DNA of 64,000 nt from Brachyspira hampsonii 30446 (lineage in GTDB: Bacteria; Spirochaetota; Brachyspiria; Brachyspirales; Brachyspiraceae): positions 530,438 to 594,437 of the forward strand of contig NZ_JH994110.1 in the NCBI RefSeq assembly GCF_000316195.1. Direction: 5' to 3'. The position numbers and the translations under genes were made by a program. Numbering within the stretch: the first letter of the stretch is position 1; every line of letters begins with the position of its first letter. Positions 1 through 64,000 of the stretch are shown in pieces. A model generated the notes under the pieces. The model saw only the letters and a program-made list of their open reading frames with translations. It ran no database searches and was not told the origin of the DNA.

Positions 1-28
1 CTTTTTAGTATATAAAATCTTTTTTTTC

Positions 29-89
29 GTTCTTTTTTGCTTAGCCAAAAAAGAACCAAAAAAGGCTATTTACTTTTTTGTAAAAAAGT
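29..89. repeat. Two A/T-rich perfect hairpins
   Basis: Positions 29-39 and 46-56 form an 11-bp perfect inverted repeat around a 6-nt loop. Positions 72-79 and 82-89 form a second, 8 bp with a 2-nt loop. No coding frame covers them. They could be the terminator of a gene lying left of the window, or part of a hairpin-rich intergenic element; only the inverted repeats are certain. Confidence 0.6.
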
Positions 90-116
90 AAAATAAAAAA
101 CAATTACAATCTTGGT

Positions 117-535
117 GGGATTACTTTTTATTTCTGTGATTGCATTATAATATTTTTTAGATTTTTATTATTATAATTCATTGTATAATGAAAGGTACGA
201 TGCCGCACCTACAGTGGACTATCTGAAATATTAAGAAATACGGTGCGGATCGTCGCTACGGCAAGTAGTTTTTGTAAAAAAAGAAGACAAAAAAACAATT
301 TTATTATTGTTATGTTCGCCGAAACCTATAAATGTATTCCAGATAAAGCTGTAATACGGTTTCGGCGAACTATTATATTATTTAGGGATTACTTTTTATT
401 TATATGTTTGCATTATAGAATGTTATATCTTTTTATTTTAATATTATTGTTGTATAATGAAGAGTAATCAGCCGCACTTACATTGTATTATCTTAAAGGT
501 TAGGCGATACCGTGCTGCTTGGCGGTGAGAAGCGT
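117..535 (+). repeat. Two tandem copies of a promoter-plus-hairpin leader
   Basis: Copy 1 (about 117-265) and copy 2 (about 385-535) align over about 145 bp. Both begin GGGATTACTTTTTATTT, both contain a TATAAT hexamer (184-189 and 453-458), and both follow it with a GC-rich inverted repeat. In copy 1 the arms CCGCACC (203-209) and GGTGCGG (242-248) pair perfectly. In copy 2 they are 471-477 and 512-518 with one mismatch. The two copies are about 268 bp apart and both read toward the dehydrogenase gene at 563. The unit looks like a duplicated promoter and structured 5-prime leader. I do not recognise a known riboswitch class. Confidence 0.6.
314..370. repeat. 13-bp perfect inverted repeat
   Basis: GTTCGCCGAAACC at 314-326 is exactly complementary to 358-370, with a 31-nt loop. 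It sits between the two leader copies. The preceding TTATTGTTATG plus TCGCC resembles the start of each 91-bp unit at 2514 onward, hinting at a shared repeat family. No T-run follows, so it is not a standard terminator. Confidence 0.65.
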
Positions 536-562
536 ACCGGCGAATATAAGGAGTAATTTATT
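450..562 (+). promoter_or_regulatory. Putative promoter and structured leader of the 563 gene
   Basis: A TATAAT at 453-458 would start transcription near 465, giving a leader of about 100 nt before the ATG at 563. The leader holds the 471-477/512-518 stem and a second short CGGT/ACCG stem (about 522-539). An AAGGAG Shine-Dalgarno lies near 549-554. The high G+C of this stretch against its surroundings supports a selected RNA structure. Ligand or regulator unknown. Confidence 0.45.
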
Positions 563-1519
563 ATGAATAAACCTAAAATAGTAGTGCTTGACGGAGCTAT
601 ATTGAATCCAGGAGATATATCTTGGGGAGAAATTGAAAGCATATCAGATTTAACAGTTTATGATAGAACAGATTATGATAAAGTGCCTGAAGTAGCTAAA
701 GATGCTTGGGGTATATTGAACAGCAAAGTTGTTATTGATAGAAAATTAATGAAGTCATTGCCTAATTTAAAATATGTAGGAATGCTTGCAACAGGGTATG
801 ACAGCGTAGATATTGAAGCTGCCAAAGAATTGGGGATTACTGTTACAAATGTTAGGGGATACGGTCCTCAGTCTGTGGCTCAGCTTGTAATGGCTTTTGT
901 ATTATCGCTTTCTTTTAGGATAGTTGAACATAACAATCAGGTTCATAATGGCGATTGGGTAAAATGCAAGGCTTATTCTTTTAGTTCTTATCCTTTAATG
1001 GAAATAGAAAATAAAACTATGGGTATATTTGGTTTCGGCGATATAGGAAAAGAAGTTGCAAAAATGGCTTCGGCTATGGGTATGAAAGTTTTAGTTTATT
1101 CAAGAAGTAAAAAAGAAAATGTTGAAAATGCTTCTAGTATAGATGAGCTTTTTGAGAGATCCGATTTCTTATCGCTCAATGCACCTTTAAATAAAGAAAC
1201 AGAAAATATTGTCAATAAAGATTTGCTTTCAAAGATGAAAAAAACAGCATTTTTAATTAATACTTCAAGGGGAGGAGTAATAGTTGAAAAAGATTTAGCA
1301 TATTCTCTTAATAATGATATCATAGCAGGGGCAGCTTTAGATGTGCTTTCAAAAGAGCCTCCTACAGCAGATAATCCTCTGCTTACAGCTAAGAATTGTT
1401 ATATAACTCCGCATTTTGCCGGAAATACTCTAGAGGCTAGAACAAGACTTATGCATAAAGTTTATGAGAATATAAAAGCATTCTTAGAAGGAAATCCTAT
1501 AAATGTTTTAACTAAATAA
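563..1519 (+). CDS. D-isomer-specific 2-hydroxyacid dehydrogenase
   Basis: A 318-residue NAD-dependent dehydrogenase of the glycerate/lactate/phosphoglycerate type, cytoplasmic, interconverting 2-keto and D-2-hydroxy acids. The Rossmann motif GFGDIG is at 157-162. The catalytic triad is visible: Arg236 in NTSRGG, Glu265 in KEPP and His284 in PHFAG. Length is normal for glycerate dehydrogenase-like members. A strong AAGGAG lies just upstream of the ATG. The preceding duplicated leader suggests the gene is regulated. The downstream aminotransferase-like gene is convergent with only 6 bp between them. Exact substrate cannot be read from sequence; hydroxypyruvate/glycerate is the likeliest guess. 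Confidence 0.88.
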   Translation: MNKPKIVVLDGAILNPGDISWGEIESISDLTVYDRTDYDKVPEVAKDAWGILNSKVVIDRKLMKSLPNLKYVGMLATGYDSVDIEAAKELGITVTNVRGYGPQSVAQLVMAFVLSLSFRIVEHNNQVHNGDWVKCKAYSFSSYPLMEIENKTMGIFGFGDIGKEVAKMASAMGMKVLVYSRSKKENVENASSIDELFERSDFLSLNAPLNKETENIVNKDLLSKMKKTAFLINTSRGGVIVEKDLAYSLNNDIIAGAALDVLSKEPPTADNPLLTAKNCYITPHFAGNTLEARTRLMHKVYENIKAFLEGNPINVLTK

Positions 1520-1525
1520 AATTGA

Positions 1526-2512
1526 TTAATTATTATATAAAATATCTTTTAATGTATTTATAAGGATATTATTTATTTTATTAGTAGATATTGTAACTCT
1601 TAGAAAATCAGATAGTATGTTTTCTTTATCATATTTTTTTACGAATATATTTCTTTTTATAAGTTCTTCGTATATATAATCAGATTCTTTATTTACATGT
1701 TTTATTAAGAGGAAATTTGCTCTTGAAGGTATTACGATAAAACCTTCTTTGCTCAATATTGTATCCAATCTCTCTCTTTCCAAAACTATATCGAATATAT
1801 TATTATACGAAGTTTTTTCATCTTGCAAGGCTGCTGTCATTATAGTTTCAGAGATTTTATTTACTGAGTATTTCTGTCTTAATTTTGACATATTTTCTAT
1901 ATTTTGAGAATTAGATACTATAAAGTTAATATTAAGTCCTGATATAGAATGAGAATGTGCAATGGATCTTATTATAATTAAATTTTTATATTCATTAATT
2001 AATTTGACAGCACTTTCACCGGCAAAATTGATATATGATTCATCTATAACATATATTCCTTCATAATTTTTTAAAAACTCTTCTATTTCTTTTATATTTA
2101 TAAACATACCTGTTTCTGCATTAGGATTGCTTGCTATTATAATTGAATTTTTATTTTTGATATTGTTTTTAAGAGAAATATTATAATCTTCTCTAGCTTT
2201 AATTATATCATAATGCATTTTATAATACGAAAAGATCATGATATATAAATCTCTGTAAGGCTCCTGAAGAAATATTTTATATTTATCATAAGAGTTGATA
2301 ATGCATGCAAAAGCCTCATACATACCATTAACAGAAATTATATTATCATTTTCTATATTAAGATATTTAGCCATTTGCTCATCTAATTTCTGCGGGCTGT
2401 ACTCAGGAAAGAATCTTAGAGATTCAATATCAAATTTCTCAAGCTCTTTAATAATATTTTTTGACGGCTTGTATGGATTTTCATTTTTATCTAAAAAAAT
2501 TTTTTTGTTCAT
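1526..2512 (-). CDS. Fold type I aminotransferase homologue lacking the PLP lysine
   Basis: A 328-residue protein of the histidinol-phosphate aminotransferase/threonine-phosphate decarboxylase group. The NPN-x3-G motif is at 129-135, the pyridine-nitrogen Asp in VIDESY is residue 157, and the substrate-carboxylate Arg is in LRVTIST near the C-terminus. The segment that should carry the Schiff-base lysine (family pattern SKxxGLAGLRxG) reads A-H-S-H-S-I-S-G-L-N, so the Lys is His186 and the phosphate-binding Arg is Asn194. It is somewhat shorter than HisC (about 350). A normal transamination role is therefore doubtful. The start abuts the 91-bp repeat array and shows no good Shine-Dalgarno. Confidence 0.8.
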   Translation of the reverse strand: MNKKIFLDKNENPYKPSKNIIKELEKFDIESLRFFPEYSPQKLDEQMAKYLNIENDNIISVNGMYEAFACIINSYDKYKIFLQEPYRDLYIMIFSYYKMHYDIIKAREDYNISLKNNIKNKNSIIIASNPNAETGMFINIKEIEEFLKNYEGIYVIDESYINFAGESAVKLINEYKNLIIIRSIAHSHSISGLNINFIVSNSQNIENMSKLRQKYSVNKISETIMTAALQDEKTSYNNIFDIVLERERLDTILSKEGFIVIPSRANFLLIKHVNKESDYIYEELIKRNIFVKKYDKENILSDFLRVTISTNKINNILINTLKDILYNN

Positions 2513-2513
2513 T

Positions 2514-2925
2514 ATTGTTATGCTCGCCTACGCCCAAAGAATTTACTTAATAAATTAAGTCACACGCTGTGTACCTTCGGTAATTGCTTCGGCTCGCTTA
2601 TTTTATTGTTATGCTCGCCTGCACACAAAGTATTTACTTCATAAATTAATTCACACGCTGTGTACCTTCGGTAATTTCTCAGGCTCGCTTATTTTATTGT
2701 TATGCTCGCCTGTACACAAAGTATTACTTAAATAATTAACTCACACACTGTGTACCTTCGGTAACTTCTCAGGCTTGATTATTTTATTGCTATGCTCGCC
2801 TACGCCCAAAGAATTTACTTAAGTTATTAACTCACACACTGTGTACCTTCGGTAACTTCTTAGGCTTGATTATTTTATTGCTATGCTCGCCTACGCCCAA
2901 AGAATTTACTTAAGTTATTAACTCA
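2514..2925. repeat. 91-bp tandem repeat array, 4.5 copies
   Basis: Units begin at 2514, 2605, 2696, 2786 and 2877 (period 90-91 bp); the fifth is partial and fades near 2925. Each unit starts ATTGTTATGCTCGCC (or ATTGC) and contains CACAC-GCTG-TGTAC and the small inverted repeat TACC-TTC-GGTA. Units are contiguous without spacers, so this is not a CRISPR. Later units are more similar to each other than to unit 1. The array starts at the start codon of the minus-strand aminotransferase homologue and lies upstream of xerD. Confidence 0.85.
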
Positions 2926-3167
2926 CAATCTATGTCAATGTGTCTTGCTTAGCTTTCTAATATTTAAAATGTATCATTGATAATTATCTTAATATTTTTA
3001 AATTAGTTTACACTTTTTAATTTTATGTTTAGTTAATGTAATATTTTTATTAAGTATGTATTATGTTTAAATAAATAGCAAATCTTGTCGATAATTATGT
3101 TAGGTTGATCATTCATAAATCAGCTAAAATTTTGTATATTATATCTTAAATTAAGAGGCAGATTTCA
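2926..3167. other. A/T-rich intergenic region before xerD
   Basis: After the repeat array about 240 bp of A/T-rich DNA precede xerD. I see no gene, no tRNA and no clear terminator. The only recognisable signal is AAGAGGC, 10-11 nt before the xerD ATG. Promoters for both divergent genes should lie here or within the array, but none matches consensus well. Confidence 0.5.
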
Positions 3168-4100
3168 ATGTCAGTAAAACAGGTTTCCGATCAAGAAATA
3201 TTATCAATGTATTTAAACTATGAAGCAGTGGAGAAAGGATTATCATCAAATACTTTAGAATCCTATAAAAGAGATATTGTGATATATCTTGATTTTTTAA
3301 ACAGAAATAAAAAATCTATTTTAAAAGCTACAAGAAAAGATATTGAAAAATTTTTAAGCGAAAGAAAAGAACAAGGTTCAAAATCCAGAACTGTAGCTAG
3401 AAACAAAGTAAGCATAGTTAATCTTTATAAATTTTTGGTTATGGAGAATTATATTTCTAAAAATCCTACAGATAATTTAGAGGTTATACGCTTAAAAAGG
3501 GTATTGCCTGAATCACTTACAACAACAGAAGTAGATGATTTGCTTTCAGTTCATAATGAAAAGACTGACAAGGGATTAAGGGATAAGGCCATATTTGAGC
3601 TTATGTATTCTTCCGGACTTAGAGTTAGTGAAATTTGCTCTTTAAAGATAGATGATATATTTTTTGAAGGTAAGTATTTAAAGATATGCGGTAAGGGAAA
3701 AAGAGAGAGAATAGTACCTATTAATGACAGAGCTTTAGATATTTTGCAAAGATATATTCAAACCAGCAGAGTCATAATGGTTAAAGGTAAAAAGACTTCG
3801 GAATTATTTTTAAACTTTAGAGGAGATAAGATTTCAAGAGTAGGTATTTGGAAAATAGTTAAAGAGGCGATGAAAAAAAGCAAAATAGAAAAGAATATTT
3901 ATCCTCATACTTTAAGACATAGTTTTGCAACACATCTTATACAGCATGGTGCAGATTTAAGAGCAGTACAGAGAATGCTCGGACATTCTGATATCACTAC
4001 AACAGAAATTTATACGCATGTTGATTCTGCACATCTTAAAAAACAAATATCAAAACACCCTAAGCATTCTAAACATGCTAGACAAAATACTAATATATAA
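3168..4100 (+). CDS. xerD: Tyrosine recombinase XerC/XerD
   Basis: A 310-residue site-specific recombinase expected to resolve chromosome dimers at dif with its partner and FtsK. The N-terminal SAM-like core-binding domain covers about 8-95 and the catalytic domain about 115-300. Active-site residues are all present: Arg152 (SGLRVSE), His247 and Arg250 (HTLRH), His273 (LGHSD) and the nucleophile Tyr282 (IYTHV). Length matches XerD (about 300). It lies 28 bp upstream of the large exported protein gene, probably in one transcript. XerC versus XerD cannot be settled from sequence alone; no neighbouring dif site was identified. Confidence 0.9.
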   Translation: MSVKQVSDQEILSMYLNYEAVEKGLSSNTLESYKRDIVIYLDFLNRNKKSILKATRKDIEKFLSERKEQGSKSRTVARNKVSIVNLYKFLVMENYISKNPTDNLEVIRLKRVLPESLTTTEVDDLLSVHNEKTDKGLRDKAIFELMYSSGLRVSEICSLKIDDIFFEGKYLKICGKGKRERIVPINDRALDILQRYIQTSRVIMVKGKKTSELFLNFRGDKISRVGIWKIVKEAMKKSKIEKNIYPHTLRHSFATHLIQHGADLRAVQRMLGHSDITTTEIYTHVDSAHLKKQISKHPKHSKHARQNTNI

Positions 4101-4128
4101 ATAAAATATTACGGATTGGAAATAATAA

Positions 4129-6402
4129 ATGAAAAGAAGCATAATAGCCACAACAATATTACTACTTATATCTATATCATTGGTAGCTTTGACTTTTGGT
4201 ATAGGCGAAAGAATGACAATAGTCAGTTACAATGATAATGATCCTAATTATATTTTTGATGAAACAGAAAAAAATCATAGGATAGATATGTATAATCCTG
4301 ATTCTCTTTCTCTTGTTACATCAAAGCCTATATATGATTATGATTTATCCGTAGATTTAGAAGATATATATACTGAAGAAGAAATCAGTGCGGATTCTGA
4401 TATACAATATTTAAATCAAAATATGCTTCTTAGCGATGAAGATTTAAGCAGTGAAATGCCTAATCCGAATGTGCTTCCGGCTATGGCATTTAATGCTAAT
4501 AATGTAGATAAAGCTGCAGATAAGCTAAGTGCGTCTGTAGATATGGCAATACAAAATTCAAGAAGCAGAGAAGCTCCTAGAGTAGCAATAGATTTATCAA
4601 AAATATCAGTATTCAGATATGAGCCTGTAGTTATTAATGCTTCTGTATATACTGAGGATGTGGTACAAAATATAAGCATATATGTAAGATATAAAAAAGA
4701 TAAAATAGTTAGAGTGAATGGAGATGAAAGATATTCTATAAATGTATTTAAAGTAAAAAATGCAGAGTATAAAGGAACTTATCTTCATCCTTTCGGAGGA
4801 GCTTTAGGAGAATATCAGGCTGTAGTATTGGTTCAGACTAAAAATGGTGTTTACGGTTATACTAAAGATTTTACAGTTAAAGGAAGACAGTCTCCTCCTG
4901 CTAAAGAAACTAAAAAGATAGCAACATTAGAATATGCTATAGATTTAACAACTAAAAAAATACCTAGTGTAGAAACAGGAGAGCCTACTACTTATGATGC
5001 TATATATGATTGGATTAGATATATGAAATGCGATATGTTCTGGGCTATAGGAGGTCAGACTACAGGCTGGACTTCAGGAATTACTCCGGAAGAGCCTTGG
5101 GCTAGAGATATGATTAAAAACATAGAGAATCTTGCTTCCAGCAAAGCTAAAGGTAATGTTGAGCTTGGTGCTTATGTTATGAGCTATTTTGCGGCAGGCG
5201 GCGGTGCCAGAAAAGGCGGCTATGATGTTTCTATAGGGTATAATTCTGCTACTCAGAGTCTTGTGGAAAGCAGACATATATCTTTAGATGATCCTAAGAG
5301 AGTTCAGGATATTATAGATATATTAAAAAGATATGATTCTAATCCTAATATATCATATTTAGGTCTTGACTTCATAAGAACAGGTGAGGTTGATGGATAT
5401 GAGATGGTTGATGAGATGGTTGAGCTTACAGGTGTTTATGTGCCTGCTAATTGGTCTACTATGAGTAAAGCTGCTCGTATGCGTTGGCTTGCTGTTAATA
5501 GAGGCAGAAAAGAAATAGGTATGAAATGGAGATGGTTCAGAGCTCATAAAGAGTCTTTAATAATAAAAGCTATAAAAGATTCGGGAATAAGAAAAAAATT
5601 ATGGGCATTTACTTTGGGCTGGAATCATGGTCAGGAACATGGTCAGGATCCTTATATGTTCTTTGATGCTGGTATAGACTATGATGCAGTTATGATATAT
5701 GAAGCTAGCCGTCCTCAGCATGTAAGTATGCTTGCTGCTTGGCCTCAATACTTATCAGGCGAATATAATGTACTAGTTGGAAATATGATAGATAATAGAC
5801 TTCAGGACGGAAGTTTAAGACCGGAACTTGAATATATGAGAAGAGTATATGAATCTGAAGCTAAGTTTAATAGAAGCAGCAGAATAAGAGGAGTATTCTT
5901 CCATGACATATCAAGAATGTTATGGTCTAAATTTAGAGGTTCAGGAAATAGTATAAGAGAATGGGCTAATATAAATGCTTCTATTGTTTCAAGAATAGAA
6001 GAAAAATATTCAGAAAACCCATTTAATGTTACTGTAAAATTAGATGAGAGAAACAGAACAGGTGTGCTTACTATAGTTAATAGAACTTCCAAGAAACAGA
6101 ATGATGTAACTATAAAAACAGATTTGGCTCAGGCTCTATCTACTATAGTGCTTGATACTGAAACTGTTGATATTGAAGCTGGGGAAACTGTTGAGATAGG
6201 ATTCAGATATGCTTATGGCAGAAGCAGATATTCTTCGCTTATGTCATTTAGAGTTGCTTCTTCTTCAGGTGAAGAGAATGTTGCTGTTGCTTATACTTTA
6301 CTCAATTCTTTAAGACCAAAACCTAAGCAGGAAGAAAGTGCTACTTTAGCGAAAGGTAATGAAGATAAAAAAGAAGAAGATGAAAAAGTAAAAGATAATT
6401 AA
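4129..6402 (+). CDS. Exported glycoside hydrolase-like protein of unknown function
   Basis: A 757-residue protein with an N-terminal membrane anchor or signal segment (about 5-25). An acidic linker follows, then a beta-rich region around 150-260. A central part (about 270-590) is rich in aromatic, Asp and Glu residues and has LGLDFIR and AFTLGW strand-like motifs resembling TIM-barrel glycosidase-like families. A beta-sandwich-like tail (about 620-720) ends in a Lys/Glu-rich stretch. I do not recognise the family with certainty. It follows xerD closely and is ended by the 6418-6450 terminator. Likely periplasmic and envelope-related; this is inference. Confidence 0.7.
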   Translation: MKRSIIATTILLLISISLVALTFGIGERMTIVSYNDNDPNYIFDETEKNHRIDMYNPDSLSLVTSKPIYDYDLSVDLEDIYTEEEISADSDIQYLNQNMLLSDEDLSSEMPNPNVLPAMAFNANNVDKAADKLSASVDMAIQNSRSREAPRVAIDLSKISVFRYEPVVINASVYTEDVVQNISIYVRYKKDKIVRVNGDERYSINVFKVKNAEYKGTYLHPFGGALGEYQAVVLVQTKNGVYGYTKDFTVKGRQSPPAKETKKIATLEYAIDLTTKKIPSVETGEPTTYDAIYDWIRYMKCDMFWAIGGQTTGWTSGITPEEPWARDMIKNIENLASSKAKGNVELGAYVMSYFAAGGGARKGGYDVSIGYNSATQSLVESRHISLDDPKRVQDIIDILKRYDSNPNISYLGLDFIRTGEVDGYEMVDEMVELTGVYVPANWSTMSKAARMRWLAVNRGRKEIGMKWRWFRAHKESLIIKAIKDSGIRKKLWAFTLGWNHGQEHGQDPYMFFDAGIDYDAVMIYEASRPQHVSMLAAWPQYLSGEYNVLVGNMIDNRLQDGSLRPELEYMRRVYESEAKFNRSSRIRGVFFHDISRMLWSKFRGSGNSIREWANINASIVSRIEEKYSENPFNVTVKLDERNRTGVLTIVNRTSKKQNDVTIKTDLAQALSTIVLDTETVDIEAGETVEIGFRYAYGRSRYSSLMSFRVASSSGEENVAVAYTLLNSLRPKPKQEESATLAKGNEDKKEEDEKVKDN

Positions 6403-6417
6403 TGAAAATATAATTAA

Positions 6418-6450
6418 AAATAGGAAGTAAAAATTACTTCCTATTTTTTT
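6418..6450 (+). terminator. Rho-independent terminator after the xerD operon
   Basis: A 13-bp perfect stem (6418-6430 with 6434-6446), a 3-nt AAA loop and a run of T, 15 bp after the stop of the exported protein gene. Confidence 0.9.
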
Positions 6451-6664
6451 ATTTAAAAAATATTAAAATGTTTAATTATAAATTGATAAAAGTTTTTGAG
6501 TGTATTATTTCTATTCATTAAAAATTTAAATAAAATTATATACAAATAAAAAATTTATATTGCTGTATATAAATAATATTTTATTGTCTATCTTAAAAAA
6601 ATATTATATTTTTTCTTTTTGATTTATTCTGCCCGCCCACCCGCCCCAATATCATATTTGTTTT

Positions 6665-7033
6665 TTAATCTTTTATATAATATCTATATCCGGATTCTTT
6701 TAGAGCTTCTTCAAATACTTTATCATCTAATTGTTTTTTAGTTAATATTGCAGCTTCTTCATTATCAAAACTTACCTTTGCATATACATCTTCAATCTTG
6801 TTAAAATTGTTCTCTATTATTTTGGCACAATGATTACAAGTCATTCCGCCTATTTTAATTATTTTTTTATATGGGTAGTTTTTTTTGTTTTTATCTTTTA
6901 CTTTAACTTTTTCTATAATTTGAGATGTATTCTCCGATGAACAGCAGCTGCCTGATTTAATCTTTTTTATATAGTTCATTACAGAGATTATAGCTATTAT
7001 AATTATGATTGATATTATTATTATGCTTTCCAT
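6665..7033 (-). CDS. Membrane-anchored heavy-metal-associated (HMA) domain protein
   Basis: About 122 residues from the chosen ATG at 7033, which has GGAG six nt upstream; a longer in-frame extension to a TTG at 7084 lacks a ribosome-binding site. An N-terminal hydrophobic helix (about 2-20) is followed by a charged linker with a CC pair. The HMA domain (about 55-122) carries the metal-binding motif GGMTCNHC, as in CopZ and CopA N-terminal domains. It probably binds Cu(I) or another soft metal at the membrane. No transporter gene is adjacent. Confidence 0.8.
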   Translation of the reverse strand: MESIIIISIIIIIAIISVMNYIKKIKSGSCCSSENTSQIIEKVKVKDKNKKNYPYKKIIKIGGMTCNHCAKIIENNFNKIEDVYAKVSFDNEEAAILTKKQLDDKVFEEALKESGYRYYIKD

Positions 7034-7193
7034 TGTTATCTCCAAAGTTTGATTATTATAAAAAATGTTATAATATTCTAACAATTATACTGCTATTGTC
7101 AATAAAATTTTATAAAAAAATACTTATATATGTTTAATTTTAAGTTTTAAATTCCGTATTTATTAATAGTATAAATTACTTAAGGAAATTAAA

Positions 7194-7808
7194 ATGAATA
7201 GATATATATTATTAATTTCATTTTTTATTATATTAATAAGTTCATCTTTAGCTTATTCTCAGAATAATAGAGATAATAATTCTACTAATGCTTTAAAAAG
7301 CAGATTATTTTTTACAGAAAGAGATAAACTAACTTCTAAAATAAATATATACACATCTTGGAAAGAAACATACAAATATTTGAGAGATAATAGATTTAGA
7401 TTTTATAAAAGAGCAGGAAGAACTTTGACATTAGAATTCAGATATAAATATCCTAGCAGCTTACATGTTAATAACGGCACTCCTATTATATTCACATTTG
7501 ATGATGGAAGTACAATTCAATTAACTAATATACAAAAGGTTATATATAATCCATATTTAATGGGTGATATTAATTATTATGATGTTGAAGTAAGATATAA
7601 ATTTAATCAAGACAGTGAATTTGAAAGTTTTACTAGTAAATCTATATCAAACATAAGATTTAATTTTATAAATCAATTTGGTGAAGAAGATTATGAAGAT
7701 ATAGGCATATCTATATTGACAACAAGTAATTGGCAGGAAATATTCAGTGCCTTCAAAAACGGTATTGATGCTTTAGAAGAATTGCAGGGAACTAATAATA
7801 CTTATTAA
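7194..7808 (+). CDS. Secreted or periplasmic protein of unknown function
   Basis: A 204-residue protein with a clear signal peptide (about 1-23, hydrophobic core then SLAYSQ). The rest is rich in Tyr, Phe, Asn and Arg with alternating hydrophobic residues, suggesting beta structure. AAGGAA lies before the ATG. I recognise no family. It is monocistronic, divergent from the HMA gene and convergent with the HD-GYP-like gene. Confidence 0.75.
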   Translation: MNRYILLISFFIILISSSLAYSQNNRDNNSTNALKSRLFFTERDKLTSKINIYTSWKETYKYLRDNRFRFYKRAGRTLTLEFRYKYPSSLHVNNGTPIIFTFDDGSTIQLTNIQKVIYNPYLMGDINYYDVEVRYKFNQDSEFESFTSKSISNIRFNFINQFGEEDYEDIGISILTTSNWQEIFSAFKNGIDALEELQGTNNTY

Positions 7809-7848
7809 AAAACAGAGTTAAGTTTGTTATGCAGATATAAGTTCATTA

Positions 7849-9300
7849 TTATATTAATTTGCATGCCATTAAGTCTTGTTCTATAGAATTGCTTAAAAAC
7901 TCCACAAAGACATCATATAGTATAGGATCTAATTTTACATGTTTTTCTATAAAATCTTCTCTCATTATGTTTAGAGCTTCTTCAGGAGTGAATGTTTTTC
8001 CGCCTCTATATTTTCTGGCAGGATCTATTAAAGCATCGTATACATCTATGATTTCAAGCATTTTAGCAGGGAAATAAGCAAAAGCCTCGCATTCATCTAT
8101 AGCTTTAGCATCATAAGTCATTATTCTTTGTATTTGGAAATTAGGATATTTTTTTAATTTTAAAGCATGTAAATGTTCATAAGGTCCATATCCTAATCCG
8201 TAATATTCATGGTGTAAAGCTACTGTAAGTATAACCTCAAGCGGATATTCAGAAGTTTGACTTACTAAAGCATAGCTGTTAAATAAGTGTTTTTTTATTC
8301 TTTCATAATCTCTTCCATTTGCTCCTTCAAAATAGTCTAAATCTTTAACTTTACCTATATCATGAAGCAAAGCACCGACAGAATAAAGATTCATATCTTT
8401 TTCTTCTATAATTTTAATACCTTTATCTATACAATCTTCAACAGTTGCTAAGTTTTTATGTATTCCTTCTTTATTGAATACAGCTTCAACTTGTTCATAA
8501 AATTTTTTATATTTATTAGTATATGAAGTTCTAATTTTATGTACTAAATGTCTTCTGTTTATTAAATTATTGTAGAATACCATAAAATTTACATAAGATA
8601 TAAATACTCTGTTAGAATGAGACATAACACCGCCGTCAGAGTAATTTCTAAGTTCATCAAATACTTTTTGTGTTTCTGTATTTGCAGCAAGCATATCAAC
8701 TATAGTAGTAACCAAATTTGTAGTAGTTTCAGTTATTTCCTGATTTTCTATTTTAGCCTGTTCCTGGGTGATTTCTTCTCCTTTAATTTTTTGAATACTT
8801 TCAAACATAGTAACTTTAGCTATAAGCCCTACATCATTTCCAACATTTACTATTTCCTGAGCTGTGTTTTTATTGATTCCTGTTGATTTATCTACTGAAA
8901 TTTCTTTTAATTTATCATCATAATTTTTTATAGTGTTAACTTTTTCTTTATAAGTCATTTTAGAGATTTCAGATATTCTTTTACCCATCTCTTTTTCTGA
9001 CTCTTTAGGTGTTCTAAATACATAAGGAGCAGGCTCATTTGAAGTATTATTTGAATTATTTGTTTGAGTAATAGATTTGAATTCTTCTATAAACATAGAA
9101 AAATTTTTGGGTATGTATATTTTTATATTGCTGTATTTTTCATTATCAATTATTAAACTTAATTGTTCGGTAGGAAACACTACAAGTTTCTTTTCTTTAT
9201 CTAATCTGAATAACGGTATATTATGAGCAACCAGCTGATCTTTTATGGATTTTATTTCTTTTACTGTTAGAATATCATATTTTTCTATCAAATCATTCAT
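7849..9300 (-). CDS. HD-GYP-like metal-dependent phosphohydrolase
   Basis: A 483-residue protein. The N-terminal 1-90 could be a small sensory domain, 95-220 is charged and helical, and a divergent HD-GYP-like domain occupies about 225-470. Metal ligands resemble HD-GYP enzymes: His228 in HSNRV, HD at 313-314 in LLHDIGK, HH at 363-364, and a DVYDALIDP motif further on. The GYP signature is degenerate (GLGYGPY). Family members degrade cyclic di-GMP; whether this one does is untested. GAGGT lies about 10 nt before the ATG. Confidence 0.82.
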   Translation of the reverse strand: MNDLIEKYDILTVKEIKSIKDQLVAHNIPLFRLDKEKKLVVFPTEQLSLIIDNEKYSNIKIYIPKNFSMFIEEFKSITQTNNSNNTSNEPAPYVFRTPKESEKEMGKRISEISKMTYKEKVNTIKNYDDKLKEISVDKSTGINKNTAQEIVNVGNDVGLIAKVTMFESIQKIKGEEITQEQAKIENQEITETTTNLVTTIVDMLAANTETQKVFDELRNYSDGGVMSHSNRVFISYVNFMVFYNNLINRRHLVHKIRTSYTNKYKKFYEQVEAVFNKEGIHKNLATVEDCIDKGIKIIEEKDMNLYSVGALLHDIGKVKDLDYFEGANGRDYERIKKHLFNSYALVSQTSEYPLEVILTVALHHEYYGLGYGPYEHLHALKLKKYPNFQIQRIMTYDAKAIDECEAFAYFPAKMLEIIDVYDALIDPARKYRGGKTFTPEEALNIMREDFIEKHVKLDPILYDVFVEFLSNSIEQDLMACKLI

Positions 9301-9386
9301 TATAAAAAACTACCTCAAACAAAAATTATATAAGATTTTTCACATTATATTATATATTATTTTTTTAAAAAAAGAAATATAAAAAA

Positions 9387-9773
9387 TTATTTTTTTATTT
9401 TAACACCCGGACAAGCTCTTTTGAATTTTCCTGCTATTAAATTACCATTTTTATCCATATATTCTTTCCAATATGGAAAAGTAGAACATTGATTAGGTTT
9501 GGCACTATTAATAGTACATCTATTATTTTCATCTAAAAAGGTACAAGGTTTATCTTCTGTTACTTTTATATAATAACCATATCCTTCTTCATATTCTAAA
9601 TATTTATTAATAAAAACTAACGGAGATATTTCTAATAATTTAGAAGCTCTTTTTATATCATCATCATTAAAAAATACATATCCTTTTTCACGGCAGCATA
9701 TACCGCATCCTGTACATGAAAATGTTAATATTGCATTTTTATTATTTTTGTTTAATTTATTTGATTTTTTCAT
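9387..9773 (-). CDS. YkgJ-type cysteine cluster protein
   Basis: A 128-residue cytoplasmic protein with the CxxCxxCC pattern (CTGCGICC, about residues 20-27) and further cysteines at CTFL, CTIN, QCSTF and ACPG. This is the Zn/Fe-chelating YkgJ (CxxCxxCC) family, whose role is unresolved. It follows the LysM protein gene by about 20 bp on the same strand, so the two are probably co-transcribed. Confidence 0.85.
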   Translation of the reverse strand: MKKSNKLNKNNKNAILTFSCTGCGICCREKGYVFFNDDDIKRASKLLEISPLVFINKYLEYEEGYGYYIKVTEDKPCTFLDENNRCTINSAKPNQCSTFPYWKEYMDKNGNLIAGKFKRACPGVKIKK

Positions 9774-9796
9774 TTTATTGATTTTACTGTATTGTA

Positions 9797-12186
9797 TTAT
9801 TTTAATATAGAATTGGCTTGAGTTTTTATTGTATTAGCTAGATTTTGTTTACCCATTTTTAAGTACATTTCAGAAACTTTTATGTAATCATTATATAAGG
9901 CTCTTTTCTCAGAATCATTCATATCTTCAATTTTTTTTTTACCCCCAGAGGGGAGCCTAATATCTATATTAAAAACTATACTGTCAGGATTATTATTTAT
10001 AATATTTTGATTAAGCACCGCTATTGAAGGCCATCGTCTGCTGTCCCCAAGCTCGGAGGTGGCTATTGATGATAGTGTATCAGTCCACTTTGTTTTATAG
10101 GTATCTGTTTGGTATGCTAATGTATTATTATTTGCCTGATTATTATTAGCAGATGCATTAGTATTTGCAGCTGGTGGATTAGGCGGAGGTGTTGGAGGAG
10201 TAGGCGGAGTTATTTCAGGCTCTTTAGGAGGGGTAGGAGTTGTGTTATTAGTCTGCGGTCTTACTGCATTAGTTTGAGTATTTACTGTATTATTAGTCTG
10301 CGGTCTTACTGCATTAGTTTGAGTATTTACTGTATTATTAGTCTGTGGTCTTACTGCATTAGTTTGAGTATTGACTGCGTTATTAGTCTGTGGTCTTACT
10401 GTATTAGTTTGAGTATTTGCTGCGTTATTAGTCTGCGGTCTTACTGTATTAGTTTGAGTATTTGCTGCGTTATTAGTCTGTGGTCTTACTGCATTAGTTT
10501 GAGTATTGACTGCGTTATTAGTCTGCGGTCTTAATGTATTAGTTTTAGGTGTGTCAGAGTTATTAGTGATTGATATAATATTATTTGTTGCTAAATCATT
10601 TGTATTTAATGTATTATTATTTGTAACCTCTTCATAGAAGTTATCATCAATTTCATTATTTTTTCCTGAGAAGAATTGAATACCTAAGAATGATAAACCT
10701 AATATTATAATTATAATCCCAATTATAGGTACAATTTTATTTGATTTTTTATTATTTTCTATAGAATGCTCCGGAGCTGCATAAGGTTCTGCCGGTTTTT
10801 TTTCAATTTCAGGAAGAGAAGAGCTTTTTAATTCATCTTCTGTTTCTATAATTTTTATTTCTTTATCTTTTAATTCCTGAATTTTTTCATTGATTGTTTC
10901 TTTTAATTCATCTATTTTTGATGAAGAATAATCTTTGTAGCTTTCTACAGAGCTGTTTTCACTTATTGTAGGTGCATCTTTTATAGCAGAGTCAATTTCT
11001 TCCTGATTAAATTTAGATTTCTGAATATGCTCATCCTCAGTAGGTATAACAACAGGTCTTTTAAATATATCGCTTTTACTGTATGTTGCTTTTTCTTCTG
11101 CTTTAACACTATCAGCATTATTTTCTATTTTTTCAGGTTCATTAGTTTCGGCCTCTGTTTTCTCTTCTGCAATTTCATCAAGTTTTTTATCTTCTTCTGA
11201 TGATATTAATTCTTCTTTAATTTCTGTATTTTCTGCTTCTTCTTTTTCTTCTTTAGTATCAGAAATATCAGAATCTTTATTATCAGATATTTCATTATTT
11301 TCAATTTTTTCATTCTCTTCGGTTTTTTTATCCTCATCTTTGTTATTTTCAAGTGTTTCAAATGAGTAAACAGGAGAATTATTATCATGAACTACTGATG
11401 AAGATATATTTTCATTGCTTGATGCAGTATCCTCTTCATCTTTTTCATTTTTTATATTATGAGCTGCAAATACACTGCTTATAATAGGTTTAGATGTATT
11501 TATCTCTTCATTTTTATTAATATTATCTAAATTATCATCATCTACTATGGCTATACGCTTTTTTACGCTAACAGGTCTTGATACATTTTTAGATTTTGCT
11601 TTTATAGCCTCTTTAAGAAGAGTTATTGATTCTCTTTCTGTTTTATTTTCAGTATTTTCGGTTTTGATTGATTCTATTTTTCTAACAGGAGTTGAAGTTT
11701 TAAGAACTATTTTTCTTTCGGCAGTTTTTATTTCAGATGTTGCTTCTTTGATTATATCTTTAAAATCTTTTTTTTCATCATCATTATTTTTTTTAAGAAT
11801 AGAATCGGAAGCTTTTATTTCAGGCTTATTTTCTTTTATTTCTTCTGATTTTTCAGTTTCAGATATTTTTTTTTTCAGCTTTTTCAGCAGTTTTTTTTAG
11901 CTGCAGTTTTCTTTACAGTATCTTCTTTCTTTTCAGCTTTTTCAGCAGTTTTTTTAGCTACAGTTTTCTTTACGGTATCTTCCTTCTTTTCAGCTTTTTC
12001 AGCAGTTTTTTTGGCTACAGTTTTCTTTACAGTATCTTCCTTCTTTTCAGCTTTTTCAGCAGTTTTTTTGGCTGCAGTTTTCTTTACAGTATCTTCTTTC
12101 TTGTTAGAAGTCTTTTTAGCTGAGGTCTTTTTTACTTCCTTAACTTCTTCTTCTTTTTTGTTTGTTGTAGTTTTTCTTGTTGCCAT
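9797..12186 (-). CDS. Repeat-rich single-TM LysM-domain protein, frame broken at an A8 tract
   Basis: The gene starts at 12186 (MATRKTTTNKKEE). It encodes Lys/Ala-rich 19-residue repeats and stops at 11884, in the frame broken by eight A residues (11891-11898). The frame one base back is open without stop down to 9797, yet contains no start codon until a GTG at 10018, so it is the rest of the same gene. Joined, the product has about 796 residues. In order it has the Lys/Ala repeats, a long acidic segment, one transmembrane helix (about 10670-10740), 15-residue PQTNN-x-VNTQTN repeats (10247-10540), a proline-rich linker and a C-terminal LysM domain (about 9930-10095, W-x-DTLSSIA...GDSRRWPSIAVLNQ). 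The layout suggests a cytoplasmic basic domain tethered to a peptidoglycan-binding LysM. It starts 5 bp after the winged-helix gene. Confidence 0.8.
10247..10540 (-). repeat. 45-bp in-frame tandem repeat in the LysM gene
   Basis: About 6.5 copies of a 45-bp unit encode a 15-residue Asn/Thr/Gln repeat (PQTNN-A/T-VNTQTN-A/T-VR). Substitutions between units are mostly synonymous or conservative, so the encoded repeat is under selection as a spacer, probably spanning the periplasm. Copy number is likely to vary between strains. Confidence 0.9.
11884..11899 (-). other. Frame-switch window with A AAA AAC heptamer
   Basis: Read on the minus strand, the zero frame runs GCT AAA AAA AAC TGC TGA. The downstream frame opens immediately after a TAA at 11899-11897. 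A change to the -1 frame must therefore happen within these 16 bases, which are essentially the A8 tract. The heptamer A AAA AAC is in the register required for -1 slippage. Equivalent tracts in the other repeat units have seven A. A second long tract (A10, 11866-11875) lies just downstream. Confidence 0.75.
11895..12110 (-). repeat. 57-bp in-frame Lys/Ala-rich tandem repeat
   Basis: About 3.5 copies of a 19-residue unit (KKT-A/V-AKKTAEKAEKKEDTV) encode a highly basic, alanine-rich segment resembling the lysine-rich tails of bacterial histone H1-like proteins. It could bind nucleic acid or polyanions. Its A-tracts are the site of the frame break. Confidence 0.85.
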
Positions 12187-12190
12187 ATTT

Positions 12191-12931
12191 TCACTCTGTT
12201 ATATTTTGTTTTCTATTTATTAATATGTTTTTTATAGTATTCATTGTTTTCTCATCAAATATGTTTTCAGTTATATTTCCTCGCTTTAATGAATCTATAA
12301 GATATTTATTTAAATTTATATCTTTATTAAGGTTCTTTTCTTTAGCTATATAAATATAATTACACATAGATAGAATTATTCTAAGCCGATTTCCATCAGA
12401 AGAATATTTATCTATTAATTTCTGAGGTTCATCAATACCCAAACAACTTAAATTATAACAAACTTTAAAGAAAAGTTTATTAGTAACCTGTTTAATTTGA
12501 GTATCTTTTTTAACTTTTTTATTTATAGTATAGAGTATAGAAAAATCTCTAGCTTCAAAATTACATACAGTAGCATAAAATTTTTCTTGATAAGGCATAA
12601 GATAATGATGACTTTTTGCCTTAGATTCTACTCTAGTAATAAATCCCTTTTCTTCCAAAACATCTAATGATTTAACTATAGTGGCATTTCCTCCTATACC
12701 TGCTTCATTTAATATTTGGGAATGAGTAGTTTTAGCTATACCAAGTTCATAATCATAATTAGCAACTAAAGTTCTATATACTTCTTTAGCTGATAATGGT
12801 AATTTCTTCCAAGTATTGTTTTCTGTTATAGATTTTGGAATAAAAGAACACATTGATGCTATTGATAAAAATGTGTCTTTATCTATTGTTTTTAATTGTG
12901 CTTTATTGATTATATCTAAAATGTTTTCCAA
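12191..12931 (-). CDS. Winged-helix DNA-binding protein
   Basis: A 246-residue protein. Residues about 45-110 (LSAKEVYRTLVANYDYE, then a helix-turn-helix stretch and VKSLDVLEEKGFITRV) fit a winged-helix domain like those of plasmid replication initiators and MarR/RepA-type regulators. The remainder is helical and unrecognised. It is the first gene of the operon with the LysM protein and may regulate it. The opposite flank is the long spacer before rrs. Confidence 0.7.
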   Translation of the reverse strand: MENILDIINKAQLKTIDKDTFLSIASMCSFIPKSITENNTWKKLPLSAKEVYRTLVANYDYELGIAKTTHSQILNEAGIGGNATIVKSLDVLEEKGFITRVESKAKSHHYLMPYQEKFYATVCNFEARDFSILYTINKKVKKDTQIKQVTNKLFFKVCYNLSCLGIDEPQKLIDKYSSDGNRLRIILSMCNYIYIAKEKNLNKDINLNKYLIDSLKRGNITENIFDEKTMNTIKNILINRKQNITE

Positions 12932-13589
12932 AATTCTACTCCAATATTCTATATAATATATCTAAATGAATATAAAATCAAGTTTTAAAAAATATTTTGT
13001 TTATCTATTTTTTTAACATTGTTTTCTATAATTTGGGATTTTTTTATCGGATTTGTTTTTATTAATTTTATTTTTATGTTTTTTATAATAGAGTTTTTTC
13101 AAAAGTAGTTTATAAGATTGTATAACAATTTTTTATAAATTACAGAAGTAATGTTTTATATGTTGTATAATTTGTTATTTTAACATATAGATATGCATTT
13201 ATACTCTTCGATAGGCTGTTTTTTTAGTTATGCATAATATTGACTGACTTGTACTTTGTAGGTCTAGCCTCCATAATTAAAAATTAGTTTTTAAATAAAT
13301 ATAATGATTTTCAAAAGTGTGTAAAAAAATCTATGAATTTTTAAGATTTCATTATTTTTTTAAATAATATTTTTGAAATTCACCGAATTTTGATTTTTTT
13401 AGGATAAGTTTTCCAAAAATAGACTAAAAATTCCCCAAATTTGAAGTTTTTTAACCTTTTTTGAGTATCATTTTTTCTAAAAAAGTAAAAACATATTTTA
13501 ATTAGCATGAAACAAGTATTATATGTATGATAAAATCTTTATTTTACTAAAAAAAATTGAAAAAATACAAAAAACGGCTTTGTTTAGTA
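12932..13589. other. Long gene-free spacer upstream of rrs
   Basis: About 650 bp of A/T-rich DNA with several long A and T runs and no credible coding frame on either strand. I find no tRNA. It holds the unidentified promoter of the minus-strand winged-helix gene and, with its A-tracts, could act as an UP-like or curved region for the rrs promoter. Confidence 0.5.
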
Positions 13590-13617
13590 TTGTGTTTTTT
13601 TAGCTGTATGCTATAAT
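13590..13617 (+). promoter_or_regulatory. Putative rrs promoter
   Basis: TTGTGT at 13590-13595, a 16-bp spacer and a perfect TATAAT at 13612-13617, preceded by A/T tracts. Transcription would start near 13624, giving a leader of about 225 nt. It is the best sigma-70-type match upstream of the 16S gene. Confidence 0.65.
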
Positions 13618-13624
13618 AATAAAA

Positions 13625-13659
13625 CAGTTGATGAGAAACAAAAAACAAAACATCAGCTG
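13625..13659 (+). promoter_or_regulatory. rrs leader hairpin
   Basis: CAGTTGATG (13625-13633) pairs with CATCAGCTG (13651-13659) with one G-U pair, and has a 17-nt A-rich loop. It would be at the extreme 5-prime end of the pre-rRNA. Possible roles are transcript stability or antitermination. Confidence 0.55.
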
Positions 13660-13677
13660 ACACAAACAAAATAAAAG

Positions 13678-13711
13678 TTCTTTGAAATATGGATAGCAGA
13701 AGCAATTTAAG
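13678..13711 (+). promoter_or_regulatory. rrs leader arm of processing stem, with boxA-like motif
   Basis: The segment starting TTCTTTGAAATATGG is nearly complementary to 15381-15413 beyond the 3-prime end of 16S, with a few mismatches and one bulge. The first bases resemble the boxA antitermination motif of rRNA leaders. Such leader/trailer stems are the usual RNase III-type processing substrate. Confidence 0.7.
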
Positions 13712-13848
13712 AAAAACACAACTGGTGTAAAGAACTTAAATAAGTTCTATGACCCAATAGTTACAATTTGTAACATTTCTTTAAGTAAGTAAATCTTCTA
13801 TTCAGTAGAATAGTAAAATAAAGAATCATTTCAGATTCACAAAAAGTG

Positions 13849-15363
<1,515 letters not shown>

Positions 15364-15380
15364 ATTCGGAGATTGTCCGA

Positions 15381-15413
15381 CTTAAATCTTACTGCTATTC
15401 ATATTTGAAAGAA
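15381..15413 (+). promoter_or_regulatory. rrs trailer arm of processing stem
   Basis: This segment, 18 nt after the mature 3-prime end, is nearly the reverse complement of 13678-13711 and would close a long stem around the 16S precursor. Confidence 0.7.
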
Positions 15414-15450
15414 TTTTTCCATATTATATTTTTTATACCTCGTTAATAAA

Positions 15451-15474
15451 CTAGCCATCTAGGCTGGTTTTTTT
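15451..15474 (+). terminator. rrs terminator
   Basis: A 6-bp GC-rich stem (15451-15456 with 15462-15467, one G-U pair), a 5-nt loop and seven T residues. It ends the rRNA transcript about 90 nt after 16S. The following 260 bp to 15737 contain no visible gene. Confidence 0.9.
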
Positions 15475-15737
15475 GTGCTTTTTATCTAAAAAAATCTATT
15501 TTTTTTAGATATATAGTAATTATGAATAATATTATAGCTAGACTTTTTCTAATTAATTTATTACTATAAAATTATTGATAATTTAGTAAATTTCTTATAA
15601 ATATTTTAAGATCCTTTATAAACAGCTATAATATTAGATATGATTACTTTAATATAATATTAAATATTTTTATAAAACACTTGTTTTTTTATTAATATTA
15701 GTTACTATATAAATAAAAATATTTTAGGTTTTAACTT

Positions 15738-16412
15738 ATGAAATTTATATTTTCCAGATTTTTTATAGGAAGTATTGTAATACTGATAGGAGCTTATATT
15801 CTACTTCAGTATGTTTTTCATATCTATATTCCTGCACTTGCATATACTCCGGTATTTACTATAATAGTATCTATTTTAATAATGGTTTGGGGCTGTGCTA
15901 TACTTGTTGGCAGAGGTTTCTATGCATCTAAAATACTTTTGGGACTTTTTGTTATATGTGCTGGAATATATATACTTATAAGATACTGTTTTAATATTAA
16001 TATGCCTTTTATATTATATACGCCAATATTTAGAATGATTATAGGTATGATAATAATATTTTTGGGTGTTTATATATTGTTTGGAATGCATTATTTAAGA
16101 GACAGCATACCTAAAAATAATAAAACTAAATATGATGTATATTTTAAAACAGATAGTATAGATTTATCTGAATTAGAAATAGATAGAAACAGAACTATAG
16201 ATATTAATACATTTTTTTCTGATACTGTTGTTTTAATAAGTGATAAAGTGCAGGTTCATATAAAGGCATCAAGTGCTTTCGGATCTGTTTCACTTCCTAC
16301 AGGTGACAGTGTAAGTTTTGGAGAGACTAATTTTATTATGGGAAACTCTGATAAAATACTTTATTTAAATGTTAGTTCAGCATTTGCACAAATAAGGGTT
16401 CTTTATAAATGA
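15738..16412 (+). CDS. LiaF-like transmembrane protein
   Basis: A 224-residue inner-membrane protein with four hydrophobic segments (about 5-25, 33-55, 62-83, 92-112) forming two similar helical pairs. A soluble C-terminal domain (about 130-224) of repeated beta-strand type matches cell-wall-active antibiotic response (LiaF/DUF2154-like) proteins. In Firmicutes LiaF modulates an envelope-stress two-component system; no such kinase is nearby. It is followed after 29 bp by rsmD. Confidence 0.7.
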   Translation: MKFIFSRFFIGSIVILIGAYILLQYVFHIYIPALAYTPVFTIIVSILIMVWGCAILVGRGFYASKILLGLFVICAGIYILIRYCFNINMPFILYTPIFRMIIGMIIIFLGVYILFGMHYLRDSIPKNNKTKYDVYFKTDSIDLSELEIDRNRTIDINTFFSDTVVLISDKVQVHIKASSAFGSVSLPTGDSVSFGETNFIMGNSDKILYLNVSSAFAQIRVLYK

Positions 16413-16441
16413 ATATATTATTGTCAGGCAGTAATTAATTT

Positions 16442-17005
16442 ATGCATATAATATCAGGAAATAAAAAGGGAAGAAAAATAACAACTCCCAAAAGGGATTT
16501 TAGACCTACACAGGGTAAGGTTAAAGAGGCTTTTTTTAATATTATTGATATAGAAAATAAAACTTTTTTGGATTTATGCTCTGGAAGCGGTGCTATGGGG
16601 TTTGAGGCTTTAAGCAGAAATGCTAGGTTTGTAACTTTTATAGAGATAGACAGAGAGGCTGTAAAAACTATATTTTCCAATGCTAAAACTATATTCGATA
16701 ATGATGAAAATCTCTATAAAATAAAAAGAGTATCAGCTGAAGATTATGTTAAAAAAACTGATGATAAATTTGATGTTATATATTTGGATCCGCCTTATCA
16801 TTCAAAAATATATTTTGATGTTATAAATAATATAATAAAAAGAAATATGTTACATGATAATGGAGTTTTAGCTGCAGAGTTTGGGGCGGATTATTATAAA
16901 AAGTTCTTAGACAATGAAGATTTAAAAAACATGATATCGGGTATTATGAAGTATGATATAAAAACCTATGGAGAGAGTGTATTAATAATATTTAAGTATA
17001 TATGA
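16442..17005 (+). CDS. rsmD: 16S rRNA (guanine966-N2)-methyltransferase RsmD
   Basis: 187 residues. Methylates G966 of 16S rRNA using SAM. The N-terminus shows the RsmD signature (ISGNKKGRKI, then RPTQGKVKEAFFNII). SAM motif I is FLDLCSGSGAMGFEA (about 39-53), and the catalytic N-methyltransferase motif is YLDPPY (about 115-120). Length is normal. It follows the LiaF-like gene closely and ends near the terminator of the convergent PepSY-like gene. Confidence 0.93.
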   Translation: MHIISGNKKGRKITTPKRDFRPTQGKVKEAFFNIIDIENKTFLDLCSGSGAMGFEALSRNARFVTFIEIDREAVKTIFSNAKTIFDNDENLYKIKRVSAEDYVKKTDDKFDVIYLDPPYHSKIYFDVINNIIKRNMLHDNGVLAAEFGADYYKKFLDNEDLKNMISGIMKYDIKTYGESVLIIFKYI

Positions 17006-17023
17006 AATTTTAAGTATAAAAAA

Positions 17024-17051
17024 AGAGAGATACCTTAAACAGCATCTCTCT
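17024..17051 (-). terminator. Terminator of the PepSY-like gene
   Basis: AGAGAGAT (17024-17031) pairs with ATCTCTCT (17044-17051). On the minus strand the stem is followed by a run of T (plus-strand A residues at 17018-17024), so it ends the gene whose stop is at 17079. Confidence 0.85.
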
Positions 17052-17078
17052 AAAATTTTCATAAACCTTAATTTATGT

Positions 17079-17510
17079 TTAATCGTCCCATTGCTGACCC
17101 ATTAATTGACCATTAGCAGCTATATATAATTCCATCATATTATTAAGTTTTATTTTGTAGTTACCCCATTCTTTTTCAACATCTATCATTCTAGCCTGAG
17201 GATAAGTTCTTCTAAGAGTATTAGCTACAGCCTGAGGCAATACGCTCATAGGTACTCCGTTATATTCTCCATCTATATTAAGCCAATTACCATTAGGCAT
17301 AAAATCTATAGAAGCTCCATTTGACAGCTTAACTTCAAATTTACCGTCATCTCTTTCAACTTTCCATATCTGAGCATTAGGATAAACTCTTCTTATGAAT
17401 GTTCTTGCTTTTTGAGGTAATGATGAAGCTGGTACTACCCAATCAGCAAAAAGGCTTGAAGTTGATATAATAGTTAATGATATTAATAAAGCTAATAATT
17501 TTTTTGTCAT
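17079..17510 (-). CDS. Periplasmic PepSY-like (DUF2874-type) protein
   Basis: 143 residues from the ATG at 17510, which has AAGGAG seven nt upstream; an in-frame Met 11 codons earlier has no such site. The signal peptide (about 1-22) ends SSLFADW. The mature part holds two similar halves, each with a LPQ-A-x(4)-RR-x-YP-x-A motif followed by a strand pair and NG turn. This is the PepSY-like putative beta-lactamase-inhibitor fold. Such proteins are abundant and periplasmic in gut anaerobes; the ligand is unknown. Confidence 0.82.
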   Translation of the reverse strand: MTKKLLALLISLTIISTSSLFADWVVPASSLPQKARTFIRRVYPNAQIWKVERDDGKFEVKLSNGASIDFMPNGNWLNIDGEYNGVPMSVLPQAVANTLRRTYPQARMIDVEKEWGNYKIKLNNMMELYIAANGQLMGQQWDD

Positions 17511-17799
17511 AATGAATCTCCTTAATTTAGTTGTATTTTTCAATAATCTCCTGTAAATTATCTTTACAATTATAAGTATATCAGAAAAAGGATTTATGTC
17601 AATGGAATTTACTCTAGTTTTACATTTTTTTTACAAAATATAGTAAAATTAATATATTTATAAAACATATAATACTTAGTATATAATTATATAAAGATAA
17701 ATTAAATGATAGTAAATATTATTTACTTTTACTATTATTTTTTATTAATGGTTTATAAAATAAATAAATATGTATAATTTGATTTTGAGAGATTAAAAT

Positions 17800-18801
17800 A
17801 TGAAAAAAAAGATTTGTTTTTCTATACCAATAATAGTAGTAGCATTAATAATATCGATTTCATTTTATATGTCAAGAAGTAAATATATAACAGCTACTGT
17901 AGTAATAAGCGATACTATACTTAATATAACAGCAGAGACTTCTGATAAGAATATGGATAAACTTATAGAAAGTATTACAAATGAAATAAATAGGCTTGAT
18001 AATATGATAAATTCATATAATACTTCAAGCGAAATAGGAATAATAAACAAAGAAAGTTTATCAGGAAAAACTGAAATAGAAATTTCAGATGAAATGGCAC
18101 ATATATTTACAACAGGATTAAGATATTCAAAATTAAACCCATCTTTTGATATAAGTGTAAGACCTTTGATAGAATTATGGGGATTTGGAGTAAAAGAAAA
18201 TCAGACAGTACCGTTAAAAGAGGATATAGATAATGCTTTATCTGATATAGATTATTCAGCTGTGAGTATAATAACAAATGATGAAAATAAGAGCATATTA
18301 AAATTATCAAAGCCGTTAACATTTGATTTTGGATCTTATGGTAAAGGTTATATAATAGAGAAATTAAAAAATATATTTGCAGAATATAATATAAAGAATT
18401 ATTTAATAGATTATGGCGGAGATACCTATGCAAAAGGAGTTAATAGCAGAGGCAAGCCTTGGGTAATAGCAATTAGAAATCCAAGAAATGATGCTGACGG
18501 ATATTTAGGGCTTTTAGAAACCACAAATTCTACAATAGTAACAAGCGGAGATTATGAGAGGTACTTTACTCAGGACGGCACTAATTATCATCATATAATA
18601 GATGCAGAAATAGGATATCCTACTTATAATACAATATCTGCTACTATAGTTCATACAAATGCTGAAGAAGCTGATGCACTATCAACAACAGCATTTTTGA
18701 TGGGTACTAACTTCTTTACAAATGAGGCTTTTAAATATAAAGAGGCTTATATTGTAACTCCTCAGGGTGAATTATTTATAGTAACTAATGATAATTTTTA
18801 A
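17800..18801 (+). CDS. apbE: FAD:protein FMN transferase ApbE
   Basis: 333 residues. Transfers FMN from FAD to threonine of flavoproteins such as Rnf/Nqr subunits, Mg-dependent, outside the cytoplasmic membrane. An N-terminal membrane anchor (about 5-24) precedes the ApbE domain. Motifs visible: SFDISVRPLIELWGF, DFGSYGKGYI (family D-x-GGxxKG with GG replaced by SY), IDYGGDTYAKG, TSGDYERYF with HHIID, and EADALSTTAF for metal binding. Monocistronic; no Rnf/Nqr genes adjacent. Confidence 0.9.
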   Translation: MKKKICFSIPIIVVALIISISFYMSRSKYITATVVISDTILNITAETSDKNMDKLIESITNEINRLDNMINSYNTSSEIGIINKESLSGKTEIEISDEMAHIFTTGLRYSKLNPSFDISVRPLIELWGFGVKENQTVPLKEDIDNALSDIDYSAVSIITNDENKSILKLSKPLTFDFGSYGKGYIIEKLKNIFAEYNIKNYLIDYGGDTYAKGVNSRGKPWVIAIRNPRNDADGYLGLLETTNSTIVTSGDYERYFTQDGTNYHHIIDAEIGYPTYNTISATIVHTNAEEADALSTTAFLMGTNFFTNEAFKYKEAYIVTPQGELFIVTNDNF

Positions 18802-18877
18802 TATATATACTTTAAATTACAAAAAATATATATATACTATAGAGCATATATATTTAATTTGATTATAGAGGTTTTAT

Positions 18878-19858
18878 ATGGCTTTTTTTGATTTAAGTTT
18901 AGAAGAACTTTATAAGTATAAGGGAAGCGGCGAAGAGCCTAAAGATTTCGATGAATTTTGGCTTGATACTTTAAATGAAAATAATCATAAAACAGAGACT
19001 GAATATACTTTAATAGATACGCATTTAAAATTGTTTGATGTATGGAATGTATCATTCAAAGGTTATGCATCTCATAAAATAAATGGTTGGTATATAGCAC
19101 CTAAATATGCAAGAGAGAATAATGAGAAATTAACTTGTATAATGTGCTATCCGGGATACGGCGGCGGAAGAGATTATCCTAATAAACATTTACTTTTTCC
19201 TTCAGCAGGATACAGCGTATTCGTAATGGAGGTAAGAGGACAAGGTGCAGAAGGCGGAAACGGAGCATCAACTCCTGATCCTGTGGGTTCAACCCCTCAT
19301 GCTGACGGATTTCTCACTATGGGAATATTAGACAAAAAAGATTATTTTTATAAAAGAGTTTTTATAGATGCTTTTAAATCCATTGAGGCTGCAAAAGAGC
19401 ATTCTCTTACAGGTAAAATTGCTTTAAATGGTACTAGTCAGGGCGGAGGTATATCACTTGCTCTTTTAGGACTTTCAGCACTTAAAAAAGAAAAAATTGA
19501 AGCTGCTATGATAGATGTTCCTTTCTTATGCGATTATAAAAGAGCATGTACAATTACAGATACTTTGCCTTATAATGAAATAGCAAGATTCTGCAAAACT
19601 AATAGAATGCATGAAAAAACTGCTTTTGAAACTTTATCATATTTTGACGGAAGTTTCTTTGCTAAAAGGTCTAAAGTGAAGGCTTTATTTTCAGTTGGTC
19701 TTATGGATATTTTATGTCCTCCTTCTACTGTGTTTGCTGCTTATAATAATTATGCAGGAGAAAAGTCTATTAATGTTTATACTTTTAATGGACATGAGGG
19801 CGGGGATAATGAGCAGAGTGAAAGAAAATTAGAATTTTTGAATTCATTAAATTTATAG
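18878..19858 (+). CDS. Acetyl xylan esterase/cephalosporin-C deacetylase family hydrolase
   Basis: 326 residues, alpha/beta-hydrolase of carbohydrate esterase family 7 (AXE1 type), removing acetyl groups from acetylated sugars. Catalytic triad: Ser in GTSQGGG (about 188), Asp in GLMDILCPP (about 269) and His in NGHEGG (about 299). The conserved RGQG loop near 120 is present. No signal peptide, so cytoplasmic, acting on imported oligosaccharides. Length matches the family. Confidence 0.88.
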   Translation: MAFFDLSLEELYKYKGSGEEPKDFDEFWLDTLNENNHKTETEYTLIDTHLKLFDVWNVSFKGYASHKINGWYIAPKYARENNEKLTCIMCYPGYGGGRDYPNKHLLFPSAGYSVFVMEVRGQGAEGGNGASTPDPVGSTPHADGFLTMGILDKKDYFYKRVFIDAFKSIEAAKEHSLTGKIALNGTSQGGGISLALLGLSALKKEKIEAAMIDVPFLCDYKRACTITDTLPYNEIARFCKTNRMHEKTAFETLSYFDGSFFAKRSKVKALFSVGLMDILCPPSTVFAAYNNYAGEKSINVYTFNGHEGGDNEQSERKLEFLNSLNL

Positions 19859-19981
19859 TTTTATAATTATTACATATTATACATATATTATCTGCTATTA
19901 TTTATGTAAATAAAATATGTTGATAATATTTGTATATATGTTATATTATTATATATAATAATAGGTATTGATGGATATGGT

Positions 19982-21445
19982 ATGAAGATTGTATCTGGCA
20001 GATTTTTTTCTAAATCTGAACTAAGAAATAGAATATTGAGAGATGTGGTTATTTCCATTTTGTTCTTGTTTATAATCATTTTGGTTTATATGCAGATTAG
20101 AAGCCCTATACCTATAAAATTTATTTTTAAATCACTTTTTCAAGATGTAAAAACTTCAATAGTAGAAGAATATTCTAAAATATTTTATCCTACATACTAT
20201 TTTTCTATGCAGATGACGCCTATATTTGATATAGTTAATCAGGCTCCTGAGGCATATAAAATCTTAATAACTAATTTCTTTCCAAAGCATACTTTTATAG
20301 AAAAAGCAGCAATGCAGGTAGGAAACAATTATATGTCTATTACCAAAGAAGGAAACGGATATAAAGTTGTCGGGCATATTGTAACGAACAGCAGCAGCAA
20401 TCAATATTCATCTGTTCCTTTTGAACAGCTTAGTATTGATTCTTTCTATATAAAAGACGGTAAGCCATATATACATTTAATATATATAGCTAATGAAAAT
20501 ATAGCTTTTGAATATATTTCTCAGTTTAATGTAAATTTTAATGATGTAGAGCTTAGAGATATTAATGACATGTATGCTTATCTCATAACAGGCAACAGCA
20601 AAATTACTTTTCCTATATCATATTCTGCTACAAATGAGATGAAAGATAATTTGGATTATAATACAATAGCTGATATTATGACTGATGAATTTAATGGAAC
20701 CAATGAAGATATGATAAAAGTTTCATATAGGGATAATAATTATTGGGGATATAAAGGTACTTTCTCAGTTGCTGATAATAATATAGAAATAGGCATAATC
20801 ATTCCGGAAAAGGCTTTAATCAGTAAAATACAAATACCTATAATATTATTCTTGGTTGTATTTATAATTATTACTGTAGTTATAATAGTGATGCTTGCAA
20901 TACATTATATCAGGATTATAGAAGAATTAAAAAGAAATCATATGAATATAACAAAAATAATAGAAGAGGGTGAAAATACTAATGTAGAGTTTAAATCCAC
21001 ATTAAGATATGACAGTAATACAGAAAAAATAAATAAAGCTTTAGAAGAAGTGATTATGAAATCTATTGCGGCATTCAGCAATACTGAAGGCGGAAGATTA
21101 TTTATAGGAATTGCTAATGATGGGCAAATAATAGGACTTGAACATGATTATTCTACATTGAGGCAGCCTAATAGAGATTTTTTTGAGCTTCATTTAAGAA
21201 CACTTATAGAAACATATTATGGCAATGCTTTTTCTGCTGAGGGAATAAGAATTGACTTTGTGGATCATAACGGAAAAGATATATGTATTGTTTATATAAG
21301 AAAAGGAAGAGAACCTGTATACACTAAAATAACAAATAAACAAGGTGCTAAAGAAGAAAAATTTTATATAAGAGTTGGAAATTCTTCTAGGGAAATTGCA
21401 AATGCAAGCGAAATAATAGCTTATGTAAAAAAACATTTTAGGTAA
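19982..21445 (+). CDS. Membrane receptor with extracytoplasmic sensor and AlbA_2 (Schlafen-type) output domain
   Basis: 487 residues. TM1 is about 21-38, an extracytoplasmic domain of roughly 240 residues resembles a double-Cache-type sensor, and TM2 is about 283-306. A short helix leads to an AlbA_2 domain at about 328-487 (NVEFKSTLRYD, AAFSNTEGGRLFIGIANDG, FYIRVGNSSREI). AlbA_2 is a putative DNA/RNA-binding or nuclease-related domain usually found in soluble transcriptional regulators. The receptor layout is that of a chemoreceptor or kinase with a different output. The last codons form the left arm of the first hairpin in the downstream tandem repeat. Confidence 0.78.
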   Translation: MKIVSGRFFSKSELRNRILRDVVISILFLFIIILVYMQIRSPIPIKFIFKSLFQDVKTSIVEEYSKIFYPTYYFSMQMTPIFDIVNQAPEAYKILITNFFPKHTFIEKAAMQVGNNYMSITKEGNGYKVVGHIVTNSSSNQYSSVPFEQLSIDSFYIKDGKPYIHLIYIANENIAFEYISQFNVNFNDVELRDINDMYAYLITGNSKITFPISYSATNEMKDNLDYNTIADIMTDEFNGTNEDMIKVSYRDNNYWGYKGTFSVADNNIEIGIIIPEKALISKIQIPIILFLVVFIIITVVIIVMLAIHYIRIIEELKRNHMNITKIIEEGENTNVEFKSTLRYDSNTEKINKALEEVIMKSIAAFSNTEGGRLFIGIANDGQIIGLEHDYSTLRQPNRDFFELHLRTLIETYYGNAFSAEGIRIDFVDHNGKDICIVYIRKGREPVYTKITNKQGAKEEKFYIRVGNSSREIANASEIIAYVKKHFR

Positions 21446-21545
21446 TTAAAATGTTTTGATTTTAATTTAGAAAAAACATTTTAGGTAATTAAAATGTTTT
21501 GATTTTAATTTAGAAAAAACATTTTATATAATTAAAATGTTTTAT
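21428..21545 (+). repeat. 43-bp tandem repeat of terminator-like hairpins
   Basis: Units start at 21428, 21471 and 21514 (the last is partial). Each contains the perfect inverted repeat AAAACATTTTA/TAAAATGTTTT around a 6-nt loop. The first unit includes the last four codons and stop of the receptor gene, so the array arose by duplicating the gene end. Serial hairpins may give strong termination before trxB. Confidence 0.85.
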
Positions 21546-21616
21546 ATATCTAACTTGACTATTAAAATATATATTATATAATAATTATTACTAATAATAA
21601 AAAGGAGTGTTTATAT

Positions 21617-22549
21617 ATGTCTGTATATGATAGTATCATAATAGGCGGAGGTCCAGCTGGTCTTTCTGCTATGCTATATTTGGGAAGAGCTTTAACAAAT
21701 TCTATTTTGATAGAAAAGAAAGGTATTGGTGGTCAGATGATGAGTACTGATTCTGTTGAGAATTATTTAGGTTTTCCTGAAGAAATGAGTGCATTTGAGC
21801 TTGTAGCAAGAATGCAGCAGCATGCTGAAAAATTCTCTAAAAATGGAATAGTTTATGATGAAGTTATAAAAGTAGAAAATATTAAAGATGAAGTGAAGAA
21901 AGTTATTACTGCTGATGGTAAAACTTACGAAACAAAGACTATAATACTTGCTATGGGCGGATTCGCTAAAAAATTAGGAACAAAAGGCGAAGATACATTT
22001 GGAGGAAGAGGGGTTTCATATTGTGCCACTTGCGACGGTGCTTTTTACAAAAATAAAACTGTTGCTGTAGTTGGAGGAGGAAACAGTGCTTTTGATGAGG
22101 CTTATTTCCTTACAAGATTTGTTAATAAAATATATTTAGTTCATAGAAGAAAAGAATTCAGAGCTGAACCTATAAATGTTAAGCATTTAACAGACACTGG
22201 AAAAGTAGAATATGTACTTGATTCTGTGATAGATGAGATTTGTGGAGACGGTAAAGTTAATAATATAAAAATAAAAAATGTAGTAGACGGTTCTATACAT
22301 GATCAGGCTGTAGACGGTGTATTTGTTTTCGTAGGTCAGGAGCCTGCAACTCATTTCTTAAAAGACACAGGGTTAGAATTAAATGATACAGGACATATAG
22401 TTACTGACATGTCTACAATGGAAACTAATATTCCTGGAGTATTTGCCTGCGGAGATTCTATATTAAAACCTGTTCGTCAGGTTGCTAATGCTGTTGGAGA
22501 AGGTGCTGTTGCTGCTATGAGCGTAACTCATTATTTAAGCAAGGCTTGA
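21617..22549 (+). CDS. trxB: Thioredoxin reductase
   Basis: 310 residues, NADPH-dependent flavoenzyme reducing thioredoxin. FAD site GGGPAG at 10-15, redox-active CATC at 136-139, NADPH site VGGGNSAFDEA from 152, and the C-terminal FAD motif GVFACGD. AAAGGAG precedes the ATG at good spacing. Length is standard. The gene ends at a bidirectional terminator shared with comM. Confidence 0.96.
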   Translation: MSVYDSIIIGGGPAGLSAMLYLGRALTNSILIEKKGIGGQMMSTDSVENYLGFPEEMSAFELVARMQQHAEKFSKNGIVYDEVIKVENIKDEVKKVITADGKTYETKTIILAMGGFAKKLGTKGEDTFGGRGVSYCATCDGAFYKNKTVAVVGGGNSAFDEAYFLTRFVNKIYLVHRRKEFRAEPINVKHLTDTGKVEYVLDSVIDEICGDGKVNNIKIKNVVDGSIHDQAVDGVFVFVGQEPATHFLKDTGLELNDTGHIVTDMSTMETNIPGVFACGDSILKPVRQVANAVGEGAVAAMSVTHYLSKA

Positions 22550-22572
22550 TTTTTTATTTGACAATTTTTAAT

Positions 22573-22610
22573 AAAAAAGAGTTTAGCTTTAATAAGTTAA
22601 GCTCTTTTTT
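22573..22610. terminator. Bidirectional terminator between trxB and comM
   Basis: A 17-bp stem (22573-22589 with 22594-22610, two G-U pairs) with a 4-nt loop. The arms end in six A and six T residues, so it serves both convergent genes. Confidence 0.92.
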
Positions 22611-22639
22611 ATATAAATATGATTTAATATTTTAAAATT

Positions 22640-24166
22640 TTAGTTATTAAAATTAAATCTGTACTGCAAAGCCTCTGTTATATGTTCTACTCCTATAATA
22701 TCTTTGTCATCTAAGTCGGCTATAGTTCTTGATACTTTCAATATTTTATTATAGCTTCTAGCACTCATTGAAAATCTTTCCATAGCCATATTAAGTAAAT
22801 TTTTAGCTTTATCATCTAATATGCAGAACTTTTCAGTATCTTTTATCCCCATAGATGAATTAGAGAATATTTTAAGTCCATTATCTTTGAATCTTTTCTC
22901 CTGTTTTTTTCTAGCCTCAATAACTGTTTTACGCATAGAAGCAGAACTCTCGCCGTCTGCTTTTGAAGTCATTTTAGCATACTCAACGGCACGAACTTCT
23001 ATTGATATATCTATTCTATCGAGTATAGGACCTGAAAGTTTAGCTATATATTTTTTTCTAGCTATATCAGAGCATCTGCAGGTATGTTTTTCATCTCCAT
23101 AATAACCGCAAGGACAAGGGTTCATAGCTGCAATTAAAGTAAAATTAGCAGGAAAAGAAATACTTCCATTTGCTCTGCTTATTGTTATAGTTTTTTCTTC
23201 CATAGGTTCTCTTAATGTCTGAAGTGCTGAGCTTTGAAACTCTACAAATTCATCAAGAAATAAAACTCCATTATGTGCCAATGTTATTTCTCCAGCCTTT
23301 ATATTTCTGCCTCCGCCTACTAAACTTACATAAGAAGAAGTATGATGGGGTATTCTAAACGGACGTTTTTTTACTATGGGCATGTTTTTAGATAATAGTC
23401 CGTAAGAAGAATAAATTTTAGTAACTTCAAGGGCTTCTTCAAAGGTGAGAGGAGGAAGTATTGTAGGTATTCTTTTTGCTATCAAAGTTTTACCGCATCC
23501 GGGAGATCCTATCATTATAAAATTATGTCCGCCGGCTGCTGCTATCATTGCTGCTCTTTTAGCATATTCCTGACCTTTAACATCTGAAAAATCTATATTT
23601 TCATTTTCTTCGCTATTAAAATTAAATTTACCTTCTGATATGATAGGGGCTTTTTTTCCCTCTATTGCATCTATTGCCTCTTTTAAAGTTTTTACAGGGT
23701 ATAGATTAAGTCCTTCAATGATATTAGCTTCTTCTATATTATTAAATGGTATAACAGCATTTTTTATACCTAATTCCTTAGCATTTAAAAGCATTGAGAA
23801 TATTCCTTTAACTTCCCTTACACTTCCGTCAAGAGCCAATTCCCCAAGTATTATAGTTTTATCCATAAAGTCAGAAAAAAATATCTGAGCACTTGAGGAT
23901 AGTATTCCCAAAGCAAATGCCAAATCATACATACTTCCTGTTTTCTTTAAATCAGCAGGGGCTAAATTTATAGTTATCCTTTTAGGAGGGAAAAATCTGT
24001 CGCTGTTGTTTATAGCAGCAATTACTCTCTCTTTTGCTTCATTTACTGCCTGATCCGGTAATCCTACAACATCGAATTTAGGCAAACCCTCAGATATATT
24101 AACTTCTATTACAATAGGTATTCCTTCTATGCCGTAAAGAGCTTCTGAATATATTTTTGTATGCAT
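22640..24166 (-). CDS. comM: YifB/ComM-type Mg-chelatase-like AAA+ ATPase
   Basis: 508 residues from the ATG at 24166, with GGAG six nt upstream; an in-frame extension to 24211 is less likely. The N-terminal ChlI-like domain (about 20-140) is followed by the AAA+ module with Walker A GSPGCGKT. Walker B is in GVLFLDEF, a Cys cluster (CPCGYYGDEKHTCRC) comes next, and a C-terminal Mg-chelatase domain ends the protein. In Vibrio and Haemophilus ComM is a branch-migration helicase in natural transformation; in other bacteria the role is less clear. Confidence 0.92.
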   Translation of the reverse strand: MHTKIYSEALYGIEGIPIVIEVNISEGLPKFDVVGLPDQAVNEAKERVIAAINNSDRFFPPKRITINLAPADLKKTGSMYDLAFALGILSSSAQIFFSDFMDKTIILGELALDGSVREVKGIFSMLLNAKELGIKNAVIPFNNIEEANIIEGLNLYPVKTLKEAIDAIEGKKAPIISEGKFNFNSEENENIDFSDVKGQEYAKRAAMIAAAGGHNFIMIGSPGCGKTLIAKRIPTILPPLTFEEALEVTKIYSSYGLLSKNMPIVKKRPFRIPHHTSSYVSLVGGGRNIKAGEITLAHNGVLFLDEFVEFQSSALQTLREPMEEKTITISRANGSISFPANFTLIAAMNPCPCGYYGDEKHTCRCSDIARKKYIAKLSGPILDRIDISIEVRAVEYAKMTSKADGESSASMRKTVIEARKKQEKRFKDNGLKIFSNSSMGIKDTEKFCILDDKAKNLLNMAMERFSMSARSYNKILKVSRTIADLDDKDIIGVEHITEALQYRFNFNN

Positions 24167-24317
24167 ATAAAACTCCATTGTATTAATTCTTATATGCATA
24201 TAGTTAAACAAATTTTTTTTAATATTTAAGCCTATAAAACAAAATATTTTACTATAATTTTATTATTCTCTTATAATAAATAGATTAAAATTTATTTAAT
24301 ATAAATAATTGAGAAAA

Positions 24318-24345
24318 TTGACAATACTCTTTTTTTGAATATAAT
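24318..24345 (+). promoter_or_regulatory. Consensus sigma-70 promoter for prmC
   Basis: TTGACA at 24318-24323, a 16-bp spacer and TATAAT at 24340-24345. Both hexamers match consensus perfectly. Predicted transcription start is near 24352, about 128 nt before the prmC ATG. Confidence 0.85.
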
Positions 24346-24368
24346 ATCTACTAGTATTGTGAGCAGAC

Positions 24369-24463
24369 TTGTACAATAGTGTACAATATAAAAAATAGTA
24401 ATATAAAACCATACATCATGAGCTTATGGTTTGAATGCTTATGCCAAATTAGATACACATAAG
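24369..24463 (+). promoter_or_regulatory. Operator-like palindrome and two hairpins in the prmC leader
   Basis: TTGTACA-ATAG-TGTACAA at 24369-24386 is a perfect 7-bp inverted repeat just downstream of the predicted start, a typical repressor-operator position. Two further hairpins follow: AAACCATA/TATGGTTT (24406-24413 with 24425-24432) and CTTATG/CATAAG (24438-24443 with 24458-24463). They suggest regulated expression, transcriptional or by leader structure. No peptide or known riboswitch recognised. Confidence 0.6.
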
Positions 24464-24479
24464 AGAGATTATTTTTTTT

Positions 24480-25361
24480 ATGATTAATTTGAATATAAAT
24501 CAAGCAATAATAAATTATGCTAAACAATTAGAAAAAATCAATTATGATTATAAAGTGTCTTATATTGAGGCACAGACTATCATAATGCATTCTTTAAATA
24601 TGAGTAAAATAAAGTTAATATCCGAAGGACTTAGAGAATTAACTGAAGAGGAAATAAATATAATAGATAGTTTTATAAAAAGAAGATTAAATTATGAGCC
24701 TTTATCATACATTACAAATAAAAAAGAGTTTTATGGTTTTTGTTTTTATGTTGATAATAATGTGCTTATACCAAGACCGGAAACTGAAGAGCTTATCGAC
24801 TTGATATTAGATTATACAAATGATAAAGATAATATTTCAATATGCGATATTGGTTCAGGAAGCGGAAATATACCTATAACATTAAAAAAATTATTTTTAG
24901 AGCAAAGTAAAAATATTGATATTACATCTATTGAAATAAGTAATGGTGCTTTTGAAGTTATAAAGAAAAATGCTTTAAATATATTAGGAGATGAAAAATT
25001 AATAGATATAATAAATGCAGATGCTTTAGAGTTTATACCTAAGAGAAAATTTGATATAATAGTTTCGAATGCTCCTTATGTAGCTTTAAAAGATAAAGAT
25101 TCACTTCAAAAAGATTTGGAGTTTGAGCCTCAAAATGCTTTATACTCCGGATATGACGGACTTGATTTTTACAAAAGTTTTTTAAGTATTATAGAAAGAT
25201 ATTTAAAAGATGATGGGGCTTTCTTTTTTGAAATAGGCTGTAATCAGGGTAAGGCATTGGCTGATATATGTCATTTCTTTAATATAAAAAATGTATTGGT
25301 AAAAAAAGATTTAAACGGAAAAGATAGATTTCTGGTTTGTTATAATATAAAGAACTCTTAA
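24480..25361 (+). CDS. prmC: Peptide chain release factor N5-glutamine methyltransferase PrmC
   Basis: 293 residues. Methylates the GGQ glutamine of RF1/RF2. The N-terminal helical domain covers about 1-95, with IPRPETEEL at 97-105. SAM motif I is DIGSGSGNIP (123-132). The substrate-binding motif, normally NPPY, reads NAPY (197-200), a notable change. Length is normal. It is followed by a small gene 25 bp downstream, probably in the same transcript. A consensus promoter and structured leader precede it. Confidence 0.88.
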   Translation: MINLNINQAIINYAKQLEKINYDYKVSYIEAQTIIMHSLNMSKIKLISEGLRELTEEEINIIDSFIKRRLNYEPLSYITNKKEFYGFCFYVDNNVLIPRPETEELIDLILDYTNDKDNISICDIGSGSGNIPITLKKLFLEQSKNIDITSIEISNGAFEVIKKNALNILGDEKLIDIINADALEFIPKRKFDIIVSNAPYVALKDKDSLQKDLEFEPQNALYSGYDGLDFYKSFLSIIERYLKDDGAFFFEIGCNQGKALADICHFFNIKNVLVKKDLNGKDRFLVCYNIKNS

Positions 25362-25386
25362 TTTTAAGTTTTAAGGAGGATAATAT

Positions 25387-25797
25387 ATGCAGTATGTTAA
25401 ATTTGGAAGCAGGAGAGGTGAGCATGGAGATATTAAGCTTTTGGATATATTCTATAGACATAATATTGTATTTGCCGAAGTGAAAGCTGGGGCAGAAAAA
25501 GTAAGAGAGAAAAAGTTTTTAAAAGGTACTAAGATAATGATAGCCGATGGTTTAACTGCTGTTGCCGTTGCTGAGGCTTTAACTGATTCTGATTCTCTTG
25601 ATAATTTTAATATTAAATTTAATAAAAATGAAATTGAGAGAGTTAATATTTCTGATTGGGTAATAGCTGCTAAAGTTAAAATATATAAATTAAAAGAAGA
25701 AGATTATTTTCCAACTACAATAGGTAAGTTCTATCATATAAAAAATAAAGAAAAAATGAAATTAATAGATGAATTATTAGAAAAATATTCAAATTAA
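25387..25797 (+). CDS. Conserved hypothetical protein downstream of prmC
   Basis: 136 residues, soluble, mixed alpha/beta, no recognised family. It begins MQYVKFGSRRGEHGD and has a strong GGAGG site eight nt before the ATG, so it is a real gene. Its 25-bp distance from prmC argues for co-expression. No catalytic motif stands out. Confidence 0.75.
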   Translation: MQYVKFGSRRGEHGDIKLLDIFYRHNIVFAEVKAGAEKVREKKFLKGTKIMIADGLTAVAVAEALTDSDSLDNFNIKFNKNEIERVNISDWVIAAKVKIYKLKEEDYFPTTIGKFYHIKNKEKMKLIDELLEKYSN

Positions 25798-25999
25798 TAT
25801 TAAATATATATTTCATTTTATCTAAAAAAATAATTCTGAATTTGTTTAATTATTTTTCATTTTCTACAAAACTATATAAAAATTAAATTTTTTTAATAAA
25901 AATTCAAAAAAATTACATGTATCCTTATTGTATATAGTATTCAATTAATATAAAATTATGACTCATTTTAAAAATTTTATTTAAAGGAGTTTACAAAAA

Positions 26000-27715
26000 G
26001 TGAACAAAAAAACATTATTACCAATCATTTTACTGATTTTATCTTTTATTGTAATCGGTTGTAATGGCGGCAGTAAATATGCTGATACTGTAATAACCGG
26101 TACAATATACACATCTGAAACTAATCAGAAAATAGTAAATGCTGTCGCTATTAAAGATGGTATATACCAATATGTTGGAGATGAAGAAGGAGTAAAAGAG
26201 TTTATAGGTGATAATACCGAAGTTATTAATTTAGAAAGCGGTATGGCAATGCCTAGTTTTTTTGAAGCTCATGCTCACACAGCTAAAGGCGGACTTTTAA
26301 GATTATATCAGGTACAGTTATATTCTGGCAAATCTGTAGATGATTATGCTAATAATATTATGGATTTCTATGAAAAAAATAAGAATGTAACAGTTTTGAG
26401 AGGAAGGGGATGGAATAATGGATATGTTCCTATGAATGGTCCTACAAAAGATGTTCTTGATAGTATAACAACAGAGATACCTATAGTGATGACTTCAGAA
26501 GATGGTCATGCTGTATGGGTTAATTCAAAGGCTATGGAAATTGCCGGAGTAGATGCTAATACTCCAGATGTTGAAGGCGGAGTGATAGAGAGAGATCCTG
26601 TTACTAAAGAACCTACAGGAACATTCAGAGAAAAAGCAGCAGATTTAATTACTCAAAAAATTCCAGATTTTGGAGTAGATGAATATAAAAATGCAATACT
26701 ATCATATCAAGATGAAGTATTGGCTTATGGAATTACATCTGTTTTTGAACCGGGTATTAATACAGTTGGACCTTCTGATAACTTTTTCATAGCTTTAAAT
26801 GAACTTGATAAAAATAATGAATTAAAATTAAATTTCTTTGTTGCTTACAGTTTATATAATACAGATAACTATAAAGAAAAATTTGATAAAATATCTCAGC
26901 TTAGAAAAGATGTAAATGGAAATAAATTCAAAATGACAACTTTGAAAATATTTGCAGACGGAGTAATAGAGGGTAAAACTGCTTATTTACTTGATGATTA
27001 TGCTTCAGACAGCGGATTTAAAGGTTATAAACTTTGGGAGCAAGATTCTTTAAATGATGTATATCTTAATGCTCAAGAATTAGGTCTTCAAATACATGTT
27101 CATTCTATAGGAGATGCAGCTGCAAAACAAGTTATAGATGCATTTGAGTATTTAAAAGATACCACAGGACAAACTAATAAAAGACATGCTATAACACATT
27201 TACAGTTAGTCAGTAAAGATGATATAAAAAGAATGGGAGAATTAAATATAGTTGCTGTTACAAATCCTTATTGGTTTTTTAAAGAAGATGGATATTATTA
27301 TGAATTGGAAGTTCCTTATTTAGGAGAAGAAAGAGCTAGTAAAGAATATCCTATGAAAGATTTATTTGATGCTGGATGTGTAGTATCACTTGCAAGCGAT
27401 TATCCGGTAACAATATCTCCAAAACCTTTAGATGCTATACAGATTGGTGCTACAAGAATGAATTTAGAAGGTGAGCCTGAATCATTACTTGGGGAAGATC
27501 AAATAGTAAGTGTTGAACAGATGATGGACTCTGCCACAATAAATGGTGCTTATCAGAATTTTACTGAAGATACTTTGGGTTCTATAAAAGTAGGAAAGAA
27601 AGCAGATTTTATAATATTGGATCAAAACATACTTGAGATAGTGCCTACAGATATTACAAAAACTAAAGTATTGAAAACTTATGCAGATGGAAAATTAGTT
27701 TATCAAGCAGAATAA
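26000..27715 (+). CDS. Lipoprotein amidohydrolase, YtcJ-like (Amidohydro_3)
   Basis: 571 residues from a GTG start with AAAGGAG upstream. The signal peptide ends in the lipobox FIVIGC (Cys about 21), so it is predicted to be lipid-anchored. The rest is a composite TIM-barrel amidohydrolase: metal motif HAHT (about 91), a middle HVHSIGDAA and a late ASDYPVT Asp. YtcJ-like enzymes hydrolyse C-N bonds of unknown substrates; most lack a lipobox. The bidirectional terminator at 27733 follows. Confidence 0.87.
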   Translation: MNKKTLLPIILLILSFIVIGCNGGSKYADTVITGTIYTSETNQKIVNAVAIKDGIYQYVGDEEGVKEFIGDNTEVINLESGMAMPSFFEAHAHTAKGGLLRLYQVQLYSGKSVDDYANNIMDFYEKNKNVTVLRGRGWNNGYVPMNGPTKDVLDSITTEIPIVMTSEDGHAVWVNSKAMEIAGVDANTPDVEGGVIERDPVTKEPTGTFREKAADLITQKIPDFGVDEYKNAILSYQDEVLAYGITSVFEPGINTVGPSDNFFIALNELDKNNELKLNFFVAYSLYNTDNYKEKFDKISQLRKDVNGNKFKMTTLKIFADGVIEGKTAYLLDDYASDSGFKGYKLWEQDSLNDVYLNAQELGLQIHVHSIGDAAAKQVIDAFEYLKDTTGQTNKRHAITHLQLVSKDDIKRMGELNIVAVTNPYWFFKEDGYYYELEVPYLGEERASKEYPMKDLFDAGCVVSLASDYPVTISPKPLDAIQIGATRMNLEGEPESLLGEDQIVSVEQMMDSATINGAYQNFTEDTLGSIKVGKKADFIILDQNILEIVPTDITKTKVLKTYADGKLVYQAE

Positions 27716-27732
27716 TATATTTTTAATTCAAT

Positions 27733-27783
27733 AAAAAAAGCCCCGTTTTATTTATTAAAATAATTCGGGGTTATTCTTTTTTT
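27733..27783. terminator. Bidirectional terminator
   Basis: CCCCG (27741-27745) pairs with CGGGG (27766-27770), with an extended A/T stem inside, flanked by seven A on the left and T-rich sequence on the right. It separates the amidohydrolase from the convergent small frame. Confidence 0.85.
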
Positions 27784-27854
27784 CCTCTTAATTTATCAAA
27801 TAAACTTACTATACCTGCTATAATCAGACCGATTATACAAAATATTCCTCACAT
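27771..27854 (-). pseudogene. Small membrane-peptide gene stopped at codon 2 (ATG TGA)
   Basis: On the minus strand AAGGAG lies five nt before an ATG at 27854. The next codon is TGA, and the same frame then runs open for 25 codons encoding GIFCIIGLIIAGIVSLFDKL plus a charged tail, and stops at 27771 at the edge of a terminator. The good ribosome-binding site, hydrophobic helix plus basic tail and terminator look like a real small membrane protein in which TGG (Trp) became TGA. No alternative start exists in frame. Confidence 0.6.
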
Positions 27855-27912
27855 AGATGCTCCTTATATTCTTTATTTAATTATACCCTAATAAGGTATT
27901 AAAGTCAATATC

Positions 27913-28677
27913 TTATAACTCTTTATAAATAATATCAGAAATAAAATTAAAATATTTATTTGTTATAGATTTTATTTTTTTATTAGCATTCATCTGTATA
28001 TAGCCATCATATTTTTTTATCATTTCTATATCGTTATTGGAATCGCCTGCAGTTATTATTTTTTCTACATTATTATTATTTTTATTTAAAAGCCTATATA
28101 CAAAATCAACCCCATTCGCTTTATTAACTGTATTTTTTACTATATCAATAGTTCTAATATTAGCATAAGCTGTTACTTCTTCAAACTCTTTATTAATAAT
28201 GTTTGCTGTCATTTCAGTATTTTCAGCATTAGGAGTCATTTTATTTATTTGTATAATATTTTTAACTGTTTCTATTTGTTCTATATCTATCTTTTTATCA
28301 ACTCTAAAAGGAAGTATATCATTTCCATCTTTTGATTTTACAGATATTAAATAATTATCATTTGCTATTTCTACTGTACCGCCGAATTTTTCATGCAGAA
28401 ATCTTATAACCTTGTATGCCATTTCATCATCAAAAGCATCTTTAAATATCATTTCTCTTTTATTATTGAATACTAAAGCTCCGTTATTGGCTATCAAATA
28501 ATCAAATTCCAATCCATGTCTTTCAATATGTTCAAATATAGAAAATTTATTTCTTCCTGTTGCAATAGTAAATATGTTGCCAGCTTCTCTCCATTTTTTT
28601 ATGGCATCAAAAACACTTTCATCAATTTTTTCATAAATATAAATAGTCATATCATAATCACTAAAAAACAATTTCAT
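27913..28677 (-). CDS. HAD-superfamily Cof-type phosphatase
   Basis: 254 residues, cytoplasmic. Motif I is DYDMT (about 7-11) with nucleophile Asp7 and general acid Asp9, motif II is ATGRN and motif IV is GDSNNDIEM near the C-terminus. A large type IIB cap lies between. Family members hydrolyse sugar phosphates or flavin phosphates; the substrate cannot be named. It lies about 40 bp downstream of the LD-carboxypeptidase gene on the same strand. Confidence 0.88.
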   Translation of the reverse strand: MKLFFSDYDMTIYIYEKIDESVFDAIKKWREAGNIFTIATGRNKFSIFEHIERHGLEFDYLIANNGALVFNNKREMIFKDAFDDEMAYKVIRFLHEKFGGTVEIANDNYLISVKSKDGNDILPFRVDKKIDIEQIETVKNIIQINKMTPNAENTEMTANIINKEFEEVTAYANIRTIDIVKNTVNKANGVDFVYRLLNKNNNNVEKIITAGDSNNDIEMIKKYDGYIQMNANKKIKSITNKYFNFISDIIYKEL

Positions 28678-28718
28678 AATAACTCTCTTATTTCTATTTG
28701 AATTTTTTATTGTTTTTT

Positions 28719-29675
28719 TTAAATCAGTACATTTTCTAATGTTTCAAAACTTTTATTTTCAGCATCAATCTTTACCATAGCACCATGTGCAATAGTAAGT
28801 TTAGTTTTACCATGTCCGCATTTTACATTCGTAAGTACAGGTATATTTAAATTGCTGAATCTTTCTATTATTGTTTCTTTGGCAGTTCTAAATCCTGTTT
28901 CTTTTTCTCCTTCAAGCAAATCGCAGTTTTCAAAATCACCAACTACAATTCCTTTTATAGATTTGCCTATTTCTTTTGAATTAAATATAGCAGAGATAAT
29001 CCTATCAATCTTATAAGGTTTTTCATCTACTTCTTCTATATATAATATATAATCTTTATCTAATTTCGGAAAATATTCTGTGCCGAAACTAGACATCATT
29101 ACAATGAAGTTTCCGCCTATCAATATGCCTTCTGCTTTTCCATCATTTCCATAGGATATGCTTTCAAACTCTGATCCGTCAGGATTTTTATAAATTATTT
29201 TTTCTTTACTTTCTAAAACATCAAACATATTATTCAATGAGGCTTCATCAAATGATTTTCCTTTTATCATATCTATGCTTACCATTGGTGCATGAAAAGT
29301 AATGAGTTTTGTTTTTTCATAAAAAGCCAAATGAAAAGAAGTGATATCGCTGTAGCCTGCAAATATTTTATTATTGCTTTTTATGATATCGTAATTTAAC
29401 TTATTAAGTATTCTAACCGCACCGTATCCGCCTCTTGAACATATTATTGCATCAACTTTATCGTCTTTAAAAAAATTATTTAAGTCTTCAGCCCTTGCCT
29501 CATCATTTCCGCCGTATCCATTATAATTATCAAATATATGTTTTGATAATTTTATCTTGTATCCTCTGCTTTCTAAATATTCTATTCCTTCATACAGTTT
29601 ATCTTTCGGACATGCACTTGATGGTGTTATTATTCCTATAGTATTTCCTTTTTCTAATTTTTTGGGCTTTATCAT
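28719..29675 (-). CDS. S66-family LD-carboxypeptidase (LdcA/MccF-like)
   Basis: 318 residues. The S66 fold cleaves the L,D bond of recycled murein tetrapeptides (LdcA) or microcin adducts (MccF). The nucleophile Ser is in AGYSDITSFH (about 103), the Glu is in YIEEVDEKP (about 212) and the His is in IAHGAMV near the C-terminus, giving the Ser-Glu-His triad. No signal peptide, so cytoplasmic. It lies 9 bp after the YjbQ gene, so one operon. Confidence 0.88.
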   Translation of the reverse strand: MIKPKKLEKGNTIGIITPSSACPKDKLYEGIEYLESRGYKIKLSKHIFDNYNGYGGNDEARAEDLNNFFKDDKVDAIICSRGGYGAVRILNKLNYDIIKSNNKIFAGYSDITSFHLAFYEKTKLITFHAPMVSIDMIKGKSFDEASLNNMFDVLESKEKIIYKNPDGSEFESISYGNDGKAEGILIGGNFIVMMSSFGTEYFPKLDKDYILYIEEVDEKPYKIDRIISAIFNSKEIGKSIKGIVVGDFENCDLLEGEKETGFRTAKETIIERFSNLNIPVLTNVKCGHGKTKLTIAHGAMVKIDAENKSFETLENVLI

Positions 29676-29684
29676 AAAGTTAAT

Positions 29685-30101
29685 TTATTCTCCTATAATT
29701 TTTATCAATACTCTTTTCACTCTTTTTCCGTCATATTCTCCGTAGAAAATCTGCTCCCAAGTTCCGAAATCAAGTTTACCGTCTGTAACAGCTACTACAA
29801 CTTCTCTTCCCATTAATTGTCTTTTCATATGAGCATCTGCATTATCTTCATAGCCGTTATGATTGTATTGACTATGAGGTTTTTCTGGAGCCAATTTTTC
29901 AAGCCATACTTCAAAATCCTGATGAAGTCCGCTTTCATCATCATTGATAAATACGCTTGCTGTTATATTCATAGCATTGCATAAAACAAGTCCTTCTTTA
30001 ATACCGCTTTCATTTAGGCATTTCTGAACTTCTGGGGTAATATTCATGTAGCCTCTTCTTTTTGGATAATTTATTTCTAAAACTTTTCTGTATGATTTCA
30101 T
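29685..30101 (-). CDS. YjbQ/UPF0047 family protein
   Basis: 138 residues, single-domain protein of the widespread YjbQ (UPF0047) family, annotated as a secondary thiamine-phosphate synthase in E. coli. Characteristic segments are the [18 protein letters not shown] core, the Asn/His-rich middle ([20 protein letters not shown]) and the [13 protein letters not shown] strand pair. It heads the operon with the LD-carboxypeptidase. The true cellular role remains unsettled. Confidence 0.92.
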
Positions 30102-30661
30102 AATGATATTTCTCCATTAGGTTAATATTTATACTATAATATAATAAAACTTTGATATTAACAAGTGAAACATTATGCATAATAAAAATATTTAATATAA
30201 CTATAAAAAATAGTTCATATTTAAAATGATACTCTTGTTTTTTTATTTTAATTTTTGGGCATTATTTTCACGCACGGTGAGCAAAGCTAAAAATATAAAT
30301 TTAATTATCAATTCAATTTGAATTATATATAAAAATGCATTCACCGTGCGGTATATGCATTATAAGTTTAAATAAATCTTGGGTGGGTGCTAAAGATTCT
30401 AATTAGGCTATAGAGCTAATTAATATTAAAATTCAGAAGTAGTAATAAATAATAAAGGGCGGGGTATGTAATAAAAGTTTAAAAAATTAATTACATTTGC
30501 CCACCCTCTATCTTTGAAATTTCTTATGTAATTTCTGTACTATTTTTCTTTATAGATTAAAACAGTTATTTTAGCTGCCCGCCCAATTTTTTTAAATTTA
30601 TGACTTTATTTAGCTCATACAAACTGCTGCTTCGCTGTTTTTTATAGTATTAAATCATATA
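30102..30661. other. Gene-free region holding dispersed repeat copy A
   Basis: 560 bp without a coding frame. It contains copy A of the dispersed repeat (30269-30464) and, to its right, C-rich blocks GCCCACCC (about 30499) and GCCCGCCC (about 30576), which look like degraded inverted copies of the same G-rich modules. Confidence 0.6.
30269..30464 (+). repeat. Dispersed repeat copy A
   Basis: Module 1 is a perfect 10-bp inverted repeat, CGCACGGTGA (30271-30280) with TCACCGTGCG (30341-30350), around an A/T-rich core. Module 2 is CTTGGGTGGGTGC at 30378-30390. Module 3 is GGGCGGGG at 30457-30464. Copies B and C share the same order and spacing. The G-rich blocks are striking in a genome this A/T-rich. 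Confidence 0.85.
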
Positions 30662-33073
30662 TTAAACTATCTCTAATTTCCTGATATTTTTTATATTAAT
30701 ATCATTTTTTGAGAGATAGCTTTTTATATCTCGTACCCTTATAGCTTTTTCGCTGCTCTCTAAAAGTGTTATAAGTAAATTATTATCTTTATTTATAATT
30801 AAATAATCACCTTTTCGCTCTTCGCTAGCTTTTAAATCTTCTTTATTTGAGAGTATATTAAAAGATTTTTTATCATCGCTTGTTTTAATTTTATAAATAG
30901 TGTTCTTTGGAAGAGACTGTATATTTTTAGCATTTGTAGGAGTAGAAACTGCACTCACTATTTCTATGCCTATATGTGAAAGAAGATTATTAATTTTGTT
31001 TTTTAATAATTCTATATCTATAGAGTCAGTTAAACTCACTTCCATGTACTCAGCTTCACTCTCGCAAGCGAAAGGAGTTGGAGGAGTAAATACCACTTTT
31101 TCCAATGGGTGAAAACCTTTGCTTAATGATATACTAGCCCCTGCGATTTTTAAAGCACATATCATCACACGAGATAAATCATGCATTCCTAATAATGAAG
31201 ATATACCCTCTTTTTTGAATTTCATAAACACTTTATGATTTACAGCAAATATATCTCGTTTTTTTAATGTTTTTAATTCTTCAACCATTTGAGTAAAATT
31301 GGTATTTAAAACTTCTTTTTTGTATTTGTGGCAGTATTTTTTATAGTCTATACCGCAGTTTTGACAATTACCTGTAAAGCAGTAGTCTGTAAACTTACCA
31401 TTTTGAAATCTTTCGTATTCTTTATCAAAGAACTTCTGACTTACAAGAGTATCAATACATTTCCAAGGCATATTTATTTGTTTGCTTAATAATTCTTTTA
31501 TAGTATATCCGCTTTCTTCTATTACTTCTTTCCAAGCATCATAATTAAAATGTTCTACCCAAGCATCGAATCTTACACCTTTTTTGTATGCTTTGTAAAT
31601 AATATTACCTATTTTTTCATCACCTCTTGATATTATTCCCTCAATCTCTGCCATTCTTGGAGGGTGATATTTTATAGCTACTTTAGTTCCTTTGAAATGA
31701 TCCCGTATTTTTCCTATATAATGAATAGCCTCCTCATCTGTAAGCTGATTATTATTTTCTAAAGGAGTATGAGGCTTTGGTATAAATACATTAATAGCGG
31801 CATTGATTTTTACTTTGTTTTTTGATACTTTAATCATTTTTTCAAGAGCTTCTATTATTTCATCGGCTTCTTTGTCTGGGTTATCCGTAAAGCCTATCAT
31901 AAAATATATCTTTACTATTTTCCAGCCCATTTTCTGAACATCGGCAAGTATATTGTATATGGCGTTTTCATCCATTTCTTTATTAATTTTTTCTCTTAAT
32001 TCATGGCTTCCTACTTCTAATGCAAATGTAAGCCCTGTTTTTCTAAACTGTGCTATTCTATTAGCGGTGTCTTTATCGAATGAGTCTATTCTAAGGGAAG
32101 GAAGAGATAAAGAAAATCCTTTATGCTCTCCAAGTGTCTGCAAATATTCTATCAAATCAGCAATATGCGGATAATCATCAGCTGAAAGTGAAAATAAATT
32201 AAGCGTACTAGCTCCAGTTGCCTCTAATGATTCCATTGATATATCAACAATTTTTTCTATAGTGCGGTTTCTTACAGGGCGGTAAGTAATACCAGCTAAA
32301 CAGAATCTGCAGCTATGAGTACAGCCTCTAGCTATTTCAACGGATATTCTGTTCTGTATGCCCTCTACAAGAGGAACTAAAGGCTTTTTAACATAAGGCA
32401 TATCATTAATGTTTTCAACGAATATTCTCTTAACATTCTCTCTTGGATATTTAGGCACATAGGCATACTCAAGTTTTGAAAGCTCTTTTAATATATCATC
32501 TCTTTTTGCCCCGTTTTTTTTGAGATTATAAATTATATCAACAAAGTTCTTCATCTCAATATCAAACTCGCCGAATAAAAAAACATCAATAAAATCAGAC
32601 AAAGGAAAAGGATTAAATACGCTAGGTCCTCCTGCAGCTATTATAGGTACATCTTCTCCTCTTTCATCTCTATGTATAGGTATTTGGCTTAATTCTAGTA
32701 CCTGAAGTATATTTGTATATATAAGCTCATACTGCAAAGTAAAACCCAATACATCAGCGTCTTTTACTCTTCTGAAAGTCTCTAAAGTGTAAAGAGGTAT
32801 ATTTTTCTCTCTCAAAAGTTTTTCAAAGTCTTCAGCAACAGCATATACCCTCTCACATGATGCATACTCAATAGAATTGATAACCTCATAAAGTATAGAA
32901 AGCCCCAAATTGCTTATGGCTATTTCATACATATCCGCAAAGCACATAACAAATTTAAAAGGCATATCTGGTTTTATTATAGCATTTATCTCGCCTCCCA
33001 AATATCTGGTTGGTTTTATTATATCCTCACTTTTTACAAGTTCTAGTATTTCATTTTTTAAATTTTCGCTCAT
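30662..33073 (-). CDS. Radical SAM protein fused to DUF2344 (TIGR03960/TIGR03936 type)
   Basis: About 803 residues from the ATG at 33073; an upstream TTG is in frame but poorly supported. The N-terminal B12-binding-like part is followed by a radical SAM core with RGCTHSCRFC (CxxxCxxC for the 4Fe-4S cluster, about 258-267). Another cysteine cluster (CFTGNCQNCG...C) comes later, and the C-terminal 200 residues form the DUF2344 domain. Fused forms occur in several phyla, sometimes beside ribosomal or RNase E/G genes; the reaction is unknown. It follows the split nuclease-like ORFs by 75 bp. Confidence 0.88.
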   Translation of the reverse strand: MSENLKNEILELVKSEDIIKPTRYLGGEINAIIKPDMPFKFVMCFADMYEIAISNLGLSILYEVINSIEYASCERVYAVAEDFEKLLREKNIPLYTLETFRRVKDADVLGFTLQYELIYTNILQVLELSQIPIHRDERGEDVPIIAAGGPSVFNPFPLSDFIDVFLFGEFDIEMKNFVDIIYNLKKNGAKRDDILKELSKLEYAYVPKYPRENVKRIFVENINDMPYVKKPLVPLVEGIQNRISVEIARGCTHSCRFCLAGITYRPVRNRTIEKIVDISMESLEATGASTLNLFSLSADDYPHIADLIEYLQTLGEHKGFSLSLPSLRIDSFDKDTANRIAQFRKTGLTFALEVGSHELREKINKEMDENAIYNILADVQKMGWKIVKIYFMIGFTDNPDKEADEIIEALEKMIKVSKNKVKINAAINVFIPKPHTPLENNNQLTDEEAIHYIGKIRDHFKGTKVAIKYHPPRMAEIEGIISRGDEKIGNIIYKAYKKGVRFDAWVEHFNYDAWKEVIEESGYTIKELLSKQINMPWKCIDTLVSQKFFDKEYERFQNGKFTDYCFTGNCQNCGIDYKKYCHKYKKEVLNTNFTQMVEELKTLKKRDIFAVNHKVFMKFKKEGISSLLGMHDLSRVMICALKIAGASISLSKGFHPLEKVVFTPPTPFACESEAEYMEVSLTDSIDIELLKNKINNLLSHIGIEIVSAVSTPTNAKNIQSLPKNTIYKIKTSDDKKSFNILSNKEDLKASEERKGDYLIINKDNNLLITLLESSEKAIRVRDIKSYLSKNDINIKNIRKLEIV

Positions 33074-33147
33074 TTTATTATAATTACCCTGATTATTTTT
33101 TTGAATTAGTATTATATAGTAAAGTTTGTTATTATACAAATTATTAT

Positions 33148-33462
33148 TTATATTTCTTCTTCTTCAAATTCTTTGACAATATAATTATTGAAATCATCTT
33201 TAGTGCAGAAATATGCTTCATAAAAAAAATTTTCTTCTAATGAATATATATCATGAAGTTCTTTATTTTTATAATCTTTAATTTCATTCATACATTTAGT
33301 ATCTATAGAAAAATCAAGTATAATATCTGTAATATCTTCTAATTCAGAACTTTCTCTAGGTATATCTTTAGGATTATAAACAACTATATATGACAGATAT
33401 TTTTTATCATCAAAAAATTTTAAATCTTTAAGTATATTAAATACAGATTCACCTTTTTTCAA
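33148..33462 (-). CDS. C-terminal piece of a split nuclease-like protein
   Basis: 104 residues if read from the TTG at 33462, which overlaps the stop of the upstream ORF. There is no ATG before about residue 57 and no separate Shine-Dalgarno. The N-terminal stretch (KKGESVFNILKDLKFFDDKKYLSYIVVYN) continues naturally from the end of the upstream ORF: adding one A to the AAAA run before the TGA would join them into about 200 residues. I therefore read it as the distal half of one gene, though translational coupling from the overlapping TTG is possible. Confidence 0.6.
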   Translation of the reverse strand: MKKGESVFNILKDLKFFDDKKYLSYIVVYNPKDIPRESSELEDITDIILDFSIDTKCMNEIKDYKNKELHDIYSLEENFFYEAYFCTKDDFNNYIVKEFEEEEI

Positions 33463-33755
33463 TATATTTTACCTTTAACAGCACCGCTTTTAAACTCTAT
33501 TAAATATATTTTTTTATTTTCAAATTTATATACGGCATCTACAGATTTTACTTGCTGGCTATATTTATTATATGAACAATATGCATCTCTTAAGTTTTCG
33601 CATTTTATTACTAGAGAATTTGATTCTGTCATATACTGATTATTTGCTTCTGAGTAAGAAGATTCTTTTAATGTTTTTATTAAATCATATTCTCTATTTT
33701 TAAATAAAATAGGTACTATATAATCATGAATTTCTTTTAAAACTTTATCTTTCAT
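33459..33755 (-). CDS. PD-(D/E)XK nuclease-like protein, N-terminal part
   Basis: 98 residues. Asp73 (SVDAVY) and Glu87-x-Lys89 (YLIEFKSG), on adjacent predicted strands with a turn between, reproduce the D...ExK core of PD-(D/E)XK nucleases. The ATG overlaps the stop of the ATPase gene by 4 bp (ATGA), implying coupled translation. The domain is too short to be complete and its likely continuation is the next ORF in another frame. Nuclease activity is inferred from motif only. Confidence 0.62.
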   Translation of the reverse strand: MKDKVLKEIHDYIVPILFKNREYDLIKTLKESSYSEANNQYMTESNSLVIKCENLRDAYCSYNKYSQQVKSVDAVYKFENKKIYLIEFKSGAVKGKIY

Positions 33756-35056
33756 TCTTCGCTTTTTGAATTATCAAATTCTTCTATTCTCATATTTCTC
33801 AATTTTTTTAAAGGATCTGCCATTTTTTTAAATATTAAGTTTATATTATCATTAACATTATTTATAGCTACATTATTATTATCATCAGCTTCAGCAAAAT
33901 AAAAATTTACTCTGTTATGAATTTTGTGCAGTTTTGAATATCCATTAATAGCTTCCAAAAAATAAGGGCTATGAGTTGTTATTGTAATTGTTAAATTTAA
34001 ATATTTTTGTAATAATACTATAGTTTCTGCATATAAAAGCTGCCACTCAGGATGAAGATGTATTTCAGGCTCATCTAATACTAGTAAATCCTTTTCTTTT
34101 AAAGAACCGTTTTCTAATAACATTCTAATTATAATAAAAGATTTTATTCCAGCAGATAGGTTTTCAAATCTTAATTTATCTAAATAATAAAATCCGCCTA
34201 TAGAATTAATTTTTCCATTTACTGCATCATCAAATAATTTCTTTATTTTGTCTAAAATTTCTTTATTTTGTACAGAATCTATAATATTTTCAAGCATATT
34301 ATTAGTGTAATCTTTTTTGAGTGTATTAATAAGTTTTTTTTCTATAAGAGTATATCCGTTAGTTCTAGTACTAATTTTATCGATAATAAAAGGATTATCT
34401 ATATAATAAATATTATTCCCTATAATTATTTCTTCATTAAAGTTTTCACATTGATTTTGATTAAATATTATTTGATTCGTTTTTCCTTTAATAATTAAAT
34501 CTAAAGAAGCAATATTGATTTTATCTATGTTATTTATCTGTTCATTAAAAATAGATCTGAAATATCTTGAAATTAATTCTTTTTTTATACTATCAATTGG
34601 AGTTGTTATAATTTTTTTTATTTCATCAGAAATATCTATATAATAAGAAGAAGAAAAATCTCTATATATACGATTTCCATTTATCAATCTAATTTCCTGA
34701 TTATCACCAATATTTTTTTTTACAAAATCATTAATTAATGAATCAATATCATTATAATCATTTGAATACATTTTATCAATTAAATTATCTATATCAAATC
34801 GGAAACCATTATATGCTTTATTATGAACAAAAGAATTACGTATATATACTCCACTTTTCATAAATACATCAATAATTTTTGAAGATATTTCTTTCCTAAT
34901 TCTATAATCTATATTTAGTGTAGATTCAAAAATAGTAAATAAAGCCTTGCCTACAGTGCTTTTTCCTGTATTATTATTTCCGCATATAACTGTAATTCCG
35001 TCTATTTCAATGTCGGCTTCTTTTATTTTTGCTAAATTCTTTATTGAAAGTTTCAT
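33752..35056 (-). CDS. AAA/ABC-type ATPase of defence-like operon
   Basis: 434 residues, SMC/ABC-like ATPase of the AAA_15/AAA_21 group. Walker A is GNNNTGKST at 26-34. The ABC-like signature LSAGIKSF is about 303-310, and Walker B LLVLDEPEIHLHPEW is about 327-341. The switch His is in TTHSPYF. Such stand-alone ATPases pair with nucleases or Toprim effectors in phage-defence modules (OLD-type, PARIS, Septu and others). Here the partner is the PD-(D/E)XK-like ORF overlapping its stop codon. The flanks, rseP and a radical SAM gene, are housekeeping. Confidence 0.82.
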   Translation of the reverse strand: MKLSIKNLAKIKEADIEIDGITVICGNNNTGKSTVGKALFTIFESTLNIDYRIRKEISSKIIDVFMKSGVYIRNSFVHNKAYNGFRFDIDNLIDKMYSNDYNDIDSLINDFVKKNIGDNQEIRLINGNRIYRDFSSSYYIDISDEIKKIITTPIDSIKKELISRYFRSIFNEQINNIDKINIASLDLIIKGKTNQIIFNQNQCENFNEEIIIGNNIYYIDNPFIIDKISTRTNGYTLIEKKLINTLKKDYTNNMLENIIDSVQNKEILDKIKKLFDDAVNGKINSIGGFYYLDKLRFENLSAGIKSFIIIRMLLENGSLKEKDLLVLDEPEIHLHPEWQLLYAETIVLLQKYLNLTITITTHSPYFLEAINGYSKLHKIHNRVNFYFAEADDNNNVAINNVNDNINLIFKKMADPLKKLRNMRIEEFDNSKSEE

Positions 35057-35144
35057 ATTTTTATAGTATTCTCTAAAAATTGATATATTTTAATTCGGTT
35101 ATTTTTCTTAATACTTTATTTCAAATTAATTAAATGTTTAATAC

Positions 35145-35180
35145 AATTAAGAGGTCTGCTAAAAAACAAACCTCTTAATT
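35145..35180 (-). terminator. Hairpin downstream of rseP
   Basis: An 11-bp perfect stem (35145-35155 with 35170-35180) about 45 bp after the rseP stop. The T-run is poor, so termination is probable rather than certain. Confidence 0.65.
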
Positions 35181-35226
35181 ATTTATTTTCTAAAAATATT
35201 TTATAATGAAAATATTTTATAAATCA

Positions 35227-36591
35227 TCATCTAAACAGCTGTGTTATATCATTAATAGTTATAAATATAGCTAAAGTTATTAAGAAAGCAGCGCCTACAG
35301 CCTGTATTTTAGTTAAAACTTTTCTGTCTATAGGACGCCTCATTATAAGCTCTATAAATGAAAATACTATCATACCGCCGTCTACTACTGGAAGAGGAAG
35401 AAGATTCATTAGGAAAAGTATTAAACTTATAGTAGCAGTAAATGAAAGTATTGTTCTAAGTCTGTATTCTATATCAACAGAAATAACCTGTGATGAAATC
35501 TGTATTATTCTTACAGGTCCTCCTAAATTTTCACGAACTGATAATTTTCCTGTAAATAATAATTTTAAACCATTAAGATATGATACTATATAATTACCTG
35601 TTTCTTTAAAAGCTTCAGGTATTGATTTAGGAAAAGGTATTCCCTCAACTTTTTCAACTCTCATAGGAGTGCTTTCAAACTCTACTCCCAAACTTCCGTA
35701 AGTACCTATAGTTTTTGAAGTTACAGGTCTTGGTATAGCCTCTCTTGTAATCTCCTCACCATTTCTTATTACAGTGATATTAATTTTCTGAGAAGCATTA
35801 TCCATAACTATTGGTCTGAAATCAGCTATATTTCTTGCATTCATTCCATTAATAGATATTATTTTATCGCCTGCCATAAGCCCAGCCTCAGAAGCAGCAG
35901 AATCAGCAATTACATTTTTTATTACAAGGTCATCTCCGAAATATAATCCTAAAGCTCTTTCTCCGCTTAGTGCTTTAAGCATTTCAACAGATGGTATAGT
36001 TATATTAATAGCCTCACCGTTTCTGTTTACACTAAAAATTATCTCTTCAGCTGCCTTCTGTATTGCCTCATCATTTATAGTTTTTAGTATATCATTGTCA
36101 GATTCTACTTTTACTCCATTTATAGCTGTAATAGTATCTCCGCTTTGCAAACCGTATTCATAGGCTAATGTTATGCCTGATTTAGAATGCATATATCTTC
36201 CGTCTTTAAATACTGATACTGTAGGAGAATACAGATCTATTTTTGAAGGAAGAGACACCAATATTGTAAGAAGCAAAAATGCAAATAAATAGTTGAAGAA
36301 AGGACCTGCAAAATAAACTATTATTCTTTTAAGAGGAGACATATTTAAAAAATCACCCTCTTCTACATTACCGTCTTCAGAAATCTCTCCTTTGAACTTA
36401 CAGTATCCTCCGAAAGGAATGATTGAAAATCTGAAATCTATTCCTTTAATTTCTTTTTTGAAAAGTATAGGACCGAAACCTATAGAGAAAGCCTCAGCCT
36501 TTATTCCAACTGCTAATCCTGCAAGTAAATGTCCCATTTCATGAACAAATACAAGCACGCTTAATAGTATAATAGCACCTATCCAACTCAA
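35227..36591 (-). CDS. rseP: Site-2 intramembrane metalloprotease RseP
   Basis: 454 residues, using the TTG at 36591: AGGAGG lies exactly six nt upstream, whereas the in-frame ATG 19 codons earlier would run through that site and lacks one. An M50 protease that cuts anti-sigma factors and clears signal peptides. HEMGH is in TM1 (about 17-21), two PDZ-like regions sit in the periplasmic part, and the C-terminal NLLPLPVVDGG supplies the third zinc ligand. Confidence 0.93.
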   Translation of the reverse strand: MSWIGAIILLSVLVFVHEMGHLLAGLAVGIKAEAFSIGFGPILFKKEIKGIDFRFSIIPFGGYCKFKGEISEDGNVEEGDFLNMSPLKRIIVYFAGPFFNYLFAFLLLTILVSLPSKIDLYSPTVSVFKDGRYMHSKSGITLAYEYGLQSGDTITAINGVKVESDNDILKTINDEAIQKAAEEIIFSVNRNGEAINITIPSVEMLKALSGERALGLYFGDDLVIKNVIADSAASEAGLMAGDKIISINGMNARNIADFRPIVMDNASQKINITVIRNGEEITREAIPRPVTSKTIGTYGSLGVEFESTPMRVEKVEGIPFPKSIPEAFKETGNYIVSYLNGLKLLFTGKLSVRENLGGPVRIIQISSQVISVDIEYRLRTILSFTATISLILFLMNLLPLPVVDGGMIVFSFIELIMRRPIDRKVLTKIQAVGAAFLITLAIFITINDITQLFR

Positions 36592-36756
36592 ATTGAACCT
36601 CCTAAAAATTATTTTATTAAGAATAATTACTAATAAGTATATATTCAATGTAAATTTATTTCAATATGTTTTCGCAAAATTATTAACATAATATATTATA
36701 ATTTAAGAATTTACAATAGATTTACATTATGTATTCTTTAAATATAACAAAAACTA

Positions 36757-36785
36757 TTGACAAAATATAATCAATTTGTTAAATT
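36757..36785 (+). promoter_or_regulatory. Putative promoter of the 36792 lipoprotein gene
   Basis: TTGACA at 36757-36762, a 17-bp spacer and TAAATT at 36780-36785 would place the start at or near the ATG at 36792, giving a leaderless mRNA; no Shine-Dalgarno is present. Alternatively TATAAT at 36766-36771 is the -10 with a poor -35. Confidence 0.45.
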
Positions 36786-36791
36786 TTTTAT

Positions 36792-37388
36792 ATGAAGAAG
36801 TCATTAATTATATTATTGTCAGTATGTCTTTTTATATACGGCTGCAATTATAAAGCATTGAATCCTGTAAGTACAGATACTTCAAATGAAAATACTGAAA
36901 ATTCAGATGAAACTTCTGGCATCGGAGAAAATAATAATACTCAAATAGTTAAAAAAACTATGAATTTCAAATTAAAAGTAGAAGGCTCTTCTAGTTCAAA
37001 ATATTTCGTAAAAAATGGAACTATGTATGCAAGCATAATTGAAATAAACCTCAACAATAAAACCTGTACATATAATGCTGATCTTAACGGCGGATATTAT
37101 ATGTGTAATAATAATGATTGGGGAAGGACCATGACCACTGGAAAATACATAAAACTTGACAATATGTACTTTGAATATAATGAAGGCAGTGAAAAGTTTA
37201 ATCTTGATTTTTATTTATGGATAGGAGCACAATTTTCTAATTTGATATTAAGAAAAGATATAATCATAGAAATACCTTTAAATAATTTTGATGAAGAAAA
37301 ATATAATAATACAGCTTTAATTACATTGAAACTGCTTCCAGACAGTGATACATACACTTTTACTCTTGATGGATTTGAGACAAAATAA
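36792..37388 (+). CDS. Lipoprotein of unknown function
   Basis: 198 residues. The signal peptide ends in the lipobox FIYGC (Cys about 18). An Asn/Thr/Ser/Glu linker (about 20-50) precedes a beta-rich domain. Family not recognised. It probably sits in the inner leaflet or on the surface as an outer-membrane lipoprotein. No Shine-Dalgarno is seen, and the promoter lies unusually close. Monocistronic. Confidence 0.75.
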   Translation: MKKSLIILLSVCLFIYGCNYKALNPVSTDTSNENTENSDETSGIGENNNTQIVKKTMNFKLKVEGSSSSKYFVKNGTMYASIIEINLNNKTCTYNADLNGGYYMCNNNDWGRTMTTGKYIKLDNMYFEYNEGSEKFNLDFYLWIGAQFSNLILRKDIIIEIPLNNFDEEKYNNTALITLKLLPDSDTYTFTLDGFETK

Positions 37389-37516
37389 TTTATTTTTGTT
37401 TATGTCTTCTTATATTATCCGATTATAATTATTTACAAACATTTTATTTGATTATATAAAAAATTACTGTATAATAAATAATTATTGTTTGTACTTAAAA
37501 AGAAGATGTTTATTAA

Positions 37517-38842
37517 ATGACATGTAAATCATATATTGTAACTCAAAATAGAGAATACTTTTTATCTCATCGTATAGAATATATTTCTTTAAAAAATGCA
37601 TCTGTAAAAAAAATTTTAAAGAGTATCAAAAAAGATGAAAGTTGTATAAATATATTTTTGTATGATAATGAAAAAAATAAATTATACGGTTATTATGAAA
37701 TTGATTTAAATAATAAAAATAATGAAACATCAAACAAAGACTATACTAATATTTATATAACTGACAATTATAAAAGAAGAAGAGGAATATATTATAAATT
37801 AGAAGATAAGTATTCAGATTTTGCAATATATGAAATAGATGATAAAACATTTTCCAAATTAAAAGATAGATTAATACTTTTAAATGATAATATATCACAG
37901 ACCTTTTTTTCATGTTCTATAAATGATAATATTTTCAAATATCAATCTATAGAAACATATCCTTCTCTTTATGTGGCAGAATACGAAAAGCCTTTTGATA
38001 ACAAGGCTTATGAAAGTATATACAATGAATATCTTCGTCTATTAAAATATACAAATAGTGAAAATAAAAGTATAGACAGATATATAGAACTTGGAAGTTA
38101 TTTGATGAATATGCTAATTCCAGAAAAAGACTTCAGAGAACATTTGCTTGATGGATTTAGAATAGTTTATCTTCATCTTGACGATAAAACATACACTATT
38201 CCTTGGGAGATACTATCTTTTGACGGTAAATTTTTATCTGAAAATATAATCTTTTCATATAATAATGCATCTAATGTTTTGCATAATAAGAAAATTGACA
38301 ATAAAAAATTAAAGATGGCTATTATTTCAATACCAAATAAAGATATTTTATATGATAAACGAGAGATAGATTCTATTTTGTCATTGCAAAATAATATAAA
38401 AAATATAGAAATAGATTTATATAAAAAAGAGCATAATTATTTTGAGTTTGTTAAAATATTGGAAAGTTATGATATAGTTCATATTATAACGCATGGATAT
38501 AGAGACGGAATAAAATTGAGTGAGGATTACATACTAAATTCAGTAACTGCATTACAAAATCCTCCTTCGCTTATTTTTATTAATGCATGCAATATGGAAG
38601 AAGCTGATAATAAGCTGACAAAATCACTTCTTTCTTCTGGTGTAAGCACTGTAATTTCAGGCATTGGTTCTTTAGCTGATGGTATGTATTTAGATTTTAT
38701 TTACAGTTTTTACAGCAATTTACTTCATAGGCATGCCAGAATAAATACAGCACAGGCATATTATTTTGCTTATGTAGAAGTTAAAGAATTCTATAAAGGG
38801 TTTATACGATATAGATTTAACGGAGTTCCTGTATATGTTTAA
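37517..38842 (+). CDS. CHAT-domain caspase-like protease
   Basis: 441 residues. The C-terminal half is a CHAT domain: the IPWEILSFDG entry motif (228-237), catalytic His326 in VHIITHGYRDG and catalytic Cys358 in IFINACN, then the conserved LLSSGVSTVISGIG helix-strand. The N-terminal about 190 residues are unrecognised and could be a sensor or adaptor. No signal peptide, so cytoplasmic. CHAT proteases cut gasdermins or other effectors in some bacterial cell-death systems. Its stop overlaps the start of the amidase lipoprotein gene by 8 bp. Confidence 0.85.
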   Translation: MTCKSYIVTQNREYFLSHRIEYISLKNASVKKILKSIKKDESCINIFLYDNEKNKLYGYYEIDLNNKNNETSNKDYTNIYITDNYKRRRGIYYKLEDKYSDFAIYEIDDKTFSKLKDRLILLNDNISQTFFSCSINDNIFKYQSIETYPSLYVAEYEKPFDNKAYESIYNEYLRLLKYTNSENKSIDRYIELGSYLMNMLIPEKDFREHLLDGFRIVYLHLDDKTYTIPWEILSFDGKFLSENIIFSYNNASNVLHNKKIDNKKLKMAIISIPNKDILYDKREIDSILSLQNNIKNIEIDLYKKEHNYFEFVKILESYDIVHIITHGYRDGIKLSEDYILNSVTALQNPPSLIFINACNMEEADNKLTKSLLSSGVSTVISGIGSLADGMYLDFIYSFYSNLLHRHARINTAQAYYFAYVEVKEFYKGFIRYRFNGVPVYV

Positions 38843-39863
38843 ATATATTAGATTTATTTATTTATTAGTAATAATAATAGCATTTACATCTTGTAATGAT
38901 GAGAATATAACCCCCATAAGAACTAGGAAAATAGCTCCTAAGGTGTCAAGTGCTTTTAAATCTCCTGCTTATAATTTAAGAATAAAATATATTATACTTC
39001 ATTATACTGCTTTAAATGATGATTTATCTTTTAAAGTATTAACTGATCCTGGCGTATCGGCACATTATCTTATAACTACAAAAAAAGATGAACCTATATA
39101 TAAACTTGTTGATGATAATGATAGAGCTTGGCATGCGGGGGTTACTATGTTTGATAACAGACTTACTATGAATGATACTTCTATTGGTATAGAAATAGTA
39201 AATTTAGGATTTTTAAGAAAGGTTACAAATACTTATGAAGATTTAAGAAGAATGACAAAAAAACAAAGGGAAGATTTATTTTTTATTCCTTATGATGAGT
39301 ACATAGAATTTGAGGATAGCCAGATAGAAAAGGTAGCGTATTTACTTAAAGAGTTAATAGAGAAATATGGAATAAAGCCTTATAATATATTGGGGCATTC
39401 TGATATAGCTCCATACAGAAAAAAAGACCCAGGACCTAAATTCCCATGGAAAAGACTTCATGATGAATATAATTTAGGTATATGGTATGATGAATATGAT
39501 TACAGCAATTTCTTAAATGATAATGAATATAGAAAAGCAAAAGTAATGGATATAAAAGAAGAGTTTATAAAATACGGATATACAAGTATGCCTACAAATA
39601 ATGTTTGGGATTTTGATTCCAGAAAGGTGCTTTATGCTTTTCAATGTCATTTCAGACCCGAAAAAATAGATGGGAATATTGATAATGAAACTTATGCGGT
39701 TATTAGAGCTTTAAATCTTAAAGTTAAGAAGATTAATGAAATGGAAGAGCGTTCTAAAGCTAATAATTTCCTTACTAATACATTCTTTACCAATATATTT
39801 ATAAGTAATAACATAATAAGTACAAATTGGACTTATGATACAAATACTTCATTGAGGAAATAG
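38835..39863 (+). CDS. Lipoprotein N-acetylmuramoyl-L-alanine amidase (Amidase_2)
   Basis: 342 residues. The signal peptide has the lipobox AFTSC (Cys about 20). The AmpD/PGRP-like amidase domain (about 45-205) has zinc ligands His in IILHYTA and His/Asp in GHSDIAPYRKKDPGP. A C-terminal peptidoglycan-binding-like helical region (about 235-300, FDSRKVLYAFQ...IDGNIDNETYAVI) follows. It cleaves the amide bond between muramic acid and the stem peptide. Translation is probably coupled to the CHAT gene (8-bp overlap), and rsmI follows after 10 bp. Confidence 0.9.
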   Translation: MFKYIRFIYLLVIIIAFTSCNDENITPIRTRKIAPKVSSAFKSPAYNLRIKYIILHYTALNDDLSFKVLTDPGVSAHYLITTKKDEPIYKLVDDNDRAWHAGVTMFDNRLTMNDTSIGIEIVNLGFLRKVTNTYEDLRRMTKKQREDLFFIPYDEYIEFEDSQIEKVAYLLKELIEKYGIKPYNILGHSDIAPYRKKDPGPKFPWKRLHDEYNLGIWYDEYDYSNFLNDNEYRKAKVMDIKEEFIKYGYTSMPTNNVWDFDSRKVLYAFQCHFRPEKIDGNIDNETYAVIRALNLKVKKINEMEERSKANNFLTNTFFTNIFISNNIISTNWTYDTNTSLRK

Positions 39864-39873
39864 GATTATATAT

Positions 39874-40548
39874 ATGCTTACTGTTTACATTGCTGCAAGA
39901 GATATAGGTAATTATAAAGATAATACTGAAAGATTGAAGGAAGTTTTAATTGAAAGTGATATTATTTTAGTTGAAAGTTTTAGAGAAGCCACTACACTTT
40001 TCAAATTACTTAATATAGATAAAAACAGAGAATGTTTAATAGAGTTTAGTGAGCATACAAAAAAATCTAAAGACATTGATGAAATAATGACAAAGATTAT
40101 AAACTGTAAAACGGTTACTCTTATAAGTGATTGCGGCACTCCGATATTAGAAGATCCTGGGAGGCTTTTGCTTGAGTATTGTTATTCTCATAATATAAAG
40201 GTTCGACCTATAGCAGGGGTAAGCAGTGTTACAGCGGCTATTATGTGTTTGCCTTTTAATTTCAAAGAATTTTATTATGCAGGGCTTTTGCCGCGTGATG
40301 ACAGAGATCGTGAAAAAAAATTATTATATTTAAAAAAATTGAATGTACCTATTATTATATTAGATACTCCATATAGATTGGGTAAAGTTCTTAATGCAAT
40401 CAGAAAAGTATATTCCAAAGATAAAGAAATAGCATTATGTTTAGATATTACAACTGACAGAGAAGAAATCATTATAGATAGAGTATCAGACATATATAAT
40501 AAATATAAGGACAGTAAAAAAAGAGAATTTGTTATTGTTATAAGCTAA
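39874..40548 (+). CDS. rsmI: 16S rRNA (cytidine1402-2-prime-O)-methyltransferase RsmI
   Basis: 224 residues, tetrapyrrole-methylase fold. Motifs: ISDCGTPILEDPG for SAM/substrate binding (about 87-99), PIAGVSSVTAA, and YAGLLPRDDRDREKKL, the RsmI signature. It is shorter than typical RsmI (about 280), lacking some C-terminal sequence, which occurs in some phyla. Third gene of the CHAT-amidase-rsmI cluster. Confidence 0.85.
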   Translation: MLTVYIAARDIGNYKDNTERLKEVLIESDIILVESFREATTLFKLLNIDKNRECLIEFSEHTKKSKDIDEIMTKIINCKTVTLISDCGTPILEDPGRLLLEYCYSHNIKVRPIAGVSSVTAAIMCLPFNFKEFYYAGLLPRDDRDREKKLLYLKKLNVPIIILDTPYRLGKVLNAIRKVYSKDKEIALCLDITTDREEIIIDRVSDIYNKYKDSKKREFVIVIS

Positions 40549-40554
40549 TTTCTT

Positions 40555-40753
40555 ACACGCACGCAGAGTAAAATTAAGTATATAAATATAATTATCAATT
40601 CAATTTAAATTATATATCAAACTTCATTCACCGTGCGTTTAATGAAATTTTTAAATTTAAAAACAACTTGGGTGGGTGCTAATGAATTAGTATAAACAAA
40701 AAGAGAAAATAACATTATAATGCAAATTTAAATAACAAGCCTATAGGGCGGGG
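40555..40753 (+). repeat. Dispersed repeat copy B
   Basis: Same order as copy A: ACACGCACGC (40555-40564) facing TTCACCGTGCGT (40627-40638) around a near-identical A/T core, CTTGGGTGGGTGCT (40667-40680) and GGGCGGGG (40746-40753). It lies between convergent rsmI and the Mrr pseudogene. The remainder of the 40549-40904 gap is A/T-rich with nothing recognised. Confidence 0.85.
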
Positions 40754-40904
40754 AATTAGGATAGATTTAAAATTAAAAAATAATTTATCAAGCTTGCTTT
40801 TTTATTAAAATAAAAACAGAAATTATAAAAATTTATTATTTAATTTAGATATAACTTCGTTAGAAATTTAAGTACAAACTAAAGTATTATTTAAATTCGT
40901 GATA

Positions 40905-41801
40905 CTATATTATCACATCGTAAATATTTCTAGTTTCAAGAACTTTTACTCCGACTTCATATTCACGCATATATTTAGCGAGCCTATATCCGTTTATAAG
41001 TATTATTTTTATATCTTTTGATTCTTCTACAACCTTCTTAGCCTGTGGAGTATAATCTGAAGTAGTTATAAAAATTCCTCTGTTTATGCCATTAACATTT
41101 TTAAGCCCATGAGCAAACTTTGTAATTTCCGTATCATTAACTTTATTATTTTCTTTATAGCATTTGCATTGTACACCTATAATGTCAAAACCAAATTTAT
41201 CCATAGTAAGAGTACCGTCTATTCCTCTGTCTCCGCTTCCTCCTGTTCTGTATTTTTTACCATAACCCATTTTCTCAAGCAGTTCTAAACATATATTTTC
41301 AAATTTAGTACCTTTATCAACAGAACTTTCACCCATATACTGAAGTCTGTCAAGTATATCTTTCTCTACGCTTTCATAATACTCTTCGATGCTTTTTTCT
41401 ATCTCGTTTCTATTTTCATCTTCTTCTGATTCTTCTATTTCATCAATATCATAATTTGAATTATTTTTGCTGTTTTCCAAATAAGGCGTTTTTTCTTTTA
41501 AAGTTTTGAAGTCAAAGTTAGGATTTTCTTCATAGAATTTTTTACCGAAATCAGTTATTTGATATACTTATCTTTATGTGTTTTCTATTAACTGAGCTTT
41601 TTTTAAAACAACTAAAGACCAATGAATTCTAGAATTAAATTTATTATATCCATTTTTTGTTATTAAATTAAAGTCTTCATCGGATGTATTGGTATACTCT
41701 TTTAATTTGCTGTATGTATCCTTTCTATGTGCTGGTTTATTTATATCATAAAAAAATTTTAATACATATTTATCATAATCTCTATATGTTAAAAGTGCCA
41801 T
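40905..41801 (-). pseudogene. Mrr-family restriction endonuclease with two in-frame stops
   Basis: The start at 41801 has GGAGT upstream. The first 75 codons match the Mrr N-terminal winged-helix domain, ending KKAQLIENT, then TAA AGA TAA, and the same frame resumes VYQITDFGKKFYEENP, the expected continuation of that domain. An acidic linker and the Mrr catalytic domain follow, with GGSGDRGIDG and VQCKCY supplying the D...QxK nuclease core. Total about 298 codons. Both stops would be Lys (AAA) with one base change. Mrr proteins cut methylated DNA. The gene is flanked by repeat copies B and C. Confidence 0.8.
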
Positions 41802-41883
41802 AATTAAAAAACTCCTATTACTTCATTTAAAAATGATACTTCAATAATTATTTTTTTACAATGTTTTTTATTTTATTCTAAAT

Positions 41884-42176
41884 CCCGCCCTTTATTCTAT
41901 GCTGCCTAAACAGATGATTTTATTTTTATTTTCTTTTCTGCTTTATTATAAATTACAGCACCCACCCAAGCTTTGTTTAAATTTGCTGTTTTTTCACCGC
42001 ACGCATAGTAATATTAAAAATATAAGTTTCATTATTGATACAATTCAAATTTATTATGAAAATGCATTTACCGTGCGTTAAATAGATTTTAAATCTAATT
42101 AACACTTGGGCGGGCATGCTTTTTAATATGAATAAAATTTTAATTTAAATTAATGCTTTAAATCTTAAAGGGAGGG
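41884..42176 (+). repeat. Dispersed repeat copy C with an added inverted arm
   Basis: The core is CACCGCACGC (41995-42004) with TTTACCGTGCGTTA (42067-42080), then CACTTGGGCGGGC (42103-42115) and AAGGGAGGG (42168-42176). On the left an inverted module set is present: CCCGCCC (41884-41890) and GCACCCACCCAAG (41958-41970), 67 nt apart, the same spacing as modules 3 and 2 in copies A and B. Copy C therefore has G-rich arms on both sides of the core. No gene lies in the 41802-42237 gap. Confidence 0.82.
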
Positions 42177-42237
42177 TTTTTAAATAAAATGAAAAAGGAA
42201 ATTTTCTTTAATTATATTCTAATTAAATAAAAAATTA

Positions 42238-43065
42238 TTAATCAGTAAATACCTGAACCCAATAAAGTCTGTTATTATATTCAAATACACCAACACCTAT
42301 TTTTCCGAAACTTTTATTAAGTATATTTGCTCTGTGTCCTTTTGAGTTAAGCCAAGAGTTCATAACATCATCTGCATCTACCTGACCATTTGCTATATTC
42401 TCTCCAGCTGTTTTGTAAGTTATATTATATTCTTTTAATATGGTAGAAAATGCTTTTTTATTAGGTCTTGTATGAGAAAATAAAGTCTTTAACTCTTCTG
42501 CTCTTTTTTGTGCTGCCTCGCTTAATTTACTGTCAAGCACTAAGGCAACAGATATATTATTTTGTTTTCTCACTTCATTGCATAATTCAGCTACTCTTTC
42601 TCTCTCTTTTTGTATATTTAATTCTCTTTTTATTATATCTCCATTTCTTGAAGAGACATAAAGCATAACCCAATATTTTTTGTCTCCTTTTTCATAAACT
42701 CCCACAGCAGCATGGGTAAATGTTTTATTTAATACCAGATTCTTTTGGCTTTTCATTATCTGATTAAATATTTCTTCAGCATTCATATCAGCAATAATAG
42801 AGCCTTCAGAGTATGAGGCAAATTGTATATTATTGTCTTGTAAAGCTATTGATTTTCTTATACCTTCTGATATTTCTTTTGCCCTTTGGTTTGCTGCATT
42901 TTGTAATTGTTTTTCTGTTTTGTATTCATTAAGAGATGACTTTTTTCTTTCGCTGTTTATTAATTGAAATAATTGAGATGCTTCATCATTATTTTGTGAA
43001 AAAGATGTTTGAGCATAAATAATAAAACTAAATAATAATAAAGATAATATTTTTAATGACTTCAT
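42238..43065 (-). CDS. Secreted CAP/SCP-domain protein
   Basis: 275 residues from the ATG at 43065 (GGAGG nine nt upstream); a 15-codon extension is less likely. Signal peptide about 1-24 (ending TSFSQ). Two CAP-like halves are visible. The N-terminal one (about 27-140) is degenerate. The C-terminal one (about 150-275) has the classical LVLDSKLSEAAQKRAEEL, FSHTRPN, AGENIANG, SWLNSKGHRANILNK and IGVGV motifs. The function of secreted bacterial CAP proteins is mostly unknown. Tandem CAP halves suggest internal duplication. Confidence 0.87.
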   Translation of the reverse strand: MKSLKILSLLLFSFIIYAQTSFSQNNDEASQLFQLINSERKKSSLNEYKTEKQLQNAANQRAKEISEGIRKSIALQDNNIQFASYSEGSIIADMNAEEIFNQIMKSQKNLVLNKTFTHAAVGVYEKGDKKYWVMLYVSSRNGDIIKRELNIQKERERVAELCNEVRKQNNISVALVLDSKLSEAAQKRAEELKTLFSHTRPNKKAFSTILKEYNITYKTAGENIANGQVDADDVMNSWLNSKGHRANILNKSFGKIGVGVFEYNNRLYWVQVFTD

Positions 43066-43264
43066 TTTTTTGATACCTCCAAACACTTTATTTACAAAAT
43101 TTTTTTTCAATATATAATATGTAAAGTAAAAAACTATTTATGTATGTTTATGTAAAAATAATAAATAATTAATTAAAAAGTGTTAAACTTTAAATTTTTA
43201 ATTGATATTTAAGTATTTGAAGTTTATTTATGTTAATAAAGTATAATAAAAAAAGGATAATAAG

Positions 43265-44824
43265 ATGAAATATACAATAGCCTTAACCGGTGCTACTGGA
43301 AATATGGGACTTGAAACATTAAGACAATTATTTGAGATAGATGATATAAAATTAGTAAAGGTGCTTATAAGAAAAGAAAGCAAAAAAATGGCTGATAAGT
43401 TTAAAAGGCAGTATGGGGATAGAGTTGAAATTATTATAGGATATTTATACGAGAGAGACGACTGTGTGAAATTATTAAAAGACTGTGATTATGTACTTAA
43501 TCTTGCGGCAGTTATACCTCCAAATTCTGACAAATACCCAAAACTTGCACATCTGACTAATTTTGTAGGCATTAAGCATATTGTAGATATATTAGAAGAA
43601 ATGCCTAAAGAAAAACGCCCAAAACTTGTTCATATATCAACAGTAGCTCTTTACGGCAACCGCAATGAAAAGCACCCTTGGGGGAGAGTTGGGGATCCTT
43701 TATTGATAAGTCCTTATGATGCATATTCTTTTTCAAAATTAAAAGGCGAAAGATATGTTCTTGATTCATCATTAGAAAATAGGGCCATAATAAGACAAAC
43801 TGCTATGCTTCATAATAGAATGCTTACTGACAATATGAGCGATGGGCTTATGTTTCATACTTGTTATAATGCTCCTCTTGAGTGGGCTACTGCAAGAGAC
43901 AGCGGACTTTTAATGAAGAGAATTATTGAAGAGGATATTAAAGGAAAATTAGACGATTATTTTTGGAAAGGCTGTTTCAATTTGGGAAGCAAGGCAGAAA
44001 ATAGGCTTTTGGGATATGACACTTTTAATGACGGCTTCAAACTCATCGGAGGCTCTACAAAAAAATACATGAAGCCTAATTGGAATGCTACAAGAAATTT
44101 TCATGGGCTTTGGTATTATGACGGGTACAAATTAGAAGAATTATTTTCTTATCAGAAAGAGTCCGTTACAGATTATTGGAATGAAATAGGAAAAACACAT
44201 TGGTATTATGCTTTTGGTAAACTTGTACCTCCTTCTATAATATCGTTTTTTGCTATACAAAGACTTTTATCACACCCTAATTCGCCTGCATATTGGAGAA
44301 AAAACGGAGAAAAAGGTAAGGTTATAGCAACATTCGGAAGTGAAGAAGCTTTTGATAATTTGCCTAAAAAATGGGAGGATTTTAATCTGCTTTTTGAAAA
44401 TAAAGATTCTAAAGGCAATTATATAGACTATAAGGCTTTACTCAATATAAAAAATGCCGAACTTCTTAATCATGGTTATGATGAAAATAAAAAAGACAGT
44501 GAAATAGATTTGGAAGATTTGAAAAAAGCTGCAGAGTTTAGAGGGGGTAAACTTTTAAGCACTAGTATGACCAAAGGAGATTTGCATACAAAATTAAGAT
44601 GGGCTTGTGCTGAAGGGCATGAATTTGAGGCTTCTCCATTTACTATTATAAAAGCAGGGCATTGGTGTATGGAATGCATGCCGGACTATACTTGGAACTT
44701 TGATATTTTATCTAAGAAAAATCCTTTCTTTGCTCAGGTTTGGTATGATTCTCATGAAAAAGATGAGAATATGCTTTATTATTTTGACGAGGATTTTAAG
44801 GCTCATTACAAAAAAATTGATTAA
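43265..44824 (+). CDS. NAD-dependent epimerase/dehydratase with C-terminal treble-clef zinc finger
   Basis: 519 residues. The extended-SDR domain (about 1-330) has NAD motif TGATGNMG (8-15), NLAAVIPP, a STVALYG Ser region and the catalytic Y-x3-K in YSFSKLKGE. The C-terminal part (about 400-480) has a C-x3-H (WACAEGHEF) and C-x2-C (WCMECMP) set like the treble-clef zinc-ribbon domains of phage and homing-nuclease-like proteins. Fusing such a finger to an epimerase is unusual. AAGGAT lies before the ATG. Substrate unknown. Confidence 0.82.
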   Translation: MKYTIALTGATGNMGLETLRQLFEIDDIKLVKVLIRKESKKMADKFKRQYGDRVEIIIGYLYERDDCVKLLKDCDYVLNLAAVIPPNSDKYPKLAHLTNFVGIKHIVDILEEMPKEKRPKLVHISTVALYGNRNEKHPWGRVGDPLLISPYDAYSFSKLKGERYVLDSSLENRAIIRQTAMLHNRMLTDNMSDGLMFHTCYNAPLEWATARDSGLLMKRIIEEDIKGKLDDYFWKGCFNLGSKAENRLLGYDTFNDGFKLIGGSTKKYMKPNWNATRNFHGLWYYDGYKLEELFSYQKESVTDYWNEIGKTHWYYAFGKLVPPSIISFFAIQRLLSHPNSPAYWRKNGEKGKVIATFGSEEAFDNLPKKWEDFNLLFENKDSKGNYIDYKALLNIKNAELLNHGYDENKKDSEIDLEDLKKAAEFRGGKLLSTSMTKGDLHTKLRWACAEGHEFEASPFTIIKAGHWCMECMPDYTWNFDILSKKNPFFAQVWYDSHEKDENMLYYFDEDFKAHYKKID

Positions 44825-44857
44825 TAATAATTTTTTAAATATTAGAAAGCTAAATAT

Positions 44858-44932
44858 AAAAATTGTTAGCATATAGCAAATTCGCCAAAGGCGGACAGCG
44901 TAATTTGCTATACATTTTAGCGAACAATTTTT
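44858..44932. terminator. Long three-tier hairpin
   Basis: Outer stem 44858-44870 with 44920-44932 (one mismatch), middle stem ATAGCAAATT/AATTTGCTAT (44873-44882 with 44902-44911) and tip CGCC-AAA-GGCG (44883-44893). It ends in TTTTT and lies between two plus-strand genes, so it can terminate the epimerase transcript. Its size is more than a terminator needs, and it could also be a mobile or REP-like element. Confidence 0.7.
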
Positions 44933-44979
44933 ATTAGCAATAATAAAAAATAATAATTTATATAAAAAAGGTTGTAAAT

Positions 44980-45927
44980 ATGTCTGAAAATAAAAAGGCT
45001 GTAATATATTGTTTTTCTGGTACTGGAAATACAGAAAAGGTTGCAAGAGAGTATAAAAAAATATTTGAAGAAAACGGAGTTGAAACTTTGCTTTATAGTG
45101 TAAGCGATAATTTTGATAATATACCTAATATTAAAGATTATGATTATGCAGGTATTGCCTATCCTATACATGGATTCAATGCTCCTTATCCTATTTTTGA
45201 TTTGATAAAACTCTTTCCTAAATTTGATAATGAAAAGAAAAAAATATTTATTATAAAAACTTCCGGAGAGCCTCTCACTATTAATAATATATCTTCAGAG
45301 CCTTTGATGGCAAGGCTTAAAAATAAAGGCTATATACTTACTAATGAGTATCATTATATAATGCCTTATAATATAATGTTCAGGCATACTGATGAGTTTG
45401 CTGCTAAGATGTGGAAGACTGCTAAGGCTTTATGCGTAATAGAGGCTAATGAAGTTTTGGACGGCAGAGAAAGTTTTTTAAAGAAATTTCCTTTCGGCAG
45501 ATTTATAGCATTTTTATTTAGGATAGAACACCCTGCCATGAAAGTTAATGGGCATTTATTTAAAGTTAAAAAGATTTGCACTCATTGTAATTTATGCGTT
45601 AAGAAATGTCCTGTTAATAATATTTATAATGATGAAAAGGGCGATATAAAGTTTAAAAATAAATGTGTAATGTGCACAAGCTGTGCTTTCAGATGTCCTG
45701 TTGATGCTATAACTATAGGCATACTTAATGGCTGGAGAGTTAATGGAGTTTATAAATTTGAAAATCCGCCTACAGGTATAAAAACTAAACATGATAATTA
45801 CTGCAAAAAGGCTTATGATAGATATTTTGCCGATGCTGATAAAAAGATACATGATTATTCGCTTAATTCAAAAGAAGAATATAAACAAAAAACATACTAT
45901 AAGAATATAGAAAATTATATATCATAA
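44980..45927 (+). CDS. EFR1-family ferrodoxin (flavodoxin plus two 4Fe-4S clusters)
   Basis: 315 residues. The N-terminal flavodoxin-like domain has the FMN loop SGTGNTE (about 12-18). The C-terminal bacterial ferredoxin domain carries two CxxCxxCxxxCP sets, CTHCNLCVKKCP (about 199-210) and CVMCTSCAFRCP (about 230-241). EFR1-family proteins are thought to shuttle electrons in anaerobes; the partner is unknown. Monocistronic. Confidence 0.9.
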   Translation: MSENKKAVIYCFSGTGNTEKVAREYKKIFEENGVETLLYSVSDNFDNIPNIKDYDYAGIAYPIHGFNAPYPIFDLIKLFPKFDNEKKKIFIIKTSGEPLTINNISSEPLMARLKNKGYILTNEYHYIMPYNIMFRHTDEFAAKMWKTAKALCVIEANEVLDGRESFLKKFPFGRFIAFLFRIEHPAMKVNGHLFKVKKICTHCNLCVKKCPVNNIYNDEKGDIKFKNKCVMCTSCAFRCPVDAITIGILNGWRVNGVYKFENPPTGIKTKHDNYCKKAYDRYFADADKKIHDYSLNSKEEYKQKTYYKNIENYIS

Positions 45928-46006
45928 CAATAAATATTGTTCTAACGCTTTTTTTATAATTTCCGAAAATGTAAAAAACAATATAAAAATAAGTTTGGAG
46001 CGGAAA

Positions 46007-46939
46007 ATGATAAAGAAGTATTTAGCAATATTAATAGGTTTATTGTTAGTTTTTACAATATCATGTAAAAAACCTGAAGGTAATATAGAAGATGATTATA
46101 TCAATGAAATAGAAAAGGAATATCAAAATTCATCAAGCAATGATGTTGTTGCAGAAACTAATAGCGGAGTTTCCGATGATATAGGAAATACATCGAATGA
46201 TATGTCATCTGCAATGGATAATAATATTGATTATAATCAGGCTGTAAATAATAATTCTAATCAAAATGTTAATATGACAGATAATACAGCAGTAGCATCT
46301 GCAGCACCTGCCAAAAAAAGACCTTTAAAAGCTACTATATATAACTTTTATAGTCCTTGGACTTCTCAAAATGATCCTTTGATAATTAGAGAGATAAGAG
46401 TTATGATAGCAAATAAAGAATATACTCAGGCTCTAAACTATATAAATAAATTAGATTTTAATAATTTACCTGCTGATGTGGATGTTGGTCAGCTATATCA
46501 GTTTAAAGGTATAGTTTATTATTTCCTTTCTAAAGGCGGTTCTAAATCAAATAATATTGTAGCTAGAGGTAATATTGATTTAGCTGATGAATGTTTTAAG
46601 AAAGTAGAAGGACTTACAAAAATAGAAAAATTTAAGCCTCTTTCATTATTATGGAATGGTATGCTTTATCAGACTTACTCAAATGATAAAAATGAACTTG
46701 AGGAAGCTATAGCTTTGTTTGACAGAGTAATTACTGAATATCCTAGAACTAGATTTGCTAATGATGCTGTATTCTATAAGGCGGTAACTATGAAAAAATT
46801 AGGAATGCCTGAAAATGAATATAATGATCTTTTCCTTTCTATAAAAAGAGGAGGTTTCGTTGATACTTTAGTTTTCTCACAAGTAGTAAATGATTATGTA
46901 CCTGCTAATGATTTGGTAGACAGAGAAATGTTAAAATAA
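46007..46939 (+). CDS. Lipoprotein with tetratricopeptide-like C-terminal region
   Basis: 310 residues from the ATG at 46007, with GGAG eight nt upstream; a TTG four codons earlier overlaps that site. The lipobox is TISC (Cys about 20). An Asn/Ser-rich disordered segment (about 25-100) is followed by helical repeats (about 125-300) resembling BamD/YfiO-type TPRs (ALNYINKLDF, AIALFDRVITEYPRTRFANDAVFYKA). It may take part in outer-membrane assembly; inference only. Confidence 0.78.
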   Translation: MIKKYLAILIGLLLVFTISCKKPEGNIEDDYINEIEKEYQNSSSNDVVAETNSGVSDDIGNTSNDMSSAMDNNIDYNQAVNNNSNQNVNMTDNTAVASAAPAKKRPLKATIYNFYSPWTSQNDPLIIREIRVMIANKEYTQALNYINKLDFNNLPADVDVGQLYQFKGIVYYFLSKGGSKSNNIVARGNIDLADECFKKVEGLTKIEKFKPLSLLWNGMLYQTYSNDKNELEEAIALFDRVITEYPRTRFANDAVFYKAVTMKKLGMPENEYNDLFLSIKRGGFVDTLVFSQVVNDYVPANDLVDREMLK

Positions 46940-46961
46940 ATTTCACTTAGTTTTAATTTTT

Positions 46962-47002
46962 AAAAAGTGATAGTTTCTATAAAAATAGACTATCACTTTT
47001 TT
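46962..47002. terminator. Bidirectional terminator
   Basis: AAAAAGTGATAGT... pairs with ...ACTATCACTTTTTT (46962-46980 with 46985-47002, one two-base bulge) between two convergent genes. A and T tails on the two sides serve both strands. Confidence 0.9.
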
Positions 47003-47006
47003 ATTT

Positions 47007-48641
47007 TTATAGTTTTTCTTCTTTAAGAAGATTGTTAAATTGATTTCTTGAATATACGGTAACTTTATCATTATGAGAAGCATAGCTTTTAGCACTATTG
47101 CTTAATTTCACAGGAAGTATTAATATACCATTTTTAGCTCCGGATTCAGCAACCATCATTAAAAAATCTCTTATAATCAATTCTCCGACTTCGATTTTTT
47201 TCCATCTTTTGAAAGATATTAATGTAGTATCTTTTTTATTTCCTTTGATATTATATGTTATGTAATTAACCTCATCTCCATAATCATTATTAGAAGTATT
47301 GTCAGTATATTCCTGTATTATAGAATGCGATAATTTTGTACGAATTAGATTTTGACATAATTTTTTGAAATCTATAATATTCATATTGTAAATTTTATCT
47401 ACTTTCTGAACTATTTTCAAGCTCACTTCATTATTATTGTTATCATCATCTATTTTTAATTCATCTAATATTTTTTTTACATTGATATTATTTTGTATTT
47501 CTATAAGAGAACTTAAATAATCTATATCTATAAAAGAACCTTCCCATAAATCAACAGCTCTCTCCCAATTTTCAATATCTTCTTTCGCTACATACTTTTC
47601 ATAATTATCATTTTTAGAATTATCTAATTTCATCATATTTCTTAATTTATTAAGCTGTTCTGTAGCTTTATTTATATCTGATAAATATTTTATTATGATA
47701 TCAAAATTATAAATATTTAATTCAGGTAAATTTAAATTCTTTATAATTTCAAATAATCTTTTAGATAAAGCTATATCCCTTAAAAAATATGAATAGAATG
47801 AATAGTCTAATATTAGATCATGTGTTTTTTTATCCGGATTTGCTATATTATATTTTTTATATAAATTTTTATACAATTCTTCAAACTTTTCATTATCAAG
47901 AACTTTATATAATACATGTAAATAGATCCTATCAATATACTCTTGATTATTAATGTGTTTATTAGCTATAATCTGTTCTATAAAATTTCTAGCTATATTT
48001 AATTCATCAGAAAGCATATACATTGATATTAAAGTTTTATTAACAGTATCTATATCTTTATCCTTTTCTTTTATTAATATTTTTTGCAGTTCTTCTAAAA
48101 AGACAATACATTTTTTATAGTCCTTATTCTTAAAAAAACTAAAAGCAGCAGCTTTAAGATTATCAGTATTAAATTCATTTTTATTTAATATAGCCTTATT
48201 AAAGTAATCGCATGCAAGTATATAATATCCTTCATTACAAAGAATGGTTCCTGTTTTGATATTATAAGACATATTATTTGGATCTAATTTGGCAATTTTT
48301 AAAGTATATTTAAAAGCCTCCTGATTTTTACCCAGATTCTCATAGTACAATTCAAATTTTTTACATATTTCCAATTCTTCTTTTTCTTTAAAGAAAGAAA
48401 CCTGCATCAATTTTTCATACATTTTTAAAGCTGATTCTGTTTCTTCTATTTGCTCTTTAAGTTTTGCTAATTGATATAGCGACACATAATCTTTTTCATC
48501 TTCATTAATTTTATTAGTTAATTCTTCTATTTGTTTTTTTATATATTTAAGAGAAGGTGATTTTTTCTTACTAATAATTTTTCTTATTATTAAGATAATT
48601 AAAACTAATAATACTATTGCTGATAATATAATATAAACCAT
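47007..48641 (-). CDS. TPR protein with N-terminal membrane anchor and Mrr-like C-terminal domain
   Basis: 544 residues. An N-terminal transmembrane helix (about 2-20) and basic stretch are followed by TPR-like helical repeats (about 35-330). The C-terminal 110 residues (about 430-544) resemble a restriction-endonuclease/Mrr-like fold: TTLISFKRWKKIEVGELIIRDF and GAKNGILILPVKLSNSAKSYA follow the Mrr order of strand with x-K, helix, and the GI-x-I-TT...A-x-x-A segment. The catalytic Asp is not obvious, so it may bind rather than cut DNA or act in protein contacts. Function unknown. Confidence 0.7.
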   Translation of the reverse strand: MVYIILSAIVLLVLIILIIRKIISKKKSPSLKYIKKQIEELTNKINEDEKDYVSLYQLAKLKEQIEETESALKMYEKLMQVSFFKEKEELEICKKFELYYENLGKNQEAFKYTLKIAKLDPNNMSYNIKTGTILCNEGYYILACDYFNKAILNKNEFNTDNLKAAAFSFFKNKDYKKCIVFLEELQKILIKEKDKDIDTVNKTLISMYMLSDELNIARNFIEQIIANKHINNQEYIDRIYLHVLYKVLDNEKFEELYKNLYKKYNIANPDKKTHDLILDYSFYSYFLRDIALSKRLFEIIKNLNLPELNIYNFDIIIKYLSDINKATEQLNKLRNMMKLDNSKNDNYEKYVAKEDIENWERAVDLWEGSFIDIDYLSSLIEIQNNINVKKILDELKIDDDNNNNEVSLKIVQKVDKIYNMNIIDFKKLCQNLIRTKLSHSIIQEYTDNTSNNDYGDEVNYITYNIKGNKKDTTLISFKRWKKIEVGELIIRDFLMMVAESGAKNGILILPVKLSNSAKSYASHNDKVTVYSRNQFNNLLKEEKL

Positions 48642-48960
48642 TTAAAAAACCTTCCTAACAACTTATCATTAGACTTGTATATTTATTAATTGTGTAAACA
48701 TATATCAATGTGTTTGTATACCAAAATAATAAGCTATGCAGCATATAAAACATTGTGTTTTATAATTTTTGAGATTAAATATTTTTACATTTAACCTTAT
48801 CAAGTATTTTAAAACAAGTCTGATATAACAAATATAATAAAAATATACAAATAATATATAATTTTTTTACATAAAATTGATTTTTTTATTATTAAAAAAC
48901 TATAGACTAAAATCTTTTTTTAATATATCATATATCATCTTATTTTAATGGATTAAGAAT
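48642..48960. other. Gene-free divergent promoter region
   Basis: About 320 bp of A/T-rich DNA between the minus-strand TPR gene and the plus-strand transporter. It must contain both promoters, but I find no near-consensus pair, terminator, RNA or convincing operator. Confidence 0.5.
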
Positions 48961-49590
48961 ATGGATAATATTAGAGAGGAAGAATATAAAATTTCATTTG
49001 TTGCTATACTTGTTATTTGTTCTTATATAGCCTGTCAAATGATATCAAATATAGCAAGTGTAAAGATAGCTAATGTTTTAACTTTAGCTGTTGACGGAGG
49101 AACATTTTTATATCCTTTAGCTTTTACAATAAGAGATATGGCACATAAAACTATAGGAAAGAAAAATACTCAGAAACTTATAATAATTTCAGCAATTATC
49201 AATATTTTCTCACCTATTTATTTTTATATAATATCTCAAATACCTGCAGATGCAAGCTGGGAGTTTAATGAGGCTTTTCAGCTGACTTTAAGCCCTGTTC
49301 TAAGAATATCTATTGCATCTATACTAGGTTCCACTTTGTCTGAGCTTGTTGATACAGAAATATATCATCTTTTTGTAACTAAGATAACAAAGAAATATCA
49401 ATGGCTTAGGGTATTAATAAGCAATGCTTTCAGCATACCTGTGGATAATTTAGTATTTGTTGTTATAGCATTCTGGGGGGCATTACCTTTCGATGCTTTG
49501 GTAGGCATATTTATATTTAATTTTATAGTAAAATATGCAGTTACAGTTATAAGTGTTCCTATGATATATTTAGTAAAAGAGAAGAATTGA
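48961..49590 (+). CDS. YhhQ/VUT-family queuosine-precursor transporter
   Basis: 209 residues with about six transmembrane helices. Family signatures: FTIRDMAHKTIGKKN (the TxRD...R/K segment after TM2), LSELVDTEIYHLF in the middle and the ending VKYAVTVISVPMIYL. These transporters import preQ0/preQ1 or queuine for tRNA queuosine. No queuosine biosynthesis gene or preQ1 riboswitch is seen nearby; the start lacks a strong Shine-Dalgarno. Confidence 0.88.
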   Translation: MDNIREEEYKISFVAILVICSYIACQMISNIASVKIANVLTLAVDGGTFLYPLAFTIRDMAHKTIGKKNTQKLIIISAIINIFSPIYFYIISQIPADASWEFNEAFQLTLSPVLRISIASILGSTLSELVDTEIYHLFVTKITKKYQWLRVLISNAFSIPVDNLVFVVIAFWGALPFDALVGIFIFNFIVKYAVTVISVPMIYLVKEKN

Positions 49591-49630
49591 TTTAAGAAAA
49601 TTAATAAAATAAAAAGAGGAGTTTAAATTT

Positions 49631-50608
49631 ATGAAAGCTATTATTAAATATTTATCCTCATATTTACCTGAAAATGTAATAACTAATTATGATTTAGAGA
49701 AAAAATTGGATACTAATAATGATTGGATAGTTTCAAGGACAGGAATAGAAGAAAGAAGAATAGCAGATAAAAAAGAAAGTACAGGAGATATGGCAATAAA
49801 GTCTTTGACAAAATTAAAAGATAAGGGAGCTGTAATAGAAGATGCTGATGCTGTAATAGTTGCTACTTCTACAAAATCATATACTTTTCCATCTACTGCG
49901 GGACTTATTCAAAAGGCATTTAATATAAAGAATTCATGTCTTGCTTTTGATATATCTGCTGCCTGCTCAGGATATATATATGCTTTAAATACTGCTGCTT
50001 CGCTTATAGAAAGCGGAGAATGTAAAAAGGTTTTAATAGTTGCTGCTGAAAAATGTTCGGATATACTTAATTGGGAGGACCGATCTACTGCTATATTATT
50101 CGGAGATGGTGTAAGCAGTGCTTTGCTTGAGGCTTCTGAAGATGATTCTAAAGGCATTATATCAACGGATATAGGCTCTGAGCCTAATGATGAAATACTT
50201 ATAGTAAAAGGCGGCGGAAGTGTTAATCCTATTACAGAGAATAATGTTGAAGATAATACAAATACTATAACTATGGCGGGTACTGAAGTATTTAAAAAGG
50301 CTGTTACAACTTTTGATGAAACTATCAATAAAACGGTAAAAAATGCTGATTTAGATTTAAAAGATCTGTCTCTTATAATAACTCATCAGGCTAATACTAG
50401 AATAATGAATGCGGTTGCAAAAACTTTAGGTTTAGGCGATGATAAATTTTATATTAATATACAGAAATATGGAAATACATCTGCCGCTAGTGTTGGTATA
50501 GCTTTTACAGAGGCTTTTGAATCTGGTGCTATAAAGGAGGGCGATTATGTTCTTCTTACTGCTTTTGGGGCAGGGCTTACTTGGGGCTCTACTTTAATTA
50601 AATTTTAA
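49631..50608 (+). CDS. fabH: 3-oxoacyl-ACP synthase III FabH
   Basis: 325 residues. Condenses acetyl-CoA with malonyl-ACP to start fatty acid synthesis. Catalytic Cys in ISAACSGY (about 113), His in ITHQANTRIM (about 255) and Asn in YGNTSAAS (about 285). AGAGGAG precedes the ATG. Standing apart from other fab genes. Length typical. Confidence 0.95.
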   Translation: MKAIIKYLSSYLPENVITNYDLEKKLDTNNDWIVSRTGIEERRIADKKESTGDMAIKSLTKLKDKGAVIEDADAVIVATSTKSYTFPSTAGLIQKAFNIKNSCLAFDISAACSGYIYALNTAASLIESGECKKVLIVAAEKCSDILNWEDRSTAILFGDGVSSALLEASEDDSKGIISTDIGSEPNDEILIVKGGGSVNPITENNVEDNTNTITMAGTEVFKKAVTTFDETINKTVKNADLDLKDLSLIITHQANTRIMNAVAKTLGLGDDKFYINIQKYGNTSAASVGIAFTEAFESGAIKEGDYVLLTAFGAGLTWGSTLIKF

Positions 50609-50622
50609 TTAAGAGGTTTTTT

Positions 50623-51042
50623 ATGACATTATATGAATATTTATCTTCAGGATTTGGTAAGGCAGAAGATTTGAATTGTGCTGAGAAAATGCTTTACGGA
50701 GCTGATAAAGTTTATGAGCTTGGCATAAATAGAGATGATTTAAAATTGGCGGCTGGTTTCGGAGGTGGTATGGCTGTTGGTATAACCTGCGGTATATTAA
50801 CAGGCGGAATAATGGCTTTTGCTAAGGCTTTTATAGCAGATAGAGGACATGAAGGTACTCTTTTAAAAGAAATAGAAGCAGAATATATAAATAAATTTAA
50901 TGATAAAATGAATAGCATTAATTGCGATTATTTAGTTGAAAATTATAGACACCCTGAAAACGGATGCGATTATTTAATATTTGAAGCAGCTAAAATATTT
51001 GATGAATTAATGGAAAAATATAAAGATTATAGAAAGAATTAA
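50623..51042 (+). CDS. C_GCAxxG_C_C family redox-type protein
   Basis: 139 residues. Small cysteine protein with NCAEKML near residue 20, the glycine-rich FGGGMAVGITCGILTGG core and a late Cys in NGCDYLIFEA, fitting the C_GCAxxG_C_C family, with Ile-Leu-Thr replacing the usual Ala. Presumed redox-active or metal-binding in anaerobes. It starts 15 bp after fabH, so it is co-transcribed with it. Confidence 0.83.
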   Translation: MTLYEYLSSGFGKAEDLNCAEKMLYGADKVYELGINRDDLKLAAGFGGGMAVGITCGILTGGIMAFAKAFIADRGHEGTLLKEIEAEYINKFNDKMNSINCDYLVENYRHPENGCDYLIFEAAKIFDELMEKYKDYRKN

Positions 51043-51054
51043 TTTTTAAGTTTT

Positions 51055-51086
51055 AAATAGTGAGTACATAATAATACTCACTATTT
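51055..51086. terminator. Bidirectional hairpin
   Basis: AAATAGTGAGTA (51055-51066) pairs perfectly with TACTCACTATTT (51075-51086) between two convergent genes. The T-runs are short, so efficiency is uncertain. Confidence 0.75.
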
Positions 51087-51104
51087 AAGACTTTAATTAA
51101 TATT

Positions 51105-51395
51105 TTAAATAATATCACATATAGAATTGATAATATTTACTTTTTTTCTTTCTCTTTCGCTTAAAGGTGCATATTTGGATTTGTACATTATATCATTAGC
51201 AAGAACTATAAATTGTTCTTTAAGCATTTCAGCTGCCTCTTTAGGTGTTTTTCCTGTTGCTCTAATAGCTAAATCTTCATTGCCTATAACATAATGATCC
51301 TCTGCTATTTTTATCATATAACCTTTTAATGTTTTTTTGAAATGGAAATCATCTACATCATTAAAGTTTAATTCTATTTTTTGTTTTTGTGCCAT
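51105..51395 (-). CDS. Small hypothetical protein, possibly HicB-like fold
   Basis: 96 residues, cytoplasmic, no cysteine-rich or membrane features. The stretch ATGKTPKEAAEMLKEQF resembles the strand-helix unit of HicB/antitoxin-like small domains, but no toxin gene is adjacent, so a toxin-antitoxin role is not supported. Its ATG overlaps the stop of the upstream lipoprotein gene by one base (TAATG), which implies coupled translation. Confidence 0.7.
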   Translation of the reverse strand: MAQKQKIELNFNDVDDFHFKKTLKGYMIKIAEDHYVIGNEDLAIRATGKTPKEAAEMLKEQFIVLANDIMYKSKYAPLSERERKKVNIINSICDII

Positions 51396-52177
51396 TAATA
51401 TATACCCGCCTTTTTTGCATAATCTTCATTAGTTAAACTAAATGTTTTTTGTGTGAATATAATATCATTGGTATTGAATGCATAAGGTACTTTACCTTTC
51501 AAACCGCTTACCCCATTTGATATAGCCTGATCTATAACTATATATAATTCTTCAGCATGCCTTTTTTGATATTTCATAACATCAGCTATAACTATTTCAT
51601 AAGCAGTTTGTCTTGTAGGTGCTCCTGTATCTCCTATTATATAATAAGAAGCTCCATTTAAAGTATCTATCCATAAATAGTTTCCTTCTATATCATAAAT
51701 CTCAAAATCTATTTTCACCTTTTGAGACCAAAAAGACATAGCAGATTCAGCATACATTACTCCGTCTACTTTATCAGCAAGTAAAGCTAATGTTTCTTCA
51801 GAAAGTCTATTAGTGGCAAGAGTGCCTGTAGCAGCAACATAGTTAGCTCCTAATATAGAATGATTTGGTAATTCAGCAAATTCTTTATTTCCTAAAGCCT
51901 CCTGCAAAGTTACTAGCTTAACCATTTCATTTTGTGAATTAAAATTACTAATGAAGCTATTTAATACAAAATCAGTGTATATTTCTGTATTTAAATATTT
52001 TAATCTGTCCCAATATTCATTGGTCATACTTTTTGGAAAAGTAAAAGAAGCAACTGCAATAGTTCTATTTTTATCTATTATATCATCTACTCTTACATAA
52101 GAGTATTTTGATGCACATGACACAATAATAAAAGATAATATTATCAATATAAAAAGAAAATTAATTTTATTGTTCAT
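51395..52177 (-). CDS. Lipoprotein of unknown function
   Basis: 260 residues. The lipobox IIVSC puts the lipidated Cys near residue 21. The mature part is alpha/beta (NRTIAVASFTFPKS, LADKVDGVMYAESAMSFW, KVKIDFEIYDIEGN), similar in feel to CsgG/LpoB-type envelope lipoproteins, but I cannot assign a family. It sits in an operon with the HEAT-repeat lipoprotein upstream and the small ORF downstream. Confidence 0.78.
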   Translation of the reverse strand: MNNKINFLFILIILSFIIVSCASKYSYVRVDDIIDKNRTIAVASFTFPKSMTNEYWDRLKYLNTEIYTDFVLNSFISNFNSQNEMVKLVTLQEALGNKEFAELPNHSILGANYVAATGTLATNRLSEETLALLADKVDGVMYAESAMSFWSQKVKIDFEIYDIEGNYLWIDTLNGASYYIIGDTGAPTRQTAYEIVIADVMKYQKRHAEELYIVIDQAISNGVSGLKGKVPYAFNTNDIIFTQKTFSLTNEDYAKKAGIY

Positions 52178-52204
52178 TATAATATATTTTCCTCTATTAT
52201 ATTA

Positions 52205-52870
52205 TTATTTTGCTGATGCTGTTTCTTCTATTTCTTCTTTAACTTCAGTTTTTTTATTTTTTCTGTATTCTATTACCTGATTGATAGTAGATCTCACAGC
52301 ATAATCTTTATCTGTAGAAACCAGCAAATTTAAAGATCTGTCAACTCTAGCATCATCATAATCTTTTAAAGCTTCTACAGCAGCCATTCTAACCCATTTA
52401 TTTTTACTTGATAAACTATCTAGTATAGAATTTAAAAGCTCTTTAGCATTCATTCTACCCGCTACTTTTAGTCCTTCTATTTGAACCTGTAAATCTGTAT
52501 CTGATATTGCTCTTTTTATTCTGTCAATAGCTTCAGGATTATTAGCATCTAATCTTCCAAGTCCTAAAACAGCCAAACATCTCACATTAAAATCAGGGTC
52601 TTCAACACTAGCACGGAGAAAATCACTGTAAGCAATATCGGCTTCTATTTTTCCAAGCACCCATATAGCTTCAGCACGAACTTCTCTTCCGCCGTTTTGA
52701 GCTGCATTAAGAACTTCTAATACAGTTTCTTCATCATCAGGATTCTTAGCAAGTTTTTGTTCTGCTTTATGTACATCTTCAATTCTTCTCAAAGTAACAT
52801 CTTTAGCAGAGCATGAAAGAATAAGCATAGAACTTACCGCAAATATAAAAACAGCAATATTTTTCTTCAT
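52205..52870 (-). CDS. HEAT-repeat lipoprotein
   Basis: 221 residues from the ATG at 52870, which gives a proper lipoprotein signal (lipobox LILSC, Cys about 20); the Met six codons earlier lies inside alaS. The mature part is four to five HEAT/PBS-lyase-like repeats (AEAIWVLGKIEAD, NVRCLAVLGLGRLDA, VRMAAVEALKDYDD). It ends in a Lys/Glu-rich tail. Probably a scaffold at the membrane. It follows alaS by 8 bp. Confidence 0.85.
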   Translation of the reverse strand: MKKNIAVFIFAVSSMLILSCSAKDVTLRRIEDVHKAEQKLAKNPDDEETVLEVLNAAQNGGREVRAEAIWVLGKIEADIAYSDFLRASVEDPDFNVRCLAVLGLGRLDANNPEAIDRIKRAISDTDLQVQIEGLKVAGRMNAKELLNSILDSLSSKNKWVRMAAVEALKDYDDARVDRSLNLLVSTDKDYAVRSTINQVIEYRKNKKTEVKEEIEETASAK

Positions 52871-52878
52871 ATTAAGAT

Positions 52879-55482
52879 TTACAACCATTTACTTTTTAAT
52901 TTGTTAATTTCTTCTTTAGCTTTTTCTATATTTTCTATAGAACCTTGAGCGAAAGTATCTTTTCCGCCTCCGCGTCCTCCTGCAGCAGCAATAATATCTT
53001 TTATAATATTATTTGCTGATAATTTTTTGTCTTTTAAAGCATTTCCTGTAATCTGAACAAGTATAGAGTTGGAAGAATCGGTTTTACTTATCATCACAGA
53101 AATACTATCTTTTACTCTTTCTTTTATAGTATCAGCATAAAGCCTTACTTCTTTTATATCTTCATTAAACTCCAAATTATAGAATCTAATACCTTTTAAA
53201 TCTTCAAAATTATCCATAAATGAAACAGCAGAAGCACCTGAAGTTTTAAGCTGCTTAATTTCTTTTTGCAGTTTTTTTACTTCATTTTGCAAACTTTCTG
53301 CTCTTACAGTAAGCTCATCAGTTTTTGAAGCATTAAGTATATGAGCTAAATTCTTTACTTTGCTGAATAATTTACTAGCTTCATTAGCAGCCTTTAATCC
53401 TGTGATAGCCTCTATTCTTCTAACTCCGCTAGCCACAGAACCTTCACTAACTATATGGAAATAACCAACTTCAGATGTATTTGTCAAATGGCTTCCTCCG
53501 CAAAGCTCTACAGAAAAACCATTTCCTATATCGAGTATTCTTACAGTATCAGGATATTTTTCTCCAAATAAAGCCTTAGCACCGCAGGAAATAGCCTCTT
53601 CTTTAGGCATATATTTTATAACCGCGGGCATTGATTTAAATACTACTTCATTAACCTGATTTTCTATACTTATTAATGTATCTTCTGAAATTGAATCTGG
53701 GTGTGTAAAATCGAATCTCAAGTATTCATCGCTTACAAAACTTCCAGCCTGATTAACATGATTTCCAAGTGTAAGTTCTAATACTTTTTGAAGTATATGT
53801 GTAGCGGTATGATTTTTTCTTATAGCACTTCTTCTGTCAAAATTAACAAATAACTTTATTTCTTCTCCTACACTTAAAGAATTACCGCTGCAGTCTGCTA
53901 TATGTATTATAGTATTTTCTTTCTTTTGAGTATCTATTATCTTTATTATTTCTTTTTTGCCGTTTTCTATATATCCGTTATCTCCAATCTGTCCTCCCAT
54001 CTCTCCATAGAAAGGCGAAACATCTGTAATAATGACAGCATTTGAAGATGATGTTTTATCTTTTTTGGTATTATCTTCATATACAGCAACTATTTTTGCA
54101 TTTACTCCGTTTATAAGATTATCAGTTTCCTCTCCGACATATTTAGTTTCATAATTTTCAACATATCCGAATTTAGACCTTTTATCTTCTCCAGTACCTC
54201 TGCTCCTTTTCTTCTGCTCTTCCATAGCTTCTTCAAATCCAGCCTTATCAACTGTAAATCCATGATCTGATGCTTCTTCTTCTGTTATATCTATAGGAAG
54301 TCCGTAAGTATCAAATAGCATAAATGCATCTTTGCCTGATATTACTTTACTATCTTTATTTTCTTCCATTACAGCATAAAGCTTATTCATACCGGCTGAT
54401 ATTGTATTTATGAATTTATTTTCTTCTTCCTTTAATATTCTTTTTACATTTTCTTCTTCTTTAGGAAGATAATCATATATTTCTTTATATACATTAACCA
54501 CTGAAGATGTAATCTCATTTAGGAAAGCTCCCTTATGACCTAAATCGCTTGCAGTTTTCAAAGCCCTTCTTAAAAGTCTCCTAAGTACATACCCCCTGCC
54601 TTCATTAGAAGGAGTACAGCCTTCGGATATTACAAATACCAATGCTCTTAAATGATCTGCTATAAGATTTATTTTGGTTTTATTCTTATCATCATATTTA
54701 ACATTTAGTTTTTTAGCTATTGCATCAACTATTGGCTTCATTACATCAGTTTGATAATTGCTTTCTACTCCCTGAGTAATATAGCAAAGTCTTTCAAGTC
54801 CCATTCCTGTATCTATACCTACATTCGGAAGAGGAGATAAGTTGCCGTCAGTATCCTGAAAAAACTCATTGAATACTAAGTTCCAGAACTCTAAATATCT
54901 CTCGCAATCGCATCCCACAAAACAATTAGGATTATCGCATCCCTTTTCTTCTCCCATATCAATATAAAGCTCACTGCAAGGTCCGCAAGCTCCGGAATCT
55001 CCAGCAGGTCCCCAGAAATTGTCTTTTTTTCCAAGTCTTACAATTTTTTCTTTAGGTACCCCTATATGCTCATTCCAAATTTTAAAAGCATCGTCATCTT
55101 TTTCATAAATAGAAACATATATTCTTTCAATAGGAAGTTTAATAACCTGAGTAGAAAATTCCCAAGCAAATTCAATAGCCTCTTTTTTGAAATAATCGCC
55201 CATAAAGCAGAAATTACCAAACATCTCAAAAAATGTATGGTGTCTTGCTGTTTTTCCTATATTTTCTAAATCAGAAAGTCTGAAGCATTTTTGTATAGTT
55301 GCCACTCTTGAATATGGGGCTTTTTTTATTCCGGCATAATAAGGTTTAAATTGAAGCATTCCGGCTGTTGTAAATAATAGGCTGGGATCGTCTATTGGTA
55401 TAAGAGATGATGATTTCTCTATAGCATGCTTTTTGCTTTTAAAAAACTCTTTAAATTTTTCTCTCAATTCTAAATGTGTCAT
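52879..55482 (-). CDS. alaS: Alanyl-tRNA synthetase
   Basis: 867 residues, the normal length. The class II catalytic core is at the N-terminus (motif 1 KHAIEKSSSLIP, motif 2 SRVATIQKCFR, motif 3 GTG-type GIDTGMGLERL). The tRNA-recognition domain, the editing domain with zinc ligands HTATHIL and CGGSHL, and the C-terminal coiled-coil/DHHA1 region with GGRGGGK follow in order. First gene of the minus-strand operon running to 51105. Confidence 0.97.
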   Translation of the reverse strand: MTHLELREKFKEFFKSKKHAIEKSSSLIPIDDPSLLFTTAGMLQFKPYYAGIKKAPYSRVATIQKCFRLSDLENIGKTARHHTFFEMFGNFCFMGDYFKKEAIEFAWEFSTQVIKLPIERIYVSIYEKDDDAFKIWNEHIGVPKEKIVRLGKKDNFWGPAGDSGACGPCSELYIDMGEEKGCDNPNCFVGCDCERYLEFWNLVFNEFFQDTDGNLSPLPNVGIDTGMGLERLCYITQGVESNYQTDVMKPIVDAIAKKLNVKYDDKNKTKINLIADHLRALVFVISEGCTPSNEGRGYVLRRLLRRALKTASDLGHKGAFLNEITSSVVNVYKEIYDYLPKEEENVKRILKEEENKFINTISAGMNKLYAVMEENKDSKVISGKDAFMLFDTYGLPIDITEEEASDHGFTVDKAGFEEAMEEQKKRSRGTGEDKRSKFGYVENYETKYVGEETDNLINGVNAKIVAVYEDNTKKDKTSSSNAVIITDVSPFYGEMGGQIGDNGYIENGKKEIIKIIDTQKKENTIIHIADCSGNSLSVGEEIKLFVNFDRRSAIRKNHTATHILQKVLELTLGNHVNQAGSFVSDEYLRFDFTHPDSISEDTLISIENQVNEVVFKSMPAVIKYMPKEEAISCGAKALFGEKYPDTVRILDIGNGFSVELCGGSHLTNTSEVGYFHIVSEGSVASGVRRIEAITGLKAANEASKLFSKVKNLAHILNASKTDELTVRAESLQNEVKKLQKEIKQLKTSGASAVSFMDNFEDLKGIRFYNLEFNEDIKEVRLYADTIKERVKDSISVMISKTDSSNSILVQITGNALKDKKLSANNIIKDIIAAAGGRGGGKDTFAQGSIENIEKAKEEINKLKSKWL

Positions 55483-55647
55483 GATTAGCTACTCCTATTT
55501 TTAAGAACATTTATATATATGAAAATTTAAATTTTTATTGTCAAATAATATATTCCATTAATAATATATTAAATCAATTATGAATGCAAGTACAAAATAC
55601 AAAAATAGTTAACATAATTAATATAATGTATTTAACATAAAAAAAAA

Positions 55648-55673
55648 GAATTGCAGATATTTACCTGCAATTC
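55648..55673 (-). terminator. Terminator of the Do-family protease gene
   Basis: GAATTGCAG (55648-55656) pairs with CTGCAATTC (55665-55673). On the minus strand it is followed by nine T (plus-strand A residues 55638-55647), 25 bp after the protease stop. Confidence 0.9.
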
Positions 55674-55698
55674 CTTTTTATTAACTTTTATTAAAGCA

Positions 55699-57210
55699 CT
55701 ATTCTATAATTATAACATAAGTCATTCTAGCTCGTTTTATAGTTATTGTAAAGGACTTATCATTACCATAAGATTTTACGAAGTTATCGTAATCATCAGT
55801 ATTTGATATTGTTATACCATTAATAGCTTTGATAACATCTCCCGGTCTAAGTCCGTATTGATAGGCTTTAGAGTTCTGAGTCATATTAAGAACTACAACC
55901 CCTCTCTCATTGCTTCTTATCTGAAGTCTTTGAGATATTTCAGGAGTGATATTAGAAACATCTAAACCCATCCAAGAACGAGTGCTGCCTTGCGAATTAT
56001 TCTGAGACTGTCTTGTAGGTACAACTTCATCATCTTCAACTCTAGCTTCTATAGTAATTTTAGTGCTTCTTTCTCTTCCATTTCTTAAATATTTAACATT
56101 AACCTCTTTTCCTACCTTAGTAGTAGCTACTTTATTGAATAAATCTCCTGATTTAGTCATTCTTTCACCATCGTACTCTATTATAATATCGCCGTCCTGC
56201 AAGCCTCCTTTTGCAGCAGGTGAATCAGGTATAACTTCGCTTACATAAACACCGCTGTTTTGCTTAACATTCAAACCTCTTGAAAGATTTTCATCAATAT
56301 CTTGTAAATATATACCTAAATATCCTCTTGTAACTCTGCCATTTTCTTTTAAGTCAGTCATTACTGAAGTAGCAAGATTAATAGGAGTAGCAAATCCTAT
56401 ACCAATGCTTCCGCCTGAAGTAGAGTATATTAATGTGTTTATTCCTATAACCTGACCATGGATATTAAATAAAGGACCGCCTGAGTTACCCGGATTTATA
56501 GCAACATCAGTTTGTATATATCTTTGATACTTATTAGCACCGACATCGCTTCTTCCTTTAGCACTTACTATACCAAAAGTAACAGTATTATTAAGTCCGT
56601 AAGGGTTTCCTATAGCAATGGCAAACTCACCCGGCTCTATAGCATCACTATCGCCTAAAGCAACATAAGGGAAAGTTCTGTTTTCATCTTCTATTTTTAA
56701 TAATGCTAAATCATAAGCCTCATCATAACCTATTAACTTGGCAGGAAGTTCTCCATCCTCTCCATATAGAGTAATCATAATTTTAGTAGCACCTTTTACA
56801 ACATGGTAATTAGAAAGTACATATCCTTCTTCATTAATTATAAAACCGCTTCCTAAAGATTTTTGGCTTCTTCTTTGTCTAGGTACTTGATCACCGAAGA
56901 AAAATCTAAAGAATTCATCTGCATATCTGTCTTCTTGAGTATTACCTGCTTCTATTTCTGTAGATATATTAACTACAGCAGGCATGTTCTTATCAACTAC
57001 ATCTCTTATAGCATTTTCTACAGCTAAGGCTCCGTCTAATGAATCTTCAAAGTCTGTCTTTTCAGGTGCTGCCTGAGCATGAACTAAAAACTCATCTTTT
57101 TTATAATTTTTCTCATAAGAAAATATGAAAAAAGAAATAATTATGCCAACTAAAGTAAATGTAAGCCCAAGATTTAAAAAGAACATAAATGAACGTTTTT
57201 TTTGCTCCAT
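55699..57210 (-). CDS. Do-family periplasmic serine protease (DegP/DegQ-like)
   Basis: 503 residues, periplasmic quality-control protease and chaperone. The N-terminal signal anchor is about 10-30. The trypsin-like domain (about 85-290) has triad His in SNYHVVKGA, Asp in AYDLALLKI and Ser in NPGNSGGPL. PDZ1 is about 300-385 and PDZ2 about 415-500. GGAGG precedes the ATG by ten nt. Monocistronic; the 57211-57464 gap upstream shows no further feature. Confidence 0.94.
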   Translation of the reverse strand: MEQKKRSFMFFLNLGLTFTLVGIIISFFIFSYEKNYKKDEFLVHAQAAPEKTDFEDSLDGALAVENAIRDVVDKNMPAVVNISTEIEAGNTQEDRYADEFFRFFFGDQVPRQRRSQKSLGSGFIINEEGYVLSNYHVVKGATKIMITLYGEDGELPAKLIGYDEAYDLALLKIEDENRTFPYVALGDSDAIEPGEFAIAIGNPYGLNNTVTFGIVSAKGRSDVGANKYQRYIQTDVAINPGNSGGPLFNIHGQVIGINTLIYSTSGGSIGIGFATPINLATSVMTDLKENGRVTRGYLGIYLQDIDENLSRGLNVKQNSGVYVSEVIPDSPAAKGGLQDGDIIIEYDGERMTKSGDLFNKVATTKVGKEVNVKYLRNGRERSTKITIEARVEDDEVVPTRQSQNNSQGSTRSWMGLDVSNITPEISQRLQIRSNERGVVVLNMTQNSKAYQYGLRPGDVIKAINGITISNTDDYDNFVKSYGNDKSFTITIKRARMTYVIIIE

Positions 57211-57464
57211 GTACTCATAACCTCCGATTTAATGTATTTTTTATAGACTAAAATTTCAATAATTTGCCACAACTTTATTATAGTAAAAAAATATTAATTT
57301 TTAAATAAAAAACTTAAAAAAATAAAATCGAAAATTTTATATGAAGATTATTACCTCATTATTTGTAAAATTAAGAAACTTATATAATTTTATTCTGACA
57401 ATTATTATCGTTTTAGTACATTTAATATATAATATAAACCTATGAAAAAAAACAAAGTAAAAAA

Positions 57465-58397
57465 CTATTTATAATTATTGTTTTTATAAAAAATTTCAGG
57501 CTCTCCATTAGGTCTTGTATTCCATCTTGGATGAACCCAAAGCCAATTTTCAGGGTGTTTTGAGATTATTTCCTCCAATTTTTTTGTGTATCTTTGAACA
57601 TTATGTTTTATAGTTTCTTCTTTAGTTTCTTTTTGTTCTATGTACATTATGTCATAAACTATTATTTTATGATGACCATATCTGTCAGGCAAACTATAAA
57701 GTATAGCCATTGGCGAACCTGTTTTCATAGCTATAGCAACAGGACCTACTGCTGTGGCAGCCGGATATCCAAAGAAATCTACAAAAATACCGTCTAAATA
57801 ATTTTGATCGCATAAAAAAGCAACAGGCGAATTATTATTTAATACATGAAATATTTCCCTCAAATCGCCCCATCTTGATATACATTTCATACCTCTTTTC
57901 TCTCTCCAAGAACGCATATAAGCATCTAATTTCGGATTATCAAGAGGACGGAATATTACTCCGGGATTATATCCTTTGATAGCAAAATAAAAAGCTATAT
58001 ACTCCCAATTTCCTATATGTCCTGTAATAGCTACAATACCTCTTTTTTTCTCATTCATAGCTTCATCAAATTTGTCCTGACCTTCTATTTTTATTCTTTT
58101 TAATATTTGCTCATCTGACATTCTTGATGATTTAATAAACTCGGCAAAAGTCATTATCATAGATTTCATAGAACGTTTTGCAATTATTTTTCTTTCATGA
58201 AAACTTTTATTTGGAAATGCCTGTTTTAAATTAATTAAGGCAGTTTTTCTCACACCTGGTGCAAAATAGTACATTAAACTTCCTATAACCTTAGCAAATA
58301 ATATTACTATAATGTACGGTGTAAATGCTATTATTTCCATCAATATACGAAGTGGAATATATTCAAGCATTACAACTTTTGGGGATTTATAAGCCAA
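57465..58397 (-). CDS. LpxL/HtrB-like lysophospholipid (lipid A) acyltransferase
   Basis: 310 residues, inner-membrane protein with one N-terminal hydrophobic segment (about 20-45). The HX4(D/E) acyltransferase motif reads GHIGNWEYIAF (about 127-132). Further conserved parts are FRPLDNPKLD and FLCDQNYLDGIFVDFFG. It probably adds a secondary acyl chain to lipooligosaccharide. It lies 24 bp after the 671-residue protein gene, same strand. Confidence 0.9.
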   Translation of the reverse strand: MAYKSPKVVMLEYIPLRILMEIIAFTPYIIVILFAKVIGSLMYYFAPGVRKTALINLKQAFPNKSFHERKIIAKRSMKSMIMTFAEFIKSSRMSDEQILKRIKIEGQDKFDEAMNEKKRGIVAITGHIGNWEYIAFYFAIKGYNPGVIFRPLDNPKLDAYMRSWREKRGMKCISRWGDLREIFHVLNNNSPVAFLCDQNYLDGIFVDFFGYPAATAVGPVAIAMKTGSPMAILYSLPDRYGHHKIIVYDIMYIEQKETKEETIKHNVQRYTKKLEEIISKHPENWLWVHPRWNTRPNGEPEIFYKNNNYK

Positions 58398-58421
58398 AAT
58401 AACCTCTTATATTTAATATTT

Positions 58422-60437
58422 TTAATCTTTATTTTCTTTTTCTTTATCTTCAAACAAATCTTCATCTTCTAAAGATTCATCAAATTCGTCATTTTCTAAT
58501 TTTATTTCATTTGATTCTGATACATTTTCAGACTCATTTTCAGTATTAGAATTTGACTTTTCATCTTCAGAAGCCTGATTTTCATCATTATTTTCTATAC
58601 TATTATTTTCATTATTGTCATTTTCTGCACTAGATACAGCAGCTTCAACATTATTAACACTCTCTGCTTTATCATTAGTGTCTTTTGCAGATTCAGTATT
58701 TACCTGTTTTTCTGCATTGATTGTATCTGATTCATCATCATCGCCTTCTATTAGAATACCTGATCCTGATAATTCTCCCTGTGTTATTAAGTAATTAAAT
58801 CCGGATATAAAATAATATGCTTCTGTCAATGCTTTCATTACATTATATCCCTGTATTCTTTTTTTGGACTTTCCAATTTCTGCAGAGAAGGTTAGTATAT
58901 CATTAGGGTTTTCTATTATTCTTTCTCTCTCTTCTTTATCTAATAATAATTTATCTAACTTCTTTTTGAAAGGTGATATTATTGATATAAATGTGTTTCT
59001 CAAGTTTTTAGCTAAATAAGAACGCTGACCGTTTTTATCTGAAAGCATTGAAACTCTCTGTTCAAAACGCATAGTTTTATCTTCTTCTACTTTATTTATT
59101 GTTCTGCAAAGTTCGCTGTATTCATTTAATCTTGAATTTGTATCTGATAATGATAAAAATATATTATTAAAATCATTTTTATAATCTGTTCTTACCTGAT
59201 TATCATAAACTAAATTGTATTTAACCTTATTAGAAACAAAAACGGCAGAATATTCCCTGTCTAAAAAGTCTATTAATACTTTTATTCTATATATTTTATC
59301 TTTTACAGGTACAACGAAAAACGGATCTGCTTCATATTCTATATTGTTGTCAGATTTTTTGAATGATACGCATTTTTCTATTAGTTTTACTCCTATAGCC
59401 TCTACTTTACCCAATTTTTCTTCTTCATTATCTTTTTTCTTTCCAATATTTTCTTTAGCTTCTTCAATTTTAGTAGCCTGCAGTTTCTCTTTTTCTTTTC
59501 TTAATTTTGTATAATATCCTAATATATCTTCCTCTGTAATATTTAGATAACGATTAAAATCATTTATATTTTCTAATGATTCTTTAGAAGCATACTGTAA
59601 AAGGGACAATAGTTTAGGATAATATTTACTATATATCAAATCTACTGCTCTTTTAAAAGCGGATATTCTTGAGTTTACAATTCCTTTGCTTATATTATCA
59701 ACCATAGCATAAGCAAACATAGCTTTTTCTCCGGCTAATTTTATTCTTGAAGAATAAGTATGAAGTATATAAAGCGGTCTGAACATAGCTTTTATTTCTT
59801 TTACATAACTTTCAGCTATAACAGTGCTGTTTAATTCTTTATATGGTCTTAAAAAGTTTTTATATACATTTTCATTATACTGATCTTTTATTCTTTCTAG
59901 TAATTCCAAATCATCTAAAGTTTTAGCAAATTGAGAGATTACTTTTTCATGTTTAGCTTTAGCATCTATATCAGAAGCTTCACTAGGGTTTAAAGCATTA
60001 AATATTAAAGTATCCATTTCTAAAAGTGCAGATATAACATTTTTATCTATGAAGTTTAAGAATTTAGGATTAACATTTCCGCCCATTAATGTGATTACAC
60101 CGGAACTTAAGGCATTAAACCATAATTTAATATTAAAAAATAATCCGTTATTTTTTTTATTTTGAGCAGTTCCTACAGCAGAAGAAGTTTTAGAATTTTT
60201 ATCTTTACTGTCGCTTTTGGTACTATAATTGTTTGAACCTTTGGAATTTTTATTATTATTTCCTCCTACCAATGTATTTTGGCTTTTTTTTGATGATCCG
60301 ACAAGTATATTATCTCTTTTTTTATCTGCTACTACCTCACCGCCTGCATCTACAAATTTATTAAATAAATCTTTTCTGGCATCTTTATTAAGTTCATCTA
60401 ACTTTAGTCTGTCTCTAGTGTTATCTATATCGCCCAT
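58422..60437 (-). CDS. Large hypothetical protein with helical core and acidic tail
   Basis: 671 residues, no signal peptide or membrane helix. The N-terminus (1-95) is charged and Ser/Asn/Lys-rich. The middle (about 100-560) is largely helical with coiled-coil potential (EKEKLQATKIEEAKENIGKK). The C-terminus (about 580-671) is a Glu/Asp/Asn/Ser low-complexity acidic tail. I recognise no family; the organisation resembles cytoplasmic spirochaete proteins known only within the genus. First gene before the acyltransferase on this strand. Confidence 0.7.
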   Translation of the reverse strand: MGDIDNTRDRLKLDELNKDARKDLFNKFVDAGGEVVADKKRDNILVGSSKKSQNTLVGGNNNKNSKGSNNYSTKSDSKDKNSKTSSAVGTAQNKKNNGLFFNIKLWFNALSSGVITLMGGNVNPKFLNFIDKNVISALLEMDTLIFNALNPSEASDIDAKAKHEKVISQFAKTLDDLELLERIKDQYNENVYKNFLRPYKELNSTVIAESYVKEIKAMFRPLYILHTYSSRIKLAGEKAMFAYAMVDNISKGIVNSRISAFKRAVDLIYSKYYPKLLSLLQYASKESLENINDFNRYLNITEEDILGYYTKLRKEKEKLQATKIEEAKENIGKKKDNEEEKLGKVEAIGVKLIEKCVSFKKSDNNIEYEADPFFVVPVKDKIYRIKVLIDFLDREYSAVFVSNKVKYNLVYDNQVRTDYKNDFNNIFLSLSDTNSRLNEYSELCRTINKVEEDKTMRFEQRVSMLSDKNGQRSYLAKNLRNTFISIISPFKKKLDKLLLDKEERERIIENPNDILTFSAEIGKSKKRIQGYNVMKALTEAYYFISGFNYLITQGELSGSGILIEGDDDESDTINAEKQVNTESAKDTNDKAESVNNVEAAVSSAENDNNENNSIENNDENQASEDEKSNSNTENESENVSESNEIKLENDEFDESLEDEDLFEDKEKENKD

Positions 60438-60471
60438 AAATAAAACTCCCTAAGTATATATTATAAGTATA

Positions 60472-61251
60472 TTATTTGCTTTTATGTATTATAGTAGCAC
60501 TTCCTTGATTTTCTGCCATTATAGTCATGCTTGAAATTTGTACATGACTTTTTCTAGTTAATACATACTCTATATTATCGGCTATATCTTCAGCATATAA
60601 AGGATTAAATCCTTTGTATACATTATCCGCTTTTTCTTTATCGCCTTTAAATCTTACAGTAGAAAACTCTGTATTAACGGCACCAGGCTTTATATTTGTT
60701 ATTTTCACAGGCTTGTCAATTAATTCTACTCTCAAGCTATCTCCGAACATTTCAACGAAAGATTTAGTTGCACAGTATATAGCACCTCCGCTATAAGCCT
60801 CATCAGCAGCAGTAGATGAAAGATTTACTATATGGCCATGTTTACTTTCTAATATGTATGGAAGCAAAAGTCTTGTTAATACTATTAAGCCCTCGCAATT
60901 AACTCTAATCATTTGAAGCGAATCTTCTATGGGATTATTATAATATAAGTCTTTACCTAGAGCTAAACCAGCATTATTTATAAGTATATCTATTTTTTTC
61001 TCTTCATCTTTAAGAGAATCTACAGCTTTTACTATATCTTCAGGTTTGGAGAAATCTAATTTTATTACTTTTACTTTTACATTATGATTTTTTTCTAATT
61101 CATTTTTTAAAGCCTCAAGTTTTTCTATTCTTCTTGCAGCCAATATAAGATTAACCCCATTAGAAGCAAGCATTTTAGCTACAGCTTCCCCAATACCTGC
61201 ACTTGCACCTGATACAAATGCAATTCTTCCTTTAATATTTTCTATATACAT
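60472..61251 (-). CDS. Short-chain dehydrogenase/reductase
   Basis: 259 residues, classical SDR. Cofactor motif GASAGIGEA (13-21), NNAG at about 90-93, and the catalytic Ser in NLSSTAA followed by YCATK (Tyr about 158, Lys about 162). The PGAV loop follows. Similar to YdfG-type NADP-dependent serine/3-hydroxy acid dehydrogenases, but the substrate is not determinable. It starts 34 bp before the 671-residue gene, likely one operon. Confidence 0.9.
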   Translation of the reverse strand: MYIENIKGRIAFVSGASAGIGEAVAKMLASNGVNLILAARRIEKLEALKNELEKNHNVKVKVIKLDFSKPEDIVKAVDSLKDEEKKIDILINNAGLALGKDLYYNNPIEDSLQMIRVNCEGLIVLTRLLLPYILESKHGHIVNLSSTAADEAYSGGAIYCATKSFVEMFGDSLRVELIDKPVKITNIKPGAVNTEFSTVRFKGDKEKADNVYKGFNPLYAEDIADNIEYVLTRKSHVQISSMTIMAENQGSATIIHKSK

Positions 61252-61286
61252 AATTCATTCCTTTTGTCATTGATAATAAAAATTAT

Positions 61287-61305
61287 TTGCAGATTATGTC
61301 TGCAA
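61287..61305 (-). terminator. Terminator of the downstream LPP20 gene
   Basis: TTGCAGA/TCTGCAA with a 5-nt loop, followed on the minus strand by an A/T stretch ending in TTTTT, 18 bp after the stop at 61324. Confidence 0.75.
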
Positions 61306-61323
61306 TTATATGTAAAATCATTA

Positions 61324-61824
61324 TTAATTATGAGTTTCTACCATTCCGGCAACATCTTGGGCAGTATACTGCATACCAACCTCATTAAGATATTTTGTGA
61401 TTAAGGCATCTACCTGTTTTTTTAAACCTTTAGAATAAAGCTCCATAACCACAGTACAATTTTGCTGAGAATCCCATTGAGTTTCTACAACAGAAGCTCC
61501 TCTTATTCTTCCGGCAACTCTTTCTTGTATAACATACTCATCTATCATGCCTTTTTCAGTAGAGCTTAAAGATTCTATATAAGAACCAACAATTCTTGAT
61601 ACAATTTTATTTTTAGCATCCAATTCAGCTGCTTGTTTGGAAGTAAGTTCTCTCCTGAATTTATCATCTGAATCTATATCTTTTGCAGGAGAACCCATTC
61701 CCATTACCCTGAATGTATCGTCATTAATCCAACCTTCCGGTCTTGTCTTGCTTACACCGCTTCCGCATGAAATAACTAGCAGTGAAAACATTAATACAAT
61801 AATAAATAATTTTATAAATTTCAT
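61324..61824 (-). CDS. LPP20-like lipoprotein, paralogue 1
   Basis: 166 residues with lipobox LVISC (Cys about 20). The mature domain begins PEGWINDDTFRVMGMG and contains the helix AAELDAKNKIVSRIVGSYIES, as in LPP20-family lipoproteins of spirochaetes and Campylobacterota. It is about 85 percent identical in the mature region to the product of 62023-62520, so the two arose by tandem duplication. Outer-membrane or periplasmic location is inferred. Confidence 0.87.
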   Translation of the reverse strand: MKFIKLFIIVLMFSLLVISCGSGVSKTRPEGWINDDTFRVMGMGSPAKDIDSDDKFRRELTSKQAAELDAKNKIVSRIVGSYIESLSSTEKGMIDEYVIQERVAGRIRGASVVETQWDSQQNCTVVMELYSKGLKKQVDALITKYLNEVGMQYTAQDVAGMVETHN

Positions 61825-61980
61825 ATTTAATCCTTCCTAATTTTATTTTAGTATTATATATTTTGAATACTATATTGCAATAGCATAAAAAATAATTTTT
61901 ATTACCATGCAATATAAATATAATAAAAATAGCTGTTTTAATAATTATCTATCAACATTTTTAACTAAAAAAATAATAAA

Positions 61981-61998
61981 GGCTCCCATTAAGGAGCC
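61981..61998 (-). terminator. Terminator of LPP20 paralogue 2
   Basis: GGCTCC-CATTAA-GGAGCC, a 6-bp GC stem, followed on the minus strand by T-rich sequence, 25 bp after the stop at 62023. Confidence 0.88.
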
Positions 61999-62022
61999 CT
62001 CACTGTATCTTATTTATTATTA

Positions 62023-62520
62023 TTATTCATAAGTTCTTACCATTCCAGCAACATCCTGAGCTGTATATTGCATTCCTACTTCATTAAGGTATTGAGTTAC
62101 TAAATTATCCATTTGTTTTTTTAGATTTTTTGAATATAATTCCATAACCACAGTACAATTTTGCTTAGAATCCCATTGAGTTTCTACAACAGAAGTACCT
62201 CTTATTCTTCCTGCAACTCTTTCCTGTATAACATACTCATCTATCATGCCTTTTTCAGTAGAGCTTAAAGATTCTATATAAGAACCTACAATTTTAGCAG
62301 CGATTTTATTTTTAGCATCCAATTCAGCTGCTTGTTTTGCTACTACTTCTCTTCTGAATTTATCATCTATATCATCTGATGGAGATCCCATACCCATCAC
62401 TCTAAATGTGTCATCGTTAATCCAGCCTTCTGGGTGGCTTTTGCTTACACCGCTTCCGCATGATATTATAAATAATACTAGAGAAATAGAAATAATAAAG
62501 CTAAATATTTTTCTTATCAT
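62023..62520 (-). CDS. LPP20-like lipoprotein, paralogue 2
   Basis: 165 residues, lipobox FIISC (Cys about 21). It shares GWINDDTFRVMGMGSP and the AAELDAKNKIAAKIVGSYIE and VVMELYSK segments with the neighbour at 61324. Signal peptides differ more than mature parts. Each gene has its own terminator and the genes are 200 bp apart, so they can be expressed independently. GGAGG lies before the ATG. Confidence 0.87.
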   Translation of the reverse strand: MIRKIFSFIISISLVLFIISCGSGVSKSHPEGWINDDTFRVMGMGSPSDDIDDKFRREVVAKQAAELDAKNKIAAKIVGSYIESLSSTEKGMIDEYVIQERVAGRIRGTSVVETQWDSKQNCTVVMELYSKNLKKQMDNLVTQYLNEVGMQYTAQDVAGMVRTYE

Positions 62521-62622
62521 ATATTATAAACCTCCTAAAGTAATGATATTCAAATTTATATGCGATTATATACCTTTAGAAGTATATTGCAATATCTTTT
62601 ATAATATTTTTTTATATTATAA

Positions 62623-62650
62623 TTGACATAAAATAAACATTATATATAAT
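62623..62650 (+). promoter_or_regulatory. Consensus promoter for pepA
   Basis: TTGACA at 62623-62628, a 16-bp spacer and TATAAT at 62645-62650, both perfect. Predicted start near 62657, about 35 nt before the ATG, with AGAGGA at 62679-62684 as Shine-Dalgarno. Confidence 0.85.
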
Positions 62651-62691
62651 TATTAATCGAAAGTTATTTTAAAATCATAGAGGAACAAAAA

Positions 62692-64000
62692 ATGAAATTA
62701 AAACATACCATCAATTTCATTAAAAAACATACTGTAGCTGTATTTGTAAAAGTAGAGAAAGAGCAGCTTAAAGTATGTTCATTTAATGAAGAGTATATAA
62801 AGTTATTTAATGATTTGGTAAAAGATAAATATTATAATACTTCTACTCCTTTTGCTTTTGCTTTTGCCAGCAATACCAGAGTAATTTATATAACATATAA
62901 AGAAGTAAAAAATTATATGTATGAAACTTGGAAGAATGCCGGTGCTTCATTAGTTAAGATAATGAAAGATTTGCATATAGATGATATAGAAGTGGATATG
63001 GCTGAATTATTTGCTGAAATAGCTTCTGAAGAATCATATGTTCAGTTTTGTTTGGGTATACTTCTTTCCTCTTATAGTTTTGATAATTATTTAGGTGATA
63101 AAAGATTAAAAGAACTAGCCAATATTAAAAATATACTTTTAGTTTCTGAGCATAAAAAAGATACTGAAAATGCTATATCTAAAGCTGAACAAATAGCAAA
63201 CAGCGTATTTTGGGCAAGAGATATGGTTAATGAGCCTAGCAATGTTATAAATTCTTTGACATTTGTAGATAGAGCTAAAAAACAGGCTGAAAGCAGAAAA
63301 ATAAGTACTTCAGTTCTTACTGAAAAAGAATTGAAAAATCTTGGTATGAATGGAATATTAGGGGTTAATGCCGGAAGTAAAAATCCTCCTAGAGTATTTG
63401 TTGCCCAGTACAAAAAAGCTAAGGCCAAAAAACATATATTATTGGTAGGAAAAGGTATTACTTTTGATACAGGCGGAATGATTTTAAAACCTAGTACTAG
63501 TATGCTTGGTATGAAAGATGATATGGCTGGTGCTGCTGCTGTTTGCGGGGCTTTATTTTTAATATCTGATATGAATTTAGAGGCAAATGTTACAGTAATA
63601 TGCCCTTTAACAGATAATAAAACAGGAAGTGCTGCTATAAACCCAGGCGATATATTAAAAATGTATAATGGTGTTACTGTAGAGGTAGTTAATACAGATG
63701 CTGAAGGAAGACTTATACTTGCCGATGCTTTGGCTTATGGAATAAAAAAATATAATCCAGATTTTGTGATAGATATTGCCACTTTAACAGGGGCCTGCTC
63801 AATAGCTTTAGGAAAACATGCTTCAGGACTTATGTCTAATGATGCTGCTTTATCAACTGCTTTAAAAGATGCTGGGGACGATACTTATGAGAGAGTATGG
63901 GAATTTCCTATGTTTGAAGAATATAAAGAAGATATAAAATCTGATGTTGCTGATATAAAAAATTCAGGCGGAAGATATGCCGGAGCTATAACCGCCGGAC
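62692..64000 (+). CDS. pepA: Leucyl aminopeptidase (M17), 3-prime end outside the window
   Basis: 436 codons are visible and open at the right edge; the family is about 480-500 residues. Cytosolic two-metal aminopeptidase. After the variable N-terminal domain come GKGITFDTGG (metal and catalytic Lys), KDDMAGAAAV, and the family signature NTDAEGRL (metal ligands Asp and Glu, catalytic Arg). The RYAGAITAG segment lies at the end. The N-terminal sequence is preceded by a good Shine-Dalgarno and a consensus promoter. Confidence 0.95.
   Translation, partial: MKLKHTINFIKKHTVAVFVKVEKEQLKVCSFNEEYIKLFNDLVKDKYYNTSTPFAFAFASNTRVIYITYKEVKNYMYETWKNAGASLVKIMKDLHIDDIEVDMAELFAEIASEESYVQFCLGILLSSYSFDNYLGDKRLKELANIKNILLVSEHKKDTENAISKAEQIANSVFWARDMVNEPSNVINSLTFVDRAKKQAESRKISTSVLTEKELKNLGMNGILGVNAGSKNPPRVFVAQYKKAKAKKHILLVGKGITFDTGGMILKPSTSMLGMKDDMAGAAAVCGALFLISDMNLEANVTVICPLTDNKTGSAAINPGDILKMYNGVTVEVVNTDAEGRLILADALAYGIKKYNPDFVIDIATLTGACSIALGKHASGLMSNDAALSTALKDAGDDTYERVWEFPMFEEYKEDIKSDVADIKNSGGRYAGAITAG

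Follow-up and report, generated by a model that had tools for sequence, protein, structure and literature searches.

A gene for a predicted membrane protein in Brachyspira hampsonii 30446, divided between frames at two neighbouring A tracts and continuous in most relatives

Within the 64,000-nucleotide stretch of the Brachyspira hampsonii 30446 genome that we analysed (the window), a gene on the reverse strand begins with an ATG-initiated ORF and is carried on by a second, much longer open frame; the two parts, their repeats and their A tracts are listed in Table 1. Only 4 bases separate the ATG from the end of an upstream gene (12191-12931), and a gene of the CxxCxxCC family (9387-9773) begins 23 bases past the stop; with gaps this short the three genes likely form an operon. 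A literature search found no paper on this gene in Brachyspira.

Table 1. Features of the split gene, with positions in the window.
Feature	Position	Strand	Basis
5′ ORF, Lys/Ala-rich repeat segment, 100 aa, TGA end	11884-12186	-	ORF translation
57-bp tandem repeat, 4.1 copies, A tract in every unit	11868-12102	-	tandem repeat search
A8 tract, where the zero frame departs from the gene's frame	11891-11898	-	sister genomes have A7 at the same place
Third-frame stretch, KKTAEKAEKKNI	11862-11897	-	repeat continuation, stop at 11861-11859
A10 tract, second off-frame length difference	11866-11875	-	sister genomes have A9
3′ open frame, 699 aa: acidic region, membrane segment, TN-rich linker, LysM-like domain	9797-11896	-	
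Single predicted transmembrane segment IVPIIGIIIIILGLSFLGIQFF, kept across the genus; limits approximate	10670-10737	-	alignment, sequence reading
45-bp tandem repeat, 6.7 copies, NTQTNAVRPQTNN-type linker	10244-10545	-	tandem repeat search
LysM-like domain	9947-10111	-	genus profile against PDB
Second A10 tract of the gene, in frame, same length in G004; internal control	9931-9940	-	

The 5′ ORF is made up mostly of a 19-residue Lys/Ala-rich repeat, which gave a weak match, under the family cut-off, to the Pfam HC2 family of histone-H1-like nucleoprotein. In the genus alignment the parts of the protein follow one another as Lys/Ala repeat, acidic region with conserved blocks, hydrophobic segment preceded by lysine, TN-rich linker and C-terminal domain. 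The copy number of the 45-bp array that encodes the linker differs between species. The gene had been labelled LysM in a preliminary description made from the sequence of the window, a label that has support from profile comparison: in the PDB, a genus profile of the C-terminal domain matched the Kbp LysM domain (E value 1.3e-4) and, at 1.6e-4, a LysM tail protein, but a Pfam search gave no LysM match in the gene. A structure model of the C-terminal domain was left aside because of its low mean pLDDT (65) and the lack of a meaningful PDB match. In the predicted topology the basic end of the protein would be cytoplasmic and the LysM-like end periplasmic.

We could reproduce the two-frame split as first described, with the same limits for both parts (the zero frame closes with a TGA at 11886-11884, and the second frame is preceded by a TAA at 11899-11897), as well as the claim that the 3′ frame lacks an early start: the ORF scan found no ATG, GTG or TTG upstream of a GTG at 10018, and on this ground we rejected a separate start for the 3′ part. 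The zero-frame codons at the A8 tract are GCT AAA AAA AAC TGC TGA, with A_AAA_AAC in register for a -1 shift and the stop one codon past the tract, and sibling repeat units carry A7 at this place, again as first described. Between the A8 and A10 tracts it is the third frame that carries the repeat on, its translation (Table 1) continuing the 19-residue repeat of the sibling units exactly and matching the sister species too before it runs into a stop, whereas the -1 frame of the same stretch would read LLKKLKKK and matches no relative. This continuation in the third frame points to two separate one-base length changes, not to one switch of frame.

A nucleotide search covered 26 Brachyspira genomes, and the gene was present in every well-covered one. 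The 5′ region of the gene is covered in 23 of them, and 20 of these 23 have it as a continuous ORF, 535-891 stop-free codons long and starting with MATKK or MATRK (in one of the 20, G015, the open frame runs into an N stretch). Plain in-frame tracts in other strains had been named as a result that would refute the first description, and at the level of species such tracts are what we find. In the two nearest relatives, G005 and G004, the gene has a single frame and the corresponding tracts are A7 and A9; the repeat arrays of the two differ in their number of units. It is also broken in two further genomes, at tracts other than those changed here: by four one-base losses in A-runs in G008, which we take to be B. 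intermedia PWS/A, and by several changes in G010, presumably B. pilosicoli P43/6/78. Since the PWS/A sequence comes from 454 alone, at 14x (PMC3163572), the breaks in G008 are probably homopolymer miscalls. A genome-contig scan returned five relatives, all of them Brachyspira and none of the same species, and a family profile search found the gene in three genomes from two further genera of the family as well, the matched part being unbroken.

The layout of the first tract invites comparison with dnaX (A_AAA_AAG; PMC5009743), in which an A-rich heptamer likewise lies in register and one frame stops shortly after the site. Programmed -1 ribosomal frameshifting at A AAA AAC, giving two products as in dnaX, would account for the heptamer in register, for the stop one codon on and for a -1 frame open over 699 codons. 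We nevertheless consider it extremely improbable. The site is not conserved, 20 of 23 genomes having one frame and the two nearest needing no shift. It has AAC in place of the AAG of dnaX, and A_AAA_AAC is a weak slip site in bacteria (PMC5009743). Neither an upstream nor a downstream stimulator was found: on reading the sequence we saw no Shine-Dalgarno-like motif just upstream, and shuffled sequences fold almost as well as the downstream RNA (z of -1.5 and -1.65). The heptamer itself is commonplace, occurring in frame as A_AAA_AAC 50 times in 121,732 codons of this genome. Moreover, and again unlike dnaX, between the tracts the relatives agree with the third frame, not with the -1 frame. We accordingly rejected a programmed -1 shift on conservation, heptamer frequency, missing stimulators and the third-frame evidence, and with it the earlier proposal of a single programmed slip at the only site where a switch could occur, given that the relatives have one frame, that two tracts have changed and that the heptamer is so frequent. 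A AAA AAC would instead be a by-product of an A tract that precedes the ACTGCT of the repeat, and not an evolved shift site.

The background of tract changes was gauged in a 444-kb sample of this genome; about 320 kb of the sample (~135 kb + 188 kb) could be aligned to G004. Many of the off-frame indel pairs in the pairwise DNA alignment turned out to be compensating artefacts of alignment, and these were discounted. Over these 320 kb or so, almost all coding A/T tracts of at least 7 have the same length in this genome and in G004, and for coding A8 tracts the length equalled that in the sister in 20 of 21 and 50 of 53 cases in the two aligned regions. One-base splits at A/T tracts, leaving this gene aside, were seen at least once here (C3:800322) and three times in G004 over the same length, and their presence in both genomes indicates that such breaks are a regular, low-rate feature of both assemblies. 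The gene itself is rich in tracts. It has 4.2 A/T tracts of at least 7 per kb, compared to 1.65 in coding sequence, and holds two of the window's four A/T tracts of at least 9, one of which (9931-9940) is in frame and stable; this makes it a likely victim of slips. A7C is enriched in the window (38 occurrences, about 14 in shuffles).

Homopolymer error alone, in the sequencing or assembly of the repeat array, with the gene in frame in the living organism, is a serious candidate whose chance we put somewhat below even. The gene has two tandem arrays and the window's longest A tracts, and the assembly has N runs 362-944 bases long, such as a scaffolded draft with gaps would have, although these may have another origin. 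In addition, the one-base A-run losses in G008 affect this same gene in what is probably a 454-only genome, and for B. pilosicoli the published genomes come with counts of 4, 223 and 50 suspected frameshifts or deletions (PMC3532143). This reading has to contend with a genome completeness of 99.99% and with the close agreement of tract lengths elsewhere with G004; together with the gene's other A10 tract, which is in frame, that agreement indicates that gross homopolymer miscalling is not general. The likeness to 454 homopolymer artefacts of the PWS/A kind (PMC3163572) extends to several one-base A-run differences in this same gene in G008, but most tracts of the present genome agree with the sister genome.

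Substitutions in the 3′ part bear on whether the gene is being lost. The dN/dS of this part is 0.31 at a dS of 0.11 in comparison with G005 and 0.16-0.24 in other comparisons, and derived codon changes number 17 synonymous and 15 non-synonymous here, against 13 and 13 on the intact G005 branch. We see in these values no sign of extra relaxation or of longer decay of the 3′ part, in a test that is weak, as even a wholly unconstrained branch would be expected to gain only about two new stops (0.045 x 46 substitutions). True decay, that is, loss of the gene in progress in this species, would fit the two off-frame changes and a 3′ part without a usable start, but we hold it to be unlikely, in that 2.1 kb shows no further stop or off-frame change where 46 substitutions, had the whole branch been free of constraint, would be expected to bring about two stops, and the synonymous/non-synonymous balance resembles that of the intact sister. 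One would not expect a gene kept throughout the genus and not relaxed to be dead, and there is thus some scope for rescue or for reversible switching.

Rescue would mean that the allele is real and that RNA polymerase slippage at the tracts yields mixed mRNA and, from it, some full-length protein. One-A transcriptional insertions dominate at A/T runs in E. coli and Buchnera and rise exponentially with run length (PMC5574713), and frame-broken genes of Blochmannia are thought to be rescued by transcriptional slippage at poly(A) tracts (PMC3017870). The off-frame changes here sit in A8 and A10, tracts in the range of about 8-9 or more that is taken for slippage rescue, a backward slip at the first of them would lead into the 3′ open frame, and the 699 codons of that frame are unrelaxed and open without other lesions. 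As in the poly(A) genes of Blochmannia and Buchnera (PMC3017870; PMC5574713), an otherwise intact gene of an AT-rich genome has its off-frame change within an A tract and shows no accelerated evolution; unlike in these, two tracts have changed, the organism is not an endosymbiont, the sister species are in frame and the case is known from DNA alone. On the other hand, A8 is short for efficient slippage, the study of E. coli and Buchnera saw no restored frame (PMC5574713), and a rescued protein would include a stretch that is not homologous to the relatives. Low-level rescue by transcriptional slippage may thus be possible, by analogy with these systems, but we doubt that a partly rescued allele is what we are looking at.

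Phase variation, with tract lengths varying among cells and a full-length anchored protein alternating with a short free basic peptide, would suit a gene whose predicted product is a membrane/periplasmic protein and whose 5′ part holds A8 and A10, and three species have this gene off frame, the tracts concerned differing between them. Yet the gene is in frame in 20 of 23 species, sister species mostly agree in the length of their coding A8 tracts (20/21 and 50/53, as above), and each of the three off-frame genomes has several changes, unlike what one switching tract would give. Moreover, a literature search on Brachyspira, phase variation and slipped-strand mispairing gave no report of tract-based switching in the genus. 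We regard phase variation as possible but unsupported, and improbable as the explanation of the split. That the two A tracts form a working switch in this species which, by slippage on DNA or in transcription, sets the ratio of a free basic histone-H1-like peptide to an anchored, full-length protein with the LysM-like domain, strikes us as very unlikely.

Taken together, the sequence comparisons indicate that this is very probably a gene normally read in one frame, which appears here either as a recent off-frame allele or with homopolymer errors from sequencing or assembly. This reading would explain why the third frame carries the repeat on between the tracts, why 20 of 23 genomes have one ORF and why G005 and G004 have A7 and A9. 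It is in line with comparable one-base tract splits elsewhere (at C3:800322 and the three in G004), with the tract density of the gene (4.2 against 1.65 per kb), with independent A-run breaks of the same gene in G008 and G010 and with the absence of accelerated change (17/15 here, 13/13 on the sister branch). It accommodates less readily the closeness of the two changes, unexpected from rare independent errors, and the fact that a gene kept in the genus and unrelaxed should not be dead. Of the four explanations offered at the outset (programmed slippage, phase variation, true decay and homopolymer error), the last two gain weight from the relatives, and programmed slippage is left unsupported.

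The sequence of events under an off-frame allele or error would be as follows. A genus-conserved, normally single-frame gene for a predicted membrane protein has, at the end of its 5′ array, two adjacent A tracts that are each one base off the relatives; the frame would be lost at the first tract and lost again at the second. The cause would be slippage in either case, presumably strand slippage in replication if the allele is recent and real, or homopolymer miscalling if it is not.

For AT-rich genomes generally, the case advises caution: where such heptamers abound and sister genomes read through, finding an A-rich heptamer at the point of a frame break says little for frameshifting. The case also draws attention to a family of Brachyspiraceae proteins, conserved but unstudied, whose basic repeat would lie inside the cell and whose LysM-like domain is predicted to lie outside the membrane, and the A tracts of the gene offer a natural place to measure how far tract slippage is tolerated in such genomes.

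Tract-associated differences were also noted at other loci. In the window, a gene of ~203 aa (33172-33755, reverse strand) has one frame in G005 and is split here near 33468 by one base in a short A-run. Outside it, at about C3:640592, a one-base loss adjoining A7 cuts short, close to the 3′ end, an ORF that has 820 aa in G004. The opposite is seen in the METIGQILKNAR gene (C3:825234-826625), which we take to be RodZ-like by its start: its frame is open over 464 codons here and split at an A tract in G004. Another 464-codon frame (C3:729425-730816, reverse strand), presumably TilS-like (AAAYSGGIDSQ near its start), has 11 A/T tracts of at least 7, eight of them A8 or T8. No other ORF of the 444-kb sample holds as many, and this one is open in a single frame. 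Across the whole window, A/T tracts of at least 9 are depleted, with 6 9-mer matches compared to about 22 in shuffles.
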